IMG/VR virus record: IMGVR_UViG_3300020281_000015
Span: 1 to 64,000 of that record
Direction: 5' to 3' (one strand)
DNA length: 64,000 nt
From: a virus
Shown: positions 1-64,000 of the stretch, one piece after another
Position numbering within the stretch: the first letter of the stretch is position 1
How the letters are laid out: each line of letters starts with the position of its first letter
Notes under the pieces: model-generated
The model's database searches: none
What the model was told of the DNA's origin: nothing
Seen by the model: only the letters and a program-made list of their open reading frames with translations
Position numbers and translations under genes: made by a program

Positions 1-216
1 AAGCAAAGTAGGGAGGACTCGGTTATACCTCCAACCCCTCGACCGAGATGCCATTCTCAAATCCAGGGAACCTATTTCCGCTCGGTAGAGCGATGTGACT
101 CAGCGTATTTCTACTACCAAGCCTGGGTACCACCCCTAAACAGTCAAGTTCGACGCTCTGGTAAACGCCTCTTCCTTGCACTACAAACATTGACTAGCTA
201 AGTCTTTGTTGCTTAT
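1..216 (-). ncRNA. Probable structured small RNA, possibly continuing past the window edge
   Basis: No convincing reading frame occurs here, and the sequence is visibly richer in G+C than the flanking genes. A sigma-70-type promoter (250 to 223, minus strand) predicts a start near 216. One self-consistent fold can be drawn by eye: a closing helix 1-6 with 209-214; a helix 142-147 with 190-195; a helix 64-68 with 122-126 enclosing a 5-bp hairpin 79-83/88-92; and an H-type pseudoknot from 11-16/28-32 with 18-23/42-47. The closing helix lies at the predicted 5' end, as in many discrete regulatory RNAs. I do not recognise it as tmRNA, 6S RNA, RNase P RNA or a tRNA. The 3' end may be just outside the window. 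Strand choice rests on the promoter and the upstream terminator; function is unknown. Confidence 0.6.
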
Positions 217-222
217 GTTACT

Positions 223-250
223 AATATAACATCTTTATAATAAATGTCAA
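223..250 (-). promoter_or_regulatory. Sigma-70-type promoter for the leftmost RNA
   Basis: On the minus strand a perfect TTGACA (-35, 250 to 245) is followed after 16 nt by TATATT (-10, 228 to 223), five of six matches to TATAAT. The predicted start, near 216, falls at the 5' edge of the structured RNA. The sequence just before the -35 box (AGAGG) is the same as in the promoter of gp47. Confidence 0.75.
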
Positions 251-263
251 CCTCTTTTTTAAA

Positions 264-303
264 AAAAAGTCAAAAAAATAGGTCCTATAAAAGGACCTAT
301 TTT
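264..303 (-). terminator. Rho-independent terminator of the capsid gene
   Basis: An inverted repeat pairs 275-286 with 292-303 (AGGTCCT core). On the minus strand it is followed by a run of seven T, a GAC, then eight T. It lies 26 nt beyond the stop codon of gp23 and upstream of the next leftward promoter, so it separates late capsid transcription from the small RNA. Confidence 0.85.
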
Positions 304-328
304 AATCTCGTATATTACGACAGTAATA

Positions 329-1504
329 TTAGCTAAAGCTAACGTTACCAGAAGTAATAGCTACTGCGCCGAGGTAATCAGCCGCGTTACCAAGAGACGA
401 AGCAGTATTTGATAATTCAATATACCCGTATCTTGTCATAAAGCTAACTGTTGGCTCAAATGTGGACGGATCCAACACAACGCCTGAGCTCATTAGCGGA
501 ATATATGGGCAATAGAATGCTGCCGCATCAGACTCGCTTGCGCCTTTATAACCAACAAGTACGTTAGCATTGTCAGCCGCATATGTGTTTACATATACTT
601 TCATAGCGTTGTTTAAAGTACCAACCATCTTAGTGTTAGTTGGAGCTTCGAATGAACCTTCAGTTGTTCTTGCGAACGCTGAAGTAGTTGCACTTTGTAG
701 AATTGTAAGTGCAAATGGACTTACAACAGCCCAGTTACCTGCGCCTCTACGTGTACGCTGAGCGATTTGGTTTGACACTCTGTTGATTTGAACAGCTAAT
801 GCCGCATGCTCATCACCAACGAAAGTAGCAGTACCAGATACCGCCGCTTGGTCATATGTTTGACCAGCTGAACCTGCAAGAGTATTCAAGCTAGCAATAA
901 CCTCTTGGTCAATTTCAGCGGTAATTTCTTGTGCAAGAGCAGCCATAATTTCTGCTTCTACATCAATACCGTGCATTGACTGAGCGTCTTGAGCCGCTTC
1001 AAAAGTCCAGCGAGCTGATAGCTTTCTGGTTTTTGCTTCGACTGTTTGCTTCAAGATTTGGATTGATAGCTTGCTTCCACCAGCGCCTTCAAGCGTTGAT
1101 GTATTATCAGCTTTGCCTGTTGTAGCATTACCGGAATAAGCTTCCGCAATCTTGAATGGTGAAAGTGCTTCTTCACCTGCTGTAGCACCGGACGCACCTG
1201 AGCCTACAGTTTCTGCGTATCTTACACGCAATGTGTGGATTTGACCCACTGGACCAGTCATCGGTTGAACACCAACAAGTTCGTTAGCAATAACGGTTGG
1301 CATTACACGTCTGATGACGGGTAAGATAACTCTGTTAAGAGTTGCGACATTACCGGCGGATGTTGTACCTGCAACAGCTGTCTCAGACAAATACTTGCGA
1401 GTATTTTCTAAGGTAGCACCCATTACAGCTTTCTTATTGCCTTGTAGGCCTTCCAAAAGTGCAGTTTTGGTATCCTGCCAGCGACTTTCTAATAGTTCTG
1501 ACAT
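329..1504 (-). CDS. 23: Major capsid protein, T4 gp23-like
   Basis: Main shell protein of the head, 391 aa, with an ATG start preceded by a strong AAGGAG ribosome site. The C-terminal third carries features typical of gp23: the RRGAGNW segment near residue 255, then VLVGYKG, CPYIPL and MTRYGYIE. The protein is shorter than T4 gp23 (521 aa), as some marine relatives are. T4 gp23 is matured by gp21 at (I/L)xE sites; here LSE at 39-41 is the best match near the N-terminus, so a leader of about 41 residues is inferred. It is last in the leftward head operon (gp20, gp67, gp21, gp22, gp23), 10 nt after the scaffold gene. A clear terminator follows it. Confidence 0.96.
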   Translation of the reverse strand: MSELLESRWQDTKTALLEGLQGNKKAVMGATLENTRKYLSETAVAGTTSAGNVATLNRVILPVIRRVMPTVIANELVGVQPMTGPVGQIHTLRVRYAETVGSGASGATAGEEALSPFKIAEAYSGNATTGKADNTSTLEGAGGSKLSIQILKQTVEAKTRKLSARWTFEAAQDAQSMHGIDVEAEIMAALAQEITAEIDQEVIASLNTLAGSAGQTYDQAAVSGTATFVGDEHAALAVQINRVSNQIAQRTRRGAGNWAVVSPFALTILQSATTSAFARTTEGSFEAPTNTKMVGTLNNAMKVYVNTYAADNANVLVGYKGASESDAAAFYCPYIPLMSSGVVLDPSTFEPTVSFMTRYGYIELSNTASSLGNAADYLGAVAITSGNVSFS

Positions 1505-1514
1505 AATTATCTCC

Positions 1515-2615
1515 TTAATTTAATCCAGCCAAACGTTTAATGTCAATAACATTGTTATTTACATCTGCTTGCTGTTGTGAACTAACGTTAGTTTCTTCTC
1601 TGTTGCCTGTGATTTCTGTGCCTTCTGTAAGTACTGCCTTCTTAGCTGGAGTATTACCGTCGATAACCGCTGGTAGATACTTATCAAACTGAGACTTTAG
1701 TCTATTAGTCTGAACTGATTCCAGTAAATCAATCATAATTTCTTGTTGATCTTTAGCCAAAGGCTTAATCAACTCGTTAATTACTTCTTTTCTTTGCGTT
1801 GACTCAACAATCTTCTGTTTTTCAGTAGCTGTTGCTTCTGCAATTTCTTTCGCTTTCTTTGCAAACTCCTTAGCTTCTGCAAGTTGCTTATTTTTCATGT
1901 CTACAACTTTTAGAAGTTTTGCAGTTTCTGATTTTTCGTTAAGGTAACTAGTACCATACTCAGATGCAAAGCTTTCGAAAATCTTACGACCGAAGTCGTT
2001 TTTACGTGCAGTGTCAATATCTTCTTTAAGCTGACTAATCTCTGACTTAAGAGCTTTTTCAACTGTTTCGGATACTGCTTTTGCACCTCTTTCGACAAAG
2101 TCAGCTTTGACTTTAGCGAAGTGTTTTTTAGCTTCACGTACTAAACGTACTTTTGTTTCAGCTAAATCTTTTTTGTCTTCTTGGAATTCGGATATTTCTT
2201 TAGCCAAGGCTTCTACAACAAATTCTTCTAACTTAGCAATATTTTCTGCTTGTAGTTTTTTATCTGTATGTAGGTCTTTGATTTCAGTAGCTAATTGCTC
2301 AGCAACAAAACCTTTGAGTAAGTCTGCATTTTTACGCTGTGCTACAGCAAATTTTGCTTTTGCTTCAGCTAATTGCTTGCGATCTTCTGCAAACTCTGCA
2401 ATCTCAGCTTGAAGACGCTCAGAAAGCATGTTATCAATGGCATCAACCATTGTATTTTTATCATGCTCGTACTTTTGTGCAAATTCTTCACGTAATTCAG
2501 CAGTTACCTGCATTTTATTTTCTTGAATTTTTGCATTCCATGCTTCTTCAATCTCAGCCTTAATTTCGGATGATACCACGTCATTTTCAAAAAGTGTTTT
2601 TAGTGCATCTATCAT
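1515..2615 (-). CDS. 22: Prohead core scaffold protein, T4 gp22-like
   Basis: Main internal scaffold on which the prohead shell assembles; degraded by gp21 during maturation in T4. At 366 aa it is almost wholly charged, alpha-helical and coiled-coil-like (Glu/Lys/Ala/Gln-rich from about residue 10 to 300), with a less ordered Asn/Thr-rich stretch and a conserved-looking end IDIKRLAGLN. Many (I/L)xE sites are spread through it, as expected for a gp21 substrate (IAE near residue 72, several LAE). It sits between the protease gene and the capsid gene, exactly the T4 order 21-22-23. The name rests on context, composition and the C-terminal motif, because scaffold sequences diverge quickly. Confidence 0.93.
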   Translation of the reverse strand: MIDALKTLFENDVVSSEIKAEIEEAWNAKIQENKMQVTAELREEFAQKYEHDKNTMVDAIDNMLSERLQAEIAEFAEDRKQLAEAKAKFAVAQRKNADLLKGFVAEQLATEIKDLHTDKKLQAENIAKLEEFVVEALAKEISEFQEDKKDLAETKVRLVREAKKHFAKVKADFVERGAKAVSETVEKALKSEISQLKEDIDTARKNDFGRKIFESFASEYGTSYLNEKSETAKLLKVVDMKNKQLAEAKEFAKKAKEIAEATATEKQKIVESTQRKEVINELIKPLAKDQQEIMIDLLESVQTNRLKSQFDKYLPAVIDGNTPAKKAVLTEGTEITGNREETNVSSQQQADVNNNVIDIKRLAGLN

Positions 2616-2629
2616 ACCATTCTCCTAGT

Positions 2630-3262
2630 TTATTGGAGTTTACTAATCAGATTGATTAGTGATTCCTTAAGATACTTTTGTGCCTTTGGATCGTGTTTAG
2701 TTGCCTGTGCTAATTCGTATGCCTTCATTCCTCCACGTGCATTCATTAGATGCTCGTATATTGGTGTTGGATATGCACCAGGGGCGCTTGGCTGTGCCAC
2801 AACGTCCACGGTGATTATTTCAAAGTCGGAAACTTCTCCGCTTCCATCTTCCATAACATTGCCCGAACCCCTTGATGAGACTCCTAATTTTACTCCGCTT
2901 TCAAGCATTGTTTTAACTAGTTGTCCCATCGGGGTTGGTAATACTTTTAGTTTACCGTAACCATTTGCATCGTCCATCCACATTTCTGTGATCATGTGTG
3001 ATACACGGTCAAGGTTGATGTTAAGTCCTTCTGGATGATCTACTTCTCCGAGAACTGAATATCCTCCAGTAATTTGATCGTTGAGAGTTTTGACAGCCCT
3101 GCCTATTTCGGATACAGGATACACTCGCTGATTGGCATTTCTTATACCGCCTTGGATAACAATACCTTTCATATAAAGGTCTTTGCCACCACTATCGTTG
3201 TCGGCAGTTTCAATAACCATTTTAGCCTGGTCAAATGTCAAGTTCTCTCGTAAGTTAATCAT
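2630..3262 (-). CDS. 21: Prohead protease, T4 gp21-like
   Basis: Serine-type maturation protease that trims capsid and core proteins at (I/L)xE sites, 210 aa, near the T4 length. Likely catalytic residues are visible: His76 in GEVDHPEG and Ser129/Ser130 in GVSSRGSG, with an acidic candidate in ITVDVVAQPS near residue 157. The QRVYPV motif near residue 45 is typical of the family. An LRE site at residues 4-6 could serve for self-processing. It lies 15 nt downstream of the acidic core gene and 14 nt upstream of the scaffold, as in T4. Its predicted substrates here are gp22, gp23, gp67 and probably the two MKI(N/D)E proteins at 11.2-14.1 kb. Confidence 0.95.
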   Translation of the reverse strand: MINLRENLTFDQAKMVIETADNDSGGKDLYMKGIVIQGGIRNANQRVYPVSEIGRAVKTLNDQITGGYSVLGEVDHPEGLNINLDRVSHMITEMWMDDANGYGKLKVLPTPMGQLVKTMLESGVKLGVSSRGSGNVMEDGSGEVSDFEIITVDVVAQPSAPGAYPTPIYEHLMNARGGMKAYELAQATKHDPKAQKYLKESLINLISKLQ

Positions 3263-3277
3263 TCAAATTTCCTTAAC

Positions 3278-4279
3278 TTAACCGCCAACAACAGGTTTTT
3301 TGTTATCAGCGTCTTCTGGCTTGCTTTTCTTCTCTGCACCATGTCCTGGTTGTGCTTTTAATGACTTAGAAGCTTTACCACCTGGTACATTTACATTGCC
3401 GCCGTCTTGGTCTTTTGGACTTGCGTCTCCTAGACCAGCATGCTCGCCACCGCTTTCTTCAGCACCTTGTGCTATGTTACTTGCTGTGCCTCCCATGTTA
3501 TTTGGGCTTGCGACTGTGCTTTTTGCATTAGCACCATTGTCTCCGCCTATTTTTTGAGCGTCTAAACCGCCGCCGGATACTTTTTCTACGTACTCACGCA
3601 TTTCTTCTCCAGCAGTTTTTGGAGTTTTAGACTCCTCAACTTCTTCATCAGTAGCTTCTTCTACTTCATCAGTAGCTTCTTCTACTTCTTCGTCTGATGC
3701 TTCTTCTACTTCATCTTCTGAAGCTTCAAAAGCTGATGCTTCTTCAGGCTCTTCATCACCTGGCTCTTCATCGCCACCTTCATCGCCTGCCATCATTTTT
3801 TCAAATTCTGCTTTAAGATCTTCAAGTGCATCTTCTAGATCTTCAACACGATCTTCAACGTCACCTTCTGGCTCATCGTCGCCGCCTTCGTCGTCGTCGC
3901 CGCCTTCGTCGTCCATTCCAAGATCTGACATCATATCATCTGTTGGATCTGCTTCTACAGCTACGGCTGTAGGATCAGCTTCAACTTCAAATTCGTCTAA
4001 GTCAAAGTTTTCTTCAACTTCGTCATCTTTTGCTTCGTCGACTTCTTCATCTGACGCTTCGTCTACTTCTTCATCAGAAGCTTCATCAACTTCCTCATCT
4101 GAAGCTTCATCTACAGCTTCATCAGTAGCTTCGTCAACGTCTTTATCGTCTTCTAGAAGTCCTTCGTAAATATCTCTGGATTTTTCCACTACAATCTCGT
4201 GGAATAGTTTTTCTGCCGCCTCTTTGTCTTCATTGACAAGGAGTTCTAGCATTTGTTCAAATTTATTGCGATCTGCCAT
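3278..4279 (-). CDS. 67: Acidic prohead core protein, T4 gp67-like, expanded
   Basis: The first 45 residues (LELLVNEDKEAAEKLFHEIV and onward) resemble the N-terminus of T4 gp67, a small acidic internal core protein. The rest is extremely acidic, with repeated VDEASDEE and VEEAxDEE units (about residues 48-85 and again about 185-220), a DDEGGDD stretch, then a more neutral Gly/Asn/Lys-rich tail. At 333 aa it is about four times T4 gp67 (80 aa). Its position before gp21 matches T4. A late-type promoter and a 5'-UTR hairpin precede it. The acidic part may neutralise core or DNA charge; that is inference. gp68 is an alternative name, but the N-terminus favours gp67. Confidence 0.8.
   Translation of the reverse strand: MADRNKFEQMLELLVNEDKEAAEKLFHEIVVEKSRDIYEGLLEDDKDVDEATDEAVDEASDEEVDEASDEEVDEASDEEVDEAKDDEVEENFDLDEFEVEADPTAVAVEADPTDDMMSDLGMDDEGGDDDEGGDDEPEGDVEDRVEDLEDALEDLKAEFEKMMAGDEGGDEEPGDEEPEEASAFEASEDEVEEASDEEVEEATDEVEEATDEEVEESKTPKTAGEEMREYVEKVSGGGLDAQKIGGDNGANAKSTVASPNNMGGTASNIAQGAEESGGEHAGLGDASPKDQDGGNVNVPGGKASKSLKAQPGHGAEKKSKPEDADNKKPVVGG
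4030..4137 (-). repeat. 24-bp tandem repeats coding an acidic VDEASDEE array
   Basis: Imperfect 24-bp units in tandem within the gp67-like gene, differing mostly at third codon positions. A related, less regular set lies at about 3625-3720. Length variation by slippage would stay in frame. Confidence 0.75.
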
Positions 4280-4303
4280 TTTACTCTCCTATAATGTATT
4301 ATG

Positions 4304-4320
4304 CATACCGAATCGGTATG
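4304..4320. other. Hairpin in the 5'-UTR of the gp67-like gene
   Basis: A 7-bp stem (CATACCG with CGGTATG) and a 3-nt loop, between the late-type box at 4340-4334 and the start codon at 4279. It would be near the 5' end of the gp67 transcript. A stabilising or regulatory role is inference. Confidence 0.55.
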
Positions 4321-4333
4321 GGCTGTCATAATA

Positions 4334-4340
4334 TATTTAC
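4334..4340 (-). promoter_or_regulatory. Late-type promoter box for gp67-gp21-gp22-gp23
   Basis: GTAAATA on the minus strand, 55 nt upstream of the gp67-like start. It matches the last six bases of the T4 late element TATAAATA and sits in one of the few gaps of the head operon. Confidence 0.5.
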
Positions 4341-4368
4341 TTTTTTTGCAGAAAACTACGTAGATATA

Positions 4369-4383
4369 GGCTCAAAACGAGCC
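4369..4383. other. Stem-loop after the GNGTSR-motif gene
   Basis: GGCTC pairs with GAGCC around an AAAAC loop, 15 nt beyond the stop codon at 4399. There is no long T run on either side, so termination is only weakly supported; it could be a processing or 3'-end stabilising element. Confidence 0.4.
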
Positions 4384-4398
4384 ATTTTGACTAGTTTG

Positions 4399-5112
4399 TC
4401 AGATTTTAAAGGAATTTTTGAAATCCCTTATGTGAATATTCTCCACATTTTCTAATTTTGTCAGCTCAGGAGGAGTAAAAAATGCTTCTCCTAACACTCT
4501 TATATATCTCTTTTTTGGAAAATTTTGGCAAGTAATTGTAGTTTGTTTAAGCCAATTTCCAAAATATGTTGCTTTTTCAGTGGGACTTTTGTAGTTAGGA
4601 GTACCTGCATATATGTTGTTTACAAGCTGTCCGGTGCCTTCGAAATCAAATCCTAAGATGTAGATAGTATCATATTCAGTCATATCTGAAGCAAACCATA
4701 ATGCTGTTGGTCCACTACTCCATCCCTTAGACGGTTGAAAAAAGTTAAATCCTGTCATATTAGCATATGCTCTATTAGGATTAGTCCATGTTTCTACTTT
4801 ATGCTGTATACCTTCTCTATTAATTTCTAATATCATTTTAGTATCAACAGCTACAAGATAATCTGGAATAAAATCTCTATAAAGAGCATTACATCCGTAT
4901 ATTTTACCAAATGGACGCAAAGTTTCTAAATTTATAGGAGATCTACTAGTGCCATTACCTATTACAAATGCAATTTTATTATTCGTTGGTGCATTAACAA
5001 TTTGATTCTGAATATGTTCAGAATTATTAGATAGGCTTTGTTTTTTGGCTTTGGCTAAGTTTTTCCGAGCTTTACGTTGCTCTTTGGTCTCGCCAGGAAT
5101 ATATTTTTTCAT
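4399..5112 (-). CDS. GNGTSR-motif protein inserted in the head operon; function unknown
   Basis: A 237-aa soluble protein with a basic N-terminus (about residues 5-30) and then an alpha/beta domain starting IAFVIGNGTSR. Later motifs are YGCNALYRDF, PDYLVAVDTKMI and YDTIYILGFDFEG. The GNGTSR loop followed by a VAVD strand resembles nucleotide-binding Rossmann-type folds such as DUF115/MptE-like and some sialyl- or glycosyltransferase-like proteins. That is a fold-level impression, not an identification. No signal peptide or membrane segment is visible. It lies between the core genes 67 and 20, where T4 has no such gene, so it is probably co-transcribed with head genes and might act on a head component. 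Confidence 0.6.
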   Translation of the reverse strand: MKKYIPGETKEQRKARKNLAKAKKQSLSNNSEHIQNQIVNAPTNNKIAFVIGNGTSRSPINLETLRPFGKIYGCNALYRDFIPDYLVAVDTKMILEINREGIQHKVETWTNPNRAYANMTGFNFFQPSKGWSSGPTALWFASDMTEYDTIYILGFDFEGTGQLVNNIYAGTPNYKSPTEKATYFGNWLKQTTITCQNFPKKRYIRVLGEAFFTPPELTKLENVENIHIRDFKNSFKI

Positions 5113-5123
5113 TCATCTTACTT

Positions 5124-5366
5124 TTATGCAGTTTCTGCGTTAGCCGCAATACCATACATTTGCTTTACAAATTGTAACTCTTTAAGTTTTTCTTCTGTAT
5201 GCAGTTCAGATGCTTTACGTATTCTATTGATTTGAAAAAGTTTTAGTCTTGATTTACGTGTATCGTCTTTTTCAACAGGAGTGTCATCGTATTCAGCTTG
5301 GTAGCGTTTATCTTCTACTGGCTCAATAGTTTCTCTGTCAAAATAAAATAATTCACGTAGTATCAT
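5124..5366 (-). CDS. Small prohead-region protein, possibly gp68-like
   Basis: An 80-aa charged protein (MILRELFYF start, basic RKSRLKLFQINRIRKAS centre, KELQFVKQMYG near the end) immediately after the portal gene. In T4 this neighbourhood encodes small core proteins (gp67, gp68). The position suggests a core or portal-associated role, but sequence alone does not prove homology with gp68. No good ribosome site precedes the ATG. A perfect late box TATAAATA ends 5 nt upstream, so translation may be coupled to gp20 or start on a nearly leaderless message. Confidence 0.55.
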   Translation of the reverse strand: MILRELFYFDRETIEPVEDKRYQAEYDDTPVEKDDTRKSRLKLFQINRIRKASELHTEEKLKELQFVKQMYGIAANAETA

Positions 5367-5371
5367 GTTAG

Positions 5372-5379
5372 TATTTATA
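5372..5379 (-). promoter_or_regulatory. Late-type promoter box overlapping the gp20 stop codon
   Basis: A perfect TATAAATA on the minus strand overlapping the TAA stop of gp20. The next start codon is 5 nt further on, which predicts a very short or absent leader. The match could be partly a coincidence of the stop-codon context. Confidence 0.5.
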
Positions 5380-7126
5380 CCGTTTGGTCTGTTGTTGCTG
5401 GAGCCGGCGCGGCATCTCCTCCAGTTGCAGTTTCGGGTGCATCACCTGCTCCTCCATCAATCGGAGCCGCTTCGTCACCTTGGACTTCGTCTTCCATGTT
5501 TCCAAGATCGTCACCTATAGTTGCTGGACTAATACCAGCATCTCTCATTTCTGCAGAAGCTTCACCCGGAATAGGATCTAAGTTTTCTTCGTTTTCTTCT
5601 CTCCATAGTCTTTCATTCTCAGCAAGTTCTTCATCTGACATACCTAAGAAGCGTTTTAGTGCAAATCTATTAGACATATATGGTATAGCCGCCATTTGAG
5701 TATATGTAGGCACCCTTGCATTATCAATTTCTGCTTGTCTATAGCTTGCAAAGTTTTGTGGTGGTTGAAACTTTAGATCAAACATTGAAGTATCAACGTT
5801 TAATCCTTTTTCTAATAAGTATCTTTTAAATTCTTGATCAAACTCTTCAACGAGTAAGTTTTGTAAACGTTCACAATATGTGTTAAATCTTAACTCTTGT
5901 ATGTAAGCAGTTCCGACTCTACCATCGTTGTATTGAGAAGCACTGTCGTCAGCGCCTGTGGGTAAATATGAACTCGGGATTCGTAAACCGCGTACAAGCT
6001 TATTAGTAAAATATCTAAGGTCATCTATTTCTCCTAAGTTTGTACCGCCTGGAAGTGTTTCAACTTTTGATCCTCGTCCTTCAGCTGTTTGTGGAAAAAA
6101 GTAATCTTCGTTGATTGACAAAGGATTGTATGAACTGTCTATGACATTAGTTCCGCCCCCAGTCTGCGATGGTATACGTCTTTGATGTATTTCCGTCTTT
6201 ACACGCTCTACAAATTGCATAGCAAGGTGTGATGGCATGTTGCCCACATCAACATAAAAAACTCTTCTTTCAGGAGCACGTTGTACTCTGTAAATTATAA
6301 TAGCATCTTCTAGTAATTCTTTTTGTTTATAAACTTTAAATATTGTTTCTAATAAAGAATTACCAAAAGGATAGTTATTATCTAAACCTTCACTCAAACT
6401 TAAATGCACTACATGTTTTGCATCTACAGTTACTTCGCCGTCATCAGTAGTAAATCTACTTCCGCTCATGCTTGATTGAGGTTGTCCTACCATTCCTCTT
6501 GCGCCACCAATTCCATTATACTGTTGACTTCCACTAGTTATATTTCCAGTAGTATGATAAGGAGTAGTAGCAATACCGTCTTTAAAATTAAAGTTGATAT
6601 TTTTTATTACATATTGTTCTGGAAGTTTTCCTTCACTTTCATTTACAATAATACGTGTTACATTAGCTGGATCAACATGAAACCATCTTTTTGTTTCTGG
6701 ATCTCTTACAAAAAATTGATCACCATACTTAAAGCTATTACGTACTGTACGAAACATTTTTGTTTCAAAATTTTGTAGCTTACACCATTGCCTTAAATAT
6801 TGTCCAATAATATTAACTTCGTTATTTGTTGCTTTATTTTTATAATCTACCATAAAAGGTGTATTATTTGCTTTATTTTTTTGTGTGCAAAATTCAGCAA
6901 GAATATCCAAAGCCGCATTTACTTCTGAGTCTTGGTCCATAGTGTTGTATTGTGCATATCTCTCAACACGATTTGGACTACCTACATATACATCAGGAAG
7001 ATAGCTTGAATAATTTGATCTAGCGGGACCAGCTAGGTTTCCACTGCTACGAGCAGTAAATGGACTATAGCTCCCGTTTGAATTGTCACCTGTTGGTATA
7101 GGTGTAAAATATTTCTTCCAACTCAA
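5375..7126 (-). CDS. 20: Portal vertex protein, T4 gp20-like
   Basis: Dodecameric portal through which DNA is packaged and the tail attaches; 583 aa (T4 gp20, 524). Typical gp20 stretches are seen: DSEVNAALDILAEFCTQ near residue 65, FKYGDQFFVRD near 110, VHLSLSEG near 235, IYRVQRAPERRVFYVDVGN near 280, and RLPSSYLP-type RIPSSYLPTGADDS near 385. The C-terminal 60 residues are acidic and Ala/Pro-rich, probably flexible. The start is TTG, overlapping the stop of the upstream tape-measure-like gene as TTGA, which implies translational coupling. This gene is widely used as a phylogenetic marker for T4-like marine phages. Confidence 0.96.
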   Translation of the reverse strand: MSWKKYFTPIPTGDNSNGSYSPFTARSSGNLAGPARSNYSSYLPDVYVGSPNRVERYAQYNTMDQDSEVNAALDILAEFCTQKNKANNTPFMVDYKNKATNNEVNIIGQYLRQWCKLQNFETKMFRTVRNSFKYGDQFFVRDPETKRWFHVDPANVTRIIVNESEGKLPEQYVIKNINFNFKDGIATTPYHTTGNITSGSQQYNGIGGARGMVGQPQSSMSGSRFTTDDGEVTVDAKHVVHLSLSEGLDNNYPFGNSLLETIFKVYKQKELLEDAIIIYRVQRAPERRVFYVDVGNMPSHLAMQFVERVKTEIHQRRIPSQTGGGTNVIDSSYNPLSINEDYFFPQTAEGRGSKVETLPGGTNLGEIDDLRYFTNKLVRGLRIPSSYLPTGADDSASQYNDGRVGTAYIQELRFNTYCERLQNLLVEEFDQEFKRYLLEKGLNVDTSMFDLKFQPPQNFASYRQAEIDNARVPTYTQMAAIPYMSNRFALKRFLGMSDEELAENERLWREENEENLDPIPGEASAEMRDAGISPATIGDDLGNMEDEVQGDEAAPIDGGAGDAPETATGGDAAPAPATTDQTV

Positions 7127-10050
7127 TTTAATCTCTCCGCTAAATTAAATATACTTCCGCTTGTTTTCTTAGTATTGCTAGCTGTCATTTCCTCTTGTAC
7201 TAATATTCTAGCTAAAATTTCTTCTATTCTCTGCATTGTAGTATTTAACTGATCTTGTCCTGAATTGCTACCTAAACCGGCTATGATGCTTCCAGCACTA
7301 GTATCTCCACCATCAGTGTTATTTCCAGTTCTAGCATTGTTTCTTCCTGATCTGCTTTGACGATTTACTTCTTTCATTGCATCTGCTAGATCTTCCATTG
7401 CTTCAGCTAGATCTTCTACATTTCTATAATTTTTGCCAAGATCTCCTAGTTCACCTAGTGTTGCTGACAAGTTTGGAATAGAAGTAATACTTGCTAGCGA
7501 GGTAGATACTCCTGACAATCCTTCGCTGTCTACAGTTGCAAGTTCTTTCATGTTACTTACAAAGTTTTTATGTAAAGACAAAGTTCCTAATTCATCACTA
7601 GGCATAGAGCTAAGTGCATTTCCAAATGCAACTAATGCTTCTGAATTAGCTTTTACTTTTTCTGCATTTAGATCCATGTTGCCAAAATTAGTCAATTGTT
7701 CAAATGGAGTTTGTGCTCCAAAAAATCCTGCAATAGCTTGACCAAAAGCGGCAAATACACCGGATCCTGGCATTGTAGTTGGGAGTGACATCATTGCATT
7801 TCCAAATGCTACCATTGCTTCTGCGTTTGTTTTTACTTTTGCACCATCTATGTTTGCATCTGCAAACTTTTGTATCCTTGTTATAGGATCATCAGCACCA
7901 AATAGTTGCCCAATTCCTTCTGAAATACTTCCTACTAGTGTTCCTAATCCTGCTACTGCTGTTCCTGCTCCAAATGCTGCCATACCCAATGATAAAGAAA
8001 CCATTGCATCTCCAGCGGCTCCAATTTTTGCTCCGTCAAGGTCCTCAAAAGATTTTAGTCCGTCTACAAATGTAGGTAACGCTTTGCCTAGTATCCATGA
8101 TGCACCTGCAATACCTGCACCTATTGCTACAATGGCAGCACCTAGTGCCGCCGCGCCTACTGGTACCATTGGATGAGCAAAAGCTCTTAAACCAGCCGCC
8201 GCACCTTTCATAACACCTTCACCTAGTCCACCTACAAAGCCTCCTACGGATTTACCTATTTTAGCTCCGCCAGTGGTGGCGCCTGGCTTGCCACCAGGTA
8301 ATGATTTACCTCCGCCACCGCCGCCAAACATTCCACCGATACCGCTTACTAATGCTCCGCTTACTGCTTTAAGTGCAAACAAGGCCGCAAACGCTCCTGC
8401 TATTCCTAGTATAACTTTTGGATTTGTAATTGCACTTACAAACGCATCGCCTAGTACTGATCCTAATCCTGATACTGCTCTATCAAATACAGCTTTAAAT
8501 CCACCTTCTTTGAACAGATCAATAAACTCTTTTGTTTTAGATGCAAATGCTTCTGCTAATTCTTCTACACGTTTTTTAAATTCTGCACTGCCAAATACTT
8601 CACTAAGTCCTCCCATTGCATCGCCTAATGCATCAAACAATCCACTATCAATTAATGCAGTTTGTATTGTTGCTCTTAATGATTTAATTGCGTCATCAAA
8701 AGTCGTCATGTTTTGTGTATTTTGATCAATCTTTTTCTGATCTTCACGTACTTGTTTTAAATTAATTTGACCAGCTTCTGCCATCTTTGTTGAAGCATCT
8801 AAGAAATCAGCAATCTCTGGCTGTGTTTTTCTTAATTGAGCAATAAATGCCGCTCTAGCTTTTGCATCAGCAATTTTATCGCCTGTATCTATTTGAGCAA
8901 ACTTTTCAAGCTCTCCTCCTGCTCTTGAAAATGCATCCAATAATACTTGTGGGTCTGCTCCGGCGCCTACAGCTTCTAATGCTTTTTTAACTTCGTCTGC
9001 GCCTGGACCTAATGCCGCTAAAAATTTTGCAGTCCTGTCATCTTGAACTACACCATCTAGTAGGTCTTTTAGTGCATAACTTGCTTCCCCACCATATGTG
9101 TCTATAAGTGACAATGATGCTTGTAAGTTTTCAAATTCTTTTGTACCTTCACCAAGAGCATTTAACAATCCTCTGATACCAGCATCAGTTGCTTGTGCCG
9201 CCAATTGTGCTTCTACTTCTTTACGTGACTTACCTGTTGCTCTAGCTAATAAGTCTATTTGTTTAAGATAAGCCGCGGAACCTTTAGCTAAATCGGCGTT
9301 GCTTTTACCTTCAAGTCTACCTAAATTTCTCTGTAAACTTATATAATCAACCATTCCTTCATTAAGTTCCATAACAGTGAAACCTAAATTTTTCAAAGCG
9401 GCAAAGTCTCCGGTTGCTTTGAGGCTTTTGTTCATAGCGGCAAATCTAATTTGACCTGCGGCTACATTGCCTCCTAGCATTCTCATTGCTTCGGAACTTT
9501 GCATTATTAGCCCAGCATACTCTCCCATATTCAATTCTAAGTTAGCCGCCGCTCTGCGTACTTCCGTTATACTATTTCCTAAAGTACCACCAACTGTTGA
9601 CAGTTGTCTATAACTTTCTACAGTATTGTCAATTAAAGATGCTAAAGGTGCAATAGCGTTGCCAAGAATAGGAATATGCTTTGTAAAATCTCCAAATTGT
9701 TCTCCGCCTTGGAGTAGTTCATTACTAAAACCTTTGATTGCTCCAAGTGTAGCACCAACTGCACCAAGCATAGCGCCAGCCATTGCTCTACCTAGATTAC
9801 TAGTAGCTTTAGTTGTTTCTTTAGTAGCCTTTACATTATCTTTAAGGGCATCTCTATTTTTAGTGCTTACAGTAATACCGCTTTTAACAGCTTCGTTATG
9901 TAATTTTTGTAGTTTTGCGGCTTCTGCTTTAGGGTCTATGCCCATTTTCTTAGCCATAGCCTCTATTGAGGTCGTTAGGCGAGCAAGGGTAGCTTCACTA
10001 GCTACTCCGTTTTGTCCGCCAACATTACCAATATCTACTTCTTCAGCCAA
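7123..10050 (-). CDS. Tape-measure-like tail protein
   Basis: A 975-aa Ala/Gly-rich, largely helical protein. Charged helices fill about residues 1-120 and 180-530. Hydrophobic Gly/Ala segments follow at about 545-580 (NPKVILGIAGAFAALFALKA), 625-660 (VPVGAAALGAAIVAIGAGIA) and 690-720, with an Asn/Gly linker and short coiled coil at the end. This layout fits phage tail tape measures, which set tail length and enter the cell with the DNA. By the usual rule of about 0.15 nm per residue, the tail would be roughly 145 nm; this is an estimate only. It starts with TTG after a GGAAG-type ribosome site, because an in-frame stop rules out a longer start. It opens the leftward head operon and has a divergent late promoter. 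Confidence 0.72.
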   Translation of the reverse strand: MAEEVDIGNVGGQNGVASEATLARLTTSIEAMAKKMGIDPKAEAAKLQKLHNEAVKSGITVSTKNRDALKDNVKATKETTKATSNLGRAMAGAMLGAVGATLGAIKGFSNELLQGGEQFGDFTKHIPILGNAIAPLASLIDNTVESYRQLSTVGGTLGNSITEVRRAAANLELNMGEYAGLIMQSSEAMRMLGGNVAAGQIRFAAMNKSLKATGDFAALKNLGFTVMELNEGMVDYISLQRNLGRLEGKSNADLAKGSAAYLKQIDLLARATGKSRKEVEAQLAAQATDAGIRGLLNALGEGTKEFENLQASLSLIDTYGGEASYALKDLLDGVVQDDRTAKFLAALGPGADEVKKALEAVGAGADPQVLLDAFSRAGGELEKFAQIDTGDKIADAKARAAFIAQLRKTQPEIADFLDASTKMAEAGQINLKQVREDQKKIDQNTQNMTTFDDAIKSLRATIQTALIDSGLFDALGDAMGGLSEVFGSAEFKKRVEELAEAFASKTKEFIDLFKEGGFKAVFDRAVSGLGSVLGDAFVSAITNPKVILGIAGAFAALFALKAVSGALVSGIGGMFGGGGGGKSLPGGKPGATTGGAKIGKSVGGFVGGLGEGVMKGAAAGLRAFAHPMVPVGAAALGAAIVAIGAGIAGASWILGKALPTFVDGLKSFEDLDGAKIGAAGDAMVSLSLGMAAFGAGTAVAGLGTLVGSISEGIGQLFGADDPITRIQKFADANIDGAKVKTNAEAMVAFGNAMMSLPTTMPGSGVFAAFGQAIAGFFGAQTPFEQLTNFGNMDLNAEKVKANSEALVAFGNALSSMPSDELGTLSLHKNFVSNMKELATVDSEGLSGVSTSLASITSIPNLSATLGELGDLGKNYRNVEDLAEAMEDLADAMKEVNRQSRSGRNNARTGNNTDGGDTSAGSIIAGLGSNSGQDQLNTTMQRIEEILARILVQEEMTASNTKKTSGSIFNLAERLN

Positions 10051-10076
10051 GATTCTTCTTCCGAGTTATATACGCA

Positions 10077-10084
10077 TATAAATA
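10077..10084 (+). promoter_or_regulatory. Late promoter for the rightward gp26-like gene
   Basis: Perfect TATAAATA, 43 nt upstream of the ATG at 10128, which has a good AGGAG ribosome site. It shares two bases with the opposed element at 10083-10090. Confidence 0.75.
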
Positions 10085-10090
10085 TTTATG
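10083..10090 (-). promoter_or_regulatory. Late promoter for the leftward head operon
   Basis: CATAAATA on the minus strand, 32 nt upstream of the TTG start of the tape-measure-like gene. With the plus-strand element it forms a palindromic core (TATAAATATTTATG). Two further minus-strand matches (CGTAAATA, GATAAATA) lie at about 10106-10118. Confidence 0.65.
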
Positions 10091-10127
10091 ATATATATTT
10101 ACGTAATGTATTTATCAGGAGAAAAAT

Positions 10128-11030
10128 ATGGCAGAATTTAACCCAGATGATGCTAACGAAAATTTGCGATCGTTGGCCCAAGTATCAGAGCAAAACCCAC
10201 TAAAGAAATACTTTAGGCAACCTAAAGTTTATATTACACTACCAAGTAAAGGAAGATTCTATAATCCTGACGCTATAGACATGCCCGAATCTCAAGAATT
10301 GCCAGTATTTGCCATGACTGCAAGAGATGAGCTTACTATGCAAACTCCTGATGCTTTACTCAATGGACAAGCTACAGTAGACCTTATTAAAAGTTGCATG
10401 CCAAACATTTTAGATCCTTGGCAAATGCCATCTATTGATTTAGATGCAAGCTTAATTGCAATTAGGATTGCTACTTATGGCGAACAGATGGATCTTACAA
10501 CAAAAGAACCTGGTACAGGTGAAGAGAAAACGTTCGCTGTAGATTTACGTCAATTACTTAATAAATTAGTTACTGTAGAATATGAAACAACAATTAATAT
10601 CCAAGATATGACTGTTACTATTAGACCACTAACTTATAGAGAGTTTACTGAAAGTAGTTTAAAAACATTTGAAGAACAGAGAATTTTTAACCTTGTAAAC
10701 GATGAAGAAATAGATGATGAAGAAAAATTAGCAAGATTTAATACAAGTTTTGCAAAGCTAACTGATCTTACAGTGTCAGTATTATCAAAAAGTATTCATC
10801 AAATACAAATTGGTGACACTGTTGTAACCGACCAAGGTCATATCGATGAGTTTATTAAAAATACAGACAAAGAATTCTTTAAGGAAGTTACAGATCATTT
10901 AGAAGGTCAAAGAGCAAAGTTTACATTAGAACCAATTAAGGTTACTTCTACTCCAGAAGATATTGAAAAAGGTGCTCCTGAAAATTGGGAGATTCCAATC
11001 ACCTTTGACCAATCAAATTTTTTCGCATAA
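10128..11030 (+). CDS. 26: Baseplate hub protein, T4 gp26-like
   Basis: A 300-aa protein resembling the T4 gp26 family of baseplate hub/assembly proteins (Pfam 'T4 bacteriophage base plate protein'). Recognisable stretches are YFRQPKVYITLPSKG near residue 30, MTARDELTMQTPDALLNG near 66, IKSCMPNILDPW near 94, and VTIRPLTYREF near 163. T4 gp26 is shorter (208 aa). The extra C-terminal part is acidic and helical. Start choice is firm: ATG with an AGGAGAAAA ribosome site and a perfect late box 43 nt upstream. It is divergent from the head operon and followed by a small ORF behind a hairpin. Role in hub assembly is inferred from family membership. Confidence 0.85.
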   Translation: MAEFNPDDANENLRSLAQVSEQNPLKKYFRQPKVYITLPSKGRFYNPDAIDMPESQELPVFAMTARDELTMQTPDALLNGQATVDLIKSCMPNILDPWQMPSIDLDASLIAIRIATYGEQMDLTTKEPGTGEEKTFAVDLRQLLNKLVTVEYETTINIQDMTVTIRPLTYREFTESSLKTFEEQRIFNLVNDEEIDDEEKLARFNTSFAKLTDLTVSVLSKSIHQIQIGDTVVTDQGHIDEFIKNTDKEFFKEVTDHLEGQRAKFTLEPIKVTSTPEDIEKGAPENWEIPITFDQSNFFA

Positions 11031-11061
11031 GGATCTTAGCCTGGTCGGTGACTGAGATCCT
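11030..11061. other. Stem-loop between the gp26-like gene and the small ORF
   Basis: A 10-bp stem (11030-11039 with 11052-11061, one wobble pair) and a 12-nt loop, starting at the gp26 stop codon and ending 16 nt before the preferred ATG at 11078. No T run follows, so it is more likely to affect mRNA stability or downstream initiation than termination. Confidence 0.5.
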
Positions 11062-11077
11062 AGAAGAAGTGAAAAAA

Positions 11078-11254
11078 ATGGAAAACCAACAAAAACAAAC
11101 AAGATCAGAAGTAATGAAGTTATGTTGGTATATGCGTGGCGGTATGACTCTAGACGAAGGCTTTGCTTCATCTTATGAAGACAGATTACTACTTGCTGAC
11201 ATTGTCAAAGAAAATTTAGAAATAACAAAGAAAAGCGGAATGCCTTTCTTTTAA
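11078..11254 (+). CDS. Small conserved-looking protein after gp26; baseplate assembly candidate
   Basis: A 58-aa protein with the pattern RSEVMKLCWYMRGGMTLDE, SYEDRLLLADIVKENLE and the end KSGMPFF. A longer GTG start at 11048 is possible but would place the 11030-11061 hairpin inside the coding region; the ATG at 11078 has an AGAAG-type ribosome site. The location directly after gp26 suggests a baseplate hub chaperone or assembly factor of the gp28/gp51 kind, but no homology can be shown by eye. Its stop overlaps by 4 nt the stop of the convergent gene at 11251. Confidence 0.6.
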   Translation: MENQQKQTRSEVMKLCWYMRGGMTLDEGFASSYEDRLLLADIVKENLEITKKSGMPFF

Positions 11255-13536
11255 TGTAAGACCCTATCAAGTTCTTTAATTAAATCATTCACATCATTGT
11301 CGATGCTTGCGGCCATCTTGGTATTCTTTGGTGCTACCTTTGGCTTAGGTTTACGATTTGTCCTTGCCGCCACTTTTAAGTTTGGTTTTGTTTTTGGTAC
11401 AGGATTTGCTTTAACGTCTGCTTGTAATTGAGCAATTACTGCTTGTACTACTTCAGGACCAGCTTTTTTAATTTCGCCTGCTAAATTGTCAAGTGTTGGA
11501 TTACCTAACTCAGCGGCTACAGCTCTTGTTGCCATCTTACCTGTAGCATTGCTTACCCATTGTTGTCCTGCCCATACATAGTCTTGACCGTCTTGTGCTT
11601 TAGCCATTTGCCCAGCACCTGGTGCAACTTTAATTTTAGGATTAGGTTTAGCAGTTTTACCAGCGGCAGGTTTTTCTTTACCGCCTGCTTGTGGTTCTGC
11701 TTGTGGTTCTGCTTGTGGTTCTTGTTGTCCACCCGCTTGTGGTTCTGCTTGTGGTTCTTGCTGTCCACCCGCTTGTGGTTCTTGTTGTCCACCCGCTTGT
11801 GGTTCTGCTTGTCCTGTTGCAGGTGTTGCAGGTTCTGCTTGACCTTGTTTGGCTTGACCTGCTTGAGTTGGCTCTAATTTTACATTTGCTTGCTGTCCTA
11901 CTTGACCTATTTGATCGTTAGTCATGCCAGCATCTCTCATAATGTTCATTATAGATCCAGTGTCTAATGGTTCGCCCGCATCTTTCCATGCTTTTGTAAG
12001 TTTGTTTGCTGTAACTTTGTTACCTAAATCTTTTGCACCTTGCTTTACTGCTCCTGCGGCTTTTCCTGCGGCACCTTTGACAGCGCCTCCTATTCTACCT
12101 GCTAAATTTCCTAAGCCACGTTTTGCTTTTGCTCCAAGTGTGTTAGGATTATCTAAAGGTAATTCACCTTGATCTGGATCTTTTTCTGCAAGATATAATT
12201 CTAATCTTTCTTGCATTGAAATAGACTCAGTACCTCTTACAGCTACTCTGTCATCTGCAGGTTCGTTTTCTCCACCTTTTAGATCTAATTCAAGTTGTTT
12301 CTTTTCTGCAGGATCAATTGGCTTTGCAGTTTGTGCTTTTTCAGCGTTGTCGTCTGCTGTTGCTAGAGCGCCTTGTACAACTGCTCCTAGTCCGCCGCCT
12401 GCATTCTTAATAGTTGCTATTAATTCATCACCATCTGCGGCATTTGCTAGTAATTCTCTTAAATTGCCTGCTGTCAAACTATCTTTAGGTATGTCTTTAA
12501 TTGCATCAAAGGCCGCTGTGAGATTTTTTGCTTCAGGGCTATTTTGTATAACTCCCATTAAGTCGTGATACTTTGCCGCCGCTTCATAATATTCCGGACT
12601 AAAGGTTTTTGCACCATTCATTGCATTCTCTATTGCATTAAGTGCTCCTAGCTGATCTTTTGGAATAACAGTATCATAACTGTAATAGAATCTATTTAAA
12701 TTACCATTTACAGTAACTTTGTATGTACCTTCTAGTGCATCAGGTGCTACTCCTAGTTCTCCCATAGCATCTGCTCGCATAGCTAGATAATTTTCTTTCT
12801 TCATGGCGGCTTCCATAGCGTCCCACTCAGCATTTTCAGCTGTTGCTATGTTGTCAACCATATTATCTGTAAGTTCTTTAAATGCCATACCAGCAAGAGC
12901 ACCATAAGCCGCTACTTTCAATGATTTACCAACTGCTGTTGAAAGTTTTTCACCTTGCAGTAAATCTTTAGAAGCACGTAGTACCAAACCAGCGGCAGCA
13001 CCACCAGCAGGACCACCTGCGAAAGCTGCCACAGTAGTTAAAATACCTACTGCAATACTTGCTTTGCCTGGATTTTCTTTTGCCCAATCACTTACTTTCT
13101 TAATGCCTTGTACAATTTTACTGTCTGAATTCTCTGCTTCGATTTTCTTTTTGAGTTCATCAAACTTTTGATCCATATTTTTTACAGGACCAGCTTGTTG
13201 TGCTAGTCTACCTAGCTCATTTATTTTTGCGTCTACTGCTTTAGCAATGTCTACTGGCAATTTAGCCGCCGCTAGTGCTCCTGCACCAACTTTACCAGCA
13301 AGTGTTTTATTATCACCACTTGCCATTGCGGTTTCTTCAGCACCTTTAAATAGATCTATAACTTGATCTCTAGTAAGTGTTGCTTCTGAAAGTTTTTGAT
13401 ATTCTTCTAGTAGTGGCCAAAGTTCTTTTTCCCAACGTCCTACATACTTTTGTTGAGATTCTGTAAGATCATGCCAGCCTTCTTGTAAAATTCTATGTGA
13501 TTTGTTTTCGTATAGTGTAACTTCGTTTATTTTCAT
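11251..13536 (-). CDS. Probable internal (capsid-packaged) virion protein with membrane-active segment
   Basis: A 761-aa protein with no family I can name. It begins MKINEVTLYE. (I/L)xE sites of the kind cut by T4 gp21 occur at residues 3-5, 8-10 (LYE), 17-19 (LQE followed by Gly) and 24-26 (LTE followed by Ser), recalling the capsid-targeting leaders of T4 internal proteins. A Gly/Ala-rich hydrophobic region at about 160-215 (IAVGILTTVAAFAGG, AAAGLVL) could be membrane-active. The C-terminal half has a low-complexity Gln/Glu/Pro/Ala/Gly repeat (about 575-620) and a basic Lys/Pro-rich tail suited to DNA binding. It overlaps the 188-aa gene upstream by 4 nt. An injected internal protein is inference; a minor structural protein is the alternative. 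Confidence 0.6.
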   Translation of the reverse strand: MKINEVTLYENKSHRILQEGWHDLTESQQKYVGRWEKELWPLLEEYQKLSEATLTRDQVIDLFKGAEETAMASGDNKTLAGKVGAGALAAAKLPVDIAKAVDAKINELGRLAQQAGPVKNMDQKFDELKKKIEAENSDSKIVQGIKKVSDWAKENPGKASIAVGILTTVAAFAGGPAGGAAAGLVLRASKDLLQGEKLSTAVGKSLKVAAYGALAGMAFKELTDNMVDNIATAENAEWDAMEAAMKKENYLAMRADAMGELGVAPDALEGTYKVTVNGNLNRFYYSYDTVIPKDQLGALNAIENAMNGAKTFSPEYYEAAAKYHDLMGVIQNSPEAKNLTAAFDAIKDIPKDSLTAGNLRELLANAADGDELIATIKNAGGGLGAVVQGALATADDNAEKAQTAKPIDPAEKKQLELDLKGGENEPADDRVAVRGTESISMQERLELYLAEKDPDQGELPLDNPNTLGAKAKRGLGNLAGRIGGAVKGAAGKAAGAVKQGAKDLGNKVTANKLTKAWKDAGEPLDTGSIMNIMRDAGMTNDQIGQVGQQANVKLEPTQAGQAKQGQAEPATPATGQAEPQAGGQQEPQAGGQQEPQAEPQAGGQQEPQAEPQAEPQAGGKEKPAAGKTAKPNPKIKVAPGAGQMAKAQDGQDYVWAGQQWVSNATGKMATRAVAAELGNPTLDNLAGEIKKAGPEVVQAVIAQLQADVKANPVPKTKPNLKVAARTNRKPKPKVAPKNTKMAASIDNDVNDLIKELDRVLH
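11690..11815 (-). repeat. Short tandem repeats coding (Q)EPQAGGQ units
   Basis: Imperfect 12-bp and 18-33-bp repeats coding alternating EPQAEPQAGGQQEPQ. Third-position differences are few, so the array looks recently expanded or maintained by slippage. It lies between the globular and the basic C-terminal parts of the 761-aa protein. Confidence 0.75.
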
Positions 13537-14099
13537 TGTAGCATTCCTGCAAGCTGTTGTTTTTTAGCTGAACTTAAACCGCTAAGTTGTTTAGAAATAT
13601 TGTTTGGTATCTTTACAGGAGCTTTTGGTTGAGCTGTACCTCCAGATGGTGCTGTAGGTTTTGCAGTTTGTTTACCTTTTCCGCCTTTTGCCGGAGCAGT
13701 TGCCTTACCGGCGCCTTTAGGCGCTCCGCCTTTGCCTGCTAAGGCTTCTTTAGAAGCGGAAACCAATAAATCATCTAATTGTTTCTTTTGTAACACACCA
13801 CTAGGTATTTCAGCACTAGTTTTATGCCCTTTTGATTGTAGAAATGCTTGAAAATCTTCGCCTGTAGCGGCTTTCATGTTCTTTCCCTGAGTACCAAGGT
13901 ATGTATTAAATTCTTTGTGCAAATTATTTGCAGTATCACCTAAGTCGGCTTTGCCTGCAAGGTTTCCTGCTTTTGATTTTGCAGTAGCGCCAGGTAATTT
14001 GTTTAATATTTTAGATCCAGCTTTACGTGCAAACTGTGTTAATCCACCTGCGGGTACTTCATCTAGTTTATCAGAGTTTGTTATTTCATCAATCTTCAT
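13533..14099 (-). CDS. Probable internal head protein, basic, with gp21-type leader
   Basis: A 188-aa, strongly basic protein (many Lys, few aromatics) starting MKIDEITNSDKLDEVPAGG. IDE (3-5) and LDE (12-14) match the (I/L)xE rule for prohead protease sites. Residues 20-50 are basic (RKAGSKILNKLPGATAKSKAG); an Ala/Gly/Lys/Pro low-complexity linker follows at about 120-165, then a short helical end SKQLSGLSSAKKQQLAGM. Start: ATG with an AAAGGA ribosome site and a CATAAATA late box 20 nt upstream. It shares the MKI(N/D)E opening, late promoter and operon with the 761-aa protein, so the two probably act together, for example as DNA-associated or ejected proteins. Function is not demonstrated. 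Confidence 0.6.
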   Translation of the reverse strand: MKIDEITNSDKLDEVPAGGLTQFARKAGSKILNKLPGATAKSKAGNLAGKADLGDTANNLHKEFNTYLGTQGKNMKAATGEDFQAFLQSKGHKTSAEIPSGVLQKKQLDDLLVSASKEALAGKGGAPKGAGKATAPAKGGKGKQTAKPTAPSGGTAQPKAPVKIPNNISKQLSGLSSAKKQQLAGMLQ

Positions 14100-14118
14100 G
14101 GCTTATCCTTTTACAGTG

Positions 14119-14126
14119 TATTTATG
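14119..14126 (-). promoter_or_regulatory. Late promoter for the two internal-type proteins
   Basis: CATAAATA on the minus strand, 19 nt upstream of the ATG at 14099, with the ribosome site AAAGGA between. All hairpins of the 14.13-14.53 kb region lie upstream of it, so they are not in this leader. Confidence 0.65.
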
Positions 14127-14132
14127 TATTTG

Positions 14133-14553
14133 TTTATCAACTTCGTTGATAAATGTTTTCGCTATCGCTCAAACAATTTCATTTATTTGATTTAAAAGCA
14201 ATATTACGAAGTAATATTGTTGTAACTTCATGTAGATTGTTTCAGTCAGACGGAACCTTACACTAGGCTCCATCATCTCGAAAACTTCATGTGAGTTCGT
14301 CACAGCCGAGATCGGAAGTAGGTATTTGACTATGCTACTGGGCTCTGACCTTTCCCAACCTACGTCGACATCACGAAAAAATTTGCAAAACCGCTTTACC
14401 GCTTCGCGGATTTCTTCGCTATCCCCCGCTTCGTTCCAATGCGTGGGGTTTTTGTAGCATACAGCCTATTGGACTACACCAGAATCTGAACATATGCGAA
14501 TATGTCCTCAAGGTGAATCAAGCAATCTTGATTAAACAGTGTCCTTGTTTTGC
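14133..14553. other. Gene-free, hairpin-rich intergenic region; candidate structured RNA
   Basis: This is the longest gap in the window (454 nt in all, 14100-14553). No ORF is supported. Hairpins seen: 14133-14153 (9 bp, TTC loop), 14199-14219 (9 bp, GAA loop), 14275-14312 (6 bp enclosing 5 bp), 14318-14363 (GTAGGT/ACCTAC enclosing TGGG/CCCA), 14399-14409 (4 bp, TTC loop), 14423-14448, 14490-14505 (6 bp with a GCGA tetraloop on the plus strand) and 14516-14533 (7 bp). GTCAGA at 14245-14250 can pair with TCTGAC in the loop at 14344-14349, giving a pseudoknot. AACTTCATGT is repeated at 14224 and 14283. The strand is uncertain: the plus strand has a terminator at 14453, but no good plus promoter was found. 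Confidence 0.5.
14423..14453 (+). terminator. Plus-strand intrinsic terminator in the hairpin-rich region
   Basis: CCCCCGC pairs with GCG-T-GGGG (7 bp, one bulged T), followed directly by five T. It would end a rightward RNA from the structured region. No rightward gene lies upstream of it within 3 kb. Confidence 0.6.
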
Positions 14554-14979
14554 CTATAAAATGTTTTTTAATGCTTCTTTAAGAATTTTTGAACTGCCTA
14601 CTCGCACATTAATGATACCATTGTAGTACTCATCTGTTTCTAGTACCCTGCGATCAAACTGTTCTTTTGCCTCTAGGTAACTTAACACGCCTCTGCTGGG
14701 ACAATAGTGTAAAATTTCTCTAGTAAATTTGTCTTTGCCTAATTTTAAAACATCTGCATTCAAATGATCTGAAGATCCCCAATAGTCTCTCCAGTCACTT
14801 TCTTTGTGTCCACGTCTGCGATTTACTTTTCCCTTTAGCGGAGGTTTGCTTGTTTTAAATCTTGCTAGTTTTTTGCCTATATATTTTTTATTATTGGTAA
14901 GATTTGTAATTAGATATACAAAGCCCTCGCAATCTTGAGGTAATGTGTCTACTGTCTGTCCTTTGTATGTCCATTGCAT
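14554..14979 (-). CDS. GIY-YIG-type endonuclease-like protein
   Basis: A 141-aa protein with a GIY-YIG core at the N-terminus: GFVYLITN (residues 19-26), then KKYIG (31-35). A basic stretch follows (KGKVNRRRGHKESDWRDYWGSS) with candidate catalytic Arg and Trp/Tyr residues, then LEAKEQF near 102 with the metal-binding Glu candidate, and YYNGIINVRVG near 118. The size suits a stand-alone GIY-YIG domain such as the Seg-type free-standing homing endonucleases of T4, but no DNA-binding domain is attached, so a phage repair or recombination nuclease is as likely. It is last in the leftward gp47-gp46 operon, 18 nt after the 72-aa gene, next to the hairpin-rich gap. Confidence 0.75.
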   Translation of the reverse strand: MQWTYKGQTVDTLPQDCEGFVYLITNLTNNKKYIGKKLARFKTSKPPLKGKVNRRRGHKESDWRDYWGSSDHLNADVLKLGKDKFTREILHYCPSRGVLSYLEAKEQFDRRVLETDEYYNGIINVRVGSSKILKEALKNIL

Positions 14980-14997
14980 CCTAGTACTTACCGATGC

Positions 14998-15216
14998 CTA
15001 AATATTTTCTTCGCCTTTTTGAGTTATACGTGTAGTTTGGTGTTTTTCGTGTATTTCATCTGCTCTCATTTTGGCAAAAGTCCTAATATCACGTAGTGCT
15101 TTCCTTACAGATCGATGTGTGCGTACAGAGTTACGTGCTTCAAACTTTTCATTTTCTGAAAAATAGGCTAGATAAGCTTTTACCAATCTATCATGTATAT
15201 CATCGTGTGCGGTCAT
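14998..15216 (-). CDS. Small charged protein coupled to gp46; unknown function
   Basis: A 72-aa basic, helical protein (DIHDRLVKAYLAYF, then NSVRTHRSVRKALRDIRT). Its ATG overlaps the TGA of gp46 as ATGA, implying translational coupling and a possible link to the gp46/47 nuclease or to recombination. The two Arg-rich helices suggest nucleic-acid contact, which is inference. I do not recognise a named family. Confidence 0.65.
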   Translation of the reverse strand: MTAHDDIHDRLVKAYLAYFSENEKFEARNSVRTHRSVRKALRDIRTFAKMRADEIHEKHQTTRITQKGEENI

Positions 15217-16985
15217 TCTACTACATCTATATCGTTTGCGTAACTAGTGTAACCATTTTCTTTTACTACTCTAAGAACATGATTAACCCTGCCAATTAAT
15301 TCGTCTTTGTGTGATATCAAGTAAATATTTTTATCTCGTTCTCTACCCATCTTTTTCAAGATAGCCAAACTATTCTCAACTCCTGCTGTATCCATTCCGC
15401 TATCTATAAGCTCATCGATAAACAATAAATTTACATTTTGATATAAACTTTCCCATACATCTCTAAAAGCAAAACTTAAACCAAGAATTAACCTATTACG
15501 TTCGCCTCTACTTAGATTATCAAAGTCTAAATCTTGTCCTAACTGTGTAATTTCAACAGTTAAATCGTTTTGGAACACAACTTGGTGTGGTAAACCAATC
15601 TTATCTAAGTAATATGTAAGTCTATTGTTTAGATAAGCTAAGTTTTGATCAATAATTTTCTTACGAATGAAACTATCTTTGTTTGTTAATAGTTTAAATA
15701 AAAATTCTTGGTGATCTTTATAGCTTGTTAGCTCATTTACGGCATCCCAGTTTACTTCTTGTATAGCTGTAGCTTTTAAATCATCAATTTGTTCCTGATA
15801 GGGATTATTTTCTGATTGTGTTCTAGCTAAAGACTCTTTTAAGTTTTCAACATTACTTCGATGTTCATATGCTTCTTTTGCTGTGTCATAAAATGTTTTA
15901 GGTTTACCATTTATATCGCCTATTTCGTCAAGTGAGTCTACAACGTCAGTGCATTTGGTACTAATTTCTGTTTGATATGCAACGGCATCTTCTAATTCTT
16001 TTGTTTTTGTGGCTAGTATTTCTTGTTTTTTATCTTCATTTAAGGGCTGATTACATGCATAACATATAGCATTATCAAGTCCTGCGATGTCTAAAGTGAC
16101 TTTTTCTACAGACTTATCTGCACGTACTAATGCAGGTTCTAATGTACTTAATTCCTTTTTAAGAGCCAAAATAGTGTTGTTATGCTCCGTCCAATTAGAT
16201 AATTTTTCATGACAATCTAGTTCAGTATCAATATCTAGTTTATCTAATTCATCAATAGCTTTAGTAAGATTTTCACAGTCTTTTTTATGTTTTGCAGACC
16301 AAGCTCGCTGTCTTTGAGCTAGTTGTTCTATACTTGCTTTTATTTTTTCGTTAGAAGTTTCAATAGCTTCTATCTTTAATGTTTCTTGTGTAATTGCATC
16401 TTTTGTATCTTTAATTTTTTCTTTTAGTGCATTAGATTTATCAGTTAAAATTGTAATTCCAAGTAGTTGTTCGATAATTGCACGTTGATCATTCTGTCGC
16501 ATAGACAGAAAAGGTTCAGTATAAGTGTTTAGTGCTACAATATGTTTGAACATATCGTGACTCATACCTAATAAGTCATTAATTGTTTCTTGTGTTTTAC
16601 GTGAATCGCCTTGTGATTCGTCAATTAGTTCTTGTTCTTGATCATTTATATAAAATTTAAGCAAATTAGGGCCTCTGCCACGCTCGACCCTATAATCTAC
16701 GCCGTCCTTTTCAAAATGCAAGGTTACTAACATACCTTTGCCGTTAGTTTTATTAATTAGGTTGTTTCTTTTAATATTTGTAAGAGCCATACCGTATAAT
16801 GCATAGCTAAGTGCATTAATTATGGTAGTTTTACCTGTACCATTTCGCGAACCACTATCGTCGCCACCTTGATCTAAGTTTTCTCCAAGCACAAGTGTAA
16901 GTTGTTGTTGATCAAAATCAACAGCCTGAGTCTGATTACCTACACTCATAAAGTTTTTTACAGTTAAATCTTTAATTTTTATCAT
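15213..16985 (-). CDS. 46: Recombination nuclease ATPase subunit, T4 gp46 (Rad50/SbcC-like)
   Basis: The SMC-type ATPase of the gp46/gp47 complex, which resects DNA ends for recombination-dependent replication and helps degrade host DNA in T4. It is 590 aa (T4, 560). Motifs in order: Walker A GSRNGTGKT (45-53); long coiled coil (about 165-290 and 315-400); zinc-hook CYAC near 307-310; ABC signature LSRGERNR near 490; Walker B LLFIDELIDSGMD near 523; and the H-loop LISHKDE near 560. The ATG overlaps the end of gp47 by 4 nt, so the two subunits are translated together. Confidence 0.96.
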   Translation of the reverse strand: MIKIKDLTVKNFMSVGNQTQAVDFDQQQLTLVLGENLDQGGDDSGSRNGTGKTTIINALSYALYGMALTNIKRNNLINKTNGKGMLVTLHFEKDGVDYRVERGRGPNLLKFYINDQEQELIDESQGDSRKTQETINDLLGMSHDMFKHIVALNTYTEPFLSMRQNDQRAIIEQLLGITILTDKSNALKEKIKDTKDAITQETLKIEAIETSNEKIKASIEQLAQRQRAWSAKHKKDCENLTKAIDELDKLDIDTELDCHEKLSNWTEHNNTILALKKELSTLEPALVRADKSVEKVTLDIAGLDNAICYACNQPLNEDKKQEILATKTKELEDAVAYQTEISTKCTDVVDSLDEIGDINGKPKTFYDTAKEAYEHRSNVENLKESLARTQSENNPYQEQIDDLKATAIQEVNWDAVNELTSYKDHQEFLFKLLTNKDSFIRKKIIDQNLAYLNNRLTYYLDKIGLPHQVVFQNDLTVEITQLGQDLDFDNLSRGERNRLILGLSFAFRDVWESLYQNVNLLFIDELIDSGMDTAGVENSLAILKKMGRERDKNIYLISHKDELIGRVNHVLRVVKENGYTSYANDIDVVE

Positions 16986-17995
16986 TCTAAGCCGTTGTAA
17001 ATATCCATTAGTGTTACTTTGTCAAAATCTACAGTATCTAACTCTGCAATTTCACCTGCTACAATTTGATCTACACTTACAAATTGTGATATATCTAAAT
17101 CTGTTGATATTTCGTCAATTTGTTTTTGTGGTATTAGCGTTAATTCTCTACAGTTGTAATCTTTAACAAATGTTTCTTTTATAAAGCTTGCCTCTTCATA
17201 AGATATTGGAACATCAATAGTTACACGAAGATACATTTTTGGTTTTATTAGCTTATCAGTATTTTCAAGAAGTTGTCTCAAACCATATGTACGATATTTT
17301 GGACAATCAAGCCAATTTATGTATTCTGGCTCTTTATTATTTTCTCGATCTAAAATCATCATGCCTCTTTCATCATCTCCTGCATCTGCATAATTGTGCG
17401 GAAAGGCATTTCCGATATAATTAATTTTTCCTTGGTGTTGTCTTTTATGAAAATGTCCACTAAAAACATATTCTTGATGTTTAAAATGTTCTACTTTAAG
17501 ATCTCCGTGATCTGGCATTTTGACAAGTGCATTCATATAAAAACTAGGAAGCTCAAAATGTCCAAAAAGATATTTTGCTTTAATGTTGCTTATTTTTTTG
17601 TATTCGTCTTCAACTAACCAAGGCACAAGTGCAACATCTTCAACTACAGTAATTTTATCTACAAATGTTATTCCAGGAATATGCTTTGCAAATGCTGTAC
17701 TGTTAACATCTCGTTTATCTTTGTAATATAAATCGTGATTACCGTCAAAAAAGAAAAATTGTTCAAATGCTTTACCCAATTTTTCCATTGAACGTATAGT
17801 TGCGTCCATGGTTGTTAAATTTAATGAATTTCTATTATGGTGCCAGTCGCCACAAAAAATTCCAGTCTCACAACCGTTTTCTTTTGCAGTTTGAATGTAC
17901 CAGTCTATAAAATCTTCACAATCGTCGTTATGTACACGACTATTCCCTTTTAAGCCAAAGTGAATGTCTGTGAAGACTGCGGCTTTCTTAAACAA
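16982..17995 (-). CDS. 47: Recombination nuclease subunit, T4 gp47 (Mre11/SbcD-like)
   Basis: Metallophosphoesterase nuclease partner of gp46; 337 aa, as in T4 (339). Metal-binding motifs in order: FTDIHFG (Asp10, His12), CGDWHHNR (Asp50, His52), DGNHDLY (Asn86, His87), FGHFELP and SGHFHKRQ (the last two histidine motifs, about residues 175-210). The C-terminal part, about 250-337, is the usual capping domain. It starts with TTG in frame, 10 nt after a GGAG ribosome site. A perfect sigma-70 promoter ends 28 nt upstream, predicting early expression, which suits a nuclease needed before late transcription. Confidence 0.96.
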   Translation of the reverse strand: MFKKAAVFTDIHFGLKGNSRVHNDDCEDFIDWYIQTAKENGCETGIFCGDWHHNRNSLNLTTMDATIRSMEKLGKAFEQFFFFDGNHDLYYKDKRDVNSTAFAKHIPGITFVDKITVVEDVALVPWLVEDEYKKISNIKAKYLFGHFELPSFYMNALVKMPDHGDLKVEHFKHQEYVFSGHFHKRQHQGKINYIGNAFPHNYADAGDDERGMMILDRENNKEPEYINWLDCPKYRTYGLRQLLENTDKLIKPKMYLRVTIDVPISYEEASFIKETFVKDYNCRELTLIPQKQIDEISTDLDISQFVSVDQIVAGEIAELDTVDFDKVTLMDIYNGLE

Positions 17996-18022
17996 ATTTA
18001 GTATACTCCAATCTACAGTAAC

Positions 18023-18051
18023 ATTATATAGTATTTTTGTACGGCTGTCAA
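18023..18051 (-). promoter_or_regulatory. Consensus sigma-70 promoter of the gp47-gp46 operon
   Basis: TTGACA (18051 to 18046), 17 nt, TATAAT (18028 to 18023) on the minus strand: a perfect consensus match, with a predicted start near 18016. It begins just after the gp55 stop codon. The -35 box is preceded by AGAGG, as in the promoter at 223-250. Confidence 0.93.
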
Positions 18052-18054
18052 CCT

Positions 18055-18909
18055 CTATTTTGAAGTTTTATCTGTGAAAACACTAGTACCTGCTTCTTCA
18101 TTTCTTTTTACACTAGCTTCCCACTCTCCTTGGTGCTGTCTAGTATAGCTAGGATTTAGATCATTCATTTCAAGAATATCGTCTCTAATGTTTTGATTCC
18201 TTTTTTCTATATTAATAACACGTACAAACGAATTTGTAACTGCCGCTGTATAATATGCAAAAGGATTTTGGCTTTTTGATTCATCAAATTGCAATCCAAT
18301 TTGAGTTAATTGTAAAATTGCTTGACCTTTCATTTCGTCATTATATGTGTAACCTCTAACATTTCCTCTTGTAGCATATCTATCTACAAGTTTCATCCAC
18401 ATCATAGCTAAATGATCAGTTGCCTTTCCGTGTGATTTGGAAAAATATCCATTCTCCATGCCTCCAACCCAATGACTTTTTCCTACTAGTTGTAGTTCAT
18501 CGTTATCGTTAAATTTATAATGAACAAAAGGTGGAAAATTAAGCTTTTCTTTAGTATCTGCTATTGTTTTTGGATTTTTTTTGCGTCCAGCTTCATCTGG
18601 TATGTGATCAAATGTCATTACCCTAAAAATAAGCTCTTCTTTGGTTATTTTTTGGTAAGGAACTTCACACTCTGCCTGTTTTACTTTTTCTCCAGCTAAT
18701 TTTCTGCGTTCGTACTCAGCTTGACTAAGCTTTTTTGCTTTATTTCTTTTAGCTTCAGCAATAGTCCTTATATTAATCTTTTCAACATCAGGCAAGATAA
18801 TATCGTAATTTGCATACTCCGGGTCTGTATAGCTGTTAAAGGTATTTTTTGATTTGTGGATCTGCGTCAATATATCTTTGTTGTTTAAATAGTTCTTTTT
18901 TCGCATCAT
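18055..18909 (-). CDS. 55: Late-transcription sigma factor, T4 gp55-like, with long N-terminal extension
   Basis: The C-terminal 120 residues carry the gp55/sigma-2-like pattern: YNDEMKGQAILQLTQIGLQF, KSQNPFAYYTAAVTNSFVRV and NIRDDILEMNDLNPSY. In T4, gp55 replaces sigma-70 and recognises TATAAATA late boxes, which are frequent in this window. The open frame runs up to a TTG at 18960, but that TTG is the -35 box of a perfect promoter. The real start is therefore ATG at 18909 or, better spaced from GGAG, 18906. This gives 284-285 aa, against 185 in T4. The extra part, about residues 1-150, is basic then acidic and unrecognised (PEYANYDIILPDVEKINIRT and EELIFRVMTFDHIPDEAG). Confidence 0.88.
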   Translation of the reverse strand: MMRKKNYLNNKDILTQIHKSKNTFNSYTDPEYANYDIILPDVEKINIRTIAEAKRNKAKKLSQAEYERRKLAGEKVKQAECEVPYQKITKEELIFRVMTFDHIPDEAGRKKNPKTIADTKEKLNFPPFVHYKFNDNDELQLVGKSHWVGGMENGYFSKSHGKATDHLAMMWMKLVDRYATRGNVRGYTYNDEMKGQAILQLTQIGLQFDESKSQNPFAYYTAAVTNSFVRVINIEKRNQNIRDDILEMNDLNPSYTRQHQGEWEASVKRNEEAGTSVFTDKTSK

Positions 18910-18931
18910 TACTCCAGTTGATTTACTATTT

Positions 18932-18960
18932 ATTATAATATACTCTGTTAACTTTGTCAA
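18932..18960 (-). promoter_or_regulatory. Consensus sigma-70 promoter of gp55
   Basis: TTGACA (18960 to 18955), 17 nt, TATAAT (18937 to 18932) on the minus strand, a perfect match. The predicted start near 18925 leaves a leader of about 16-19 nt with GGAG. It abuts a rightward late-type box at 18961. Confidence 0.93.
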
Positions 18961-18967
18961 CTAAATA
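18961..18967 (+). promoter_or_regulatory. Late-type promoter box for the rightward baseplate block
   Basis: CTAAATA, 20 nt upstream of the ATG at 18988, with GGAG between. It matches six of the last seven late-element bases (TAAATA core) and lies back to back with the early promoter of gp55. Confidence 0.45.
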
Positions 18968-18987
18968 CTAGTGGAGATTTAAAATAA

Positions 18988-19926
18988 ATGGCAATAAGTG
19001 GATTTAATCAACTAGCAAATAGAATAGCATCTACAGCAGATACCATTTCTACAACCGCACAAACTATAAACGCTTTTAATAGAGGCTTAGGAAGTGGTGG
19101 TAATCTGATGAATACAGTTGCAAGTATAGGTAGGGGAGCTCAAACAGTTTCCAATACAGTAACAGCCGCCCAAGCTTTTTTAGGCGGATCTACTAGAGGT
19201 AACTTAGGAAGTTCAATACGCATGTTCGGTAATGCATCGCAAGGTGTAAGATTTAATGCGGCACCACCTGATCCTATGGTAAAACGTGCTATTGTATCAA
19301 ATAGTGTGAATCCTAATTTCGACGGAGGCGACTGGCGAGTTTCTATTAGTGTGCCACCAGAAATACAAGGAGGACCTATTCTTGCTCCTTTAACAATGGA
19401 AGGTGGAAACTCAAAAATGGTTTTTCCATTTAATCCTACAATACTTTTAGGTCATAGTGCAAACTATTCACCAATTACTCCAACACATACAAACTATGCC
19501 TATAATGCTTACCAAAACAGTCAAGTAGATAACATTACTATTACAGGTGAATTTTACAACGAGAACGAAAATGATGCGAAATATTGGGTAGCAGTATTAC
19601 ATTTTTTAAGATCTGTAACAAAGATGTTTTATGGCGATAGTAATCCTCAAGGTAATCCACCTCCTGTATGCAGATTAAACGGATACGGGCCACATGTGCT
19701 TAGTAATATTCCTATTGTAGTAACAAACTTTACAACAGACTTACCAGCAGATGTAGATTACATTGAGTGTACTGTACCTGGTGCATCAAAAAGAGACTTA
19801 GTACCTGTACAATCACAGTTTACAGTTACAGTAATGCCACAATACTCAAGAAGATCAACAGCTAAGTTTAATCTTCAACAGTTTGCAAATGGCGACTTTA
19901 CTACTGGCACAGAGGGCTTTGTATAA
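18988..19926 (+). CDS. Baseplate/tail-tube junction protein, gp48/gp54-type
   Basis: A 312-aa protein. The first 90 residues are Ser/Thr/Gly/Asn-rich and probably flexible; the rest is beta-rich with DWRVSISVPPEI near 110, FPFNPTILLGHSANY near 148, ITITGEFYNENENDAKYW near 185 and VCRLNGYGPHVL near 225. Proteins of this type cap the tail tube on the baseplate (T4 gp48, gp54). The gene is directly followed by gp53, hub, gp5, gp25 and gp6. Which of gp48 or gp54 it represents cannot be settled by eye. It overlaps gp53 by 1 nt (TAATG). Confidence 0.7.
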   Translation: MAISGFNQLANRIASTADTISTTAQTINAFNRGLGSGGNLMNTVASIGRGAQTVSNTVTAAQAFLGGSTRGNLGSSIRMFGNASQGVRFNAAPPDPMVKRAIVSNSVNPNFDGGDWRVSISVPPEIQGGPILAPLTMEGGNSKMVFPFNPTILLGHSANYSPITPTHTNYAYNAYQNSQVDNITITGEFYNENENDAKYWVAVLHFLRSVTKMFYGDSNPQGNPPPVCRLNGYGPHVLSNIPIVVTNFTTDLPADVDYIECTVPGASKRDLVPVQSQFTVTVMPQYSRRSTAKFNLQQFANGDFTTGTEGFV

Positions 19927-20222
19927 TGACAAATAAACTAGGCCCATACAAAAATACTCCTGTAACAAATACAGGATTTTTAGATATTTTTAAACCTGTA
20001 CCTATTCCTGTAGCTGGCAATGATGTATTATATGAAATATTACCTCAATACAATTACAGACCAGATTTATTAGCTTATGATCTTTACGGAAAAAAAGAAT
20101 TATGGTGGGTGTTTGCTCAGCGTAATTTAGACGTGTTAAAAGATCCTATTTTTGACTTTGTTGCTGGTACAAAAATTTATCTTCCACAAGGATCAAATTT
20201 AAGACAATCTATAGGATATTAA
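19926..20222 (+). CDS. 53: Baseplate wedge protein, T4 gp53-like
   Basis: A 98-aa protein with the gp53 pattern: YEILPQYNYRPDLLAYDLYG (about 38-57), then ELWWVFAQRNLDVLKDPIFD and a final GTKIYLPQGSNLR resembling a LysM-like loop. T4 gp53 is longer (196 aa); only the conserved core is present here. It links wedges during baseplate assembly in T4. Its start overlaps the previous stop (TAATG), and the next gene begins directly after its stop. Confidence 0.85.
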   Translation: MTNKLGPYKNTPVTNTGFLDIFKPVPIPVAGNDVLYEILPQYNYRPDLLAYDLYGKKELWWVFAQRNLDVLKDPIFDFVAGTKIYLPQGSNLRQSIGY

Positions 20223-23200
20223 ATGGCTTCTTTTTTTAAAAAGTTAACTAAGGCCGCTAGCACTATTTCAACAATAAAAAGTGTTACAAATTCTGTTAGC
20301 ACAGGAAACTTTGGTAGCCTTGCTAACACTGCAATTAATATAGCTAGCAATCAAAATAATATCACACAGCAAATTAATTCAATAAGTGGCTTTGGAAAAG
20401 TAGCATCTCAATTTGCAAGCACAGCAGGAAAGTCATCATTATTTGGACAAGACTTTACAGGAGGTACATTTGGGTTTCCGCAAAATAGAGGAAACTTTAA
20501 TTTCGGTACAATTTTAGGAGGTGCTTTAGAATTAGAAGGCTTAGTAAATAGTCCAATTAGAATTATTCCTAAAAGTGCCGCAGAGATTTTTAATTTAGAA
20601 GGAGGCAGATTTGATTTTTTACGCCAAGCCGCTTCTGACCTATCAGAATTAAGTGCATACAGTGATTTCGTGGACGATAGTTTTTATGATCCTAGAGATC
20701 CTGTTAAAAAATCCGGTGCATCAAAAAGCAGAATAGAAAATCCTTTACGTAATTTTAGTTCATACAATTATAAGTTTACAATGGGAATATTAAGTGCAAA
20801 AGAATTTAATAATCCTAATTTGTATAGGGAAGCAGACGGATTTCAAAACTATATTATTAAAAGTACTGGAGGTCAATTAGAAAAACGCTATCAAGTTTTA
20901 GACGAAGTTGAAAGAAGCCCAGTTGGCCATGGTGAATACTTTATTGAAGATTTCAATTATGAAGGATTAGTGGCACCTAATCCCGCTACCGGTGTGACAA
21001 CAGGTATGCTTATACAGTTCAAAGTAATAGAACCATTTAGTATGGGAAATTTTACAGAAGCAATAGTAGGGGCTAGTGCATCTTTAGGTTATAAAAATTA
21101 TTTCTCAGCTCCTTTTTGTGTGAGACTAGACTTTTCAGGTTGGGGTGAAGAACAAGAACAATTAAAATTAAAGCCTATATTTTTACCTCTCAAAATAAAT
21201 CAAATGGATATGAGAGTTACAGGACAAGGTTGTGAATATGATGTATCAGCTGTGCCATTTACTGATTTAGGATTAGCAGATAATATTAATAAAATTATGA
21301 CTAATGTAAATGCACCAGGAAACATTGTGCATGAAATATTACAAACAGGTGAAGATTCTTTATCTAATAATTTAAACAAAAGAATAGAAGTTTTAGAAGA
21401 ATCAAATGTAATCCCCGGGTATGATAGATACTTAATTTGCTTTCCAAAAAACCGTGACAGTATTTTAAAATATTTAGAAACTGGTAGACAAAAAGTTGAA
21501 GAAACTACAGCATTACAAGAAGAGGTTACAAAACAAGGATTAGCATCAGAAGAAGAAATTGATCAAGAACTATTATTCAACCAACAATCAGTTACTGATA
21601 AAAAGAAAATAGAACCATCATCTCAGATGTTTGAAACTTTGCTAGCATATGCAAGTGATGAAACAAACATGAATGAAATAGGATTATCTGCTATTGTAAA
21701 AGATGATGCAGAAGGCGGCGATGCACCTATGGCAACATTTAACGGTGCATATTCTGGTGCAGGAGCAGAGCCAGAACGTGCTAAATTAATTAGAAAAGAT
21801 GCCGCTGTAGCACAACAACCTACCAAAGGTAGGATTACACAGTTTTCACAAGGTGAGTCTATAATAAGTGCTATAGAAAAAACATTACTTAACAGTGAAT
21901 ATTGTAAAGAAAATGCAGTAAAAGAAAGTGATAGTAAAGGTGTTAAAAGGTGGTTTAGAATTGATCCCTATGTGTATTTAGAAGAAAACAAAACAACTGA
22001 AGAGAAAGTAGGTAGACCGCCTGCTGTATTCATTTATTGTGTATATCCTTATGAAACTGATGAAGCTAAATTTTTAGGACCAAAACAGATTCCTAAGAAT
22101 ACAGCAGGATTAAGGCAATCTGCCGCAAAAGAATACAATTATACCTATACAGGTAATAATGAAGATGTATTGAGATTTGATATAGAATTTAACACTGCTT
22201 TTATGAAAACTGCCCTTGCAGGCTACGGTAATAACTCTGGAGCAATGCAGGCTGAAGCAAGTCAATCTAAGGTTATTTCTGATAGTAGTCCTAAAGGAGC
22301 CAAACTTGCTGAAACTCCTCCTGAAGCAACAGATGCTGTCGAACAATCTGCAGGCACTCAAGAAGTCACACGTTCCGAATCAAACAATGCTACAAGAAGT
22401 TTAGATATACGTAGACAAGTAGCTGAACAATTTCATGATTCTATTACAAATCAAATTACAGATATGATCAGCGTAGAAATGGACATATGGGGAGATCCGT
22501 TTTTTATGCCTCAAGAAATAGGCAACTATGCTCCTAAACAATCAGGTGCTTCTCCTAATTCAACAGAAGATGGAACAATGACATATACTAAAGGTGAAGT
22601 ATTTGTAGTTGTAAATTTTAGGACACCATTTGATTATCAAGTAGATGGAGCGTTAATGGACCAACCAGTAATAGTTCCGCAATTTAGTGGATTGTTTAGT
22701 GTATGGAAAACAACAAGTACGTTTAGTAACGGACAGTTTACACAAACATTAAATTTAATTAGAAGATATGGACAGTCACAAGAATCTACCCCAAATAATA
22801 AAGGACTTATTCAAATTGAAGAAGATGCAAAAATGAAAGAAACATTGCCTAATAGTTCTAAAGTAGACGATAGTCAAAAATTAGGTAGCAATACTCCTTC
22901 TGAAACACAAACTGCTGTTAACCAAGCTTCAAATTTACTTACACAAATAGAAAATTCAGGATCATCAGTAGTAGGCGATGTTACAGGTGCAATAGCTAAC
23001 CAAGCCCAAATAAGCCAAGGTATTGTAGCTAATCTAACAAGTTCAGGATCAGTAGCATCACAGGCTATTTCAAATCTAACAAGTTCAGGATCAGTAGCAT
23101 CACAGGCTATTTCAAATCTAACAGGCTCGGGGGCAGTAGCATCGCAAGCACTTTCAAAATTTACTGTGCCTACAACAGCTAATCTTTCTGTTGATAACTT

Positions 23201-23552
23201 CGGCTTTAACAAATTTAAAACAAGTGATATAATAGGAGATACTAGTCAACTTGTTAATGATGCATTAGTAAATGCTATTCCATCATTTGGCCAAGTTAGT
23301 GTTGACTTGTCTACGCCTCAAGGTCAATTAGGTGTGCTTACAAATACTATCAACAAAGGATTTGATGATATATTAGGAACAAAACCAAGTCCTGCAATAG
23401 TTGATGCAACTGAAGAACTTAAAGGATTAGCCACAAGTGTAGCAAGTATTGATTTAGGACCATCAATAAATCCAGAATCTATTACAAAAGATCAGACACA
23501 AGCACTACTAAAAATAGCTCAAGCTAAAAGAATGAGAGGAACAGTAACATAA
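20223..23552 (+). CDS. Large baseplate hub protein (gp27-like domain)
   Basis: A 1109-aa structural protein between gp53 and the gp5 spike. The N-terminal 120 residues are Ser/Asn/Gly-rich; two beta-rich regions follow (about 170-400 and 580-890). Near residue 753, MDIWGDPFFMP is followed by GEVFVVVNFRTPFDY, FSGLFSVWKTTSTF and GQFTQTLNLIRRYG. This pattern is shared by hub proteins of contractile tails (T4 gp27, gpD-like). About residues 390-560 form a charged insertion. The C-terminal 170 residues include three 14-aa NLTSSGSVASQAIS repeats. As the gene precedes gp5, a gp27-type hub is the best reading. It is about three times T4 gp27 (391 aa), so fusion or expansion is inferred. Confidence 0.68.
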   Translation: MASFFKKLTKAASTISTIKSVTNSVSTGNFGSLANTAINIASNQNNITQQINSISGFGKVASQFASTAGKSSLFGQDFTGGTFGFPQNRGNFNFGTILGGALELEGLVNSPIRIIPKSAAEIFNLEGGRFDFLRQAASDLSELSAYSDFVDDSFYDPRDPVKKSGASKSRIENPLRNFSSYNYKFTMGILSAKEFNNPNLYREADGFQNYIIKSTGGQLEKRYQVLDEVERSPVGHGEYFIEDFNYEGLVAPNPATGVTTGMLIQFKVIEPFSMGNFTEAIVGASASLGYKNYFSAPFCVRLDFSGWGEEQEQLKLKPIFLPLKINQMDMRVTGQGCEYDVSAVPFTDLGLADNINKIMTNVNAPGNIVHEILQTGEDSLSNNLNKRIEVLEESNVIPGYDRYLICFPKNRDSILKYLETGRQKVEETTALQEEVTKQGLASEEEIDQELLFNQQSVTDKKKIEPSSQMFETLLAYASDETNMNEIGLSAIVKDDAEGGDAPMATFNGAYSGAGAEPERAKLIRKDAAVAQQPTKGRITQFSQGESIISAIEKTLLNSEYCKENAVKESDSKGVKRWFRIDPYVYLEENKTTEEKVGRPPAVFIYCVYPYETDEAKFLGPKQIPKNTAGLRQSAAKEYNYTYTGNNEDVLRFDIEFNTAFMKTALAGYGNNSGAMQAEASQSKVISDSSPKGAKLAETPPEATDAVEQSAGTQEVTRSESNNATRSLDIRRQVAEQFHDSITNQITDMISVEMDIWGDPFFMPQEIGNYAPKQSGASPNSTEDGTMTYTKGEVFVVVNFRTPFDYQVDGALMDQPVIVPQFSGLFSVWKTTSTFSNGQFTQTLNLIRRYGQSQESTPNNKGLIQIEEDAKMKETLPNSSKVDDSQKLGSNTPSETQTAVNQASNLLTQIENSGSSVVGDVTGAIANQAQISQGIVANLTSSGSVASQAISNLTSSGSVASQAISNLTGSGAVASQALSKFTVPTTANLSVDNFGFNKFKTSDIIGDTSQLVNDALVNAIPSFGQVSVDLSTPQGQLGVLTNTINKGFDDILGTKPSPAIVDATEELKGLATSVASIDLGPSINPESITKDQTQALLKIAQAKRMRGTVT
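23034..23159 (+). repeat. Three 42-bp tandem repeats in the hub gene
   Basis: Units start at 23034, 23076 and 23118. The first two are identical; the third has drifted. Each codes 14 residues (NLTSSGSVASQAIS type). The identical pair suggests a recent in-frame duplication. Confidence 0.9.
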
Positions 23553-24217
23553 TGTCAGACTCACCTCAAGATAATACATATACTATAAATGATGCTCCAT
23601 CAATAGGTGCAGATCCTAATGCTAATCCTCACGCTTTTAAAGTAAGGGGAGACACTTTTTATCAAACTATAACACCTTCTGGTGTAGTTACAAAAGATCA
23701 GGTGTTTGCAACTAAAACTACAGACGATGTTATACCACCAGAAGCTGTTGAGCAATATAGTGCTTATTTAATTTTATCAAATAAAGTTAAACCTATTAGT
23801 AATTTAACTCCAGAAGAATTTTCTATTAATCAACAATACATAGAAGAAGCTGTAAAAAGGAGAAATAAGGCATTAGATTTAATTGGTGGAACAGAATATA
23901 CAGAAGAAAATTTGAATGTAATTGCAAAACAAAAACCTTTAGCAACATCAGTACCAGATTTTCAAGTAGATGCTAGTGGCAACACAGCTCCTTCAGTAGT
24001 CAGCAAAGATTTTGCACACCTACCTGCTGATGCAGGTGTTTATTCTTATCAACAAATTGACTTATATGACGATAGATATGATTTTGAAACAGGAAAGAAA
24101 ATACGTGTAGGAGTTGCAGGCGGAATAGCAGGCGGTGCAGGTAATACTACAACAGAAGGTAATACAGAATCTACAGTAGAACAATCAGAGTATCCTAATT
24201 ATGGTCCTCCGATGTAA
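23552..24217 (+). CDS. Baseplate-region protein of unknown function
   Basis: A 221-aa acidic protein. An N-terminal part (AFKVRGDTFYQTITPSGVV near 27) reads as a small beta domain; a helical middle (PEEFSINQQYIEEAVKRRNKALDLIGG) follows; then SVPDFQVDASGNTAPS and a Gly-rich, probably flexible end. No family recognised. It overlaps the hub gene by 1 nt (TAATG) and precedes gp5, so a structural or assembly role at the hub or spike is likely from context only. Confidence 0.6.
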   Translation: MSDSPQDNTYTINDAPSIGADPNANPHAFKVRGDTFYQTITPSGVVTKDQVFATKTTDDVIPPEAVEQYSAYLILSNKVKPISNLTPEEFSINQQYIEEAVKRRNKALDLIGGTEYTEENLNVIAKQKPLATSVPDFQVDASGNTAPSVVSKDFAHLPADAGVYSYQQIDLYDDRYDFETGKKIRVGVAGGIAGGAGNTTTEGNTESTVEQSEYPNYGPPM

Positions 24218-24241
24218 TAATTATAGTAAACTGGATATATA

Positions 24242-26707
24242 ATGGCTAGAGGCGAATATACAAGAACCCCCCATCAAAACAGGAAATTTAGAGATCCTGG
24301 ACCATACGAAGCTGTGGTTGTAAATCATTTAGATGTAAGATATATGGGCGGTCTTGAGGTTGAACTTATAAAGTATGCTGGATCTGGCGGTACTCCTGAA
24401 AAAGGCGGAGAACTTGTGCAAGTAAGGTACCTAAGTCCATTTTATGGAATCACACCTGCATCTGGATTAACACCTAACGATGGTTATCAAAATACCCAAA
24501 AAAGTTATGGAATGTGGGCGGTACCTCCCGATATAGGCACCCGCGTACTTGTAATATTTGCAGAAGGAAATCCTAATCTAGGGTATTGGATTGGTTGTAT
24601 ACCTGACGATTACATGAACTTTATGGTTCCTGATGGCAGAGCTAGTACAGAACAAACCACGGCACTTACACCAGAAAATATTAAAGGTGCAAAATTACCA
24701 GTTGGAGAATATAATAAAGCATTTGAAGATGGATCTTTAGTTGATCCTACTTTATTTGAGAAACCTTACAATAAAGACTTTACAGAAGTGTTAGAAACAC
24801 AAGGGCTTTTATTCGATGAGTCAAGAGGTACTACAACTTCAAGTGCAAGAAGAGAAATGCCAAGTATGGTTTTTGGTATAAGCACTCCTGGACCACTCGA
24901 TAAAAGAGACGGTTCTCCGCAGGTAACAATAGGTCCAGCAGATGACAAAGTAAATGTACCCTATAATAGACTAGGCGGTTCAAGTTTAGTTATGGATGAT
25001 GGTGATCCGTCATTTATTAGAAAAACACACCCTGAAGATGGTCCTCCTATCTATATGAATTTAATGAAAGAAGAAACCGGTGGCAAGTTTACTATACCTC
25101 AAAATGAATTGGTACGATTACGTACTAGGACAGGTCATCAAATTTTAATGCATAACTCAGAAGATTTAATTTATATTGGTAATGCTAGGGGAACTACTTG
25201 GATAGAAATGACAAGTGACGGAAAAATTGATATACATGCACAGGATAGTGTAAGCATAATGACAGATAATGATCTAAACATTACAGCGGAAAGAGATATC
25301 AATTTTGAAGCTGGTAGAAATATTAACATGAAAGCTACTGCACGTTACAGTAAAGGAGAACCTATTGATACAAAAGGGCTAGAAAGCGGACGAATACATT
25401 TAGAGGCGCAACATAATCATAATTTACTTGTTGGTAAAGATTCTAAAATTACTGTAGTTGGAAATATGCATACTGGAGTAGGTGAAAACCAGTTTATATC
25501 TAGCGGAAAATACTTGCATGTAAACACAGGGCAAGACAATAGATTTACAGCAGGAGGATATACGCATTTACATTCAGGAAAAGAACATCGAGAAACTGCC
25601 ACATTTATACATATGAACGGACCAGGAGCCGCAGTTGCTAATCAAGCAGATCTTGTAAAGCAATTAGAAACTGTACAGTTACCTTATATTTTTCCTGGCA
25701 CATTAAACCCTGTTGCTTACGATAGTATTTTAACTAGAGCTCCGCAACACGAACCTTGGCCACATCATGAAAATTTAGATCCAACTGCATTTAAAAAACC
25801 AGAAACTGATAGAGAACAACCAGGTGGCTTACCTACTTCTGAAAGAGTGCTTACTCCTGATACGTTTTTTAAAAATAAAGGTGGAAGAATATCAAGTGCA
25901 TTTGTAAGTGGCTCAGGAGGTAATCTTGATAGTGGATACCAATCAACTGCTGGCGGCACAGGTTCTGGAGTTGGTACTACACCAATTGATGATTATTCGA
26001 GTAATTTTGAATTTAGTGAAGAATTAGGCTCACTAAGTTCTAAGTATGAATCTAAAGGCAATCCTACAGCAATAGGTTTTGACAAAACAGGAGGTTGGAG
26101 TTACGGAACATATCAGCTTGCAACAAGACCTGGAGCATTCAAAGGCTACATGCGTTATTTGAAGGCAAAACACAAACAAGTATATGAAGTATTACAAACA
26201 GCAGGCGGAAATTCTGCGGCTATGAATGGAATAGACACCTTTAGAGAAACTTGGCAATTAGCAATGTCTGAAAAAGATAAAGCAGAAACGCAACATGCTT
26301 ATGCTGTTATACAATATTTTGTGCCAGCGGCAGATAAAGTGACCAATAGCACAGGTATTGACGTAAGGTTAAAGTCAAAAACTTTACAAGACGTACTATG
26401 GTCTACTTCTGTTCAACACGGTGCAGGAGGTTGTAATAAAATTTTCAAAAGAGCAATACAAAGATGCGGTACTAAGACTCCTACAGATGATGCACTGATA
26501 GTAGCAGTCTATAATGAAAGAGCCGCAGATAATGGAAGAAAATATTTTGGAAGTAGTAATAATAATATTAGACAAAGTGTTGTAAAAAGATTTAATAATG
26601 AAAAATTAGATGCTTTAAAAAGTTTAGAATTAGAATTAAAAGCCGCAACACAGGCACAACAAGGTAGTACCCCAGGTGCAGTCACACTGCCTGTGGGCCC
26701 GCAATAA
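24242..26707 (+). CDS. 5: Baseplate spike with C-terminal lysozyme-like domain, T4 gp5-like
   Basis: Central cell-puncturing spike, 821 aa. Domains: OB-fold-like N-terminus (about 10-130: YEAVVVNHLDVRYMGGLEVE, WAVPPDIGTRVLVIFAEGNP); a conserved segment around 235-310 (KFTIPQNELVRLRTRTGHQI, MHNSEDLIYI); beta-helix repeats typical of gp5/VgrG (about 325-405: IDIHAQDSVSIMT, LNITAERDINFEAGRNINM); a linker; then a C-terminal wall-hydrolase-like domain (about 590-790) with SSKYESKGNP, GGWSYGTYQLA and WSTSVQHGAGGCNKIF. In T4 gp5 the lysozyme lies between the OB-fold and the helix; here the enzyme-like part is at the end. Glu near 602 in KYESKG is the candidate catalytic acid. gp25 follows. Confidence 0.9.
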   Translation: MARGEYTRTPHQNRKFRDPGPYEAVVVNHLDVRYMGGLEVELIKYAGSGGTPEKGGELVQVRYLSPFYGITPASGLTPNDGYQNTQKSYGMWAVPPDIGTRVLVIFAEGNPNLGYWIGCIPDDYMNFMVPDGRASTEQTTALTPENIKGAKLPVGEYNKAFEDGSLVDPTLFEKPYNKDFTEVLETQGLLFDESRGTTTSSARREMPSMVFGISTPGPLDKRDGSPQVTIGPADDKVNVPYNRLGGSSLVMDDGDPSFIRKTHPEDGPPIYMNLMKEETGGKFTIPQNELVRLRTRTGHQILMHNSEDLIYIGNARGTTWIEMTSDGKIDIHAQDSVSIMTDNDLNITAERDINFEAGRNINMKATARYSKGEPIDTKGLESGRIHLEAQHNHNLLVGKDSKITVVGNMHTGVGENQFISSGKYLHVNTGQDNRFTAGGYTHLHSGKEHRETATFIHMNGPGAAVANQADLVKQLETVQLPYIFPGTLNPVAYDSILTRAPQHEPWPHHENLDPTAFKKPETDREQPGGLPTSERVLTPDTFFKNKGGRISSAFVSGSGGNLDSGYQSTAGGTGSGVGTTPIDDYSSNFEFSEELGSLSSKYESKGNPTAIGFDKTGGWSYGTYQLATRPGAFKGYMRYLKAKHKQVYEVLQTAGGNSAAMNGIDTFRETWQLAMSEKDKAETQHAYAVIQYFVPAADKVTNSTGIDVRLKSKTLQDVLWSTSVQHGAGGCNKIFKRAIQRCGTKTPTDDALIVAVYNERAADNGRKYFGSSNNNIRQSVVKRFNNEKLDALKSLELELKAATQAQQGSTPGAVTLPVGPQ

Positions 26708-26710
26708 TAG

Positions 26711-26718
26711 GGTAAATA
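26711..26718 (+). promoter_or_regulatory. Possible late-type box before gp25
   Basis: GGTAAATA ends 4 nt before the gp25 ATG. As a promoter it would give an almost leaderless message, so it may be a chance match in an AT-rich gap. Confidence 0.3.
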
Positions 26719-26722
26719 CAGT

Positions 26723-27160
26723 ATGAGTGAATTAGAAAAAAATCTATTTAAGCGTGTTACTGTAACACAAAAGCAAAAGGATGCTGTAAATGGTCGTGCC
26801 TATAGAGGGTTTTCAACTGTTGATGGTAAAAAAGAAGGTTTTGCAAAATACGATTTTGATCTAATAAAACAAGATCTTATAAATCATTTTCATATTAGAC
26901 AGGGTGAAAAGTTAAGTGATCCTAGTTTTGGCACTATTATATGGGATATGTTGTATGAACCTTTTACAACAGACGTACAAGAAGCTATTGTAGATGATGT
27001 AACAACTATTGTAAACTATGATCCAAGGTTAAGTGTTGATGAAATAGTAGTAGATACCTATGAAAAAGGTATTACTGTTGAATGTGTAGTAGTATTCCTA
27101 CCTTATAACATTTCAGAGCAGTTACGATTTACGTTTGATCAGGCCAATGGCTTGCTGTAA
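26723..27160 (+). CDS. 25: Baseplate wedge protein, T4 gp25-like
   Basis: A 145-aa protein (T4 gp25, 132), one of the most conserved contractile-tail proteins; it starts the sheath and has a fold shared with T6SS TssE. Visible features: AKYDFDLIKQDLINHFHIRQGEKLSDPSFG (about 40-70), the classical DP.FG turn, IIWDMLYEP, and VNYDPRLSVDEIVVD. A YDFDLI start of the core and the EXR-type charged residues match the family. It lies between gp5 and gp6 as in other T4-like phages. Confidence 0.93.
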   Translation: MSELEKNLFKRVTVTQKQKDAVNGRAYRGFSTVDGKKEGFAKYDFDLIKQDLINHFHIRQGEKLSDPSFGTIIWDMLYEPFTTDVQEAIVDDVTTIVNYDPRLSVDEIVVDTYEKGITVECVVVFLPYNISEQLRFTFDQANGLL

Positions 27161-27185
27161 ATTATATACGCACTTATCTGTAACA

Positions 27186-27193
27186 GATAAATA
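27186..27193 (+). promoter_or_regulatory. Late promoter of gp6
   Basis: GATAAATA, 23 nt before the ATG at 27217, with an AGAGGAA ribosome site between. It lies in a 56-nt gap after gp25, well placed for a late start. Confidence 0.6.
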
Positions 27194-27216
27194 TCATAGT
27201 AAAAGAGGAAAAAGAC

Positions 27217-30200
27217 ATGTCGTCAACAGATAGACAGACAAGATTATTAGTATCTGAAGACTGGAAGAGAATTTATCAAGCATTTCGTAATGCAGATTTT
27301 CAGAGTTACGATTTTGACAATCTTCGTCGTACTATGATAAATTATCTTAGACAAAACTATCCTGAAGATTTCAATGATTACATAGAATCTTCAGAATATC
27401 TCGCATTGATTGAAATGATAGCTTTCCTCGGCCAAAATTTAAGTTTCAGAGTAGATTTAAATGCTAGAGAAAATTTCTTAGAAACGGCCGAAAGACGAGA
27501 AAGTATATTACGTTTAGCACGTATGCTTTCGTATAATCCGAGACGTAATCAAGCCGCTAATGGCTTACTTAAAGTTAATACAATTAAAACTACAGAATCT
27601 ATTATTGATTCAAGCGGTATTAATCTTGCTAGTACAGTTATTAAATGGAATGATCAATCTAACACAAATTACTTTGAGCAATTTCTTAAAATATTAAATT
27701 CAGCATTGCCTGTTACAAATAACATAGGTAATCCTTTGAAAAGTGCAAGTATTGCAAATGTAATTACCCAACAATATAGATTTAATGCTACAAACACAAC
27801 CTCTGCAGTTTTTCCTTTTACAAAAAGGGTTGAAGGAGTAAGCACTAGATATGAAGTGGTAAGTGCAGGTATATCAGGAGAGGATATTGTAGAAGAAGCT
27901 CCTATTCCGGGAAATAGTCCAGCATTTTTATTCCGTGACGACGGGCAAGGCGCAGGTAGTAGTAACACAGGGTTTTTTATGCACTTCAGACAAGGCAAAT
28001 TAGATAGCTCTAACTTTAGCATTACATCACCTGTACCAAATCAGTCAGTTGCTATAGATGTTACTGATATTAATGATACAGATATATGGTTGTACAATGT
28101 CGATTCTAATGGTTTTGAAACAGATTTTTGGACTAAAATTGAAGCAGTAGAAGGTAATAATATTATATACAACAATTTATTTGAAGGTATAAAAAATGTT
28201 TATGCTGTTAATACTCGTGTAGGCGATAGAGTAAATTTAGTATTTTCAGATGGAGTATTTGGTAATTTACCAACAGGTAATTTTAAAATATATTACAGGA
28301 CAAGTGCTAATGCAGGTAGCGTAATTACACCAGGAGCAATAGGAAATGTAAATATTGATATTCCTTACCAAAATAAATCAGGTGGACTAGAAACACTTAC
28401 TTTAGGTTTGCGTTTAAATTATACTATCACAAATGGAAGTGCAACAGAATCTAATACTGAAATAAAAAATAATGCTCCAGCAACTTACTATACACAAAAT
28501 AGGTTGATAACAGGAGAAGATTATAATATCGGTCCCTTATCAGTAAGCCAAGAAATTATTAAAACAAAAAGTACTAATAGGATTAGTAGCGGAGTAAGCA
28601 GATATTTTGATTTAAAAGATAGTTCTGGAAAATACAGTAACACAAGTCTATTTGCAGACGATGGCGTTTTATACAAAGAAATATTTTTAGAAAAAACACA
28701 GTTTACTTTTACAACACAGAGTGATATTGAAGGAATCATTAATAATACAATAGAACCTATACTAGGTGCGGCTAATACTAAAAACTTTTATTTAGATCAA
28801 TTTCCAAAAACTATTGTATCTGATTTAAATGCAAAATGGAATCAGCAATCACTTGCAACTAATCAAGCTACAGGAAGATTCTTAGATAGTACAGATTCTC
28901 CTTATATGACAGGCACATTCACTGCAAATAGTTTAAGGTATATAGAGCCAGGAGCATTATGTAGATTTACGGCACCAACAGGCTTTCATTTTATGAAAGA
29001 TGGAACACTAATGACAGGTACAGCAGACCATTTTGGATCTAGCACTTATAAATGGGCTAAAGTTATTTCAGTAGACGGCGACGGAACAACAATAGATACC
29101 GTAACTGATACTGGTCCTATAGTTTTTAATGATAATATTCCTTCTAATGCTATTTTAGATAGAATTATTCCAAACTTTTCACGTGTCTTAGTAGATTCTA
29201 TAAAAGTACAAATTATAGATCAAACTTTTGCTTATAAGGATTTTGGTTTAAGGTATGACTTAGAAGATAGACAGTGGAAACTTATAACAACAGAAAATTT
29301 AAATACAATATTAGACTTTTCTACAGGCAAAGCAGGAGATTCTACAGGGCAAAATTTAGACTCTAGTTGGTTTTTATATTTTAAAACTGACGGAGAAACT
29401 TATAATATCACTTATCGTAACTTAAAATATGTTATAGAAAGTGCAGACGAAATTAGATTTTATTTTGACGGTATAGACAAAGTTTATAATCCTGCTACAG
29501 GACAAGTAGTAAGAGATAAGATTGACATTTTAAATATTAATACTAAACCTGCTAGTACAAGTCCTTTTACAAATGATTTTTCTTGGTCAGTTTCAGGAGC
29601 ATATAGAGATCCAGATGGGTATGTTGATTCACGTAAAATAGAAGTACAGTTTATAGATTTAGATGATGACGGCACTGTAGACAATCCTGAGATCTTTGAT
29701 GAGATTGTATCTCCTGATACTGTTACTACGCTACAAAAAACTATATTTCAAAAGAAATATACAACATCAGACGGTGTAGAAGATTTCAAATATTTTGATA
29801 ATGCATCAAATGAGATTACTATTGTTGCAAATGAAGCGGCTATTGCTCCTTATAGTACTAGGACAGAAGGACAAATATTTTATTTGGATGATGAGAAAGT
29901 ATTTAAAAAGTTACAAAAGTCCTTGAACAATACAGTATTAAATTCAGATTACAAAGCATTTATTGGCAGAGGCGGTTTAAAGTTCCATTATGTTCATGTC
30001 GCAGACAGTAGCTATAGAATTGACCCAAGTGCAAGTAATCTAATTGATACTTATTTGCTAACAAAGACCTACGATAACAATATAAGAAAGTTTATCGCAG
30101 GAGAAGTTGCAACACTACCTATGCCACAAAGTAATGATGAATTGTATAGGAGTTATGGAGCTTCTTTAGAAAAAATAAAAAGTATAAGTGATGAAATTAT

Positions 30201-30819
30201 TTACTATCCTGCAAAATATAAAATATTATTTGGATCAAAAGCACCGGCGGATTTACAAGTGAAATTTAAAATTGTTAAAAATAGAGATGTTGTTACAAAC
30301 GATAACGAATTAAAATCAAATTTGATAGAAGCTGTAAATAGATTCTTCGCAATAGAAAATTGGGATTTTGGAGAAACATTTTACTTCCAAGAACTTAGTG
30401 CATATATTATGACAGAACTATCACCTAAGTTAGCTTCTGTTTTGATTGTACCTAATCAAGGCACACAATCCTTTGGTAGCTTATTTGAAATAAAATCAGA
30501 ACCAGATGAGATTTTTGTAAGTGCCGCTACGGTTGCTGATGTTGAAACTATAACTGAAATTACTGCAAAGGAAATCCAAGCAAGTGGTACAGTTATCACA
30601 AGCTCGACTACAACTTCTACTACAACAGGAATAACAAGTTCAGCTTCTACATCTACTACAGCTAGCACAGGTGGAGGTTTAGTTACATCTAGTAGTTCAA
30701 CAAGTTCAAGTAGTTCTAGCTCAAGTAGTTCTAGTTCAGGAGGCAACGGTTCAGGTAGCTCAGGAGGCAACGGTTCAGGTGGTTCAGGTTCAGGCGGCGG
30801 TGGAGGCTATAGCTATTAA
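27217..30819 (+). CDS. 6: Baseplate wedge protein, T4 gp6-like, enlarged
   Basis: Gp6 forms the ring of wedge dimers in the baseplate and is related to phage Mu/P2 gpJ-type proteins. This one is 1200 aa (T4, 660). The N-terminus has the family pattern FDNLRRTMINYLRQNYPEDF, YLALIEMIAFLGQNLSFRVD, NARENFLETAERRESILRLARMLSYNPR (about residues 30-112). The gpJ-type core is at about 330-480 (GDRVNLVFSDGVFGNLPTG; IKNNAPATYYTQNRLITGEDY). The final 100 residues are almost pure Ser/Thr then Ser/Gly. The GGTGGAGG of the Gly tail, 12 nt before the next ATG, can act as ribosome site for the giant gene, which overlaps by 1 nt (TAATG). Confidence 0.92.
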   Translation: MSSTDRQTRLLVSEDWKRIYQAFRNADFQSYDFDNLRRTMINYLRQNYPEDFNDYIESSEYLALIEMIAFLGQNLSFRVDLNARENFLETAERRESILRLARMLSYNPRRNQAANGLLKVNTIKTTESIIDSSGINLASTVIKWNDQSNTNYFEQFLKILNSALPVTNNIGNPLKSASIANVITQQYRFNATNTTSAVFPFTKRVEGVSTRYEVVSAGISGEDIVEEAPIPGNSPAFLFRDDGQGAGSSNTGFFMHFRQGKLDSSNFSITSPVPNQSVAIDVTDINDTDIWLYNVDSNGFETDFWTKIEAVEGNNIIYNNLFEGIKNVYAVNTRVGDRVNLVFSDGVFGNLPTGNFKIYYRTSANAGSVITPGAIGNVNIDIPYQNKSGGLETLTLGLRLNYTITNGSATESNTEIKNNAPATYYTQNRLITGEDYNIGPLSVSQEIIKTKSTNRISSGVSRYFDLKDSSGKYSNTSLFADDGVLYKEIFLEKTQFTFTTQSDIEGIINNTIEPILGAANTKNFYLDQFPKTIVSDLNAKWNQQSLATNQATGRFLDSTDSPYMTGTFTANSLRYIEPGALCRFTAPTGFHFMKDGTLMTGTADHFGSSTYKWAKVISVDGDGTTIDTVTDTGPIVFNDNIPSNAILDRIIPNFSRVLVDSIKVQIIDQTFAYKDFGLRYDLEDRQWKLITTENLNTILDFSTGKAGDSTGQNLDSSWFLYFKTDGETYNITYRNLKYVIESADEIRFYFDGIDKVYNPATGQVVRDKIDILNINTKPASTSPFTNDFSWSVSGAYRDPDGYVDSRKIEVQFIDLDDDGTVDNPEIFDEIVSPDTVTTLQKTIFQKKYTTSDGVEDFKYFDNASNEITIVANEAAIAPYSTRTEGQIFYLDDEKVFKKLQKSLNNTVLNSDYKAFIGRGGLKFHYVHVADSSYRIDPSASNLIDTYLLTKTYDNNIRKFIAGEVATLPMPQSNDELYRSYGASLEKIKSISDEIIYYPAKYKILFGSKAPADLQVKFKIVKNRDVVTNDNELKSNLIEAVNRFFAIENWDFGETFYFQELSAYIMTELSPKLASVLIVPNQGTQSFGSLFEIKSEPDEIFVSAATVADVETITEITAKEIQASGTVITSSTTTSTTTGITSSASTSTTASTGGGLVTSSSSTSSSSSSSSSSSSGGNGSGSSGGNGSGGSGSGGGGGYSY
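30600..30815 (+). repeat. Ser/Thr- and Ser/Gly-coding low-complexity tract at the gp6 C-terminus
   Basis: Tandem agtagttct- and ggttcaggt-type codon repeats code a tail of about 70 residues. Probably a flexible linker that can change length in frame. Confidence 0.8.
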
Positions 30820-33800
30820 TGTCATACGATGATAATCAAAAGGATTTAACTCCTCCTATACCCGGCGAAAAAGTTAAGAATATAGGTATTAATTTTTTGC
30901 CGAAGTTTTTCCGTACGGAAGCAAATAAAAAGTTTTTACAAGGGACTATTGATCAGCTTGTACAGCCAGGAGTAGCAGAAAAAGTAAGTGGATATATTGG
31001 TAGGGAAACTGCAAAAGCATTTCAACCTACTGACAACTATATTGGTGATGTTACTAATGATAGGAAGAACTACCAATTAGAACCTGCCGCTGTAATTAAA
31101 GATAATTTTGATAATGTTTTATTTTATAAAGATTATAATGACTATGTAAATCAATTAGGCGCATTTGGTTCGAATAACGACAATCATAGTAGACTTAATA
31201 ATCAAGATTCTTACGGATGGAATCCTAATATTGATTGGGATAAATTTGTAAACTTTAGAGAGTATTATTGGTTACCAAATGGTCCTACAAGTGTAGCTGT
31301 AAGAGGACAAAATAAAGAAGTTGTAAGTACTTACACTGTAACAACTTCAGATCAAGGTGATAATATCTCATATGTTTTTAATGACGGTTTAACAGTAAAT
31401 CCAACAATTAAATTATATAAAGGGCAAACTTATAGATTTGAAATAGACACTCCTGGGCATCCAATAGCATTTGCTATTACAAGATCTTTTACTCCTGGAA
31501 GTGCAATACTTACAGCAGGATCAGAAGGAATTAGGGCCGATGGACAGTTTGATGCAAAATTGTACGGCAACAATTATGATCAAGGAGAATATGTTGTATT
31601 GCCTAGCAGTGGGTCTGTAACATTTGAAGCAGACGAAAATGTTAGTACTTTGTATCCTACAGGTATTACAAAATATGGAAAAGAAGGAGAAGTAATTTCT
31701 GTTGTATATGTAGAAGAAGGCACGATAGAATTTACTGTACCAGAAAATGCTCCTGATAGACTTTATTATGTAAGTCAAAATAGTGTTGATACAAGTGGTC
31801 TTATAAGAATATACGATATAGCGGAAAATAGTGCAATAAATGTAGCTGATGAAATTTTAGGCAAAAAAACTTATTCAAGTGCAAATAATGTAAAATTATC
31901 AAATGGCATGAAACTTACGTTTCAAGGCGAAGTTACACCTGCAAAGTATGCTACAGGACAATGGTATGTTGAAGGTGTAGGATCACAAATAAAATTAATT
32001 AATAGTAAAGACTTAATTATTCCTGCGGCATATTCTACAAATAAGCTTGTTCCTTTTGATACTGATAAATTTGATGAATTACCGTTTGCTGATGCTAAAG
32101 CATTTGCCGCTACAAAAGATTATATCACAGTAAATAGGGCAAGTCCAGATAGAAATGCATGGAGTAGGTATAATTGCTGGTATCATAAAGATGTAATTTT
32201 AGCTAGTGAATCATATAATAGCTTACCTACAACACTCGACGAAAGCACTAGAGCTAAACGTCCTATTATTGAATATGAAGCAGGACTTAAATTAAACAAC
32301 TTTGGTGTGTCAGCAAAGAATGATGTTGATTTAGTAGATGTCTTTACCAAAGACGTTTTTAGTACTATAGAAGGATCAACTGGTTACAATGTTGATGGTG
32401 TAGATTTGTCTGATGGCATGCGTGTATTGTTTACAGCAGATACAGATATTTTAGTGTCTGGAAGAATATATGAAGTTAAATTTGTTACTATTAATAATGT
32501 AAGACAGATAAACCTTAAAACAGTAAGTGACACAGATCCTATTGACTTAGAAACAGTGCTTGTTACACAAGGTTCTAAGTATGCAGGTACAAGCTTTCAT
32601 TACAACGGAACATTGTGGGTTCAATCTCAGCAAAAAACTATTACTAACCAGCATCCATTATTTGAGGTATTTGATGCTAACACAAATAGTTTTAGTGATA
32701 CAACTTATTATGGTTCTACAACATTTACAGGAACCAAAATATTTTCATACAAGCAAGGAATTGGCACTAACGATACAGAGTTAGGCTTTCCGTTATCTTA
32801 CAAGTCAATTAATAATTCTGGTGATATTGTTTTTAACTTTAATTTGTTAAACGATACATTTACATATCAAACTGATACAGATTTATTTACGCAAGCAATT
32901 TCTACAGGATACTTAAAAAAATACAAAAGCCTTACAGAATTTGATTACGTAAATGGGTTTAGCAGTATTGCAACTAGCACAAGACAAATGGTGCTAAAAC
33001 AATACACATCTACAGATATTAAAAATAATAATTTCGAAATTGATGCATATAAAAAAGCAGGCGATCTTAATGATCTAATTGTACATGTATATTTGGACAA
33101 TAAATTAAAGATAATAAATCAAGATTATGAGATTGACAGAGCTAATGGGTTTGCACATGTACGTTTTTATAATGATTTAAAATCCGGACAAGTCATAAAA
33201 ATTAAAACACATAGCTCATCAGCAAAAGTTAATGGTCATTATGAATTTCCACACAACTTAGAAAGAAATCCTCTCAATGAGGATATTACAGAATTTACCC
33301 TTGGCGAAGTAATTGATCATGTTGATACCATGATTGAAGATATACAAGGATTTAGCGGAGAATATCCTGGAAGAAGTAATTTACGAGATGTAGGAGAAAC
33401 TGATCAATTTGGTAAAAGATTTGTAAAGCATAGTGGTCCTATTAACATACCTCTTTATCATATAACAAATAAAGAGTTTAACATTGTAAAAGCTTTGAGG
33501 TATTCAAAAAATGAATATAGTAGATTCAAAAGAAAGTTTTTAGAAACTGCAAATAGTTTAGGATATGACGGTCCTATAAAACAGCATGTTGATAAAATTT
33601 TAAATGAAATAAACAAAGAAAAAATAAAATCAGAACCTTTTTACTTTTCGGATATGTTAGGATACGGTGATGCTAATGTAATTAAGTATACAGTTGTAGA
33701 TGCAAGAACAACAACATACCCAATTACTTCACCTTTTAATTTAACCGATTTAAGTGCAAAAAGTATTAACATATATCTAAATGGAATACAATTAGAGTAT

Positions 33801-36800
33801 GGATTAGATTATACATTTAATTCAGACGGTTATGCTGTTATCACAGCTAGTAAAGTTGAAGATGATATAATTGAAATTTATGAGTATGAATCAACTGATG
33901 GCAGTTTTATAGCACCTACTCCTAGTAAATTAGGATTGTATCCTAAGTACTATCCAGAATTAACAATAGATGATTCATATATTCAGTCATCTACAACTAA
34001 CACTGGTCCTTTTAAAGTTTACGGCAGAGAAGAACAAACTACAAAAACACATAAAGGAAAAGTAGGTTGGTTTTATCCTTTGTATACTTCTGAAGAAGCC
34101 GCTATAGCCGCAGATTCAGATTCAAGTGCAGATACAGGTTCTGCACACAAACATGTGTTTGAAGGATTATCACAAATTTTCTATATGCCTTCTACAGAAG
34201 TAAATCATGCTGTACAAGATTCCGATTTGTACGATGAATATCCTGTAGGTGTTGCAATGATACGCGGTCATGACGGAAGTTATATAAAAGCGTACAAAGA
34301 TTTTAGAGATGAATTAATACTAGAATTAGAAAGACGTATTTTTAATAACATAAAAGTTGATTATTCTAAAGCTTTACTTGATATACAGGACTTTATTGGC
34401 GGCGAATATAGAACATCTGAATTTTCTAAATCTGAAGTTGATAACACATTGGCTGCAGACTTCCAACAATGGCTAAGATTAATTGGTAGCAAAGAATATA
34501 CAGAACATGATTTTTACGATCCTAACAATAGTTTCACATTTAACTACGCAAGTGCTAGCACACCTCTTGGTAATGGTCATCCAGGTTTCTGGAGAGGTGC
34601 CTACATGCATGCGTATGGTACAGATCGTCCAAATGCAACACCTTGGGAAATGTTAGGCTTTACAATGAAACCAACCTGGTGGGAAGCAACCTATGGTCCT
34701 GCACCATATTCAGGAGATAATCTTGTCCTATGGAAAGACTTAGAAGAGGGAAGAATAAAGGAGCCTGGAGTTGCAGAAGTAGTTAACGGCAAATATGCTA
34801 GGCCTGGATTAACAAATCATATACCTGTAGACGGCCAAGGAAAATTAAGATCACCAAGAGATAGTAATTTTGCTAGGGCTTTTTTAAGACGTCAAGCTAC
34901 TAATGGTTGGAAGTTTGGCGACCATGCACCAGTAGAAACTGCCTGGAGAAGAAGCAGTGAATTTCCGTTTGCAATACTATTAGCATATTTGCTAAACAAA
35001 CCAGCTAAAGTAATGGGATTAGGTTTTGATGTATCTAGGACAAAGAAAAATTTAGTCAAACAATGGATACAAAATGATACAAACAAACCTATACAGCTTT
35101 CTACTGCAAAGTTACCAAATACTTACAAAGATGATACTAGGGTACTAACCTGTGGATTAGTAAATTACATATATAACTTGGTAGCAAGTGATGTACTTTC
35201 AGTGTATACTGATTATAAAAATAATCTTGCAAACTTGCGAAATCAATTAGGCTTTAAAGTTGGAGGATTTACCGACACAAGCAAGTTTAATTTAATACTT
35301 GATAGCAGGTCTCCCACCAAGCAAGCAGATAGAGATGGAATATTTGTTCCGCAAGAAAGTTTCAAAGTCTTTAACAACACAAGTAGTCCTTTAGAGATGG
35401 TGACATATAGTGGTATGTCTGTGGAAAAAGCTGGATCAGGATATATTATTAGAGGATACAGTAATACTTCGCCAGAGTTTGAATATTATAAACCTAAACA
35501 AGGATCATCAAAAATAACTGTCACTGTTGGAGGAATATCTGAAGCTTCGAGTGAATGGTCTGCAAATACATTTTATGAAAGAGGTCAAGTAATACAATTT
35601 AAAAATGAGTTTTATAGGGCGGCAAGACAATTTACAAGTGGCGACACATTTACAGCAGATGATACTGTAGCAAAATTAGATGAATTACCTATAACAGGAG
35701 GCAGGACAGCACACTTCTTTAAAGATTTTGACGAAACAGAAGTCTTTAAATTACAGTATGGTACAAGATTATCAACTACACAAGAAGTTGTAGATTTAAT
35801 GCTAGGTTATAATGCTAGACAAAAAGTGTTAGGATTTAGTTTTAATGAAGTTGACTCTTTCAATGAGAAAGTTGAAAACTGGGAAAATACTGCAAGAGAA
35901 TTTATGTTCTTTACTACACAAGGATGGGCGGCAGGCACAGTTATAACATTAAGTCCTGGAGCACCTAAAATAGAATTTAGTAGACCTAATGTTGTAGTTG
36001 ATAACCTTTATGACACATTCTATGAATATAGCATATTTAAAGCTGATGGACAACCATTATCTGCAGAATTAAATGGAGTAGTAAGAGAAGGTAATAGTTT
36101 TGGGTTAGCTGTAGCAGATTCTGATGAAGGCATATATCATGTAGCATTACCTTTAGTACAAAAAGAACACGTAATTCTATTAGAAAATAAAACAGCATTT
36201 AGTGATGTAATTTACGAACCAAAATCCGGATACAGACAAGAACGTATCAAGGTAAGTGGATATAGAACAGCTGATTGGGATGGAGGATTAAATCTACCTG
36301 GATTTTTATATGATGAAGCGAAAATAGTAGATTGGTCTCAGTGGAAAGATTACAAAATTGGAGAATTAGTCAAATATAAGCAATTCTATTACACAGCAAA
36401 AAATAACATTCCTGGTTCCAAAAATTTTAATGCAAGTAGTTGGTTACAATTATCAAATAAGCCTGAACCAGAGCTAACAGCAAACATGGATTACAAAGCT
36501 AATCAGTTTACTGATTTCTATGATTTAGACAGTGCAGGTTTTGACAGTGAGCAACAGAGATTAGCACAGCATCTAATAGGTTATCAAAAAAGACAATATC
36601 TAGCAAATATTATTAATGACGATGTAAGTCAATTTAAATTTTATAGAGGATTCATTGGTGAAAAGGGTACTATGAATGCTCTTACAAAATTATTTGAATC
36701 TTTAGGTACAGGACAAGAGTCTGCTTTAGATTTTTATGAAGAGTGGGCAATTCAAACAGGAAGGTTTGGTGCAACAGACAATACTAAACAGGTTGAATTT

Positions 36801-39800
36801 AGTCTCAAAGAAGATTTAATGACAGAAACACCTCAAGCGTTTGAGTTGCTTAATACATTACCTACAACTAATTACGAAAAAGTTTATAGAATATTACCTA
36901 ATGAAGTTTTTGATAAACCTGAGAATTATAATCATGAACCGTTCCCTACAAAAGTAATATCATCAGCAGACGAATATATAAAGACAGGTGGATATGTATC
37001 TGAAGAAGATGTAGCATTTGTTGCAGGATCAATTCCAGAACTTGCATTAGGTGATGTAAATGCAGTAAACCTAGGCGATTATATATGGGTTGTTGAAACA
37101 GGGAAAAATACTTGGAGTGTGTATCAAGTGATTCCTGCGAACGTCAATGTAGTATCAGCAACAGTAAGAACAGATACTATTTCGAACGATGGTATGCGTT
37201 TAATTGACTTACAACTTGACACATGGGCAGATATTCCATATGATGGAATTAAAGCACTTATCACTGTAAATGATATTATTGGTGTACGTGGCGCGACTGC
37301 ATATAATCTTGATGGCATGTATGCAATAGAAAAAGATGGAATAGATTTAACTAAAGTAACAATTAAAGCAGATATAAATGTTGAAACAGAAGACTTTGAA
37401 GGCGAATCATTTCAAGTTGTTAAATTTAGAGAAGTGCGTAGAGCAACTATTGACGAACTTAATGTAAGTCGTTATGACATGTATGAAAAGCAAAAAGTAT
37501 GGATAGATAATTATAATGGTGATTGGGCCGTACTTGAGAATAATCCAGCATTTTCAGAAAACCAAACAATTTATAATACATCAGATTTTGATAGCACCGC
37601 ACATGATTTTAGTAAAGGTGGCACTGTTACAGAAAATAACAATGATGTTTTTGTTTCTGCACCAGGAGACGGTTCAGGAAAAATTACGCATTATAAAAGA
37701 ACAAACGAAAAGAATAATTTAGTTTATGATAATGTAATTCAATTAGATGCTAATGATGATTTACTTAATACTGCAAGCACTTCAAGATTTGGTGAAAGTA
37801 TATCAGTAAGCCCAGACGGCGAATACTTAGCAGTAGGTATGCCAAACGCAACTGGAATCAAAACAAAATTTAAAGGTGACTTTGACAAAACACAAACTTA
37901 CACTAAAGCTGATATTGTAAAGTATAGAGAAAGTTTATGGAAAGCAAACAGAGAAATACTTCCAGAAATTTCTTCGCAAGCATTTACTACATTTGATACA
38001 TATGTTAACTTGGCTGCTTCTGCTGATGCAGACTCTACAACTTTACAGCTACTAGTAGCAGGTGATCCTGGTTTAGCTAATAATACAGTAGATCATTTAC
38101 TAGTTAGAGCACCAAAAGACATGTATTTAGGCACTTCTGCAGGAGATACTATTAGTTTATATTGGAATCAGCGAAGTTTTGCTTATCCTACATTAGATAA
38201 TTATTTGCCGTTCAACGGTGCAATCCCTCAAATTAATTTTAGTTTTCTAACAGGCCAGCATACGATTGTCCATAAAGTTGATCATGTGTTGTTTGTATCA
38301 ACATTTGTTACACTACCTACTGTAGGTCAAACAGTTACAACAAACACTGGTAGTGCTACAGTCGCATACGTAGGAACAAAAGCTGATAGTGCAGTAATTT
38401 ATATTAAAGACACTAATGGTATATTCAATGTTACAGATGAATTGTTTATTGACGAAACAATATTTGTTGGTTTTTATTCTGAAACATCAACTTACAACAC
38501 AAGTTCAGCTGTAGATGGATTTTGGTATATTAATACTGGATTTAGTTATTCTAATAATGCAACATACTATGACACAGGTAGAGGATTAGTATATGCAGAT
38601 GTTAGATTAGCTTCATCATCAAGAGCATTTAATACATATTCAAATATTCAACAGGCTGTAGGTTCGATTGGATCATATGTTAAGAATAAAAATAGAGCCA
38701 GCTATATTACACATTTATCTTACAGAGGTGATCCAGGCGGCGTCGAAGCAGATCAACTAAGCAACAAATGGGTAGTAAGAGGTGAAAAATCTTATACTGA
38801 CACTTTAAGTGCAGGAGATGAAACTGAATTTAGAATATATGATCTAGAAAACAGAACAGTGGATGTTACTTCGGCTGGATTTAGTCTAGCTATTTTAAAT
38901 AAAAAACAAACTATTGTAGATCTTTGGGACGGATATATAGATTTTACTTTTGATGAATTTGATTTTAACGGAAATGTATTCGAACCTGTAATAGGAGATA
39001 TAATCAGTGATGTACAAATTCCAAACGACGGACAAGGCGGGTTGGCAATTACAACTCAAACTACAAGCACAGCGGAAGTTGTATTTTATAGAAGAAACTT
39101 TAACAGCGTAAGAGTTTATGTAAAAGCATTAAGCGGCGATTGGAGCCAGTTAACAAACATAGGCAAGTATTCTATACAACGTAATGCAAATACAGCAGTA
39201 AGAGGAATTGCTGACGTAAATCGTGTTATGGGCACAGTAGCTGACGTAGACAATGATATTGCAGTTGGGACTGCTACTGTAGGTAAATTAATAGTATTTG
39301 AAAATAGTTCACAATTCAATGTTGTTACTAATCCAGAAATTGTTGATGAGGAATATTGGTTCTTTAACGAAAATACAGAACAGGGTATTTCTAGGACAGA
39401 AAATCCTCCATATAGTCTGAACAAAGATTACACACAAGTATTTCATATACAAGCAGAAGCTACTGGAGTAGCAGGTCCTAACACAGAAGGTGCGGTAGCA
39501 ATATATAGAAGAACTGAAGGAGGAAATTATAGACGACAGTATGTGTTTGTTTCTGAACATAGAAAAGAAAATAGAAAATTCGGCAAAAAAGTCAAACTAG
39601 TACAAAAAGGAAATTATTATACACTTGCAGTTTCAAGCGAAGGTTTAGGTACAAGAGAAGATCCAGGTAGTATCGAATTTTATAGGCATGGTGTTAAGCC
39701 AGAACAAGTCAATAATTTTAGAGGCAATTATCAGATAGCCGCATACAGTGTTGGCGATATTGTAAAAAATAATGATTTATTTTACCTTTGTATAAGAGCC

Positions 39801-42800
39801 GCGGCTAGCACAAATTTTGTTTCTGATCCTGTGTATTGGGAAAATATAAGTTGGAAGCACGGAAAAGACAGAAATTATAGAGGTGTATGGGACAATACTT
39901 ACAGATATGAAAAAGGCACTATAGTAGAATACAATAATCAACTTTACAAAGCAAAAACTAATATTGCGGTAGGCGCTAGTTGGGCACCAACTAGCTGGGA
40001 TTTGCTAACAACTAATATAGACTATATTGGAATGTTACCAAATAGAACGAGTAAAACTTTTTATACAGACGAAAACATATTTGATCCTATACAGGATATA
40101 CAACAATTTAGTAAAGATTTCGATCTAAGCAAAGATGGAGATGTGCTTGTTACCACAAGCACACAAGTTGCTACAGATAGTACCAGAGATATTGCAGTAG
40201 TAATATACAGAGAAGTAGATGATAAGTTTCAGTTTTCTCAAATGATCACTGAAAAATCAGCAGTTGACGGCTTTGCTGATAAAGTAAGTATGAATCCTGA
40301 AGGAACAAAGATTGCTGTTAGTGCTCCTTTGGAAGATACTACAAGAATTAATCAAGGCGTTGTAAACATTTATAGTGCAGATACTAGCGGAACATTCGGT
40401 ACCCCAATTACTACGTCAACGCAGATAGACTGGACACAGTTTGCTACAGCAGTTTTAGAAATGTCTTCAAATAACTTTACTCATCCACTAGTACCTTTCT
40501 TAAAAACGCAACATACAGATGGAAGAATTTATGCTGATGCTAATTTAAGTGGAAATATTGCAGATAGTGTAGATCAACAAGCAGATGATATAAATGTTTG
40601 GGACGCATTAGAATGGCAAAGATATGCGGCTGATCAAGATAATCATACGGTTAACAGTCATTCTTGGATAGATGGCACAGTAAAATCTGCATTTCTTAAA
40701 GTAGCAAGTTCTTATCCTTCGGCTTTGAAAACAGTAAATGTTGATGTAGGAGAATGTACACCTAATCAAATTTTACTTCCACCACAAGACGAAGAATCAG
40801 AAAAGTTTGGTCATAGTGTTGAATGGGGATCAGAATACTTGGCTATATCAAGTCTTAATGGGGATCAAAAAATTCCTACAGAATTTGATACATATACAAA
40901 AACACAAACAGATTCATATCAGTTAGATGTAACCTCTGATAGGAAACAAACACCTACTACTTTTGACAATAAATTTACCACATTTAAAAATATAAAAATT
41001 GACAAAGGTGTTATATATCTGTACGAAACACTAGAAAACAAAGTAACACAATCAGAAGTTATTACGTTTCCATTAATACAAACAACGTTCGGAGAAAATC
41101 TTCTAGCACAAGGAAATCATTTGTATGTAGGTTTACCTCAACAATTTGATAATAATAAAAGAGGTGCTGTAGTTGATTTTAGAAAACTGCCAGGAAATAA
41201 TGCTTGGAAACAAATAAGAAGCAGTGTTACTCCTGTTGATGTAGATAAAATTAGAGGAGCATTTTTATATAATAAAAGAGAAAATCAAATTGTTACATAT
41301 CTTGATTTCATAGATCCTGTGCAAGGAAAAATAGCAGGTATTGCAGAACAAGAAATTGATTTCAAAACAAAATATGATCCTGCTTTCTACAATACAGGAC
41401 AATTGGCAGATGATAATGTTGATCCTAATAGGCACTGGGCTGAAAAGTATATAGGTAAAGTATGGTGGAATATTGCAGGAGCAAGATTTGCTCATCCTTA
41501 TCAAGGTAGTACTAATTTCCAAAGAAACGTTTGGAACACACAATTAGAAGGCTCAACAATTAATGTTTATGAATGGGTAGAAAGTAAATTACTACCATCT
41601 ACTTGGGATTCTATTGCTGATACAGATGAAGGGTTAGCACAAGGTATTAGCGGAATAAGTTTGTTTGGTAATACAAAATATACAACAAGATTAGTATATG
41701 ATAGTGTAAGTAAAACTTTTAATAGTCTATATTACTTCTGGGTAGAAAACAAAAAAACAATACCTGCAAACACAAAACGTTTATTAAGTATTAGAAACAT
41801 TGCCGCACTTATAGGAAATCCAAAAGATCAAAAATATAGATATCTTAGTTTGCTATCTAAAAATAAGTTCCTATTAACAAATTGTAATGACATTGTTAAT
41901 AATGACGATATTGTTTTAAACATAAAATATACAAATGATAATTTACAAAAACAAAAACAAAATACACATAGTCAATATCAAATTTTAAGTAAAGGCTTAT
42001 CTACTAGTGTGCCAAATCCTGATATACAATTAAAATGGTTTGATAGTTTGATAGGATTTGATGATAAGGAGCGTAAAGTCCCTAACACTGATGTACCAGT
42101 AAAAAGTAGATACGGAATTCAAAACAGACCAAGACAAGGAATGTTTGTTAACAGATTTGAAGCACTAAAACAATTTATTGAACGTGTAAATCTTGTATGT
42201 AAACAAAACCTATTAGCTGACGAATATGATCTAAGTTCATTATCTATGAAAGAACCTTTGCCTACTTTATTAAGTGGCGAATATGATCATAAAGTAAGTA
42301 CCTATAGCGAAATAAATTTTATTAGTACAAGTAAAGTAACTCCTGCAAAGCTTACTCCTGTAGTCCTAAATGGTAAAATTGTTAGAGTAACAATTGATGA
42401 TGCAGGTAGAGGATATAAAGTTGCTCCAAGACTTAAAATTACCGGCGCAGGAAAAGATGCTGAAGTAAAATTAACTATAGATACTTTAGGAAAAATTACT
42501 TCTGCAACTGTAGAAAATCAAGGAACAGGTTATGATGAAAATACTTACATTAGTGTAAGGAGATACAGCGTATTAGTTGAAGCTGATAATACAGTGTTTA
42601 ATAAATGGGCATTGTATTCTTGGAACGAAACTGATAGTGTATGGTTTAGAAGAAGCATACAAGACTATGACGTAACACAGTTTTGGAGTCAAATTGATTG
42701 GTATGCAGATGGCTACAATCAATTTACAGAAATAGATGATATAATTGCAGGTTCTTACTTACTTACAAGTCTTGATAATAGCATAGGTGATGTTGTAAAG

Positions 42801-45800
42801 ATTAATAGTGTAGGATCTGGCGGATGGCTACTATTAGAAAAAATTGCAGATGAAGATACAGAAGATTATACAGTAAATTATAAAACAATTGGTAGACAAA
42901 ACGGAACAATTGAATTTAATGATAGATTATATGATTATACAAAAAACACTGTAGGTTTTGACAATAGAAGTTTTGATAGCTATTTCTACGATAATACGCC
43001 TGCAAAAGAATTAAGAATAATACTTAATGCAATAAAAGACAAAATTTTTATAGGTACTCTTGCAGTTGAATATAATGAATTATTTTTTGCTTCATTAAGA
43101 TATGTATTAGCTGAGCAAAAAGGTGCTGATTGGTTATTTAAAACAAGTTTTGTTAAAGCTAAACACAATCTTGGACCTTTATACCAAGATCTAACATTTA
43201 ATAATGATAATTTAGCAAATTACGAAGCTTACATTAATGAAGTGAAACCATATAGCACGAATGTTAGGGAATTTGTAAGTAATTATTCTACAGTACAAGA
43301 AACTAATACAACAATTAGTGATTTTGATTTACCGCCAGAATATAATAATTTAACAAAAGCTATAGAAGCTAGTAAGGCACAAGTTATTGATGGTGTAGTA
43401 GTTTCTTCACCAAACAGTGCAAGTATATATCCTAGAAAACATTGGGCTGATAATAATTCATATCAAGTAAAAGAAATTAAAATTAGTAATCCAGGTAGCG
43501 GATATACATATACACCTACTGTAAAAATTACAAACACAGAAGGATCTGGTGCTACTGCAAAAGCATATTTAGGTTATGGTAAAATTACTAAAATAGAAGT
43601 AACAAACCCTGGCTCAGGATATATTAAGCAACCTATTGTTACTATAGAAGGGCCGCAAAGTGAAGGTAGTGTAAAAGCTACTGCTACAGCAATTCTTGGT
43701 AATGGTGTTGTAAGAGCTCCTACTATTGTAACTAAATTTGATAGAATTTCAGGTAAAACATACTATACTACATTATTACAAGAAAGCACATTTGCAGGCA
43801 CAGGTTCTCAATTAACCTACAATTTAGAATGGCCAATGGACCTTTCAGCTTCAAAAGTTAAGGTTTTTGTAGGCAAAGATGCAAATAATTTAGTTGAACA
43901 GTTAAGAAGTGCTTATACTTTTACTAATATTGAAAATGATACAGCAGGTTATACACGAGAGCAAGGTAGAATTACATTTACAACTCCACCAAAAAATAAT
44001 GATGTTATAAAAATAAGTTATTATAGGCCTTTAAGCTTGCTTACAGCTGAAGATAGAATAAACTTCGCATACAATCCAACAAAAGAAATGTATGGTAAAG
44101 AACTATCACAACTAATGACAGGTATAGATTATGGCGGAGTTCAAGTTCGTAGTTTTGAATTTGATAAACCAGCTGGTTGGGATAGTGCAGGCTGGTATAC
44201 AGATAGTTGGGACACATTTGATAATACATTTGAAGATGAAGTTTTTTATAGTGATGGTTCTACAAATGCTGTACAGTTGACAAAACCAATGGCAAATGGC
44301 ATTATGTATAATTTTTACTTGAACGGTGTACGTATTGATGATCCAAATTATGATAATAGCACCCTAAATAAAAACCCTAGTGCAATTACAAATTCGATTA
44401 TAGGCGATGGAGTTACAGATACATTAGATTTAGAAACTATGGGTATTAGGTTAGCACCTAGTGATGTTTTAATAATAAGAAAAACTACTAGTGATGGAAG
44501 CACATTGCCTGATGCAGAAAGTTATGATACAGCATTGTCTGGAGGTGACTTGGCATATAAAACAGCAACAGGTTTAAAAGCAGAAGATATTATTATCGAT
44601 GGTGATGACTTTGTAACACCTACAACAAGTGGCGGTCCTGAAGAGCTTGTTCCAGGACAAGTACTAGATACTTTAGACATAAAAGTGTTTACAAGAGATA
44701 GTGCAGGACAAGGAAGAATACACAGTCAAAGCTATACAATGACTAATCAAACCATTTATGATTTAGGTGTAATTCCAAGAACTGCTCCTGCTGTAATAGT
44801 GAAAGTTGCTAACGTAATTCAACCTACTAGCAATTACACAATTGATTGGAATTTGAATACAATAACTTTAAATAATCCAACTCCTGGTGCAGAGTTAAAC
44901 ATAATTGCAATGGCACAAGGTACACAAAAAGTTTTAGATTTCGGCACAGGACAATCAGTAGCTGGCCAATCAGATTACCTTACAACAGTTGACTGGGAAG
45001 AAGGAGTTAGTGTTTTTGTAAGTGTCAATGGTGTGGCATATAATGATGTGGTTGTATTTAATAGTGCAGAAGATAGTGTTCCAGGACCAGCAAAGGTTGG
45101 TATTAGATTTAGTACTCCTTTAGAAGCATCTAACTACAAAATACATTACACAGTATTCAGTGATAGCACAAAAATAAATTACAGTCAAGTAAGCAAAGAC
45201 CAATTCCAAGCAGATGGTACAACTAAATCATTTTCTCTTGCTACTACTCCATTTTATGCAAAACCAAATGAGCATAACATAATTGTAAAAGTTGCAAATA
45301 AAATTTTAAATCCTGGTTATAATATACAGTATACTATAGATTCAGATAATACGAGAGAATATAAAATTGAATCTTTCCAACAGCCAATAGGATCAAATGC
45401 GGCATCTGATATTAAAGTATTTGTTGATGGAGTAGAAAAGTTTACTCCAAATGAGTGGAGATTTGATATTGCTAATAGCCAAGTTGTGTTGGCTGATGAA
45501 GTAGGTAAACCTGGCTCTACTGTAGAACTTTTTGCAATTACAGATGGCGAATACAGGATAACAGGAAATGTAATCACGCTTGATAGTACTCCAGCTCAAG
45601 ATACAATTATTGAAGTTTTCCAATTTTCAAATCATGATTTACTTGGCCTAGAAAGAATCAACTATGACGTTGTTAAAAGGACTTTGTTATTATCAACTGA
45701 TGTACAAAATACAACATATAACAGATTAACAGTAGGAGAAATTACACTTAGAAGTAAAGCAGTAGATGCTGAATATGTATGGGTAAGTGTAAACGGTGAA

Positions 45801-46616
45801 TTGCTTACGCCTAGTGTTGATTATTATCTTACAGATGACCAAATGAAGGTTAGGTTAGTAAGAACACCAGAAGCAAATGATGTAATTGATGTATTGCACT
45901 TTAGCGAAAAAGTAAGTACAGAAAAATTTGCATATAGACAATTTAAAGATATGTTAAACAGAACACACTTTAAGCGTTTAGATAAAGAAGCTACTACTCT
46001 TAGTGTTCCACTGAATAGCACAGATTTAAGAATAGAAGTTGTAGACGGGACTAACTTATCAGTACCTAGCAAAGGACAGAATATTCCAGGAGTACTTTTT
46101 ATAAATGGAGAAAGAATAGAATATTTTGTAAAAGAAGGCAATACATTAAAGCAATTAAGGAGAGGTACACTTGGTACAGGTGTAAAATCAGTTTACCCAG
46201 CAGGTCAAAAAGTATTTGATCAGAACATAAGTAAGACTATACCATATAAAGATATGACACAGTCACAGAGCTTTAATGGAGATGGTGCTACTACTGCATT
46301 TACTTTAGGATTTGATGTTACATCTGCAGATGAAATTGAAGTATTTTCTGCAGGTTCAAGACTAAGAAAAACAACTTTACAATCTTTTGATCCAGCAGTA
46401 GCATTAGATAGTCCAGATGGTGATACGACATTACCAGAAGAGTTTACTCTAAACGGACAAGTTTTAACTTTAAGTGCTATTCCTGCATTGAATACTAAGG
46501 TAACAGTGATTAAAAAGACTGGTCAAACATGGACAAATACAGGAGAAACACTAGGAGAAGCTGAAAATTCTATAGCACGATTCTTACGAGCAGGAACTTC
46601 GGCGCTACCAGAATAA
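30819..46616 (+). CDS. Giant baseplate/virion protein (gp7-position), 5265 aa
   Basis: About 580 kDa by length, a quarter of this window. It follows gp6 where T4 has gp7 (1032 aa), so a baseplate-wedge role is likely. N-terminus: PPIPGEKVKNIGINFLPKFF, YIGDVTNDRKNYQLEPAAV and DYNDYVNQLGAFGS, a start seen in giant virion proteins of marine T4-like phages. Around 1230-1440: GFWRGAYMHAYGTDRPNATP and WWEATYGPAPYSGDN. FG-GAP-like blades (FGESISVSPDGEYLAVGMP near 2321, then near 2918, 3150, 3328, 3424) suggest a beta-propeller. W..YxxGdxVxY.xxxY modules like CBM5/12 lie near 1580, 1837, 2351, 2967 and 3021. NPGSGY repeats occur near 3850 and 4225-4280. The last 600 residues repeat a beta-sandwich (FTL..VxVxVxG). 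No frame break. Exact role and cleavage are unknown. Confidence 0.82.
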   Translation: MSYDDNQKDLTPPIPGEKVKNIGINFLPKFFRTEANKKFLQGTIDQLVQPGVAEKVSGYIGRETAKAFQPTDNYIGDVTNDRKNYQLEPAAVIKDNFDNVLFYKDYNDYVNQLGAFGSNNDNHSRLNNQDSYGWNPNIDWDKFVNFREYYWLPNGPTSVAVRGQNKEVVSTYTVTTSDQGDNISYVFNDGLTVNPTIKLYKGQTYRFEIDTPGHPIAFAITRSFTPGSAILTAGSEGIRADGQFDAKLYGNNYDQGEYVVLPSSGSVTFEADENVSTLYPTGITKYGKEGEVISVVYVEEGTIEFTVPENAPDRLYYVSQNSVDTSGLIRIYDIAENSAINVADEILGKKTYSSANNVKLSNGMKLTFQGEVTPAKYATGQWYVEGVGSQIKLINSKDLIIPAAYSTNKLVPFDTDKFDELPFADAKAFAATKDYITVNRASPDRNAWSRYNCWYHKDVILASESYNSLPTTLDESTRAKRPIIEYEAGLKLNNFGVSAKNDVDLVDVFTKDVFSTIEGSTGYNVDGVDLSDGMRVLFTADTDILVSGRIYEVKFVTINNVRQINLKTVSDTDPIDLETVLVTQGSKYAGTSFHYNGTLWVQSQQKTITNQHPLFEVFDANTNSFSDTTYYGSTTFTGTKIFSYKQGIGTNDTELGFPLSYKSINNSGDIVFNFNLLNDTFTYQTDTDLFTQAISTGYLKKYKSLTEFDYVNGFSSIATSTRQMVLKQYTSTDIKNNNFEIDAYKKAGDLNDLIVHVYLDNKLKIINQDYEIDRANGFAHVRFYNDLKSGQVIKIKTHSSSAKVNGHYEFPHNLERNPLNEDITEFTLGEVIDHVDTMIEDIQGFSGEYPGRSNLRDVGETDQFGKRFVKHSGPINIPLYHITNKEFNIVKALRYSKNEYSRFKRKFLETANSLGYDGPIKQHVDKILNEINKEKIKSEPFYFSDMLGYGDANVIKYTVVDARTTTYPITSPFNLTDLSAKSINIYLNGIQLEYGLDYTFNSDGYAVITASKVEDDIIEIYEYESTDGSFIAPTPSKLGLYPKYYPELTIDDSYIQSSTTNTGPFKVYGREEQTTKTHKGKVGWFYPLYTSEEAAIAADSDSSADTGSAHKHVFEGLSQIFYMPSTEVNHAVQDSDLYDEYPVGVAMIRGHDGSYIKAYKDFRDELILELERRIFNNIKVDYSKALLDIQDFIGGEYRTSEFSKSEVDNTLAADFQQWLRLIGSKEYTEHDFYDPNNSFTFNYASASTPLGNGHPGFWRGAYMHAYGTDRPNATPWEMLGFTMKPTWWEATYGPAPYSGDNLVLWKDLEEGRIKEPGVAEVVNGKYARPGLTNHIPVDGQGKLRSPRDSNFARAFLRRQATNGWKFGDHAPVETAWRRSSEFPFAILLAYLLNKPAKVMGLGFDVSRTKKNLVKQWIQNDTNKPIQLSTAKLPNTYKDDTRVLTCGLVNYIYNLVASDVLSVYTDYKNNLANLRNQLGFKVGGFTDTSKFNLILDSRSPTKQADRDGIFVPQESFKVFNNTSSPLEMVTYSGMSVEKAGSGYIIRGYSNTSPEFEYYKPKQGSSKITVTVGGISEASSEWSANTFYERGQVIQFKNEFYRAARQFTSGDTFTADDTVAKLDELPITGGRTAHFFKDFDETEVFKLQYGTRLSTTQEVVDLMLGYNARQKVLGFSFNEVDSFNEKVENWENTAREFMFFTTQGWAAGTVITLSPGAPKIEFSRPNVVVDNLYDTFYEYSIFKADGQPLSAELNGVVREGNSFGLAVADSDEGIYHVALPLVQKEHVILLENKTAFSDVIYEPKSGYRQERIKVSGYRTADWDGGLNLPGFLYDEAKIVDWSQWKDYKIGELVKYKQFYYTAKNNIPGSKNFNASSWLQLSNKPEPELTANMDYKANQFTDFYDLDSAGFDSEQQRLAQHLIGYQKRQYLANIINDDVSQFKFYRGFIGEKGTMNALTKLFESLGTGQESALDFYEEWAIQTGRFGATDNTKQVEFSLKEDLMTETPQAFELLNTLPTTNYEKVYRILPNEVFDKPENYNHEPFPTKVISSADEYIKTGGYVSEEDVAFVAGSIPELALGDVNAVNLGDYIWVVETGKNTWSVYQVIPANVNVVSATVRTDTISNDGMRLIDLQLDTWADIPYDGIKALITVNDIIGVRGATAYNLDGMYAIEKDGIDLTKVTIKADINVETEDFEGESFQVVKFREVRRATIDELNVSRYDMYEKQKVWIDNYNGDWAVLENNPAFSENQTIYNTSDFDSTAHDFSKGGTVTENNNDVFVSAPGDGSGKITHYKRTNEKNNLVYDNVIQLDANDDLLNTASTSRFGESISVSPDGEYLAVGMPNATGIKTKFKGDFDKTQTYTKADIVKYRESLWKANREILPEISSQAFTTFDTYVNLAASADADSTTLQLLVAGDPGLANNTVDHLLVRAPKDMYLGTSAGDTISLYWNQRSFAYPTLDNYLPFNGAIPQINFSFLTGQHTIVHKVDHVLFVSTFVTLPTVGQTVTTNTGSATVAYVGTKADSAVIYIKDTNGIFNVTDELFIDETIFVGFYSETSTYNTSSAVDGFWYINTGFSYSNNATYYDTGRGLVYADVRLASSSRAFNTYSNIQQAVGSIGSYVKNKNRASYITHLSYRGDPGGVEADQLSNKWVVRGEKSYTDTLSAGDETEFRIYDLENRTVDVTSAGFSLAILNKKQTIVDLWDGYIDFTFDEFDFNGNVFEPVIGDIISDVQIPNDGQGGLAITTQTTSTAEVVFYRRNFNSVRVYVKALSGDWSQLTNIGKYSIQRNANTAVRGIADVNRVMGTVADVDNDIAVGTATVGKLIVFENSSQFNVVTNPEIVDEEYWFFNENTEQGISRTENPPYSLNKDYTQVFHIQAEATGVAGPNTEGAVAIYRRTEGGNYRRQYVFVSEHRKENRKFGKKVKLVQKGNYYTLAVSSEGLGTREDPGSIEFYRHGVKPEQVNNFRGNYQIAAYSVGDIVKNNDLFYLCIRAAASTNFVSDPVYWENISWKHGKDRNYRGVWDNTYRYEKGTIVEYNNQLYKAKTNIAVGASWAPTSWDLLTTNIDYIGMLPNRTSKTFYTDENIFDPIQDIQQFSKDFDLSKDGDVLVTTSTQVATDSTRDIAVVIYREVDDKFQFSQMITEKSAVDGFADKVSMNPEGTKIAVSAPLEDTTRINQGVVNIYSADTSGTFGTPITTSTQIDWTQFATAVLEMSSNNFTHPLVPFLKTQHTDGRIYADANLSGNIADSVDQQADDINVWDALEWQRYAADQDNHTVNSHSWIDGTVKSAFLKVASSYPSALKTVNVDVGECTPNQILLPPQDEESEKFGHSVEWGSEYLAISSLNGDQKIPTEFDTYTKTQTDSYQLDVTSDRKQTPTTFDNKFTTFKNIKIDKGVIYLYETLENKVTQSEVITFPLIQTTFGENLLAQGNHLYVGLPQQFDNNKRGAVVDFRKLPGNNAWKQIRSSVTPVDVDKIRGAFLYNKRENQIVTYLDFIDPVQGKIAGIAEQEIDFKTKYDPAFYNTGQLADDNVDPNRHWAEKYIGKVWWNIAGARFAHPYQGSTNFQRNVWNTQLEGSTINVYEWVESKLLPSTWDSIADTDEGLAQGISGISLFGNTKYTTRLVYDSVSKTFNSLYYFWVENKKTIPANTKRLLSIRNIAALIGNPKDQKYRYLSLLSKNKFLLTNCNDIVNNDDIVLNIKYTNDNLQKQKQNTHSQYQILSKGLSTSVPNPDIQLKWFDSLIGFDDKERKVPNTDVPVKSRYGIQNRPRQGMFVNRFEALKQFIERVNLVCKQNLLADEYDLSSLSMKEPLPTLLSGEYDHKVSTYSEINFISTSKVTPAKLTPVVLNGKIVRVTIDDAGRGYKVAPRLKITGAGKDAEVKLTIDTLGKITSATVENQGTGYDENTYISVRRYSVLVEADNTVFNKWALYSWNETDSVWFRRSIQDYDVTQFWSQIDWYADGYNQFTEIDDIIAGSYLLTSLDNSIGDVVKINSVGSGGWLLLEKIADEDTEDYTVNYKTIGRQNGTIEFNDRLYDYTKNTVGFDNRSFDSYFYDNTPAKELRIILNAIKDKIFIGTLAVEYNELFFASLRYVLAEQKGADWLFKTSFVKAKHNLGPLYQDLTFNNDNLANYEAYINEVKPYSTNVREFVSNYSTVQETNTTISDFDLPPEYNNLTKAIEASKAQVIDGVVVSSPNSASIYPRKHWADNNSYQVKEIKISNPGSGYTYTPTVKITNTEGSGATAKAYLGYGKITKIEVTNPGSGYIKQPIVTIEGPQSEGSVKATATAILGNGVVRAPTIVTKFDRISGKTYYTTLLQESTFAGTGSQLTYNLEWPMDLSASKVKVFVGKDANNLVEQLRSAYTFTNIENDTAGYTREQGRITFTTPPKNNDVIKISYYRPLSLLTAEDRINFAYNPTKEMYGKELSQLMTGIDYGGVQVRSFEFDKPAGWDSAGWYTDSWDTFDNTFEDEVFYSDGSTNAVQLTKPMANGIMYNFYLNGVRIDDPNYDNSTLNKNPSAITNSIIGDGVTDTLDLETMGIRLAPSDVLIIRKTTSDGSTLPDAESYDTALSGGDLAYKTATGLKAEDIIIDGDDFVTPTTSGGPEELVPGQVLDTLDIKVFTRDSAGQGRIHSQSYTMTNQTIYDLGVIPRTAPAVIVKVANVIQPTSNYTIDWNLNTITLNNPTPGAELNIIAMAQGTQKVLDFGTGQSVAGQSDYLTTVDWEEGVSVFVSVNGVAYNDVVVFNSAEDSVPGPAKVGIRFSTPLEASNYKIHYTVFSDSTKINYSQVSKDQFQADGTTKSFSLATTPFYAKPNEHNIIVKVANKILNPGYNIQYTIDSDNTREYKIESFQQPIGSNAASDIKVFVDGVEKFTPNEWRFDIANSQVVLADEVGKPGSTVELFAITDGEYRITGNVITLDSTPAQDTIIEVFQFSNHDLLGLERINYDVVKRTLLLSTDVQNTTYNRLTVGEITLRSKAVDAEYVWVSVNGELLTPSVDYYLTDDQMKVRLVRTPEANDVIDVLHFSEKVSTEKFAYRQFKDMLNRTHFKRLDKEATTLSVPLNSTDLRIEVVDGTNLSVPSKGQNIPGVLFINGERIEYFVKEGNTLKQLRRGTLGTGVKSVYPAGQKVFDQNISKTIPYKDMTQSQSFNGDGATTAFTLGFDVTSADEIEVFSAGSRLRKTTLQSFDPAVALDSPDGDTTLPEEFTLNGQVLTLSAIPALNTKVTVIKKTGQTWTNTGETLGEAENSIARFLRAGTSALPE

Positions 46617-46619
46617 ATA
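46612..46619 (+). promoter_or_regulatory. Late-type promoter box before the 200-aa structural gene
   Basis: AATAAATA overlapping the stop codon of the giant gene, 16 nt before the ATG at 46636, with AGGAAA between. Confidence 0.5.
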
Positions 46620-46635
46620 CAGTATAGGAAATACA

Positions 46636-47238
46636 ATGAGCGAAAATATGCAAGATAAAAACGGAGTACTAGTACAGGGTCATATCAAGATATTTGATCC
46701 TAAATCGCAAGAAGTTTACGTAGATAAGCGTAATGCAATTCATTATGAAAATATGAGTATTGCATTAGCAGAAAGCCTTGCTAATGAAGGTGCAGGATTT
46801 ATATATGAAATGAGCTTCGGCAACGGCGGAACTTCAGTCGATCCAACTGGTATTATTACATATCTTACACCTAACAGTACAGGTACAAACGCTACATTGT
46901 ATAATCAAACGTATACAAAAGTAGTAGACGAAAAAAGTGTTAACAATACTGACACTGCAAGAAATAAAACAGAAACAAGACATGTAAGCGGAACAAACTA
47001 CACAGATATACTTGTTTCATGTTTGCTTGATTACGGTGAACCGAGTGGACAACAAGCATTTGATAATGCTACTGATCCAGAAAATGCTTACGTATTTGAT
47101 GAACTTGGATTAAGAAGTTATAGTGCAAGCGGTACAGGACGCTTAATTACTCATGTAATTTTTCATCCTGTACAAAAATCATTGAACAGATTGATACAGA
47201 TAGATTATACTGTTCGTGTACAGAGTTTAGCGGGTTAA
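46636..47238 (+). CDS. Virion structural protein, baseplate/fibre attachment region
   Basis: A 200-aa protein starting with a beta hairpin (GVLVQGHIKIFDPKSQEVYV), then KRNAIHYENMSIALAESLAN, FIYEMSFGNGGTSVDP and, near the C-terminus, YVFDELGLRS, LITHVIFHPVQKSLNR. Proteins with this look occur beside fibre genes in marine phages and are usually labelled structural. It is between the giant baseplate protein and the first of three fibre genes, so it may be the connector to the fibres (T4 gp8/gp9-like position). That assignment is inference. Confidence 0.65.
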   Translation: MSENMQDKNGVLVQGHIKIFDPKSQEVYVDKRNAIHYENMSIALAESLANEGAGFIYEMSFGNGGTSVDPTGIITYLTPNSTGTNATLYNQTYTKVVDEKSVNNTDTARNKTETRHVSGTNYTDILVSCLLDYGEPSGQQAFDNATDPENAYVFDELGLRSYSASGTGRLITHVIFHPVQKSLNRLIQIDYTVRVQSLAG

Positions 47239-47248
47239 GGAAAAGATT

Positions 47249-49309
47249 ATGGCATATGCAATTAATTACACTGACTCCGTAAATAAAGGAACAATTACTG
47301 TTGAAGACAATACTATAAACTCTGAAACTACTATTAGTCTACCTGGTAGATTTACAACAGCATATGGCCAAGCAATCAGTGAAAACTTTTTACATTTATT
47401 AGAAAATTTTGCAAATAGTTCTGCACCAGAGAGACCTGTAGAAGGTCAATTATGGTATGATACTACAACAGGTGTCGACCAACTAAAAATTTATGATGGA
47501 ACAATTTGGCAAGCGGCCGCAGGGTTGAAAAAAGCAAGCTCAGAACCAGCAGTGGCAAATAGCAGTGCAGGCGATTTATGGGTAAACACAGGCTCGCAAC
47601 AATTATATTTGTTTACAGGATCTACTTGGGTTTTAGTTGGACCAGAATTTACAGATGGATTATTAACTGGTACAAAGTCGGAAGTTTTAGCAGGAACTGA
47701 CAATTTAAGTTATACAGTATTGTCTATTAAGGTACAAGACAAAACTGCATTTATTATAAGTGATAGAGCTTTTACACCTAAAACAGCTATTGCAGGATTT
47801 ACAACAGGAATTAAAGCAGGTATTAATATTAGTTCTGTAGCATTAGTCGGCACAGAAACATTAAAATATTATGGAACAGCTGAAAAAGCAGATGCATTAG
47901 TAATTGGAAATACAACAGTACCAGCGGCGAATTTTGTAAGAACAGACGTTAGCTCAACATCAAATTTTGATTTAAAAGTAAAAAATAATGATGGTGTTGT
48001 AATTGGTACAGGAGGACAATTAAGCCTAGGTGTTGACGGTGAGCAGGGAGTTATCCAACACAACACTAGCGGATCTAATATTGATTTTAGATTAAGAAGC
48101 GGCACTTCTACACCTACAATTATGCGTATTGACGCATCAGGAAAAGTAGGAATCAACAATAGTGCTCCTGAGCAAGATCTTGATGTTGCAGGTAATATTA
48201 AACTTACACCAAAAGCAGGAGTTGCTGGTTCAGGTTATTTACAGCTTACTAGTACAACAGATAGCAGTAGTATTAGCACAGGATCATTAATTACAGCAGG
48301 TGGTATAGGCGTAGCATTAAATGCTTATATAGGTGGTAACGTTGATGTAGGAGGAATACTACAAACAGGTAATATTGCACCTGACACTGGATCTAGTAGG
48401 AATATTGGAACATTAATTAACAAATATGACAGCATATATGCAAATACATTTTTTGGTAATTTACAAGGAAATGTTAGCGGTACAGTTAGCGGCAGGGCAG
48501 GCTCTGCAGATAAGTTAGCTAGTGCAACAACTTTTGCAGTTACTGGTGATGTTGATGCGGCTAGTTTTGAATTTGATGGACAAACTGGCGGCAGTACAAA
48601 AACATTTAATATGTCAATTGCTAATACCTTTATTAGTAATAAAACTGTTACATATGCCGCTGAGAACTCAGATGAATTATTACTGAATAGACCAACAGGT
48701 ACAACAGGTGTGTTTAGAATTACTAAAAGTAATTTCCTTAAATCAGTGCCTATTACTCCAGTTGGATCAATGGTTATATATGGTGGAACTACTGCACCTG
48801 CAGGATGGTTATTTTGTGATGGCACAGAAGTTAGAAAATCAGATTACAACGATTTATGGTTAGCTATAGGATTTAATTTTAAAGATGCTTCGCTTATTTC
48901 AGATGCAGGAGTTAACTTTTTTGCACTACCTGATTTAAGAGGTAGATTTGCATTAGGTATGGATAATATGGGCGGAAACACTGCCAATAGGGTTACAGAT
49001 GCTACAGCAGATACAATAGGCGGAACAGGCGGTGCTCAAAATACAACAATTCAGCTTAATAATTTACCAGAACACGAACATGATATGGAAGGTGATAGCG
49101 GTACTCAGTACTATGCAACAAGAGTAGGAACAGGTACTCCTGCAGATTCAGGAGCCATTCAACTTTCAATTACTTCTGGAACACAAGGTACACAAGGTCT
49201 TGCGTCAAGTGGAGGTATTAAAACTACATCTTCATTAGGAACAGCAATGGATACAATAGATCCTTACTTGGCTGTAAACTATATTATATATACTGGAGTA
49301 ACAACATGA
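47249..49309 (+). CDS. Tail fibre/short-fibre-like protein with tail-collar tip
   Basis: 686 aa. Residues 1-140 form an N-terminal module shared with the next two genes (ENFLHLLENFANSSAPERP, GQLWYDT, GDLWVNTGSQQLYLF, LVGPEF), probably for baseplate attachment. A repetitive beta shaft follows, with VGINNSAPEQDLDVAGNIKL near 300, typical of trimeric fibres. From about 500 there is a phage tail-collar domain (GSMVIYGGTTAPAGWLFCDG, PDLRGRFALGMDNMGG, NNLPEHEHDM) as in T4 gp12-type fibres. A host-surface receptor-binding role is inferred. It overlaps the next gene by 4 nt (ATGA). Confidence 0.85.
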   Translation: MAYAINYTDSVNKGTITVEDNTINSETTISLPGRFTTAYGQAISENFLHLLENFANSSAPERPVEGQLWYDTTTGVDQLKIYDGTIWQAAAGLKKASSEPAVANSSAGDLWVNTGSQQLYLFTGSTWVLVGPEFTDGLLTGTKSEVLAGTDNLSYTVLSIKVQDKTAFIISDRAFTPKTAIAGFTTGIKAGINISSVALVGTETLKYYGTAEKADALVIGNTTVPAANFVRTDVSSTSNFDLKVKNNDGVVIGTGGQLSLGVDGEQGVIQHNTSGSNIDFRLRSGTSTPTIMRIDASGKVGINNSAPEQDLDVAGNIKLTPKAGVAGSGYLQLTSTTDSSSISTGSLITAGGIGVALNAYIGGNVDVGGILQTGNIAPDTGSSRNIGTLINKYDSIYANTFFGNLQGNVSGTVSGRAGSADKLASATTFAVTGDVDAASFEFDGQTGGSTKTFNMSIANTFISNKTVTYAAENSDELLLNRPTGTTGVFRITKSNFLKSVPITPVGSMVIYGGTTAPAGWLFCDGTEVRKSDYNDLWLAIGFNFKDASLISDAGVNFFALPDLRGRFALGMDNMGGNTANRVTDATADTIGGTGGAQNTTIQLNNLPEHEHDMEGDSGTQYYATRVGTGTPADSGAIQLSITSGTQGTQGLASSGGIKTTSSLGTAMDTIDPYLAVNYIIYTGVTT

Positions 49310-51174
49310 GCTATCAATTAAATAAAACAGATGGTACATTACTTACTTCGTTAATTGACGGGCAGATTGATCAAGCTAGCACAAATTTAACTTTAGTTGG
49401 AAAAAACTACACAGGGTATGGCGAAGCGTTTAATGAAAATTTTATAAAGTTGTTAGAAAATTTTTCTAACACTTCAGCGCCAAGTAATCCCCTAACAGGA
49501 CAGCTATGGTGGGACACGAGTAATGCTAGACTTAAAGTTTATACAGGCACACAATGGAAAGCAAGCGGTGGCCCATTTGTGCAAAACACACAACCTACTA
49601 TGGTTGCAGGCGATTTATGGATTGATAATTTAAATAATCAATTGTACGCATTTGATGGTACTGACACTACTTTAGTAGGTCCACAATATACAACAGCACA
49701 AAAGAAAAGCGGCTTTGAAATAGGAACAATTCTTGATAATCAAAGTAGATCAAGAACAGTAGCATATCTATATATAGGTGGCACTCTTTCTGCAGTTTTA
49801 AGTTCACTAGAATTTACACCTACATATTCTCAACGAGTTTTAGGTTTAGTTGATGCAAGCACTAATCCAAATGGTATAATATATGAAGGTGTTAATATTA
49901 TTAACAACTCAACGTTTAAGTGGCACGGGGTTGCAAATAGTTCATTAGCACTTACAGACTCTGCAGGTGTTGCAAGAACTGCTGAACAATTTTTAGCATC
50001 AAATGCTAATGATGTAACAACAGGTGCTTTAACAATTCAAAATTCAGGTGGCTTAACAATAGGGCTTTCGCAAAACAATGTTCAAAAAGTTATTGGTGAC
50101 AGATTTTATATAGAAAATCAACTTTTAGATCATGATTTAAGTTTGCGTGTACGTTCTAACCAATTTAACTCATTGATTGTTGACGCTTTGTATGTAGACG
50201 CAAGTACAGCAAGAGTTGGAATATTTACAACAAACAGACTGCCACAGTACACATTAGATGTTGAAGGTGATATAAGAGCTACAGGAAACTTAATTGTACA
50301 AGGTACGCAAACTACACTTGATACAGTTACACTAAGAGTAGAAGATAAAAATATAGAATTAGGCTATCAGTCAGATAGCACAGGCGGTGATGATGTAGGT
50401 GCAGACGGAGGTGGTGTTACATTATTATCAACAGACTCTAACAAAGAAATCAAATGGCTAAATTCAACTGATTCCTGGACTTTTAACAAGAATATAGATC
50501 TATCTGATACTACTAAATCTATTAAGATCGGCGGACAAACAAAATTAACAAATACAAGTCTATCAAATATTTTGTATGCTGACGAATTAACAAGAGTAGG
50601 CACACTTGTAAATCTGCAGGTAGATAGTATTAATATTAATGGTAACACTATTAGTAACAGTGTTTCTAATATTAATCTTACAGCAACAGGAGGAATGGGT
50701 ATAACACCTGGTGGTGCAGTAACATTTACTGGAGCACCACAAATTAAAGGTGTTGGTGATCCTTCAGACATACAGGATGTTGCAACTAAAGCTTATACAG
50801 ATACAGAAATAGCAAATGAAGTAATAGTAATGGGTTTTGACATTACCGGATTAGGTACAGGGTCAACATTACAAGCGGCAGTAGCAGGTTATTTAAATGA
50901 CCTGTATCCTGCAAGTGCGGCAAATAGTGGAAAACAAGCAAAACTACATTGTACTTCATACGCAAACGCAACAGCAAGTGGTATCGATGTGGATTCAGCT
51001 AAAACTATTTCCTATATTGCTGTTGATTCTAATGGCACACAGAATGAGTCTGTTGTGCAAGATATAGTTTTTGCAGGAGCCAGTGGTAACGTTTCGTTGA
51101 CTGCGGCACGTAGTTTGATGAGATACCAGTCAAACGGAACAGCATGGGAGTGGCAGCAAACAACTGCTTATTAA
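49306..51174 (+). CDS. Tail fibre-like protein, second paralogue
   Basis: 622 aa. The N-terminal module matches the previous gene (LTLVGKNYTGYGEAFNENFI, GQLWWDTSNARLKVYTGTQW, GDLWIDNLNNQLYAF, LVGPQY). The shaft carries LYVDASTARVGIFTTN, YTLDVEGDIRATGNLIVQG and TLRVEDKNIELGYQ, the trimeric-fibre pattern seen in many marine phage fibres. The last 140 residues (after DVATKAYTDTEIANEV) form a different tip with no collar domain that I recognise. A tandem duplicate with a replaced C-terminus is inferred. The stop is followed by a 47-nt gap with a late box. Confidence 0.82.
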   Translation: MSYQLNKTDGTLLTSLIDGQIDQASTNLTLVGKNYTGYGEAFNENFIKLLENFSNTSAPSNPLTGQLWWDTSNARLKVYTGTQWKASGGPFVQNTQPTMVAGDLWIDNLNNQLYAFDGTDTTLVGPQYTTAQKKSGFEIGTILDNQSRSRTVAYLYIGGTLSAVLSSLEFTPTYSQRVLGLVDASTNPNGIIYEGVNIINNSTFKWHGVANSSLALTDSAGVARTAEQFLASNANDVTTGALTIQNSGGLTIGLSQNNVQKVIGDRFYIENQLLDHDLSLRVRSNQFNSLIVDALYVDASTARVGIFTTNRLPQYTLDVEGDIRATGNLIVQGTQTTLDTVTLRVEDKNIELGYQSDSTGGDDVGADGGGVTLLSTDSNKEIKWLNSTDSWTFNKNIDLSDTTKSIKIGGQTKLTNTSLSNILYADELTRVGTLVNLQVDSININGNTISNSVSNINLTATGGMGITPGGAVTFTGAPQIKGVGDPSDIQDVATKAYTDTEIANEVIVMGFDITGLGTGSTLQAAVAGYLNDLYPASAANSGKQAKLHCTSYANATASGIDVDSAKTISYIAVDSNGTQNESVVQDIVFAGASGNVSLTAARSLMRYQSNGTAWEWQQTTAY

Positions 51175-51189
51175 ACATATGATAAAAAC

Positions 51190-51197
51190 GATAAATA
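51190..51197 (+). promoter_or_regulatory. Late promoter before the third fibre gene
   Basis: GATAAATA in the 47-nt gap, 24 nt before the ATG at 51222, which has GAGGAA as ribosome site. Confidence 0.6.
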
Positions 51198-51221
51198 ACA
51201 TAAGTACTACGAGGAACAGCA

Positions 51222-52697
51222 ATGGCATATCAAATAGACAGATACAATAATACGCTTTTAACAAACGTAGAAGATGGTACCGTTGACCAAACCACGGATT
51301 TAAAGTTCATTGGTAAGAATTATGCAGGTTACGGTGAAATTCAAAACGAAAACTTCCTGTTTTTGTTGGAAAATTTTAGTGGAGCGACAGCACCTGCTAA
51401 GCCACTAAGTGGTCAAGTTTGGTATGATAGCTCTGTTTCAAAGTTAAAATTTTATGACGGAACAAAGTGGAGAACAAACGGAGGTTCAGAAGCGGCTTCC
51501 ACAGAACCAACAGGGTTATCAATTGGCGATTTTTGGTTCGATACAACAAATAATCAATTATATGTTTATAACGGAACAATTTTTGTTTTAATAGGTCCAC
51601 AAAACGCAGGTAGCGGTATTACACAAATGCAAAGCTTATCTTTGCTGGACACAGGCGGTACTACAAGAAATGTAATAGCAGGAACAATTAATAGTGAAAC
51701 TGTTATGCTTATTAGTACTAACGAGTTTGATATTGCCGCAAGTAATTCAATAACAGGATTTGACAGAGTTAAAAAGGGTATTACTTTAGTTAATACACAA
51801 TTAGCAAGTAATGGAGTAACAACACCAGCAGGACACTATTTTTGGGGTACAGCATCTGATTCGTTAAGATTAGGAGGTGTTCTTGCATCTAACTTTATAC
51901 AACAATCATCAGGTGGTGCTAATACTGTGTTTACTACTACAGTTGAATTTCCTGATAGCGGAATTCAAATTGGCAATTCACAAGATTTACAATTATTAAT
52001 TGAAAACGGTACAGAAGGTGTTATACAGAACGTTACTGGTAATAACAGTAAGATTAAAGTTAAAAGTACAAATGGATCTGGCACTACAACACACTCAGTA
52101 ACATTTGATTCTACAGGAATTACTCCAGCAGTAGATAATACATTTGCTTTGGGTAGCGGATCATTAAAGTTTTCAAATGTATATGCAACTAATTTTACAG
52201 GTGAGGCTTCACAAGCAACTGCACTTAGAGTAGGTACAGATTTTAGAACCGCAAGTGCAAGTGCATCAAATAATACGGTAGCTGTAAGAGATGCAACAGG
52301 CAATATTGCGGCTAACTTATTTCAAGGAACTGCTACACAGGCAAGGTACGCTGACTTAGCAGAAAATTATTTAACTGATGAAATATATCCAGTAGGTACA
52401 GCAATGGCTGTAGGCGGCGATGCAGAAGCAAGATCCGCAAAAGTTGGAGATTATTGTATTGGTGTAATATCTGAGAATCCAGCTTACTTAATGAACTCAG
52501 AAGCGGGGGGCCAAGCAATTGGCTTAAAAGGTAGAGTTCCTGTTAGGGTAAACGGTCCAGTTTCAAAAGGGCAAGCAGTTTTTGCTTGGAAAGACGGAGT
52601 ATGTAGTACTATTACTACGAATGCGTTAGTTGGTATTGCACTTGAAACAAGTACTGAAGATGGTGAAAAATTAGTCGAATGTGTACTCAAAGTTTAA
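51222..52697 (+). CDS. Tail fibre-like protein, third paralogue, with G2-like/chaperone-type tip
   Basis: 491 aa. The shared N-terminal module is present (LKFIGKNYAGYGEIQNENFL, GQVWYDSSVSKLKFYDGTKW, GDFWFDTTNNQLYVY, LIGPQN). A short shaft follows, including DNTFALGSGSLKFSNVYATN near 305. From about residue 385, ARYADLAENYLTDEIYPVGT, GVISENPAYLMN and GLKGRVPVRVNGPVSKGQAV resemble the C-terminal intramolecular chaperone/Peptidase G2-type domains on fibres and spikes. Whether it self-cleaves is unknown. It is shorter than its two paralogues because the shaft is shorter. Confidence 0.8.
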   Translation: MAYQIDRYNNTLLTNVEDGTVDQTTDLKFIGKNYAGYGEIQNENFLFLLENFSGATAPAKPLSGQVWYDSSVSKLKFYDGTKWRTNGGSEAASTEPTGLSIGDFWFDTTNNQLYVYNGTIFVLIGPQNAGSGITQMQSLSLLDTGGTTRNVIAGTINSETVMLISTNEFDIAASNSITGFDRVKKGITLVNTQLASNGVTTPAGHYFWGTASDSLRLGGVLASNFIQQSSGGANTVFTTTVEFPDSGIQIGNSQDLQLLIENGTEGVIQNVTGNNSKIKVKSTNGSGTTTHSVTFDSTGITPAVDNTFALGSGSLKFSNVYATNFTGEASQATALRVGTDFRTASASASNNTVAVRDATGNIAANLFQGTATQARYADLAENYLTDEIYPVGTAMAVGGDAEARSAKVGDYCIGVISENPAYLMNSEAGGQAIGLKGRVPVRVNGPVSKGQAVFAWKDGVCSTITTNALVGIALETSTEDGEKLVECVLKV

Positions 52698-52706
52698 GGA
52701 TCGATT

Positions 52707-53648
52707 ATGGCAGATATTACCGCGGCTCGATTAAATAACTTACAATCGAGAATAGCATTAATACTTGGAACAGGAAGCGGCACTAGCGGTTACGGACAAA
52801 CCCTAGTATCCTCCCAAGTTGTCGCTGATTCAATCGTAGATGCGGACGATATCAATAATATTTTTACTGACATGGTTAAAGCAAGGATACACCAAGTAGG
52901 TATCCAAGAAACAGGAATTAGACAAGTTGTTGAAGACCTAAATACTATTGCAGAAGAAACAAGTAAAAATATTGATAATTCAGGTAATGAAACAGCTGAT
53001 GCTGAAGGTACAAAAAAAGGTATAGCTGACTATGAGTCATTAATGACTCAAATAGAAACTGACAAATTATTACTTCATTCAAGTCAAGCTGCCTTAGAAC
53101 CACAACTTACAAGCACAAGAACAACTACTTGGAACGGAATAATTACACATATATTTCAAGTTACTTGGGGATCAGCTGACGAAAGACGTCATTTTTTTAA
53201 TGCAGGTGGAGAAATAAGATTATCTGCAAATAATTCAGGAGCAAACGGTCCTAAAGGATTAGATTGGGCCGCATTATGTAGTGAAATTGGTGTAGTAAAA
53301 TTCGGGCAAGATACTACTACAGCAACTGGTTCAGGTACTAGTTATGCAATCGGAAACAATGATGTGACATCTGCATATCAAAACTGTTTTCAGAAAGTAG
53401 GAGCAGGCACATACAGTGGAATTTATGCTGGTAACCTATACACAGTAAAAGTTAGAATGCCAAATGCAGGCATTAACGAAGGTGTGCTTGAATTTAGAAT
53501 AGAATTCAATGATGTTGTTTTTGACAACACAGTAGATAATAATGTTGACGGAGCACTAACAAGTACAGTTCAGCAGTATAGAGCAGTTGGTCCTACAAGT
53601 GTTACTTCTGTAAGTCCTACATATTTTACTACTGATGCACTCCAGTAA
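52707..53648 (+). CDS. Virion protein, fibre-cluster paralogue A
   Basis: 313 aa, with a helical start (RLNNLQSRIALILGTGSG), FTDMVKARIHQVG near 57, then TTWNGIITHIFQVTWGSADERRHFFNAGGEIRL (about 145-178), LDWAALCSEIGVVKFG and a beta-rich end. It matches the next gene over its whole length in order and spacing of motifs, so the two are tandem duplicates. Found after the fibre genes, preceded by an AAGGA ribosome site. Probably a fibre, whisker or baseplate accessory protein; function not known. Confidence 0.7.
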   Translation: MADITAARLNNLQSRIALILGTGSGTSGYGQTLVSSQVVADSIVDADDINNIFTDMVKARIHQVGIQETGIRQVVEDLNTIAEETSKNIDNSGNETADAEGTKKGIADYESLMTQIETDKLLLHSSQAALEPQLTSTRTTTWNGIITHIFQVTWGSADERRHFFNAGGEIRLSANNSGANGPKGLDWAALCSEIGVVKFGQDTTTATGSGTSYAIGNNDVTSAYQNCFQKVGAGTYSGIYAGNLYTVKVRMPNAGINEGVLEFRIEFNDVVFDNTVDNNVDGALTSTVQQYRAVGPTSVTSVSPTYFTTDALQ

Positions 53649-53671
53649 ATTTTTTACCCCCACTTCAAACG

Positions 53672-53679
53672 CTAAATAG
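53672..53679 (+). promoter_or_regulatory. Late-type promoter box before paralogue B
   Basis: CTAAATAG, 20 nt before the ATG at 53700, with AGAGAGG between. The TAAATA core matches, but the first two bases do not. Confidence 0.4.
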
Positions 53680-53699
53680 TACTATAGAGAGGTTATTTC

Positions 53700-54647
53700 A
53701 TGCCAACTAAGGTACTAGCATCACGTTTTAACACATTAAAAGATAGAATAGAAAATATTCTAGGTCCCGCCGAAGAAACTAATAGGGTAGCGGCAAATAA
53801 TGGTTATTCGTATGGATACGGACAAGCACTAGGACCATTAGTAGACCAATCTAGTAGTAATGATTTAATAGATGCTTTAGCTTACAAGCAATTATATATA
53901 AATGTACTAAAAATTAGATTTCATCAGGTAGGCACATCTGCATTTACAGCTGATCCTTTCGTTGTAGGAGATTTTGCAACAAACGCCGCATCTACAGATA
54001 AAATTTTAGAAGCGTATATTCAAGGTATTGAAACTCTTGCAACTAATATGGAAAATGATAGACTTACAGTACATCCTTCGCAAGCGTCAATACAATCTAT
54101 GGGAAGTAGCACTAGTGCAACAAGCTGGAATGGAACATTGTCACATATTTTCCAAATAACATTTACAGATGCACAAGCAAGAAGACAATTTTTTAATGCA
54201 GGCGGTAAAATTAGGTTTTCAACAAGTATGAACTATACAGGAAGCCAAGCTAAAAGTCTTGATTGGAAAAATATGCTTGCACAAGTAGGAACAGTAGATT
54301 TTGCGTATAGTAGTACTATAAATTCAACAGGCGTAGGACAGTCTTACGGAGGCATAGGGCATGATTATATGTTCAGCTACTATCAAACTGCATATTACAA
54401 TTCAGGAGGAGGAGTATATAATCCGAATAGATATACCGTATATGCTATGGAAATGAATGATAGTGTGTTACAATTTAAAGTCGAGTTTTCAGATCCTTCC
54501 TATGGAGTACCAGACGAAACTGTTCTTGGTGCTGTAACTAGTGATATAGAAGCTGTAGTTCCAGATGGTACCGCATCTATTGACGGCACTATGCAAACAA
54601 CCGTATCTGTACCATCCCCTACATACACACTTGTATCTAACTTATAA
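53700..54647 (+). CDS. Virion protein, fibre-cluster paralogue B
   Basis: 315 aa, paralogous to the previous gene: RFNTLKDRIENILGPAEE, VLKIRFHQVGT, TSWNGTLSHIFQITFTDAQARRQFFNAGGKIRF, SLDWKNMLAQVGTVDF. Lengths differ by two residues, and the C-terminal third is the most different. This is the last virion-type gene of the rightward block. After it the promoter type changes from late to sigma-70, which marks the boundary of the structural region. Confidence 0.7.
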   Translation: MPTKVLASRFNTLKDRIENILGPAEETNRVAANNGYSYGYGQALGPLVDQSSSNDLIDALAYKQLYINVLKIRFHQVGTSAFTADPFVVGDFATNAASTDKILEAYIQGIETLATNMENDRLTVHPSQASIQSMGSSTSATSWNGTLSHIFQITFTDAQARRQFFNAGGKIRFSTSMNYTGSQAKSLDWKNMLAQVGTVDFAYSSTINSTGVGQSYGGIGHDYMFSYYQTAYYNSGGGVYNPNRYTVYAMEMNDSVLQFKVEFSDPSYGVPDETVLGAVTSDIEAVVPDGTASIDGTMQTTVSVPSPTYTLVSNL

Positions 54648-54650
54648 TTA

Positions 54651-54679
54651 TTGACATATATTCATAATAATGCTATAAT
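54651..54679 (+). promoter_or_regulatory. Consensus sigma-70 promoter of the glycosyltransferase/radical SAM operon
   Basis: TTGACA (54651-54656), 17 nt, TATAAT (54674-54679), a perfect match; predicted start near 54686. The 101-nt gap has no late-type box. It is the only strong promoter seen before at least nine overlapping or abutting genes. Confidence 0.93.
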
Positions 54680-54686
54680 ACTGTAG

Positions 54687-54720
54687 TTCAGTCTTTGTCA
54701 TTTAGTACCTAAAGATTGAA
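54687..54720 (+). other. 5'-terminal hairpin in the operon leader
   Basis: TTCAGTCTTT pairs with AAAGATTGAA (10 bp, one G-U) around a 14-nt loop. It would be at the extreme 5' end of the transcript, a place where stems commonly protect mRNA from decay. A TAGGAGG ribosome site follows before the ATG at 54748. Confidence 0.6.
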
Positions 54721-54747
54721 TAAGTACTACTATTATAGGAGGTTTCT

Positions 54748-55107
54748 ATGGACGAAAAGTTATCAAAAGCATTAGACTTTTCTAATTATATGGTTACTCT
54801 AAATAACCAAAAAAGACTACTTAACGAAAAATATGCAGAAAATTTATTACATTTTACTAATGGTGGACAATTTACTGTTACTAAAGAACTTATAAATTTT
54901 GTAAAACTACTAATTGATAACCATCAAAACGACGATGTGGTTCTTACAGACGATAATGATATTCCTCTCATAATCGACGATATTGAAGCTTTTTACCAAG
55001 ACATAATTAATGTTTATTTTGAAGCGTCCAACTCTTATCACTCAGAATATATGAAATTAAAAACACAACGTAGTGTGGAGAACCTCGTCGATCATGCAGA
55101 AAAGTAG
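54748..55107 (+). CDS. Acidic protein of unknown function, first in the operon
   Basis: A 119-aa acidic protein: LSKALDFSNYMVTLNNQKRLL at the start, LLHFTNGGQFTVTKELINFV near 48, DDVVLTDDNDIPLIIDDIEAF near 77, helical end. No signal peptide or membrane segment. I recall similar hypothetical proteins near the structural genes of marine T4-like phages but know no function. It has the best ribosome site of the operon (AGGAGG). It overlaps the next gene by 14 nt. Confidence 0.75.
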   Translation: MDEKLSKALDFSNYMVTLNNQKRLLNEKYAENLLHFTNGGQFTVTKELINFVKLLIDNHQNDDVVLTDDNDIPLIIDDIEAFYQDIINVYFEASNSYHSEYMKLKTQRSVENLVDHAEK

Positions 55108-55948
55108 AGGGGCATTATTAATTGCTAAAAATAATACACAAGTTGATTACATAAAGCAAGCAGTTTTTTTAGCAAAACGAATAAAAAAGTTTCTTAATAT
55201 CGGAACTTCAGTGATAACAGATTCTACAGAATATTTAGAATCTGCATTTGATAGTTCTATATTTGATAAAGTTATTTCCTTGAATAGTCATTCGGAAAAA
55301 AATGAAAGATTATATTTTGATGGAGCTATGTATCAAAAACAAGCTACATTTAAAAATAGATCTAGAAGTAAAGCCTTTGATTTATCACCTTATTATGAAA
55401 CTCTTCTTTTAGATACTGATTATATTATTTCTAATAATTTATTAGGATCTTGTTTTAATTCTGATGACGATTTTATGATATATAAAAAATCCTCAGATAT
55501 TGCACAAGTAAGAAATGAACAAGAATTTAAATATATAAGCGATACTGGAGTTCCTTTTTATTGGGCTACATGTGTATTTTTTAGAAAAACTAATGTTAAT
55601 AAAATATACTTTGATCTAGTAAAGCATATCGAAGAAGAATGGGATCATTACCGAAGAGCATACCAAATTACCTCTTCTCTGTTTAGAAATGATTTTGCTT
55701 TTAGTATTGCAATACATATTATGAATGGATTTGCTCAAGGTACTTTCGCAAAAGAATTGCCAGGCAAAATGCTATACACAACAGATAAAGATATACTTTG
55801 GAAATTAGACGATGATAAAATGATGTTCCTTGTTGAAAAGAAAGATTACATGGGAGAATATACAGCTTTAAGCACAAAAGGACAAACTATACATGTTATG
55901 AATAAATTTAGTTTAGGTAGAATGATAGACGAGGTAGAAAATGTCTAA
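55094..55948 (+). CDS. Glycosyltransferase-like protein (GT-A, DxD)
   Basis: 284 aa from the ATG at 55094; the open frame also has a GTG at 55073, but the alignment with the next gene (RGALLIAKNNTQVDYIKQA against KGILVLAQNLSEVNYVKQA) favours the ATG. A nucleotide-sugar-binding GT-A fold is suggested by the N-terminal strand, NVSVITD-type segment and LLLDTDYI near residue 98, whose DTD would bind metal and sugar nucleotide. PFYWATCVFFRKTN follows near 155. Sugar and acceptor are not predictable. It is paralogous to the next gene and overlaps it by 8 nt. Confidence 0.72.
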   Translation: MQKSRGALLIAKNNTQVDYIKQAVFLAKRIKKFLNIGTSVITDSTEYLESAFDSSIFDKVISLNSHSEKNERLYFDGAMYQKQATFKNRSRSKAFDLSPYYETLLLDTDYIISNNLLGSCFNSDDDFMIYKKSSDIAQVRNEQEFKYISDTGVPFYWATCVFFRKTNVNKIYFDLVKHIEEEWDHYRRAYQITSSLFRNDFAFSIAIHIMNGFAQGTFAKELPGKMLYTTDKDILWKLDDDKMMFLVEKKDYMGEYTALSTKGQTIHVMNKFSLGRMIDEVENV

Positions 55949-56780
55949 AGGTATACTAGTACTTGCACAAAATCTTTCTGAAGTAAATTATGTAAAACAA
56001 GCAGAAGTGCTTGCAATGAGTCTTAAAGTTACTAATCCAGAAACTAAAATTAGTATTGTAACAAACGACAAAGTTGAGTTCAAAAATTTATTTGATAAGA
56101 TAATAGAAATTCCATGGAATGATGACGCACAGTTCAGTGACTGGAAAGTTGAAAATAGATGGAAGCTTTATCATGCTAGTCCTTATGATAAAACTATTGT
56201 AATGGATACTGATATGTTAATCTTGCAAGATATAACAACATGGTGGAAATTTTTAGAAAATTACAAATTGTTTTTTACTAGTAGTGTTCTTACATATAGA
56301 GGAGAAATTGCAGATACGCAATACTATCGAAAAGCATTTATTGCAAATAATCTTCCTAATCTTTTTGCAGGATTTCATTACTTTGAAAAATCAAATATGT
56401 CATTAGAATTTTACAAACTTTTAGAATTGGTCGTACAAAACTGGCAGGCGTTTTACGAAAAGTTTTTAGAAGGAGTCACAAGACCTAAACACGTTAGTAT
56501 TGATGTGTGTGCTTCTATAGTAGCATTAATTTTAGATTGTACAAATGATATTACAAATGCTAAAGCAAGTTTTCCTACATTTACTCATATGAAAAAATAT
56601 TGTCAAGGATGGGTTGATGGGTCTGATAACTGGCAAGATAGAGTCGGCTTTTATATGTCAAGAGATTGTGATATTAAGATTGGAAATTATAACCAAACAG
56701 GTATCTTGCATTATACTGAAAATGATTTTTTAGAAAAATCTCCAGTAATTGAAAGATACAGGAATTATTTAAATGTCTGA
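55941..56780 (+). CDS. Glycosyltransferase-like protein (GT-A, DxD), paralogue
   Basis: 279 aa. KGILVLAQNLSEVNYVKQAEVLAMSL start, KISIVTNDKVEF near 38, then TIVMDTDMLIL near 86, the DxD motif of GT8-like and related GT-A enzymes, and NLFAGFHYFEKSN near 135. Cytosolic, no membrane segment. It resembles the preceding protein throughout, so the pair arose by duplication and may act on successive sugars of one glycan. Overlap of 8 nt with the next gene suggests coupled translation. Confidence 0.75.
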   Translation: MSKGILVLAQNLSEVNYVKQAEVLAMSLKVTNPETKISIVTNDKVEFKNLFDKIIEIPWNDDAQFSDWKVENRWKLYHASPYDKTIVMDTDMLILQDITTWWKFLENYKLFFTSSVLTYRGEIADTQYYRKAFIANNLPNLFAGFHYFEKSNMSLEFYKLLELVVQNWQAFYEKFLEGVTRPKHVSIDVCASIVALILDCTNDITNAKASFPTFTHMKKYCQGWVDGSDNWQDRVGFYMSRDCDIKIGNYNQTGILHYTENDFLEKSPVIERYRNYLNV

Positions 56781-58107
56781 TTTAAGCGAATTATTAAAAG
56801 CACTTACTACTAGTGTAGAAACTGATGATCTTACGTATGTATACTATTACAGCGATAGCGGAGAAATATTTAAAATATCAGGTGTAATAGATGAGGTTGA
56901 AGAAGGGCAAGAAATACTTGAAGTACTTTACGATATTGCTAGTCCTATTCTAACTGGAGAAAAACGTACAACAGATTTTGTGGTCATTTATGATACTGCG
57001 TTAAAGCGTAAAACTTTAAAAGAAAAAAACTATCAAGATACGTTTAAAACTGCATCTGCTATGTGCTATCAAATACCTGTTATTGCAAAAAGCCTTGCAG
57101 GTCATTTTTCGTTATCTGAAATTTATGAAGATGTAAAAGTCTACATATGGGTTAAAGAGTTAGCTTATAAAAAAGATGACATAGTTTGGTATAATGATAA
57201 TGTCTATAAATTACTTGCAGATAACGGAAAGGATAAAAGATGGAGCAAAAAAAATTCTAAGTTGTTTATTGAAAATGTATTCTTATCTGACATTCCTACG
57301 CAAAAGTTTTCAGTGTTAGAATTAAAATTTGAACAACAATATAAAGGTATACATGTTGATGTATGGTATGATGATTTAAATCATTTGGCAGGACAGCATG
57401 TATGGATAGGAGACTGTGTATATAAAATATTAGAAGACCAGCCCGCACACACAAATTTTGATCCAAAAAATGCAGAAATGCTAGTATCTAATGTAGCACT
57501 TAGGAACGACACAAACAAAAATCTTACTTTTACACAAATTATCGATGATGGAAAATTATATTTAGATTTTAATAAAATTTATAGTGCAAAAATTATAGAA
57601 TCTCATTATGATAAAAGTGCAGATGATATAGTTTATCATACAGATGAACGTCATATAATAGTTTGTAAAAAAGACTTTAAAATTCATATGGATACTTTTG
57701 ACAAGAAAAAGTTTAATTATTTAAAAACTGATTTAACATTACAAGATCAAAATACATTAAAAAACGGAGACAAAGTTTTACTAGGTACAAAATTATATAA
57801 TGTACAGTTAAATAAAGAATTTGATATTATAGTAACTCAACATACTAATGAAAAATTCTGGCAACTGAATATACACCCCTCGACATTAAAATATTTTCAA
57901 ACAACTAATTATGATCAAGATGACCTTTTGTACTTTAGTATTACTGCAAAACATGATCCTAATATACTTTATAGGTCATTGAAAATACCATTATCAATGT
58001 TAGCTGATAAATTAGTAATTCCGTTTAAATATGATGCAGAACATAAAGAAGATCTTAGTATATATACAGCAAAGTATTTTGATAGTTATGGACACGAAAT
58101 TTTATGA
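56773..58107 (+). CDS. Unknown protein with two W/Y 'GDxVxYxxxxY' modules
   Basis: 444 aa, no family recognised. Two stretches, DIVWYNDNVYKLLADNGKDK (about 134-153) and HVWIGDCVYKILEDQPAHTN (about 212-231), repeat a pattern close to the CBM5/12-like modules of the giant baseplate protein (DIVKYRESLWKA, TIVEYNNQLYKAKT). The rest is beta-rich and charged, and the C-terminal part (KNGDKVLLGTKLYNVQLNKE) may contain a third, weaker copy. It could be a virion or glycan-binding protein made with the transferases and perhaps their substrate; this is inference. It overlaps both neighbours (8 and 4 nt). Confidence 0.65.
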   Translation: MSDLSELLKALTTSVETDDLTYVYYYSDSGEIFKISGVIDEVEEGQEILEVLYDIASPILTGEKRTTDFVVIYDTALKRKTLKEKNYQDTFKTASAMCYQIPVIAKSLAGHFSLSEIYEDVKVYIWVKELAYKKDDIVWYNDNVYKLLADNGKDKRWSKKNSKLFIENVFLSDIPTQKFSVLELKFEQQYKGIHVDVWYDDLNHLAGQHVWIGDCVYKILEDQPAHTNFDPKNAEMLVSNVALRNDTNKNLTFTQIIDDGKLYLDFNKIYSAKIIESHYDKSADDIVYHTDERHIIVCKKDFKIHMDTFDKKKFNYLKTDLTLQDQNTLKNGDKVLLGTKLYNVQLNKEFDIIVTQHTNEKFWQLNIHPSTLKYFQTTNYDQDDLLYFSITAKHDPNILYRSLKIPLSMLADKLVIPFKYDAEHKEDLSIYTAKYFDSYGHEIL

Positions 58108-59027
58108 CCAACAGATTTAAAGTAACAGACTATGACATAATTTATTTAAGTTATGACGAACCTAATGCAGAAAAAAACTATGCAGACTTATGCAGTAAAG
58201 TTCCGTGGGCAAAACGTATACATGGAGTTGAAGGTTCTGACGCCGCACACAAAGCTTGTGCTGAAATAAGTGAAACTGATAGATTTATAACCGTAGATGG
58301 AGATAACATAATAGATCCTAAATTTATTCAGCAAGTTATAGATTTTGATGAACATGAAGATCTACAGCATAGTGTTATAAGTTGGGCAGGATATAATGTA
58401 GTCAATGGTTTAATGTATGGCAATGGCGGACTTAAATGTTGGCCAAAGAAATTTGTACTTAATATGCGTACCCATGAAAATGCTGATCCTAATAATGCTC
58501 ATGCACAAGTTGACTTTTGTTGGGATATAAATTATATTCAAATGAATAGTTGTTTTAGTTATGTATATAATAACCATACTGCCCAGCAAGCTTGGAGAGC
58601 AGGCTTTCGTGAAGGTGTGAAAATGGCATTAGATAGAGGAGTGCGTGTTACGAAAGAGGAGTTTGCAAATTTACACTGGAAGAACTTACATAGGTTGTAT
58701 ATTTGGTTAACAGTTGGCAGCGATGCAAAAAATGGGCTTTGGGCAATATACGGAGCAAGAGAAGGCCTATACAAAACAATGGCTACAGAATGGGACTACA
58801 TAAATGTAAGAGATTTTGAATATTTGAACAACTATTGGAATGAGCAAGTAAAAATAGAAGAGGAAAATCTTTTAGATGCAGTGAAAAAATTAGGTAGCAA
58901 ATTATTAAATGAATTAGATGTTCCTATCCCAGTAGATCCTTTTAGTGAAGAACAAAGCAAATTTTTTAAAACTGTTTATCAAAATCCTGGTAGGATGGCA
59001 AATCAATTCATTGATATTGAGAGATAA
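58104..59027 (+). CDS. Glycosyltransferase-like protein, VDGDN motif
   Basis: 307 aa. DYDIIYLSYDEPNAEKNYAD at the start is the first strand and loop of a GT2-like GT-A fold; VPWAKRIHGVEGSDAAHKAC follows, then RFITVDGDNIIDPKF (about 67-81), whose DGD is the metal/nucleotide motif. A later region, LKCWPKKFVLNM, CWDINYIQMNS and AWRAGFREGVKMAL, is a family-specific helical part. Similar proteins are frequent in marine phages. The acceptor is unknown. It starts within the previous stop (4-nt overlap) and is followed 2 nt later by the first radical SAM gene. Confidence 0.72.
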   Translation: MTNRFKVTDYDIIYLSYDEPNAEKNYADLCSKVPWAKRIHGVEGSDAAHKACAEISETDRFITVDGDNIIDPKFIQQVIDFDEHEDLQHSVISWAGYNVVNGLMYGNGGLKCWPKKFVLNMRTHENADPNNAHAQVDFCWDINYIQMNSCFSYVYNNHTAQQAWRAGFREGVKMALDRGVRVTKEEFANLHWKNLHRLYIWLTVGSDAKNGLWAIYGAREGLYKTMATEWDYINVRDFEYLNNYWNEQVKIEEENLLDAVKKLGSKLLNELDVPIPVDPFSEEQSKFFKTVYQNPGRMANQFIDIER

Positions 59028-59029
59028 AC

Positions 59030-60433
59030 ATGAGTCAAAGCAGTTATAATGCTGGAGCCGAATACGCTAGAGAGAAGCTAAAGCAAATTAGTTGTTCAAT
59101 GTGTCTTGCAAAATGGACACAAGTAACAATGCATTTGCATAATGGGCATACCCATAGCTGTCATCATCCTGCTCCTCATTTTATTCCTTTAGATGAAATA
59201 AAACAAAATCCCCATGCATTGCATAATACAAAACATAAAATAAAACAACGCCAACTAATGCTTGCAGGAGAACAACCAGAAGAATGCAACTATTGTTGGA
59301 ATATAGAAAATTTAAATCATGGGCATTTTAGTGATAGGCATTTTAAAAGTGGAGAAGATTGGAACGAAGGACAACTTGAAAAAATAAAAGCAAACCCTTT
59401 AGATGAAAATTTTTTACCAACTTATGTTGAAGTTAGTTTTAATAATACTTGTAATTTTGCTTGTATGTATTGCAGTCCACAAATATCTAGTAAATGGATG
59501 GAGGATATTGAACACGGTGGAGCATATGACCTAGGAAATTATCAAGTCCATCATCTTGATTACTTACGCATTAAAAATCAAATACCAATTCCTAACAGAG
59601 AAGTTAATCCTTATATTGAAGCATTTTGGAAAATATGGCCTGAGCTATATACTAATTTAAAAGTTTTTAGAATTACAGGCGGAGAACCGTTGTTAAGTAA
59701 ACACACATGGAAAGTATTAAAGTATATTCAAGATAATCCTAATCCAGATTTGATAATAGGAATAAACACAAATTTAGGAGTACAAGATGCTTTTATTGAT
59801 AGATTAATACCTATAGCAAAAGATCTAATTCTTAATAATAAAGTAAAAAACTTTGAATTATATACAAGCGTCGAAAGTACAGGAGTACAAGCAGAATATA
59901 TTAGAGATGGATTAGATTATAAAAAGTTTATTAGCAATCTTAATAAAGTAACAAGCGAAATTCCAATGTTAGATTGGAAGTCAAAAACAGTTATTATGGC
60001 AACATATAATTTATTAAGTATTCCTAATTTTAGAAATTTGCTAGAATGGTTACTTGAATGGCGTACTAAACATGGTTCAGCTACGTGGAAAAAGTTATGG
60101 TTAGATATAAGTTATTTAACTTATCCTAACTGGCAAACTATTGCATTAGCTGATAATAATATGTTAGCTATAATGGAGTCTGATTTAAAATTTATGCAAG
60201 ATCATAAAGAACAAGCAATAGGACATCACGGATTTCAAGATACCGAAATTTCAAAAATGGCAAGGGCTGTAGACTATGTGACGCAAAATATAAGCAAAGA
60301 TAAAACAACTGAGATGATGCAGTTTTATAATTTTTTTAATGCTTATGATTTGAGAAGAAATAAAAACTTTGTAAAAACTTTTCCAGAATTTGCAAATTTT
60401 TATAGTAGGTGCAAAGAGGTAGCAAATGCATAA
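59030..60433 (+). CDS. Twitch-domain radical SAM protein, paralogue 1
   Basis: 467 aa. A radical SAM core is shown by CNFACMYC (CX3CX2C, Cys141, Cys145, Cys148), which binds the [4Fe-4S] cluster that cleaves S-adenosylmethionine, and by RITGGEPLL near 213. Ahead of it are Cys25-X13-Gly39-X4-Cys44 and Cys86-X2-Cys89. That matches the first part of SPASM/twitch motifs, but placed N-terminal rather than C-terminal, the arrangement annotated as 'twitch domain-containing radical SAM protein'. Thus two Fe-S clusters are predicted. Substrate unknown; twitch and SPASM enzymes often modify peptides or sugars. It overlaps the next gene by 8 nt. Confidence 0.88.
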   Translation: MSQSSYNAGAEYAREKLKQISCSMCLAKWTQVTMHLHNGHTHSCHHPAPHFIPLDEIKQNPHALHNTKHKIKQRQLMLAGEQPEECNYCWNIENLNHGHFSDRHFKSGEDWNEGQLEKIKANPLDENFLPTYVEVSFNNTCNFACMYCSPQISSKWMEDIEHGGAYDLGNYQVHHLDYLRIKNQIPIPNREVNPYIEAFWKIWPELYTNLKVFRITGGEPLLSKHTWKVLKYIQDNPNPDLIIGINTNLGVQDAFIDRLIPIAKDLILNNKVKNFELYTSVESTGVQAEYIRDGLDYKKFISNLNKVTSEIPMLDWKSKTVIMATYNLLSIPNFRNLLEWLLEWRTKHGSATWKKLWLDISYLTYPNWQTIALADNNMLAIMESDLKFMQDHKEQAIGHHGFQDTEISKMARAVDYVTQNISKDKTTEMMQFYNFFNAYDLRRNKNFVKTFPEFANFYSRCKEVANA

Positions 60434-61688
60434 AGTTCCAATATGGCATAGGACAGATTTAAACGACTATCCAGAAACTCCCGATGGTCAAAAGTTATAC
60501 AAGTATCATTGTGGTATTAATTTAGATTATTTGAATAATACTTACAATGCTCATGGTGATCCTGGTATTAACATAGGAGTAGCAGGTATACATAAAACAA
60601 GGGTATACGAAGATATTGATTCAAATTACAAAGGAAAATATTACTATCCTTTTATATTGATGCAACCTATAGAAGGAGTACATTATGGTTCTGTGCCAGA
60701 TAAACCTATTATAGATATTGAACCAGAACATATATTAAATATAAAAACAGGTAGATGTAAAATTTTAATTGTGAATACCATGGAAGGTTGGGATCATAAT
60801 TCGTTCTTTAAAATTTTAATTGATGCTATCAAGAGTAAATATTTCCTAAAATATAATGATTTTGTAATACTGTCGGGCAATATGGAAGAAACCCAATATG
60901 GTACGCCTACTGTGTATCATAATTGGTGGGAACAGCATCTACGAGAGCACGATTTGGGAGAACTATTAGAACAAGGTGTCCTAAGCATGAATAATTGGGA
61001 AAGGCCACACAAGTTTATTTGTTTGAATAGAAGACCTCACGCCCATAGAATAGCAATTACAACACTATTACATAATTATAAACACAAAGGTATACTTACA
61101 CTTGCTAAAAAAGTTGACAACCATACAGAAGTTTTTGATAAAAATCTTAAACTTATGAATGAATACTATCCTGGATTAACAGCAAAGCCTAAAGCTATGA
61201 ATCGTCTTCTTAAAGATTTACCTTTGGAATATAATGACGGAGTAGACCCAAATACAGAAAATCCAGTACATGATGATGCCCCTGATAAATTTTATATGAG
61301 TTATCTACATGTCGTTACGGAAACATTTGGGAGAGGATCACAAACTTTTTTTAGTGAAAAAGTTTTCAAACCAATTATATACTTCCAGCCTTTTGTATTA
61401 GTGGGTGCATATAATGATTTGCATAGGTTAAAAAGTTTAGGTTATAAAACTTTTAATGGTATAATAGACGAAAGTTATGATGATATTAAGGATGACGAGA
61501 AAAGATTAATAGTGTTATCGAAAGAAATAGGTAGAATTGTTTCTATGTCAAATGATGAAATTAATAATTTTTATCAAAGTTGCTACGACATCATGATGCA
61601 CAATTTTTTCCATTGGATATATAGGCAACAAACAATACATATTGATTTAAAAAATAATTTGTTAAGGAAGTTAAATGGATACGCCTAG
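60426..61688 (+). CDS. Glycosyltransferase-like protein (GT10/exostosin-type C-terminus)
   Basis: 420 aa, no signal peptide. The C-terminal half has KFICLNRRPHAHRIAITTLL near 197, YLHVVTETFG near 295, FFSEKVFKPIIYFQPFVLVG near 309 and LKSLGYKTFNGIIDESYDD near 338. The S-EK-x-x-KP...PF...G...L...G pattern is shared by fucosyltransferase-like and other inverting GT-B-type enzymes found in phage and bacterial surface-glycan clusters. The N-terminal half is not recognised. Start overlaps the radical SAM stop; the next gene starts 14 nt before its end. Confidence 0.68.
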   Translation: MHKVPIWHRTDLNDYPETPDGQKLYKYHCGINLDYLNNTYNAHGDPGINIGVAGIHKTRVYEDIDSNYKGKYYYPFILMQPIEGVHYGSVPDKPIIDIEPEHILNIKTGRCKILIVNTMEGWDHNSFFKILIDAIKSKYFLKYNDFVILSGNMEETQYGTPTVYHNWWEQHLREHDLGELLEQGVLSMNNWERPHKFICLNRRPHAHRIAITTLLHNYKHKGILTLAKKVDNHTEVFDKNLKLMNEYYPGLTAKPKAMNRLLKDLPLEYNDGVDPNTENPVHDDAPDKFYMSYLHVVTETFGRGSQTFFSEKVFKPIIYFQPFVLVGAYNDLHRLKSLGYKTFNGIIDESYDDIKDDEKRLIVLSKEIGRIVSMSNDEINNFYQSCYDIMMHNFFHWIYRQQTIHIDLKNNLLRKLNGYA

Positions 61689-62403
61689 TTTATTTGCATT
61701 TGGTTGTAGTTATACATACGGACATGGTTTAGAAGACTGCTTCGAACTTTATCCCAATGGTAACAATGGTCCAGGAAAACTTCCTACAAGATTGGGTTAC
61801 ACAAATATAATTGCAAAGAAAATTGGTAGGAGGGTGATTAACTGTGCATCTCCTGGCTCAAGTAATAAATTAATTATGCATACTATAAACATGATAAAAC
61901 AAGAAGAATATTATACGGTTCATCAAGGAAAAAAACTTAAAAAATTACAAACTTATTGGAGAGAAAAAATTCCTGCTATGAATCCTGATACAGATGCTGT
62001 AATAATTCAATGGAGTTACATAGACCGACACTGTGTTTTAGATCAATATGCAGACGTGCAATTAGATAAAGTAGAAAATTTAGGACCGTGGGTAAAAAAA
62101 GGTAGATCTCCAAAATATTATAAATTTGTTTGGTCTACTTACGATGATCAAATTAGTGTATATCATTATATAAATTATGCTGATCTTACACTAAAAAACA
62201 TGGGCTTTAAAAAAGTTTTACATTTGCCTCCGCCGTTGTTAAGTTTGCATAGAAGCAAATTAGAAAAGGGTTTGGTTATGGCAGATACAGATATTACACG
62301 ACACTCATGTGATAAGGCTTTAGATGGCGGCCATCCAGGTCCTCTATCACAACAAGCGTATGCTGAACATTTGTTAGAGGATTATGCTGAATATTTAAAA
62401 TGA
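61675..62403 (+). CDS. SGNH/GDSL-like hydrolase
   Basis: 242 aa. Block I FGCSYTYGHG places the nucleophile at Ser12; ASPGSSNKLI (about 59) fits block II with its Gly/Ser; DAVIIQWSYIDR near 105 is like block III; and the C-terminal DGGHPGPLSQQAYAEHL supplies the Asp217/His220 pair of block V. SGNH enzymes act as esterases or acyl/acetyl transferases on glycans. Being among glycosyltransferases, glycan (de)acylation is plausible, but the substrate is unknown. Many marine phages carry such genes. Start inside the previous gene, end overlaps the next as ATGA. Confidence 0.78.
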   Translation: MDTPSLFAFGCSYTYGHGLEDCFELYPNGNNGPGKLPTRLGYTNIIAKKIGRRVINCASPGSSNKLIMHTINMIKQEEYYTVHQGKKLKKLQTYWREKIPAMNPDTDAVIIQWSYIDRHCVLDQYADVQLDKVENLGPWVKKGRSPKYYKFVWSTYDDQISVYHYINYADLTLKNMGFKKVLHLPPPLLSLHRSKLEKGLVMADTDITRHSCDKALDGGHPGPLSQQAYAEHLLEDYAEYLK

Positions 62404-63854
62404 AAAAGATAACTGAAATAGATCCGCAAACTGCCGCACAGCAAGTATTGCCCATGTTGGATGAAATATCTCCTAGCATGTGCATGGCTAAATGGTTGTG
62501 GTCAAGTATCCATTTGACTAATGGTCTTACTAATAGTTGTTTTTTACCTCCGCTACACAAAATTGATCCAAAAGCAGTAGAAAATAATCCAAGAGCTTTA
62601 CACAATACACCAGAGAAAAAAGCACAACGTAAAATGATGCTCAAAGGAGAACAACCAGAAGGATGTAATAGTTGTTGGAAAGTAGAAGCTCAAGGTAAAC
62701 AACTTAGTGATCGTGCTTATCGCAGTTCAGAGCCCTGGGCACAACAAGGATGGGAAGAAGTTATTGCTACTGGTTCCGAAGGGGACATTGATCCAACATA
62801 TTTAGAAGTAAATTTTAATCATGCTTGCAATCTTGCATGTAGTTACTGTAGTCCTCATTTGAGTAGTAAGTGGGCAGAAGATATTGAGCAAAATGGTCCA
62901 TATCCTACTAAAGTTCCACACAATAGTATTGAATATTTTAAGAGCATAGGACATTATCCTATTCCAAACAGAGAACACAATCCTTATGTGGAAGCTTTTT
63001 GGAAATGGTGGCCTGAGTTATATCCTAAATTAAAACATTTTAGGATGACCGGAGGTGAGCCTTTAATGGATAAAAATACATTTCGTGTATTAGATTATGT
63101 CTTAGATCATCCACGAGATGATCTTAATATTAGCATCACCTCAAATGCAAGTGTTCCAAAAAAAAATTGGGATAGGTTTGTAGATACAGTAAGTTTCATA
63201 GATGAATATAAAAAATTAGAAAGCTTTAGGCTGTATGTAAGTGTAGACGGATGGGGAGAACAAGCCGAATATATGCGTGACGGTTTAGATTTTGAGCTTC
63301 TATGGAATAATGTAAACAATTATTTAACTAGAACCAAAGACGGCCTAGTAACTTTTATTGTTACATTAAATATGTTGAGTATGCCAAGTGTTAAAAAACT
63401 AATGCAAGGTATTCTTGAATTACAACGTATACATAATGTAAAAAAAACAAGGCGTGATGATAATGGAAAGTTGACATACTATGGCAACCATAGAGTATTT
63501 GTGGACACACCAGCTTTACATTATCCTGCTTGGCAAAGTTTAAAAGTATTGCCAGAGGAATTTTGGCATTACGGGGATGAGTGTTTAGAATTTATGAAAG
63601 CTAATACTGATAAACAACGTGAAAGTCGCTGGGTTGGATTCAAACCACATCAAATTAAGCGTTTTGAAAGAAGTTTAGATTTTATGAAGCAAGGATTTCC
63701 TACAGAACAAGACAAAATAAATGCACAGGAGAATTTTGTTAGATTTTTTGAAGAATACGATAAAAGAAGAAATTTAAATTTTCATAAAACATTTGTTGAA
63801 TTTAGTCCTTATGTAAAAAGATGGAAGAAAAATGCGATACTCACATCATCATAA
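62400..63854 (+). CDS. Twitch-domain radical SAM protein, paralogue 2
   Basis: 484 aa, paralogous to the gene at 59030. N-terminal twitch cysteines: Cys28-X13-Gly42-X4-Cys47 and Cys89-X2-Cys92, the same spacing as in the first copy. Core: CNLACSYC (Cys143, Cys147, Cys150), then RMTGGEPLMD near 219. Shared motifs include MCMAKW, PRALHNT, LKGEQPEGCNSCW and SDRAYRSSEPW. The C-terminal 150 residues differ most, so the substrates may differ. It overlaps the SGNH gene by 4 nt and the last, partial gene by 23 nt. Confidence 0.88.
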   Translation: MKKITEIDPQTAAQQVLPMLDEISPSMCMAKWLWSSIHLTNGLTNSCFLPPLHKIDPKAVENNPRALHNTPEKKAQRKMMLKGEQPEGCNSCWKVEAQGKQLSDRAYRSSEPWAQQGWEEVIATGSEGDIDPTYLEVNFNHACNLACSYCSPHLSSKWAEDIEQNGPYPTKVPHNSIEYFKSIGHYPIPNREHNPYVEAFWKWWPELYPKLKHFRMTGGEPLMDKNTFRVLDYVLDHPRDDLNISITSNASVPKKNWDRFVDTVSFIDEYKKLESFRLYVSVDGWGEQAEYMRDGLDFELLWNNVNNYLTRTKDGLVTFIVTLNMLSMPSVKKLMQGILELQRIHNVKKTRRDDNGKLTYYGNHRVFVDTPALHYPAWQSLKVLPEEFWHYGDECLEFMKANTDKQRESRWVGFKPHQIKRFERSLDFMKQGFPTEQDKINAQENFVRFFEEYDKRRNLNFHKTFVEFSPYVKRWKKNAILTSS

Positions 63855-64000
63855 TCTATTAGAAGAACATGACTTGCTTAATCCGAACAATACAGGACTG
63901 TATAGCAACTACCCTCTAGGACCTGCTTGGTTCCCTTTACGAGAAAAAACAAAGCAACAAGAAGGTTGGGACAGCATGTTTATTGATTTAGGTAAAACTT
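63832..64000 (+). CDS. Partial gene at the window edge, unknown product
   Basis: The reading frame from the ATG at 63832 is open to the window end (56 complete codons): MRYSHHHNLLEEHDLLNPNN at the start, GPAWFPLREKTKQQEGWDSM further on. It overlaps the radical SAM gene by 23 nt, as the other genes of the operon do. Family not recognisable from this fragment. Confidence 0.6.
   Translation, partial: MRYSHHHNLLEEHDLLNPNNTGLYSNYPLGPAWFPLREKTKQQEGWDSMFIDLGKT

Follow-up and report, generated by a model that had tools for sequence, protein, structure and literature searches.

The first 216 bases of the viral DNA stretch analysed here (64,000 nucleotides; the window), read leftward, probably form the 5' part of an RNA gene of about 245 bases that is present in single copy in a marine T4-like phage and is transcribed independently. 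Its product would be a divergent manA RNA acting in trans. From the sequence and its relatives, we give this reading a probability of roughly 0.6. Host sigma-70 polymerase would start at about position 216, the transcript would fold and be closed by an outer stem (P0), and transcription would stop at a terminator 3 bases after the RNA. Once complete, the RNA would work in trans, and binding of its conserved internal loops to a protein of host or phage, or to a small molecule, is the most likely mode of action. Expression early in infection may be proposed from the sigma-70 consensus. An earlier note, made from the letters of the window, had proposed a structured phage small RNA with its own host-type promoter and a putative early regulatory role; the structure and promoter are backed by the present analysis, and a terminator recovered from beyond the contig edge favours the term "small RNA". 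The manA family has been known since Weinberg 2010 (PMC2864571), and the newly described part would be the variant branch to which the window RNA belongs.

Sequence sets and controls

Variants were gathered from IMG/VR with a single exact 16-mer common to the window and Pelagibacter phage Mosig, which gave at least 119 stretches; because of this probe, invariance inside the variant set is there by construction. Five of the 119 listed loci were judged by context to be chance matches (L019, L031, L037, L049 and L093), so that the branch is present at no fewer than about 114 loci. Ninety-eight full-length sequences were kept, Mosig and the window included, and truncated ones (e.g. L025) were omitted; after dereplication 42 members, aligned with MAFFT, formed the sample for structure and promoters. 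A scan for canonical manA gave at least 120 loci, from which five chance matches (L137, L191, L217, L238 and L247) were removed before promoters and terminators were counted. Controls for both were mononucleotide shuffles. The 12 cyanophage records examined for context were the author's choice among 37 matching records, several of them duplicates.

Terminators were counted at the 61 dereplicated variant loci whose downstream sequence was long enough. In 48 of these (class A) the next recognised gene was not one of gp32, rubrerythrin and peroxiredoxin, or no gene was recognised; the 13 class B loci comprised 9 with gp32, 2 with rubrerythrin and 2 with peroxiredoxin. Same-strand frames were counted if they began with ATG, or with another start preceded by a Shine-Dalgarno sequence.

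Identity of the RNA

In Rfam E-value mode, window positions 1-330 matched RF01745, manA, with 50.2 bits (E 3.6e-12) over all 192 model positions. The whole window gave no match to Rfam at gathering thresholds, because the manA gathering score of 55.2, a curated cut-off that the window RNA does not reach, hides it. The statement in the earlier note that no known RNA class could be recognised was therefore wrong; the Rfam search that it proposed brings out manA, in E-value mode only. Judged by sequence, the window RNA is a divergent branch of the manA family. Among annotated phage records it is matched best by an unannotated stretch of Mosig, 75.5% identical over 226 bases, which itself scores 64.0 bits against the manA model and so lies above the cut-off. 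Nine other variants were scanned at the gathering threshold and manA passed in three. When 13 records were searched whole, 12 had exactly one manA match (44.7 to 64 bits) and one, G007, had none; four of the 13 exceeded the cut-off, and 8 of the 12 matches scored below it. The default cut-off of Rfam thus misses much of the variant branch.

Exactly one match was also found in 13 of 13 cyanophage records, under stricter filters that can lose weak matches. The single match in HTVC008M is weak (25.9 bits, E 6.8e-6) and lies before gp32; in all, 26 of the 27 records searched carry exactly one copy, at unrelated loci. The window RNA shares with the family a marine, T4-like phage distribution, to judge from its gp23 neighbour and its phage relatives, as well as the full-length consensus structure with covariation. 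Position in a potential 5' UTR of a regulated gene is found in relatives before gp32 and not at the window locus, where the promoter and terminator expected of an autonomous small RNA are present at the level of sequence.

Table 1. Features of the RNA locus at the left end of the window (window coordinates).
Feature	Position	Strand	Remarks
gp23 major capsid gene	329..1504	-	Pfam Gp23, E 1.4e-98; upstream of the RNA, same strand
Intrinsic terminator of gp23 transcription	303-275	-	12-pair hairpin, then T run
Sigma-70-type promoter TTGACA-N16-TATATT	250-223	-	11/12 matches; TG precedes the -10
manA-type RNA gene	1..216	-	3' end lost at contig edge
Rfam RF01745 manA match, full length	203-2	-	model 1-192
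Outer stem P0, 5' strand ATAAGCAA	209..216	-	partners 1-6 and two bases past the contig end; covariation
Outer stem P0, 3' strand	1..6	-	TTGCTT, then AT beyond the contig
Rfam closing multiloop helix (long-range stem)	7-11/181-185	-	placed by Rfam structure
Second long-range stem	72-77/138-143	-	placed by Rfam structure
Terminal hairpin, 5 bp	12-16/28-32	-	100% of cells paired; two pairs changed on both sides

Structure and covariation

The Rfam manA structure, which was derived independently of these sequences, was laid on the 42-member alignment. It paired 84.8% of cells, against 74.8% in shuffles and 37-56% when the pairing partners were shifted along the alignment; double-change cells numbered 247 (shuffles, 88.7) and the covariation score was 0.336 (shuffles, 0.153). 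None of 500 shuffles equalled the alignment in paired cells, double-change cells, pair types or covariation score, and 5 of 500 reached the observed number of pairs with a double change. The 5-bp hairpin and the two long-range stems foreseen in the earlier note are those of Table 1, and the covariation that it asked for among homologous phage contigs is present (42 members; 41 for P0). In helix 7-11/181-185 the inner four pairs are formed in 42 of 42 sequences and the outermost in only 7. The first hairpin of the Rfam structure (57.5% of cells paired) and helix 9 (44.8%) fit poorly in the MAFFT register; RNAalifold pairs both regions in a different register, with double changes in most pairs. 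The H-type pseudoknot of the earlier note stays a candidate; a manA pseudoknot likewise bears a question mark in the accessible text of Weinberg 2010 (PMC2864571).

Stem P0 is absent from the Rfam model. It corresponds to the closing stem 1-6/209-214 of the earlier note, which is present and covaries among the variants, its last two pairs being lost at the contig end. A free-register search for an outer stem proved too permissive (observed mean 7.35, swapped 6.88, shuffled 6.22), so the test was anchored on a conserved GC pair. The four outer positions were then paired in 40, 37, 34 and 29 of 41 sequences, against swap-control means of 25.2, 32.1, 23.6 and 21.0.

The stretch had also been described as richer in G+C and free of open reading frames. 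Short frames of 55 and 66 amino acids do cross it, but coding is disfavoured because relatives differ by one-base indels and by compensatory changes. A scan for tRNA and tmRNA genes found none.

Promoters

The leftward promoter noted earlier is present (Table 1) and ranks best among 10 promoter-like sites in window positions 1-4000. Shuffled versions of the same region contain on average 7.3 such sites (at least 9 of 12 matches), and the scan alone is insufficient for significance; recurrence of the site upstream of the RNA in relatives supplies it. In 38 of 42 dereplicated variants, window included, a site matching at no fewer than 10 of 12 positions directly precedes the RNA (shuffles, 3.5%), as it does at 96 of 111 canonical manA loci, counted without dereplication (shuffles, 3.0%). 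The -10 element ends 38-42 nt before the conserved core in 38 of 42 variants, these being a different 38 from the promoter-positive ones. Among 15 named phage records, 14 have 11 or 12 of 12 matches, HTVC008M and Mosig included; the P-HM1 promoter has a 19-nt spacer. The sole exception is S-CREM1, where manA lies between tRNA-Leu and tRNA-Asn. Adjacency to tRNA genes as a general rule for canonical copies was considered and rejected, as a tRNA lies within 20 nt at 10 of 121 loci, S-CREM1 among them. Because the position of the promoter puts the start near the first hairpin, canonical manA probably begins at about that hairpin and hence lacks P0; by inspection, HTVC008M appears to have a P0-like stem.

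The locus beyond the contig edge

The left edge of the window coincides with the end of a viral contig of 86,009 bp (position 1 in both), and the RNA is therefore cut at its 3' end. The missing sequence was supplied by two contigs of one metagenome-assembled genome (MAG) titled Candidatus Neomarinimicrobiota isolate RS350. Window positions 1-5000 and 57001-64000 match both contigs at 100% (rounded), which indicates that they hold the phage of the window; one base inside the RNA differs. The two contigs (G012:C57 and G012:C77; PBPT01000016.1 and PBPT01000082.1) are 335 and 153 kb long and belong to a GTDB species genome, in which they are likely misbinned phage contigs. The gp23 of the window has its top matches, at 65-69% identity, in large-genome phages (best 40 of 63 records), among them Sinorhizobium phage Phosso (469 kb), Vibrio phage 2.275.O (349 kb) and PA5oct (287 kb), whereas the named relatives of the RNA are cyanophages and pelagiphages.

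Past the window edge the RNA continues with 2 bases of P0, which complete the stem as TTGCTTAT, a 3-base linker (CTT) and a terminator, AAAAGGCTCGCCTCAAGCGGGCCTTTTT. In the predicted fold of the complete unit P0 and the terminator hairpin coexist (z -2.20; 5 of 200 shuffles were equally stable). The terminator that the earlier note placed between gp23 and the RNA is likewise there, as a 12-pair hairpin at 303-275. By its sequence the locus is a promoter-RNA-terminator unit and not a leader, and "small RNA" fits it better than "leader" because the terminator directly follows the RNA.

Downstream of the terminator is a late-type site, GATAAATA, which resembles the T4 late promoter TATAAATA, and then a 149-aa gene starting MGRPLNK. 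This gene is preceded by a freshwater-2 leader of its own (RF02980, 55.0 bits, cut-off 49.9), which extends to the start codon and includes it (L136 7163-7237, a record of the window's phage). The protein has no Pfam match, and its relatives lie downstream of the RNA at 41 variant loci among the matches listed. At one locus (L115 3960-4507) the interval from gp23 to the MGRPL gene contains, one after the other on the same strand, a glutamine riboswitch, manA and a freshwater-2 RNA, and at another (L055) a tRNA and a glutamine riboswitch lie upstream of the manA-type RNA on the same strand.

Terminators and neighbouring genes in relatives

A terminator lies within 40 nt of the RNA at 44 of 48 class A loci (exceptions L005, L027, L078 and L106) and at 0 of 13 class B loci, where the RNA reads directly into the gene; the terminator test was also positive on 12 of 61 shuffled variant tails. 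In 43 of the 44 class A cases the terminator begins 2-14 nt past a fixed reference point, and in one at 37. Its pair probability in the full-length ensemble exceeds 0.9 in 41 of 44 (lowest 0.365), and the affinity of the terminator arm for its own RNA is not preferential (-9.13 vs -9.0 kcal/mol); neither the fold ensembles nor arm affinity gave an antiterminator signal at these loci. Since the terminator forms alongside the RNA fold and its arm has no special affinity, class A terminators, as modelled, behave unlike those expected of a terminator-type riboswitch and would be constitutive. A late-type site follows the RNA at 26 of 48 class A loci (2.2% of shuffles), and at 66 of the 115 loci other than the window, among the matches listed, a same-strand gp23 is found no more than 4 kb upstream.

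At six loci (L016, L066, L094, L101, L100 and L106) the long frame that comes next runs on the opposite strand; that of L100 is a class-II tRNA synthetase (Pfam). Same-strand frames within 400 nt at these loci are only 22-45 aa long, and one, in L066 at 270 nt, has a Shine-Dalgarno sequence. In L100 and L106 a frame of 40-41 aa, with no Shine-Dalgarno, starts 3-17 nt after the RNA and may represent a tiny target gene.

Canonical manA follows this pattern with less clarity. A terminator was found in the next 110 nt at 47 of 94 dereplicated loci, a figure only about twofold above chance because the test was positive on 22 of 94 shuffled tails. Within 40 nt the result depended on the next gene: gp32 0 of 17, talC 5 of 15, hsp20 5 of 5. 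The RNA follows gp23 in S-SSM5, P-RSM4, MED4-213, P-HM1 and metaG-MbCM1, pstS in P-SSM4 and P-SSM3, regA in P-SSM2 and ferredoxin in P-SSM7; it precedes gp32 in P-HM2 and is near nrdB/talC in P-RSM6 and P-TIM68. The annotated neighbour in P-TIM68 is on the other strand, so that the next gene had at first been counted as convergent here; the case was withdrawn, as an unannotated 80-aa frame on the same strand starts 18 nt after the RNA. That frame (MLTVRCKGC.., L265 2196 onward) resembles the one following the RNA in L216.

Directly after canonical manA a recurrent element, AGACCTAAGATGCAACTC..GGGCAGATGGTCT (or GGGCAGAGGGTCT) with a T run, has a conserved interior and a terminator-like end (L235 at about 4140-4195; also L152, L161, L179, L183, L184, L190 and L207); in L235 it had no Rfam match. 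Short hypothetical proteins are annotated over the manA RNA in HTVC008M (I899_gp008, NC_020484.1 4993-5163), P-HM1, P-HM2, S-SSM5 and P-SSM4 and are probably spurious.

Discussion

These results suggest that an autonomous RNA gene fits the variant branch better than the cis-regulatory filing of manA in Rfam. One copy per genome, in changing places among unrelated neighbours and sometimes with no evident target gene, is the pattern that an RNA acting in trans would show. Extended to manA as a whole, the same reading would turn the family into independent RNA genes, one per genome, each under a sigma-70 promoter of its own. Marine T4-like phages that infect cyanobacteria, SAR11 and other hosts would carry such a gene as a cassette, which is moved between a few slots (after gp23, before gp32, beside nrdB/talC, inside tRNA clusters) and has a single conserved function to perform in trans in the early phase of infection. 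We put this forward tentatively, at somewhat less than even odds. That manA is instead a cis-regulatory leader, probably a riboswitch whose ligand decides terminator read-through or translation of the next gene, seems to us unlikely, though it deserves serious weight. In its accessible text Weinberg 2010 (PMC2864571) rates manA as certainly an RNA, certainly cis-regulatory and probably a switch; conservation of the RNA is aptamer-like, a single copy per phage is also compatible with a riboswitch used once, and terminators right after the RNA could serve as switch platforms. A leader role is natural where the RNA precedes gp32, rubrerythrin, peroxiredoxin or talC without a terminator: none of the 26 dereplicated loci before gp32 has one within 40 nt, and the canonical RNA reads straight into gp32 at 17 of 17 loci and into talC at 10 of 15. 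The RNA also precedes hsp20 and purL. At five loci of one cluster it stands before a gene in which a nucleotidyltransferase domain is joined to a mannose-6-phosphate isomerase domain (one member Pfam-checked). Against a leader, however, are the coexistence of terminator and RNA fold with no antiterminator signal found, the convergent next long frames in six contigs and the lack of an obvious common pathway among downstream genes; the next gene of the window, moreover, has a late-type site and a freshwater-2 leader of its own.

The sharp split in terminators, 44 of 48 against 0 of 13, could also mean that the RNA is used in two ways, autonomously after gp23 and as a leader or promoter-borne 5' extension before gp32, a position common to Mosig-like contigs, HTVC008M and P-HM2. 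We consider this improbable, as the core fold aligns and covaries in both arrangements, so that no leader-specific structure is seen; at the nine gp32 loci, 62-98 nt separate the RNA from the gp32 start codon, whose Shine-Dalgarno, by inspection, is left uncovered by the RNA. A fold that arose by chance in an AT-rich intergenic gap, or a short protein that went unrecognised, is scarcely credible. The single-sequence folding energy of the stretch is indeed unremarkable (z -1.74), but a chance fold is contradicted by the Rfam E-value and by covariation measures that no shuffle reached, and a protein by the one-base indels. For the window locus we therefore retain the autonomous RNA gene as the preferred reading.

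In the literature searched, with most subscription journals outside its coverage, no description of manA as a stand-alone RNA was found, nor an earlier one of a variant branch with P0, a fixed promoter and a terminator-bound arrangement. The accessible text of the Melnitz paper (PMC9004378) reports a glutamine riboswitch in Mosig and does not contain the word manA, and that of a 2020 pelagimyophage survey (PMC7029224) reports no riboswitches in its phages. This literature gives manA no tested function since 2010, and because the family is filed as cis-regulatory, readers are led to seek a ligand and a regulated gene. Cultured phages carry it (HTVC008M and Mosig on SAR11; P-HM1, P-SSM2 and others on Prochlorococcus), so the question of an autonomous RNA is testable now.

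Comparison with known systems

GOLLD and ROOL are stand-alone large phage RNAs, structured, non-coding and often near tRNAs; neither had an Rfam match in window positions 1-330, nor at gathering level in the whole window. The RNA of Mosig EXVC030M (MT647606.1 108164-108371), the 75.5% match over 226 bases described above, has the same promoter type as the window RNA, but unlike it has no terminator and precedes rubrerythrin, with gp32 next. The manA copies of S-SSM5, P-RSM4, MED4-213, P-HM1 and metaG-MbCM1 occupy the same slot, directly after gp23, and differ in being canonical in sequence (168.8-189.7 bits). With manA RF01745 itself the window RNA has in common the full-length match, largely the same helices, the marine T4-like phage setting and a sigma-70 promoter at the 5' edge, which canonical copies also have. 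It differs in its score below the gathering threshold, a 5-base deletion in the first internal loop, the added stem P0 and a constitutive-looking terminator in place of a downstream target gene.
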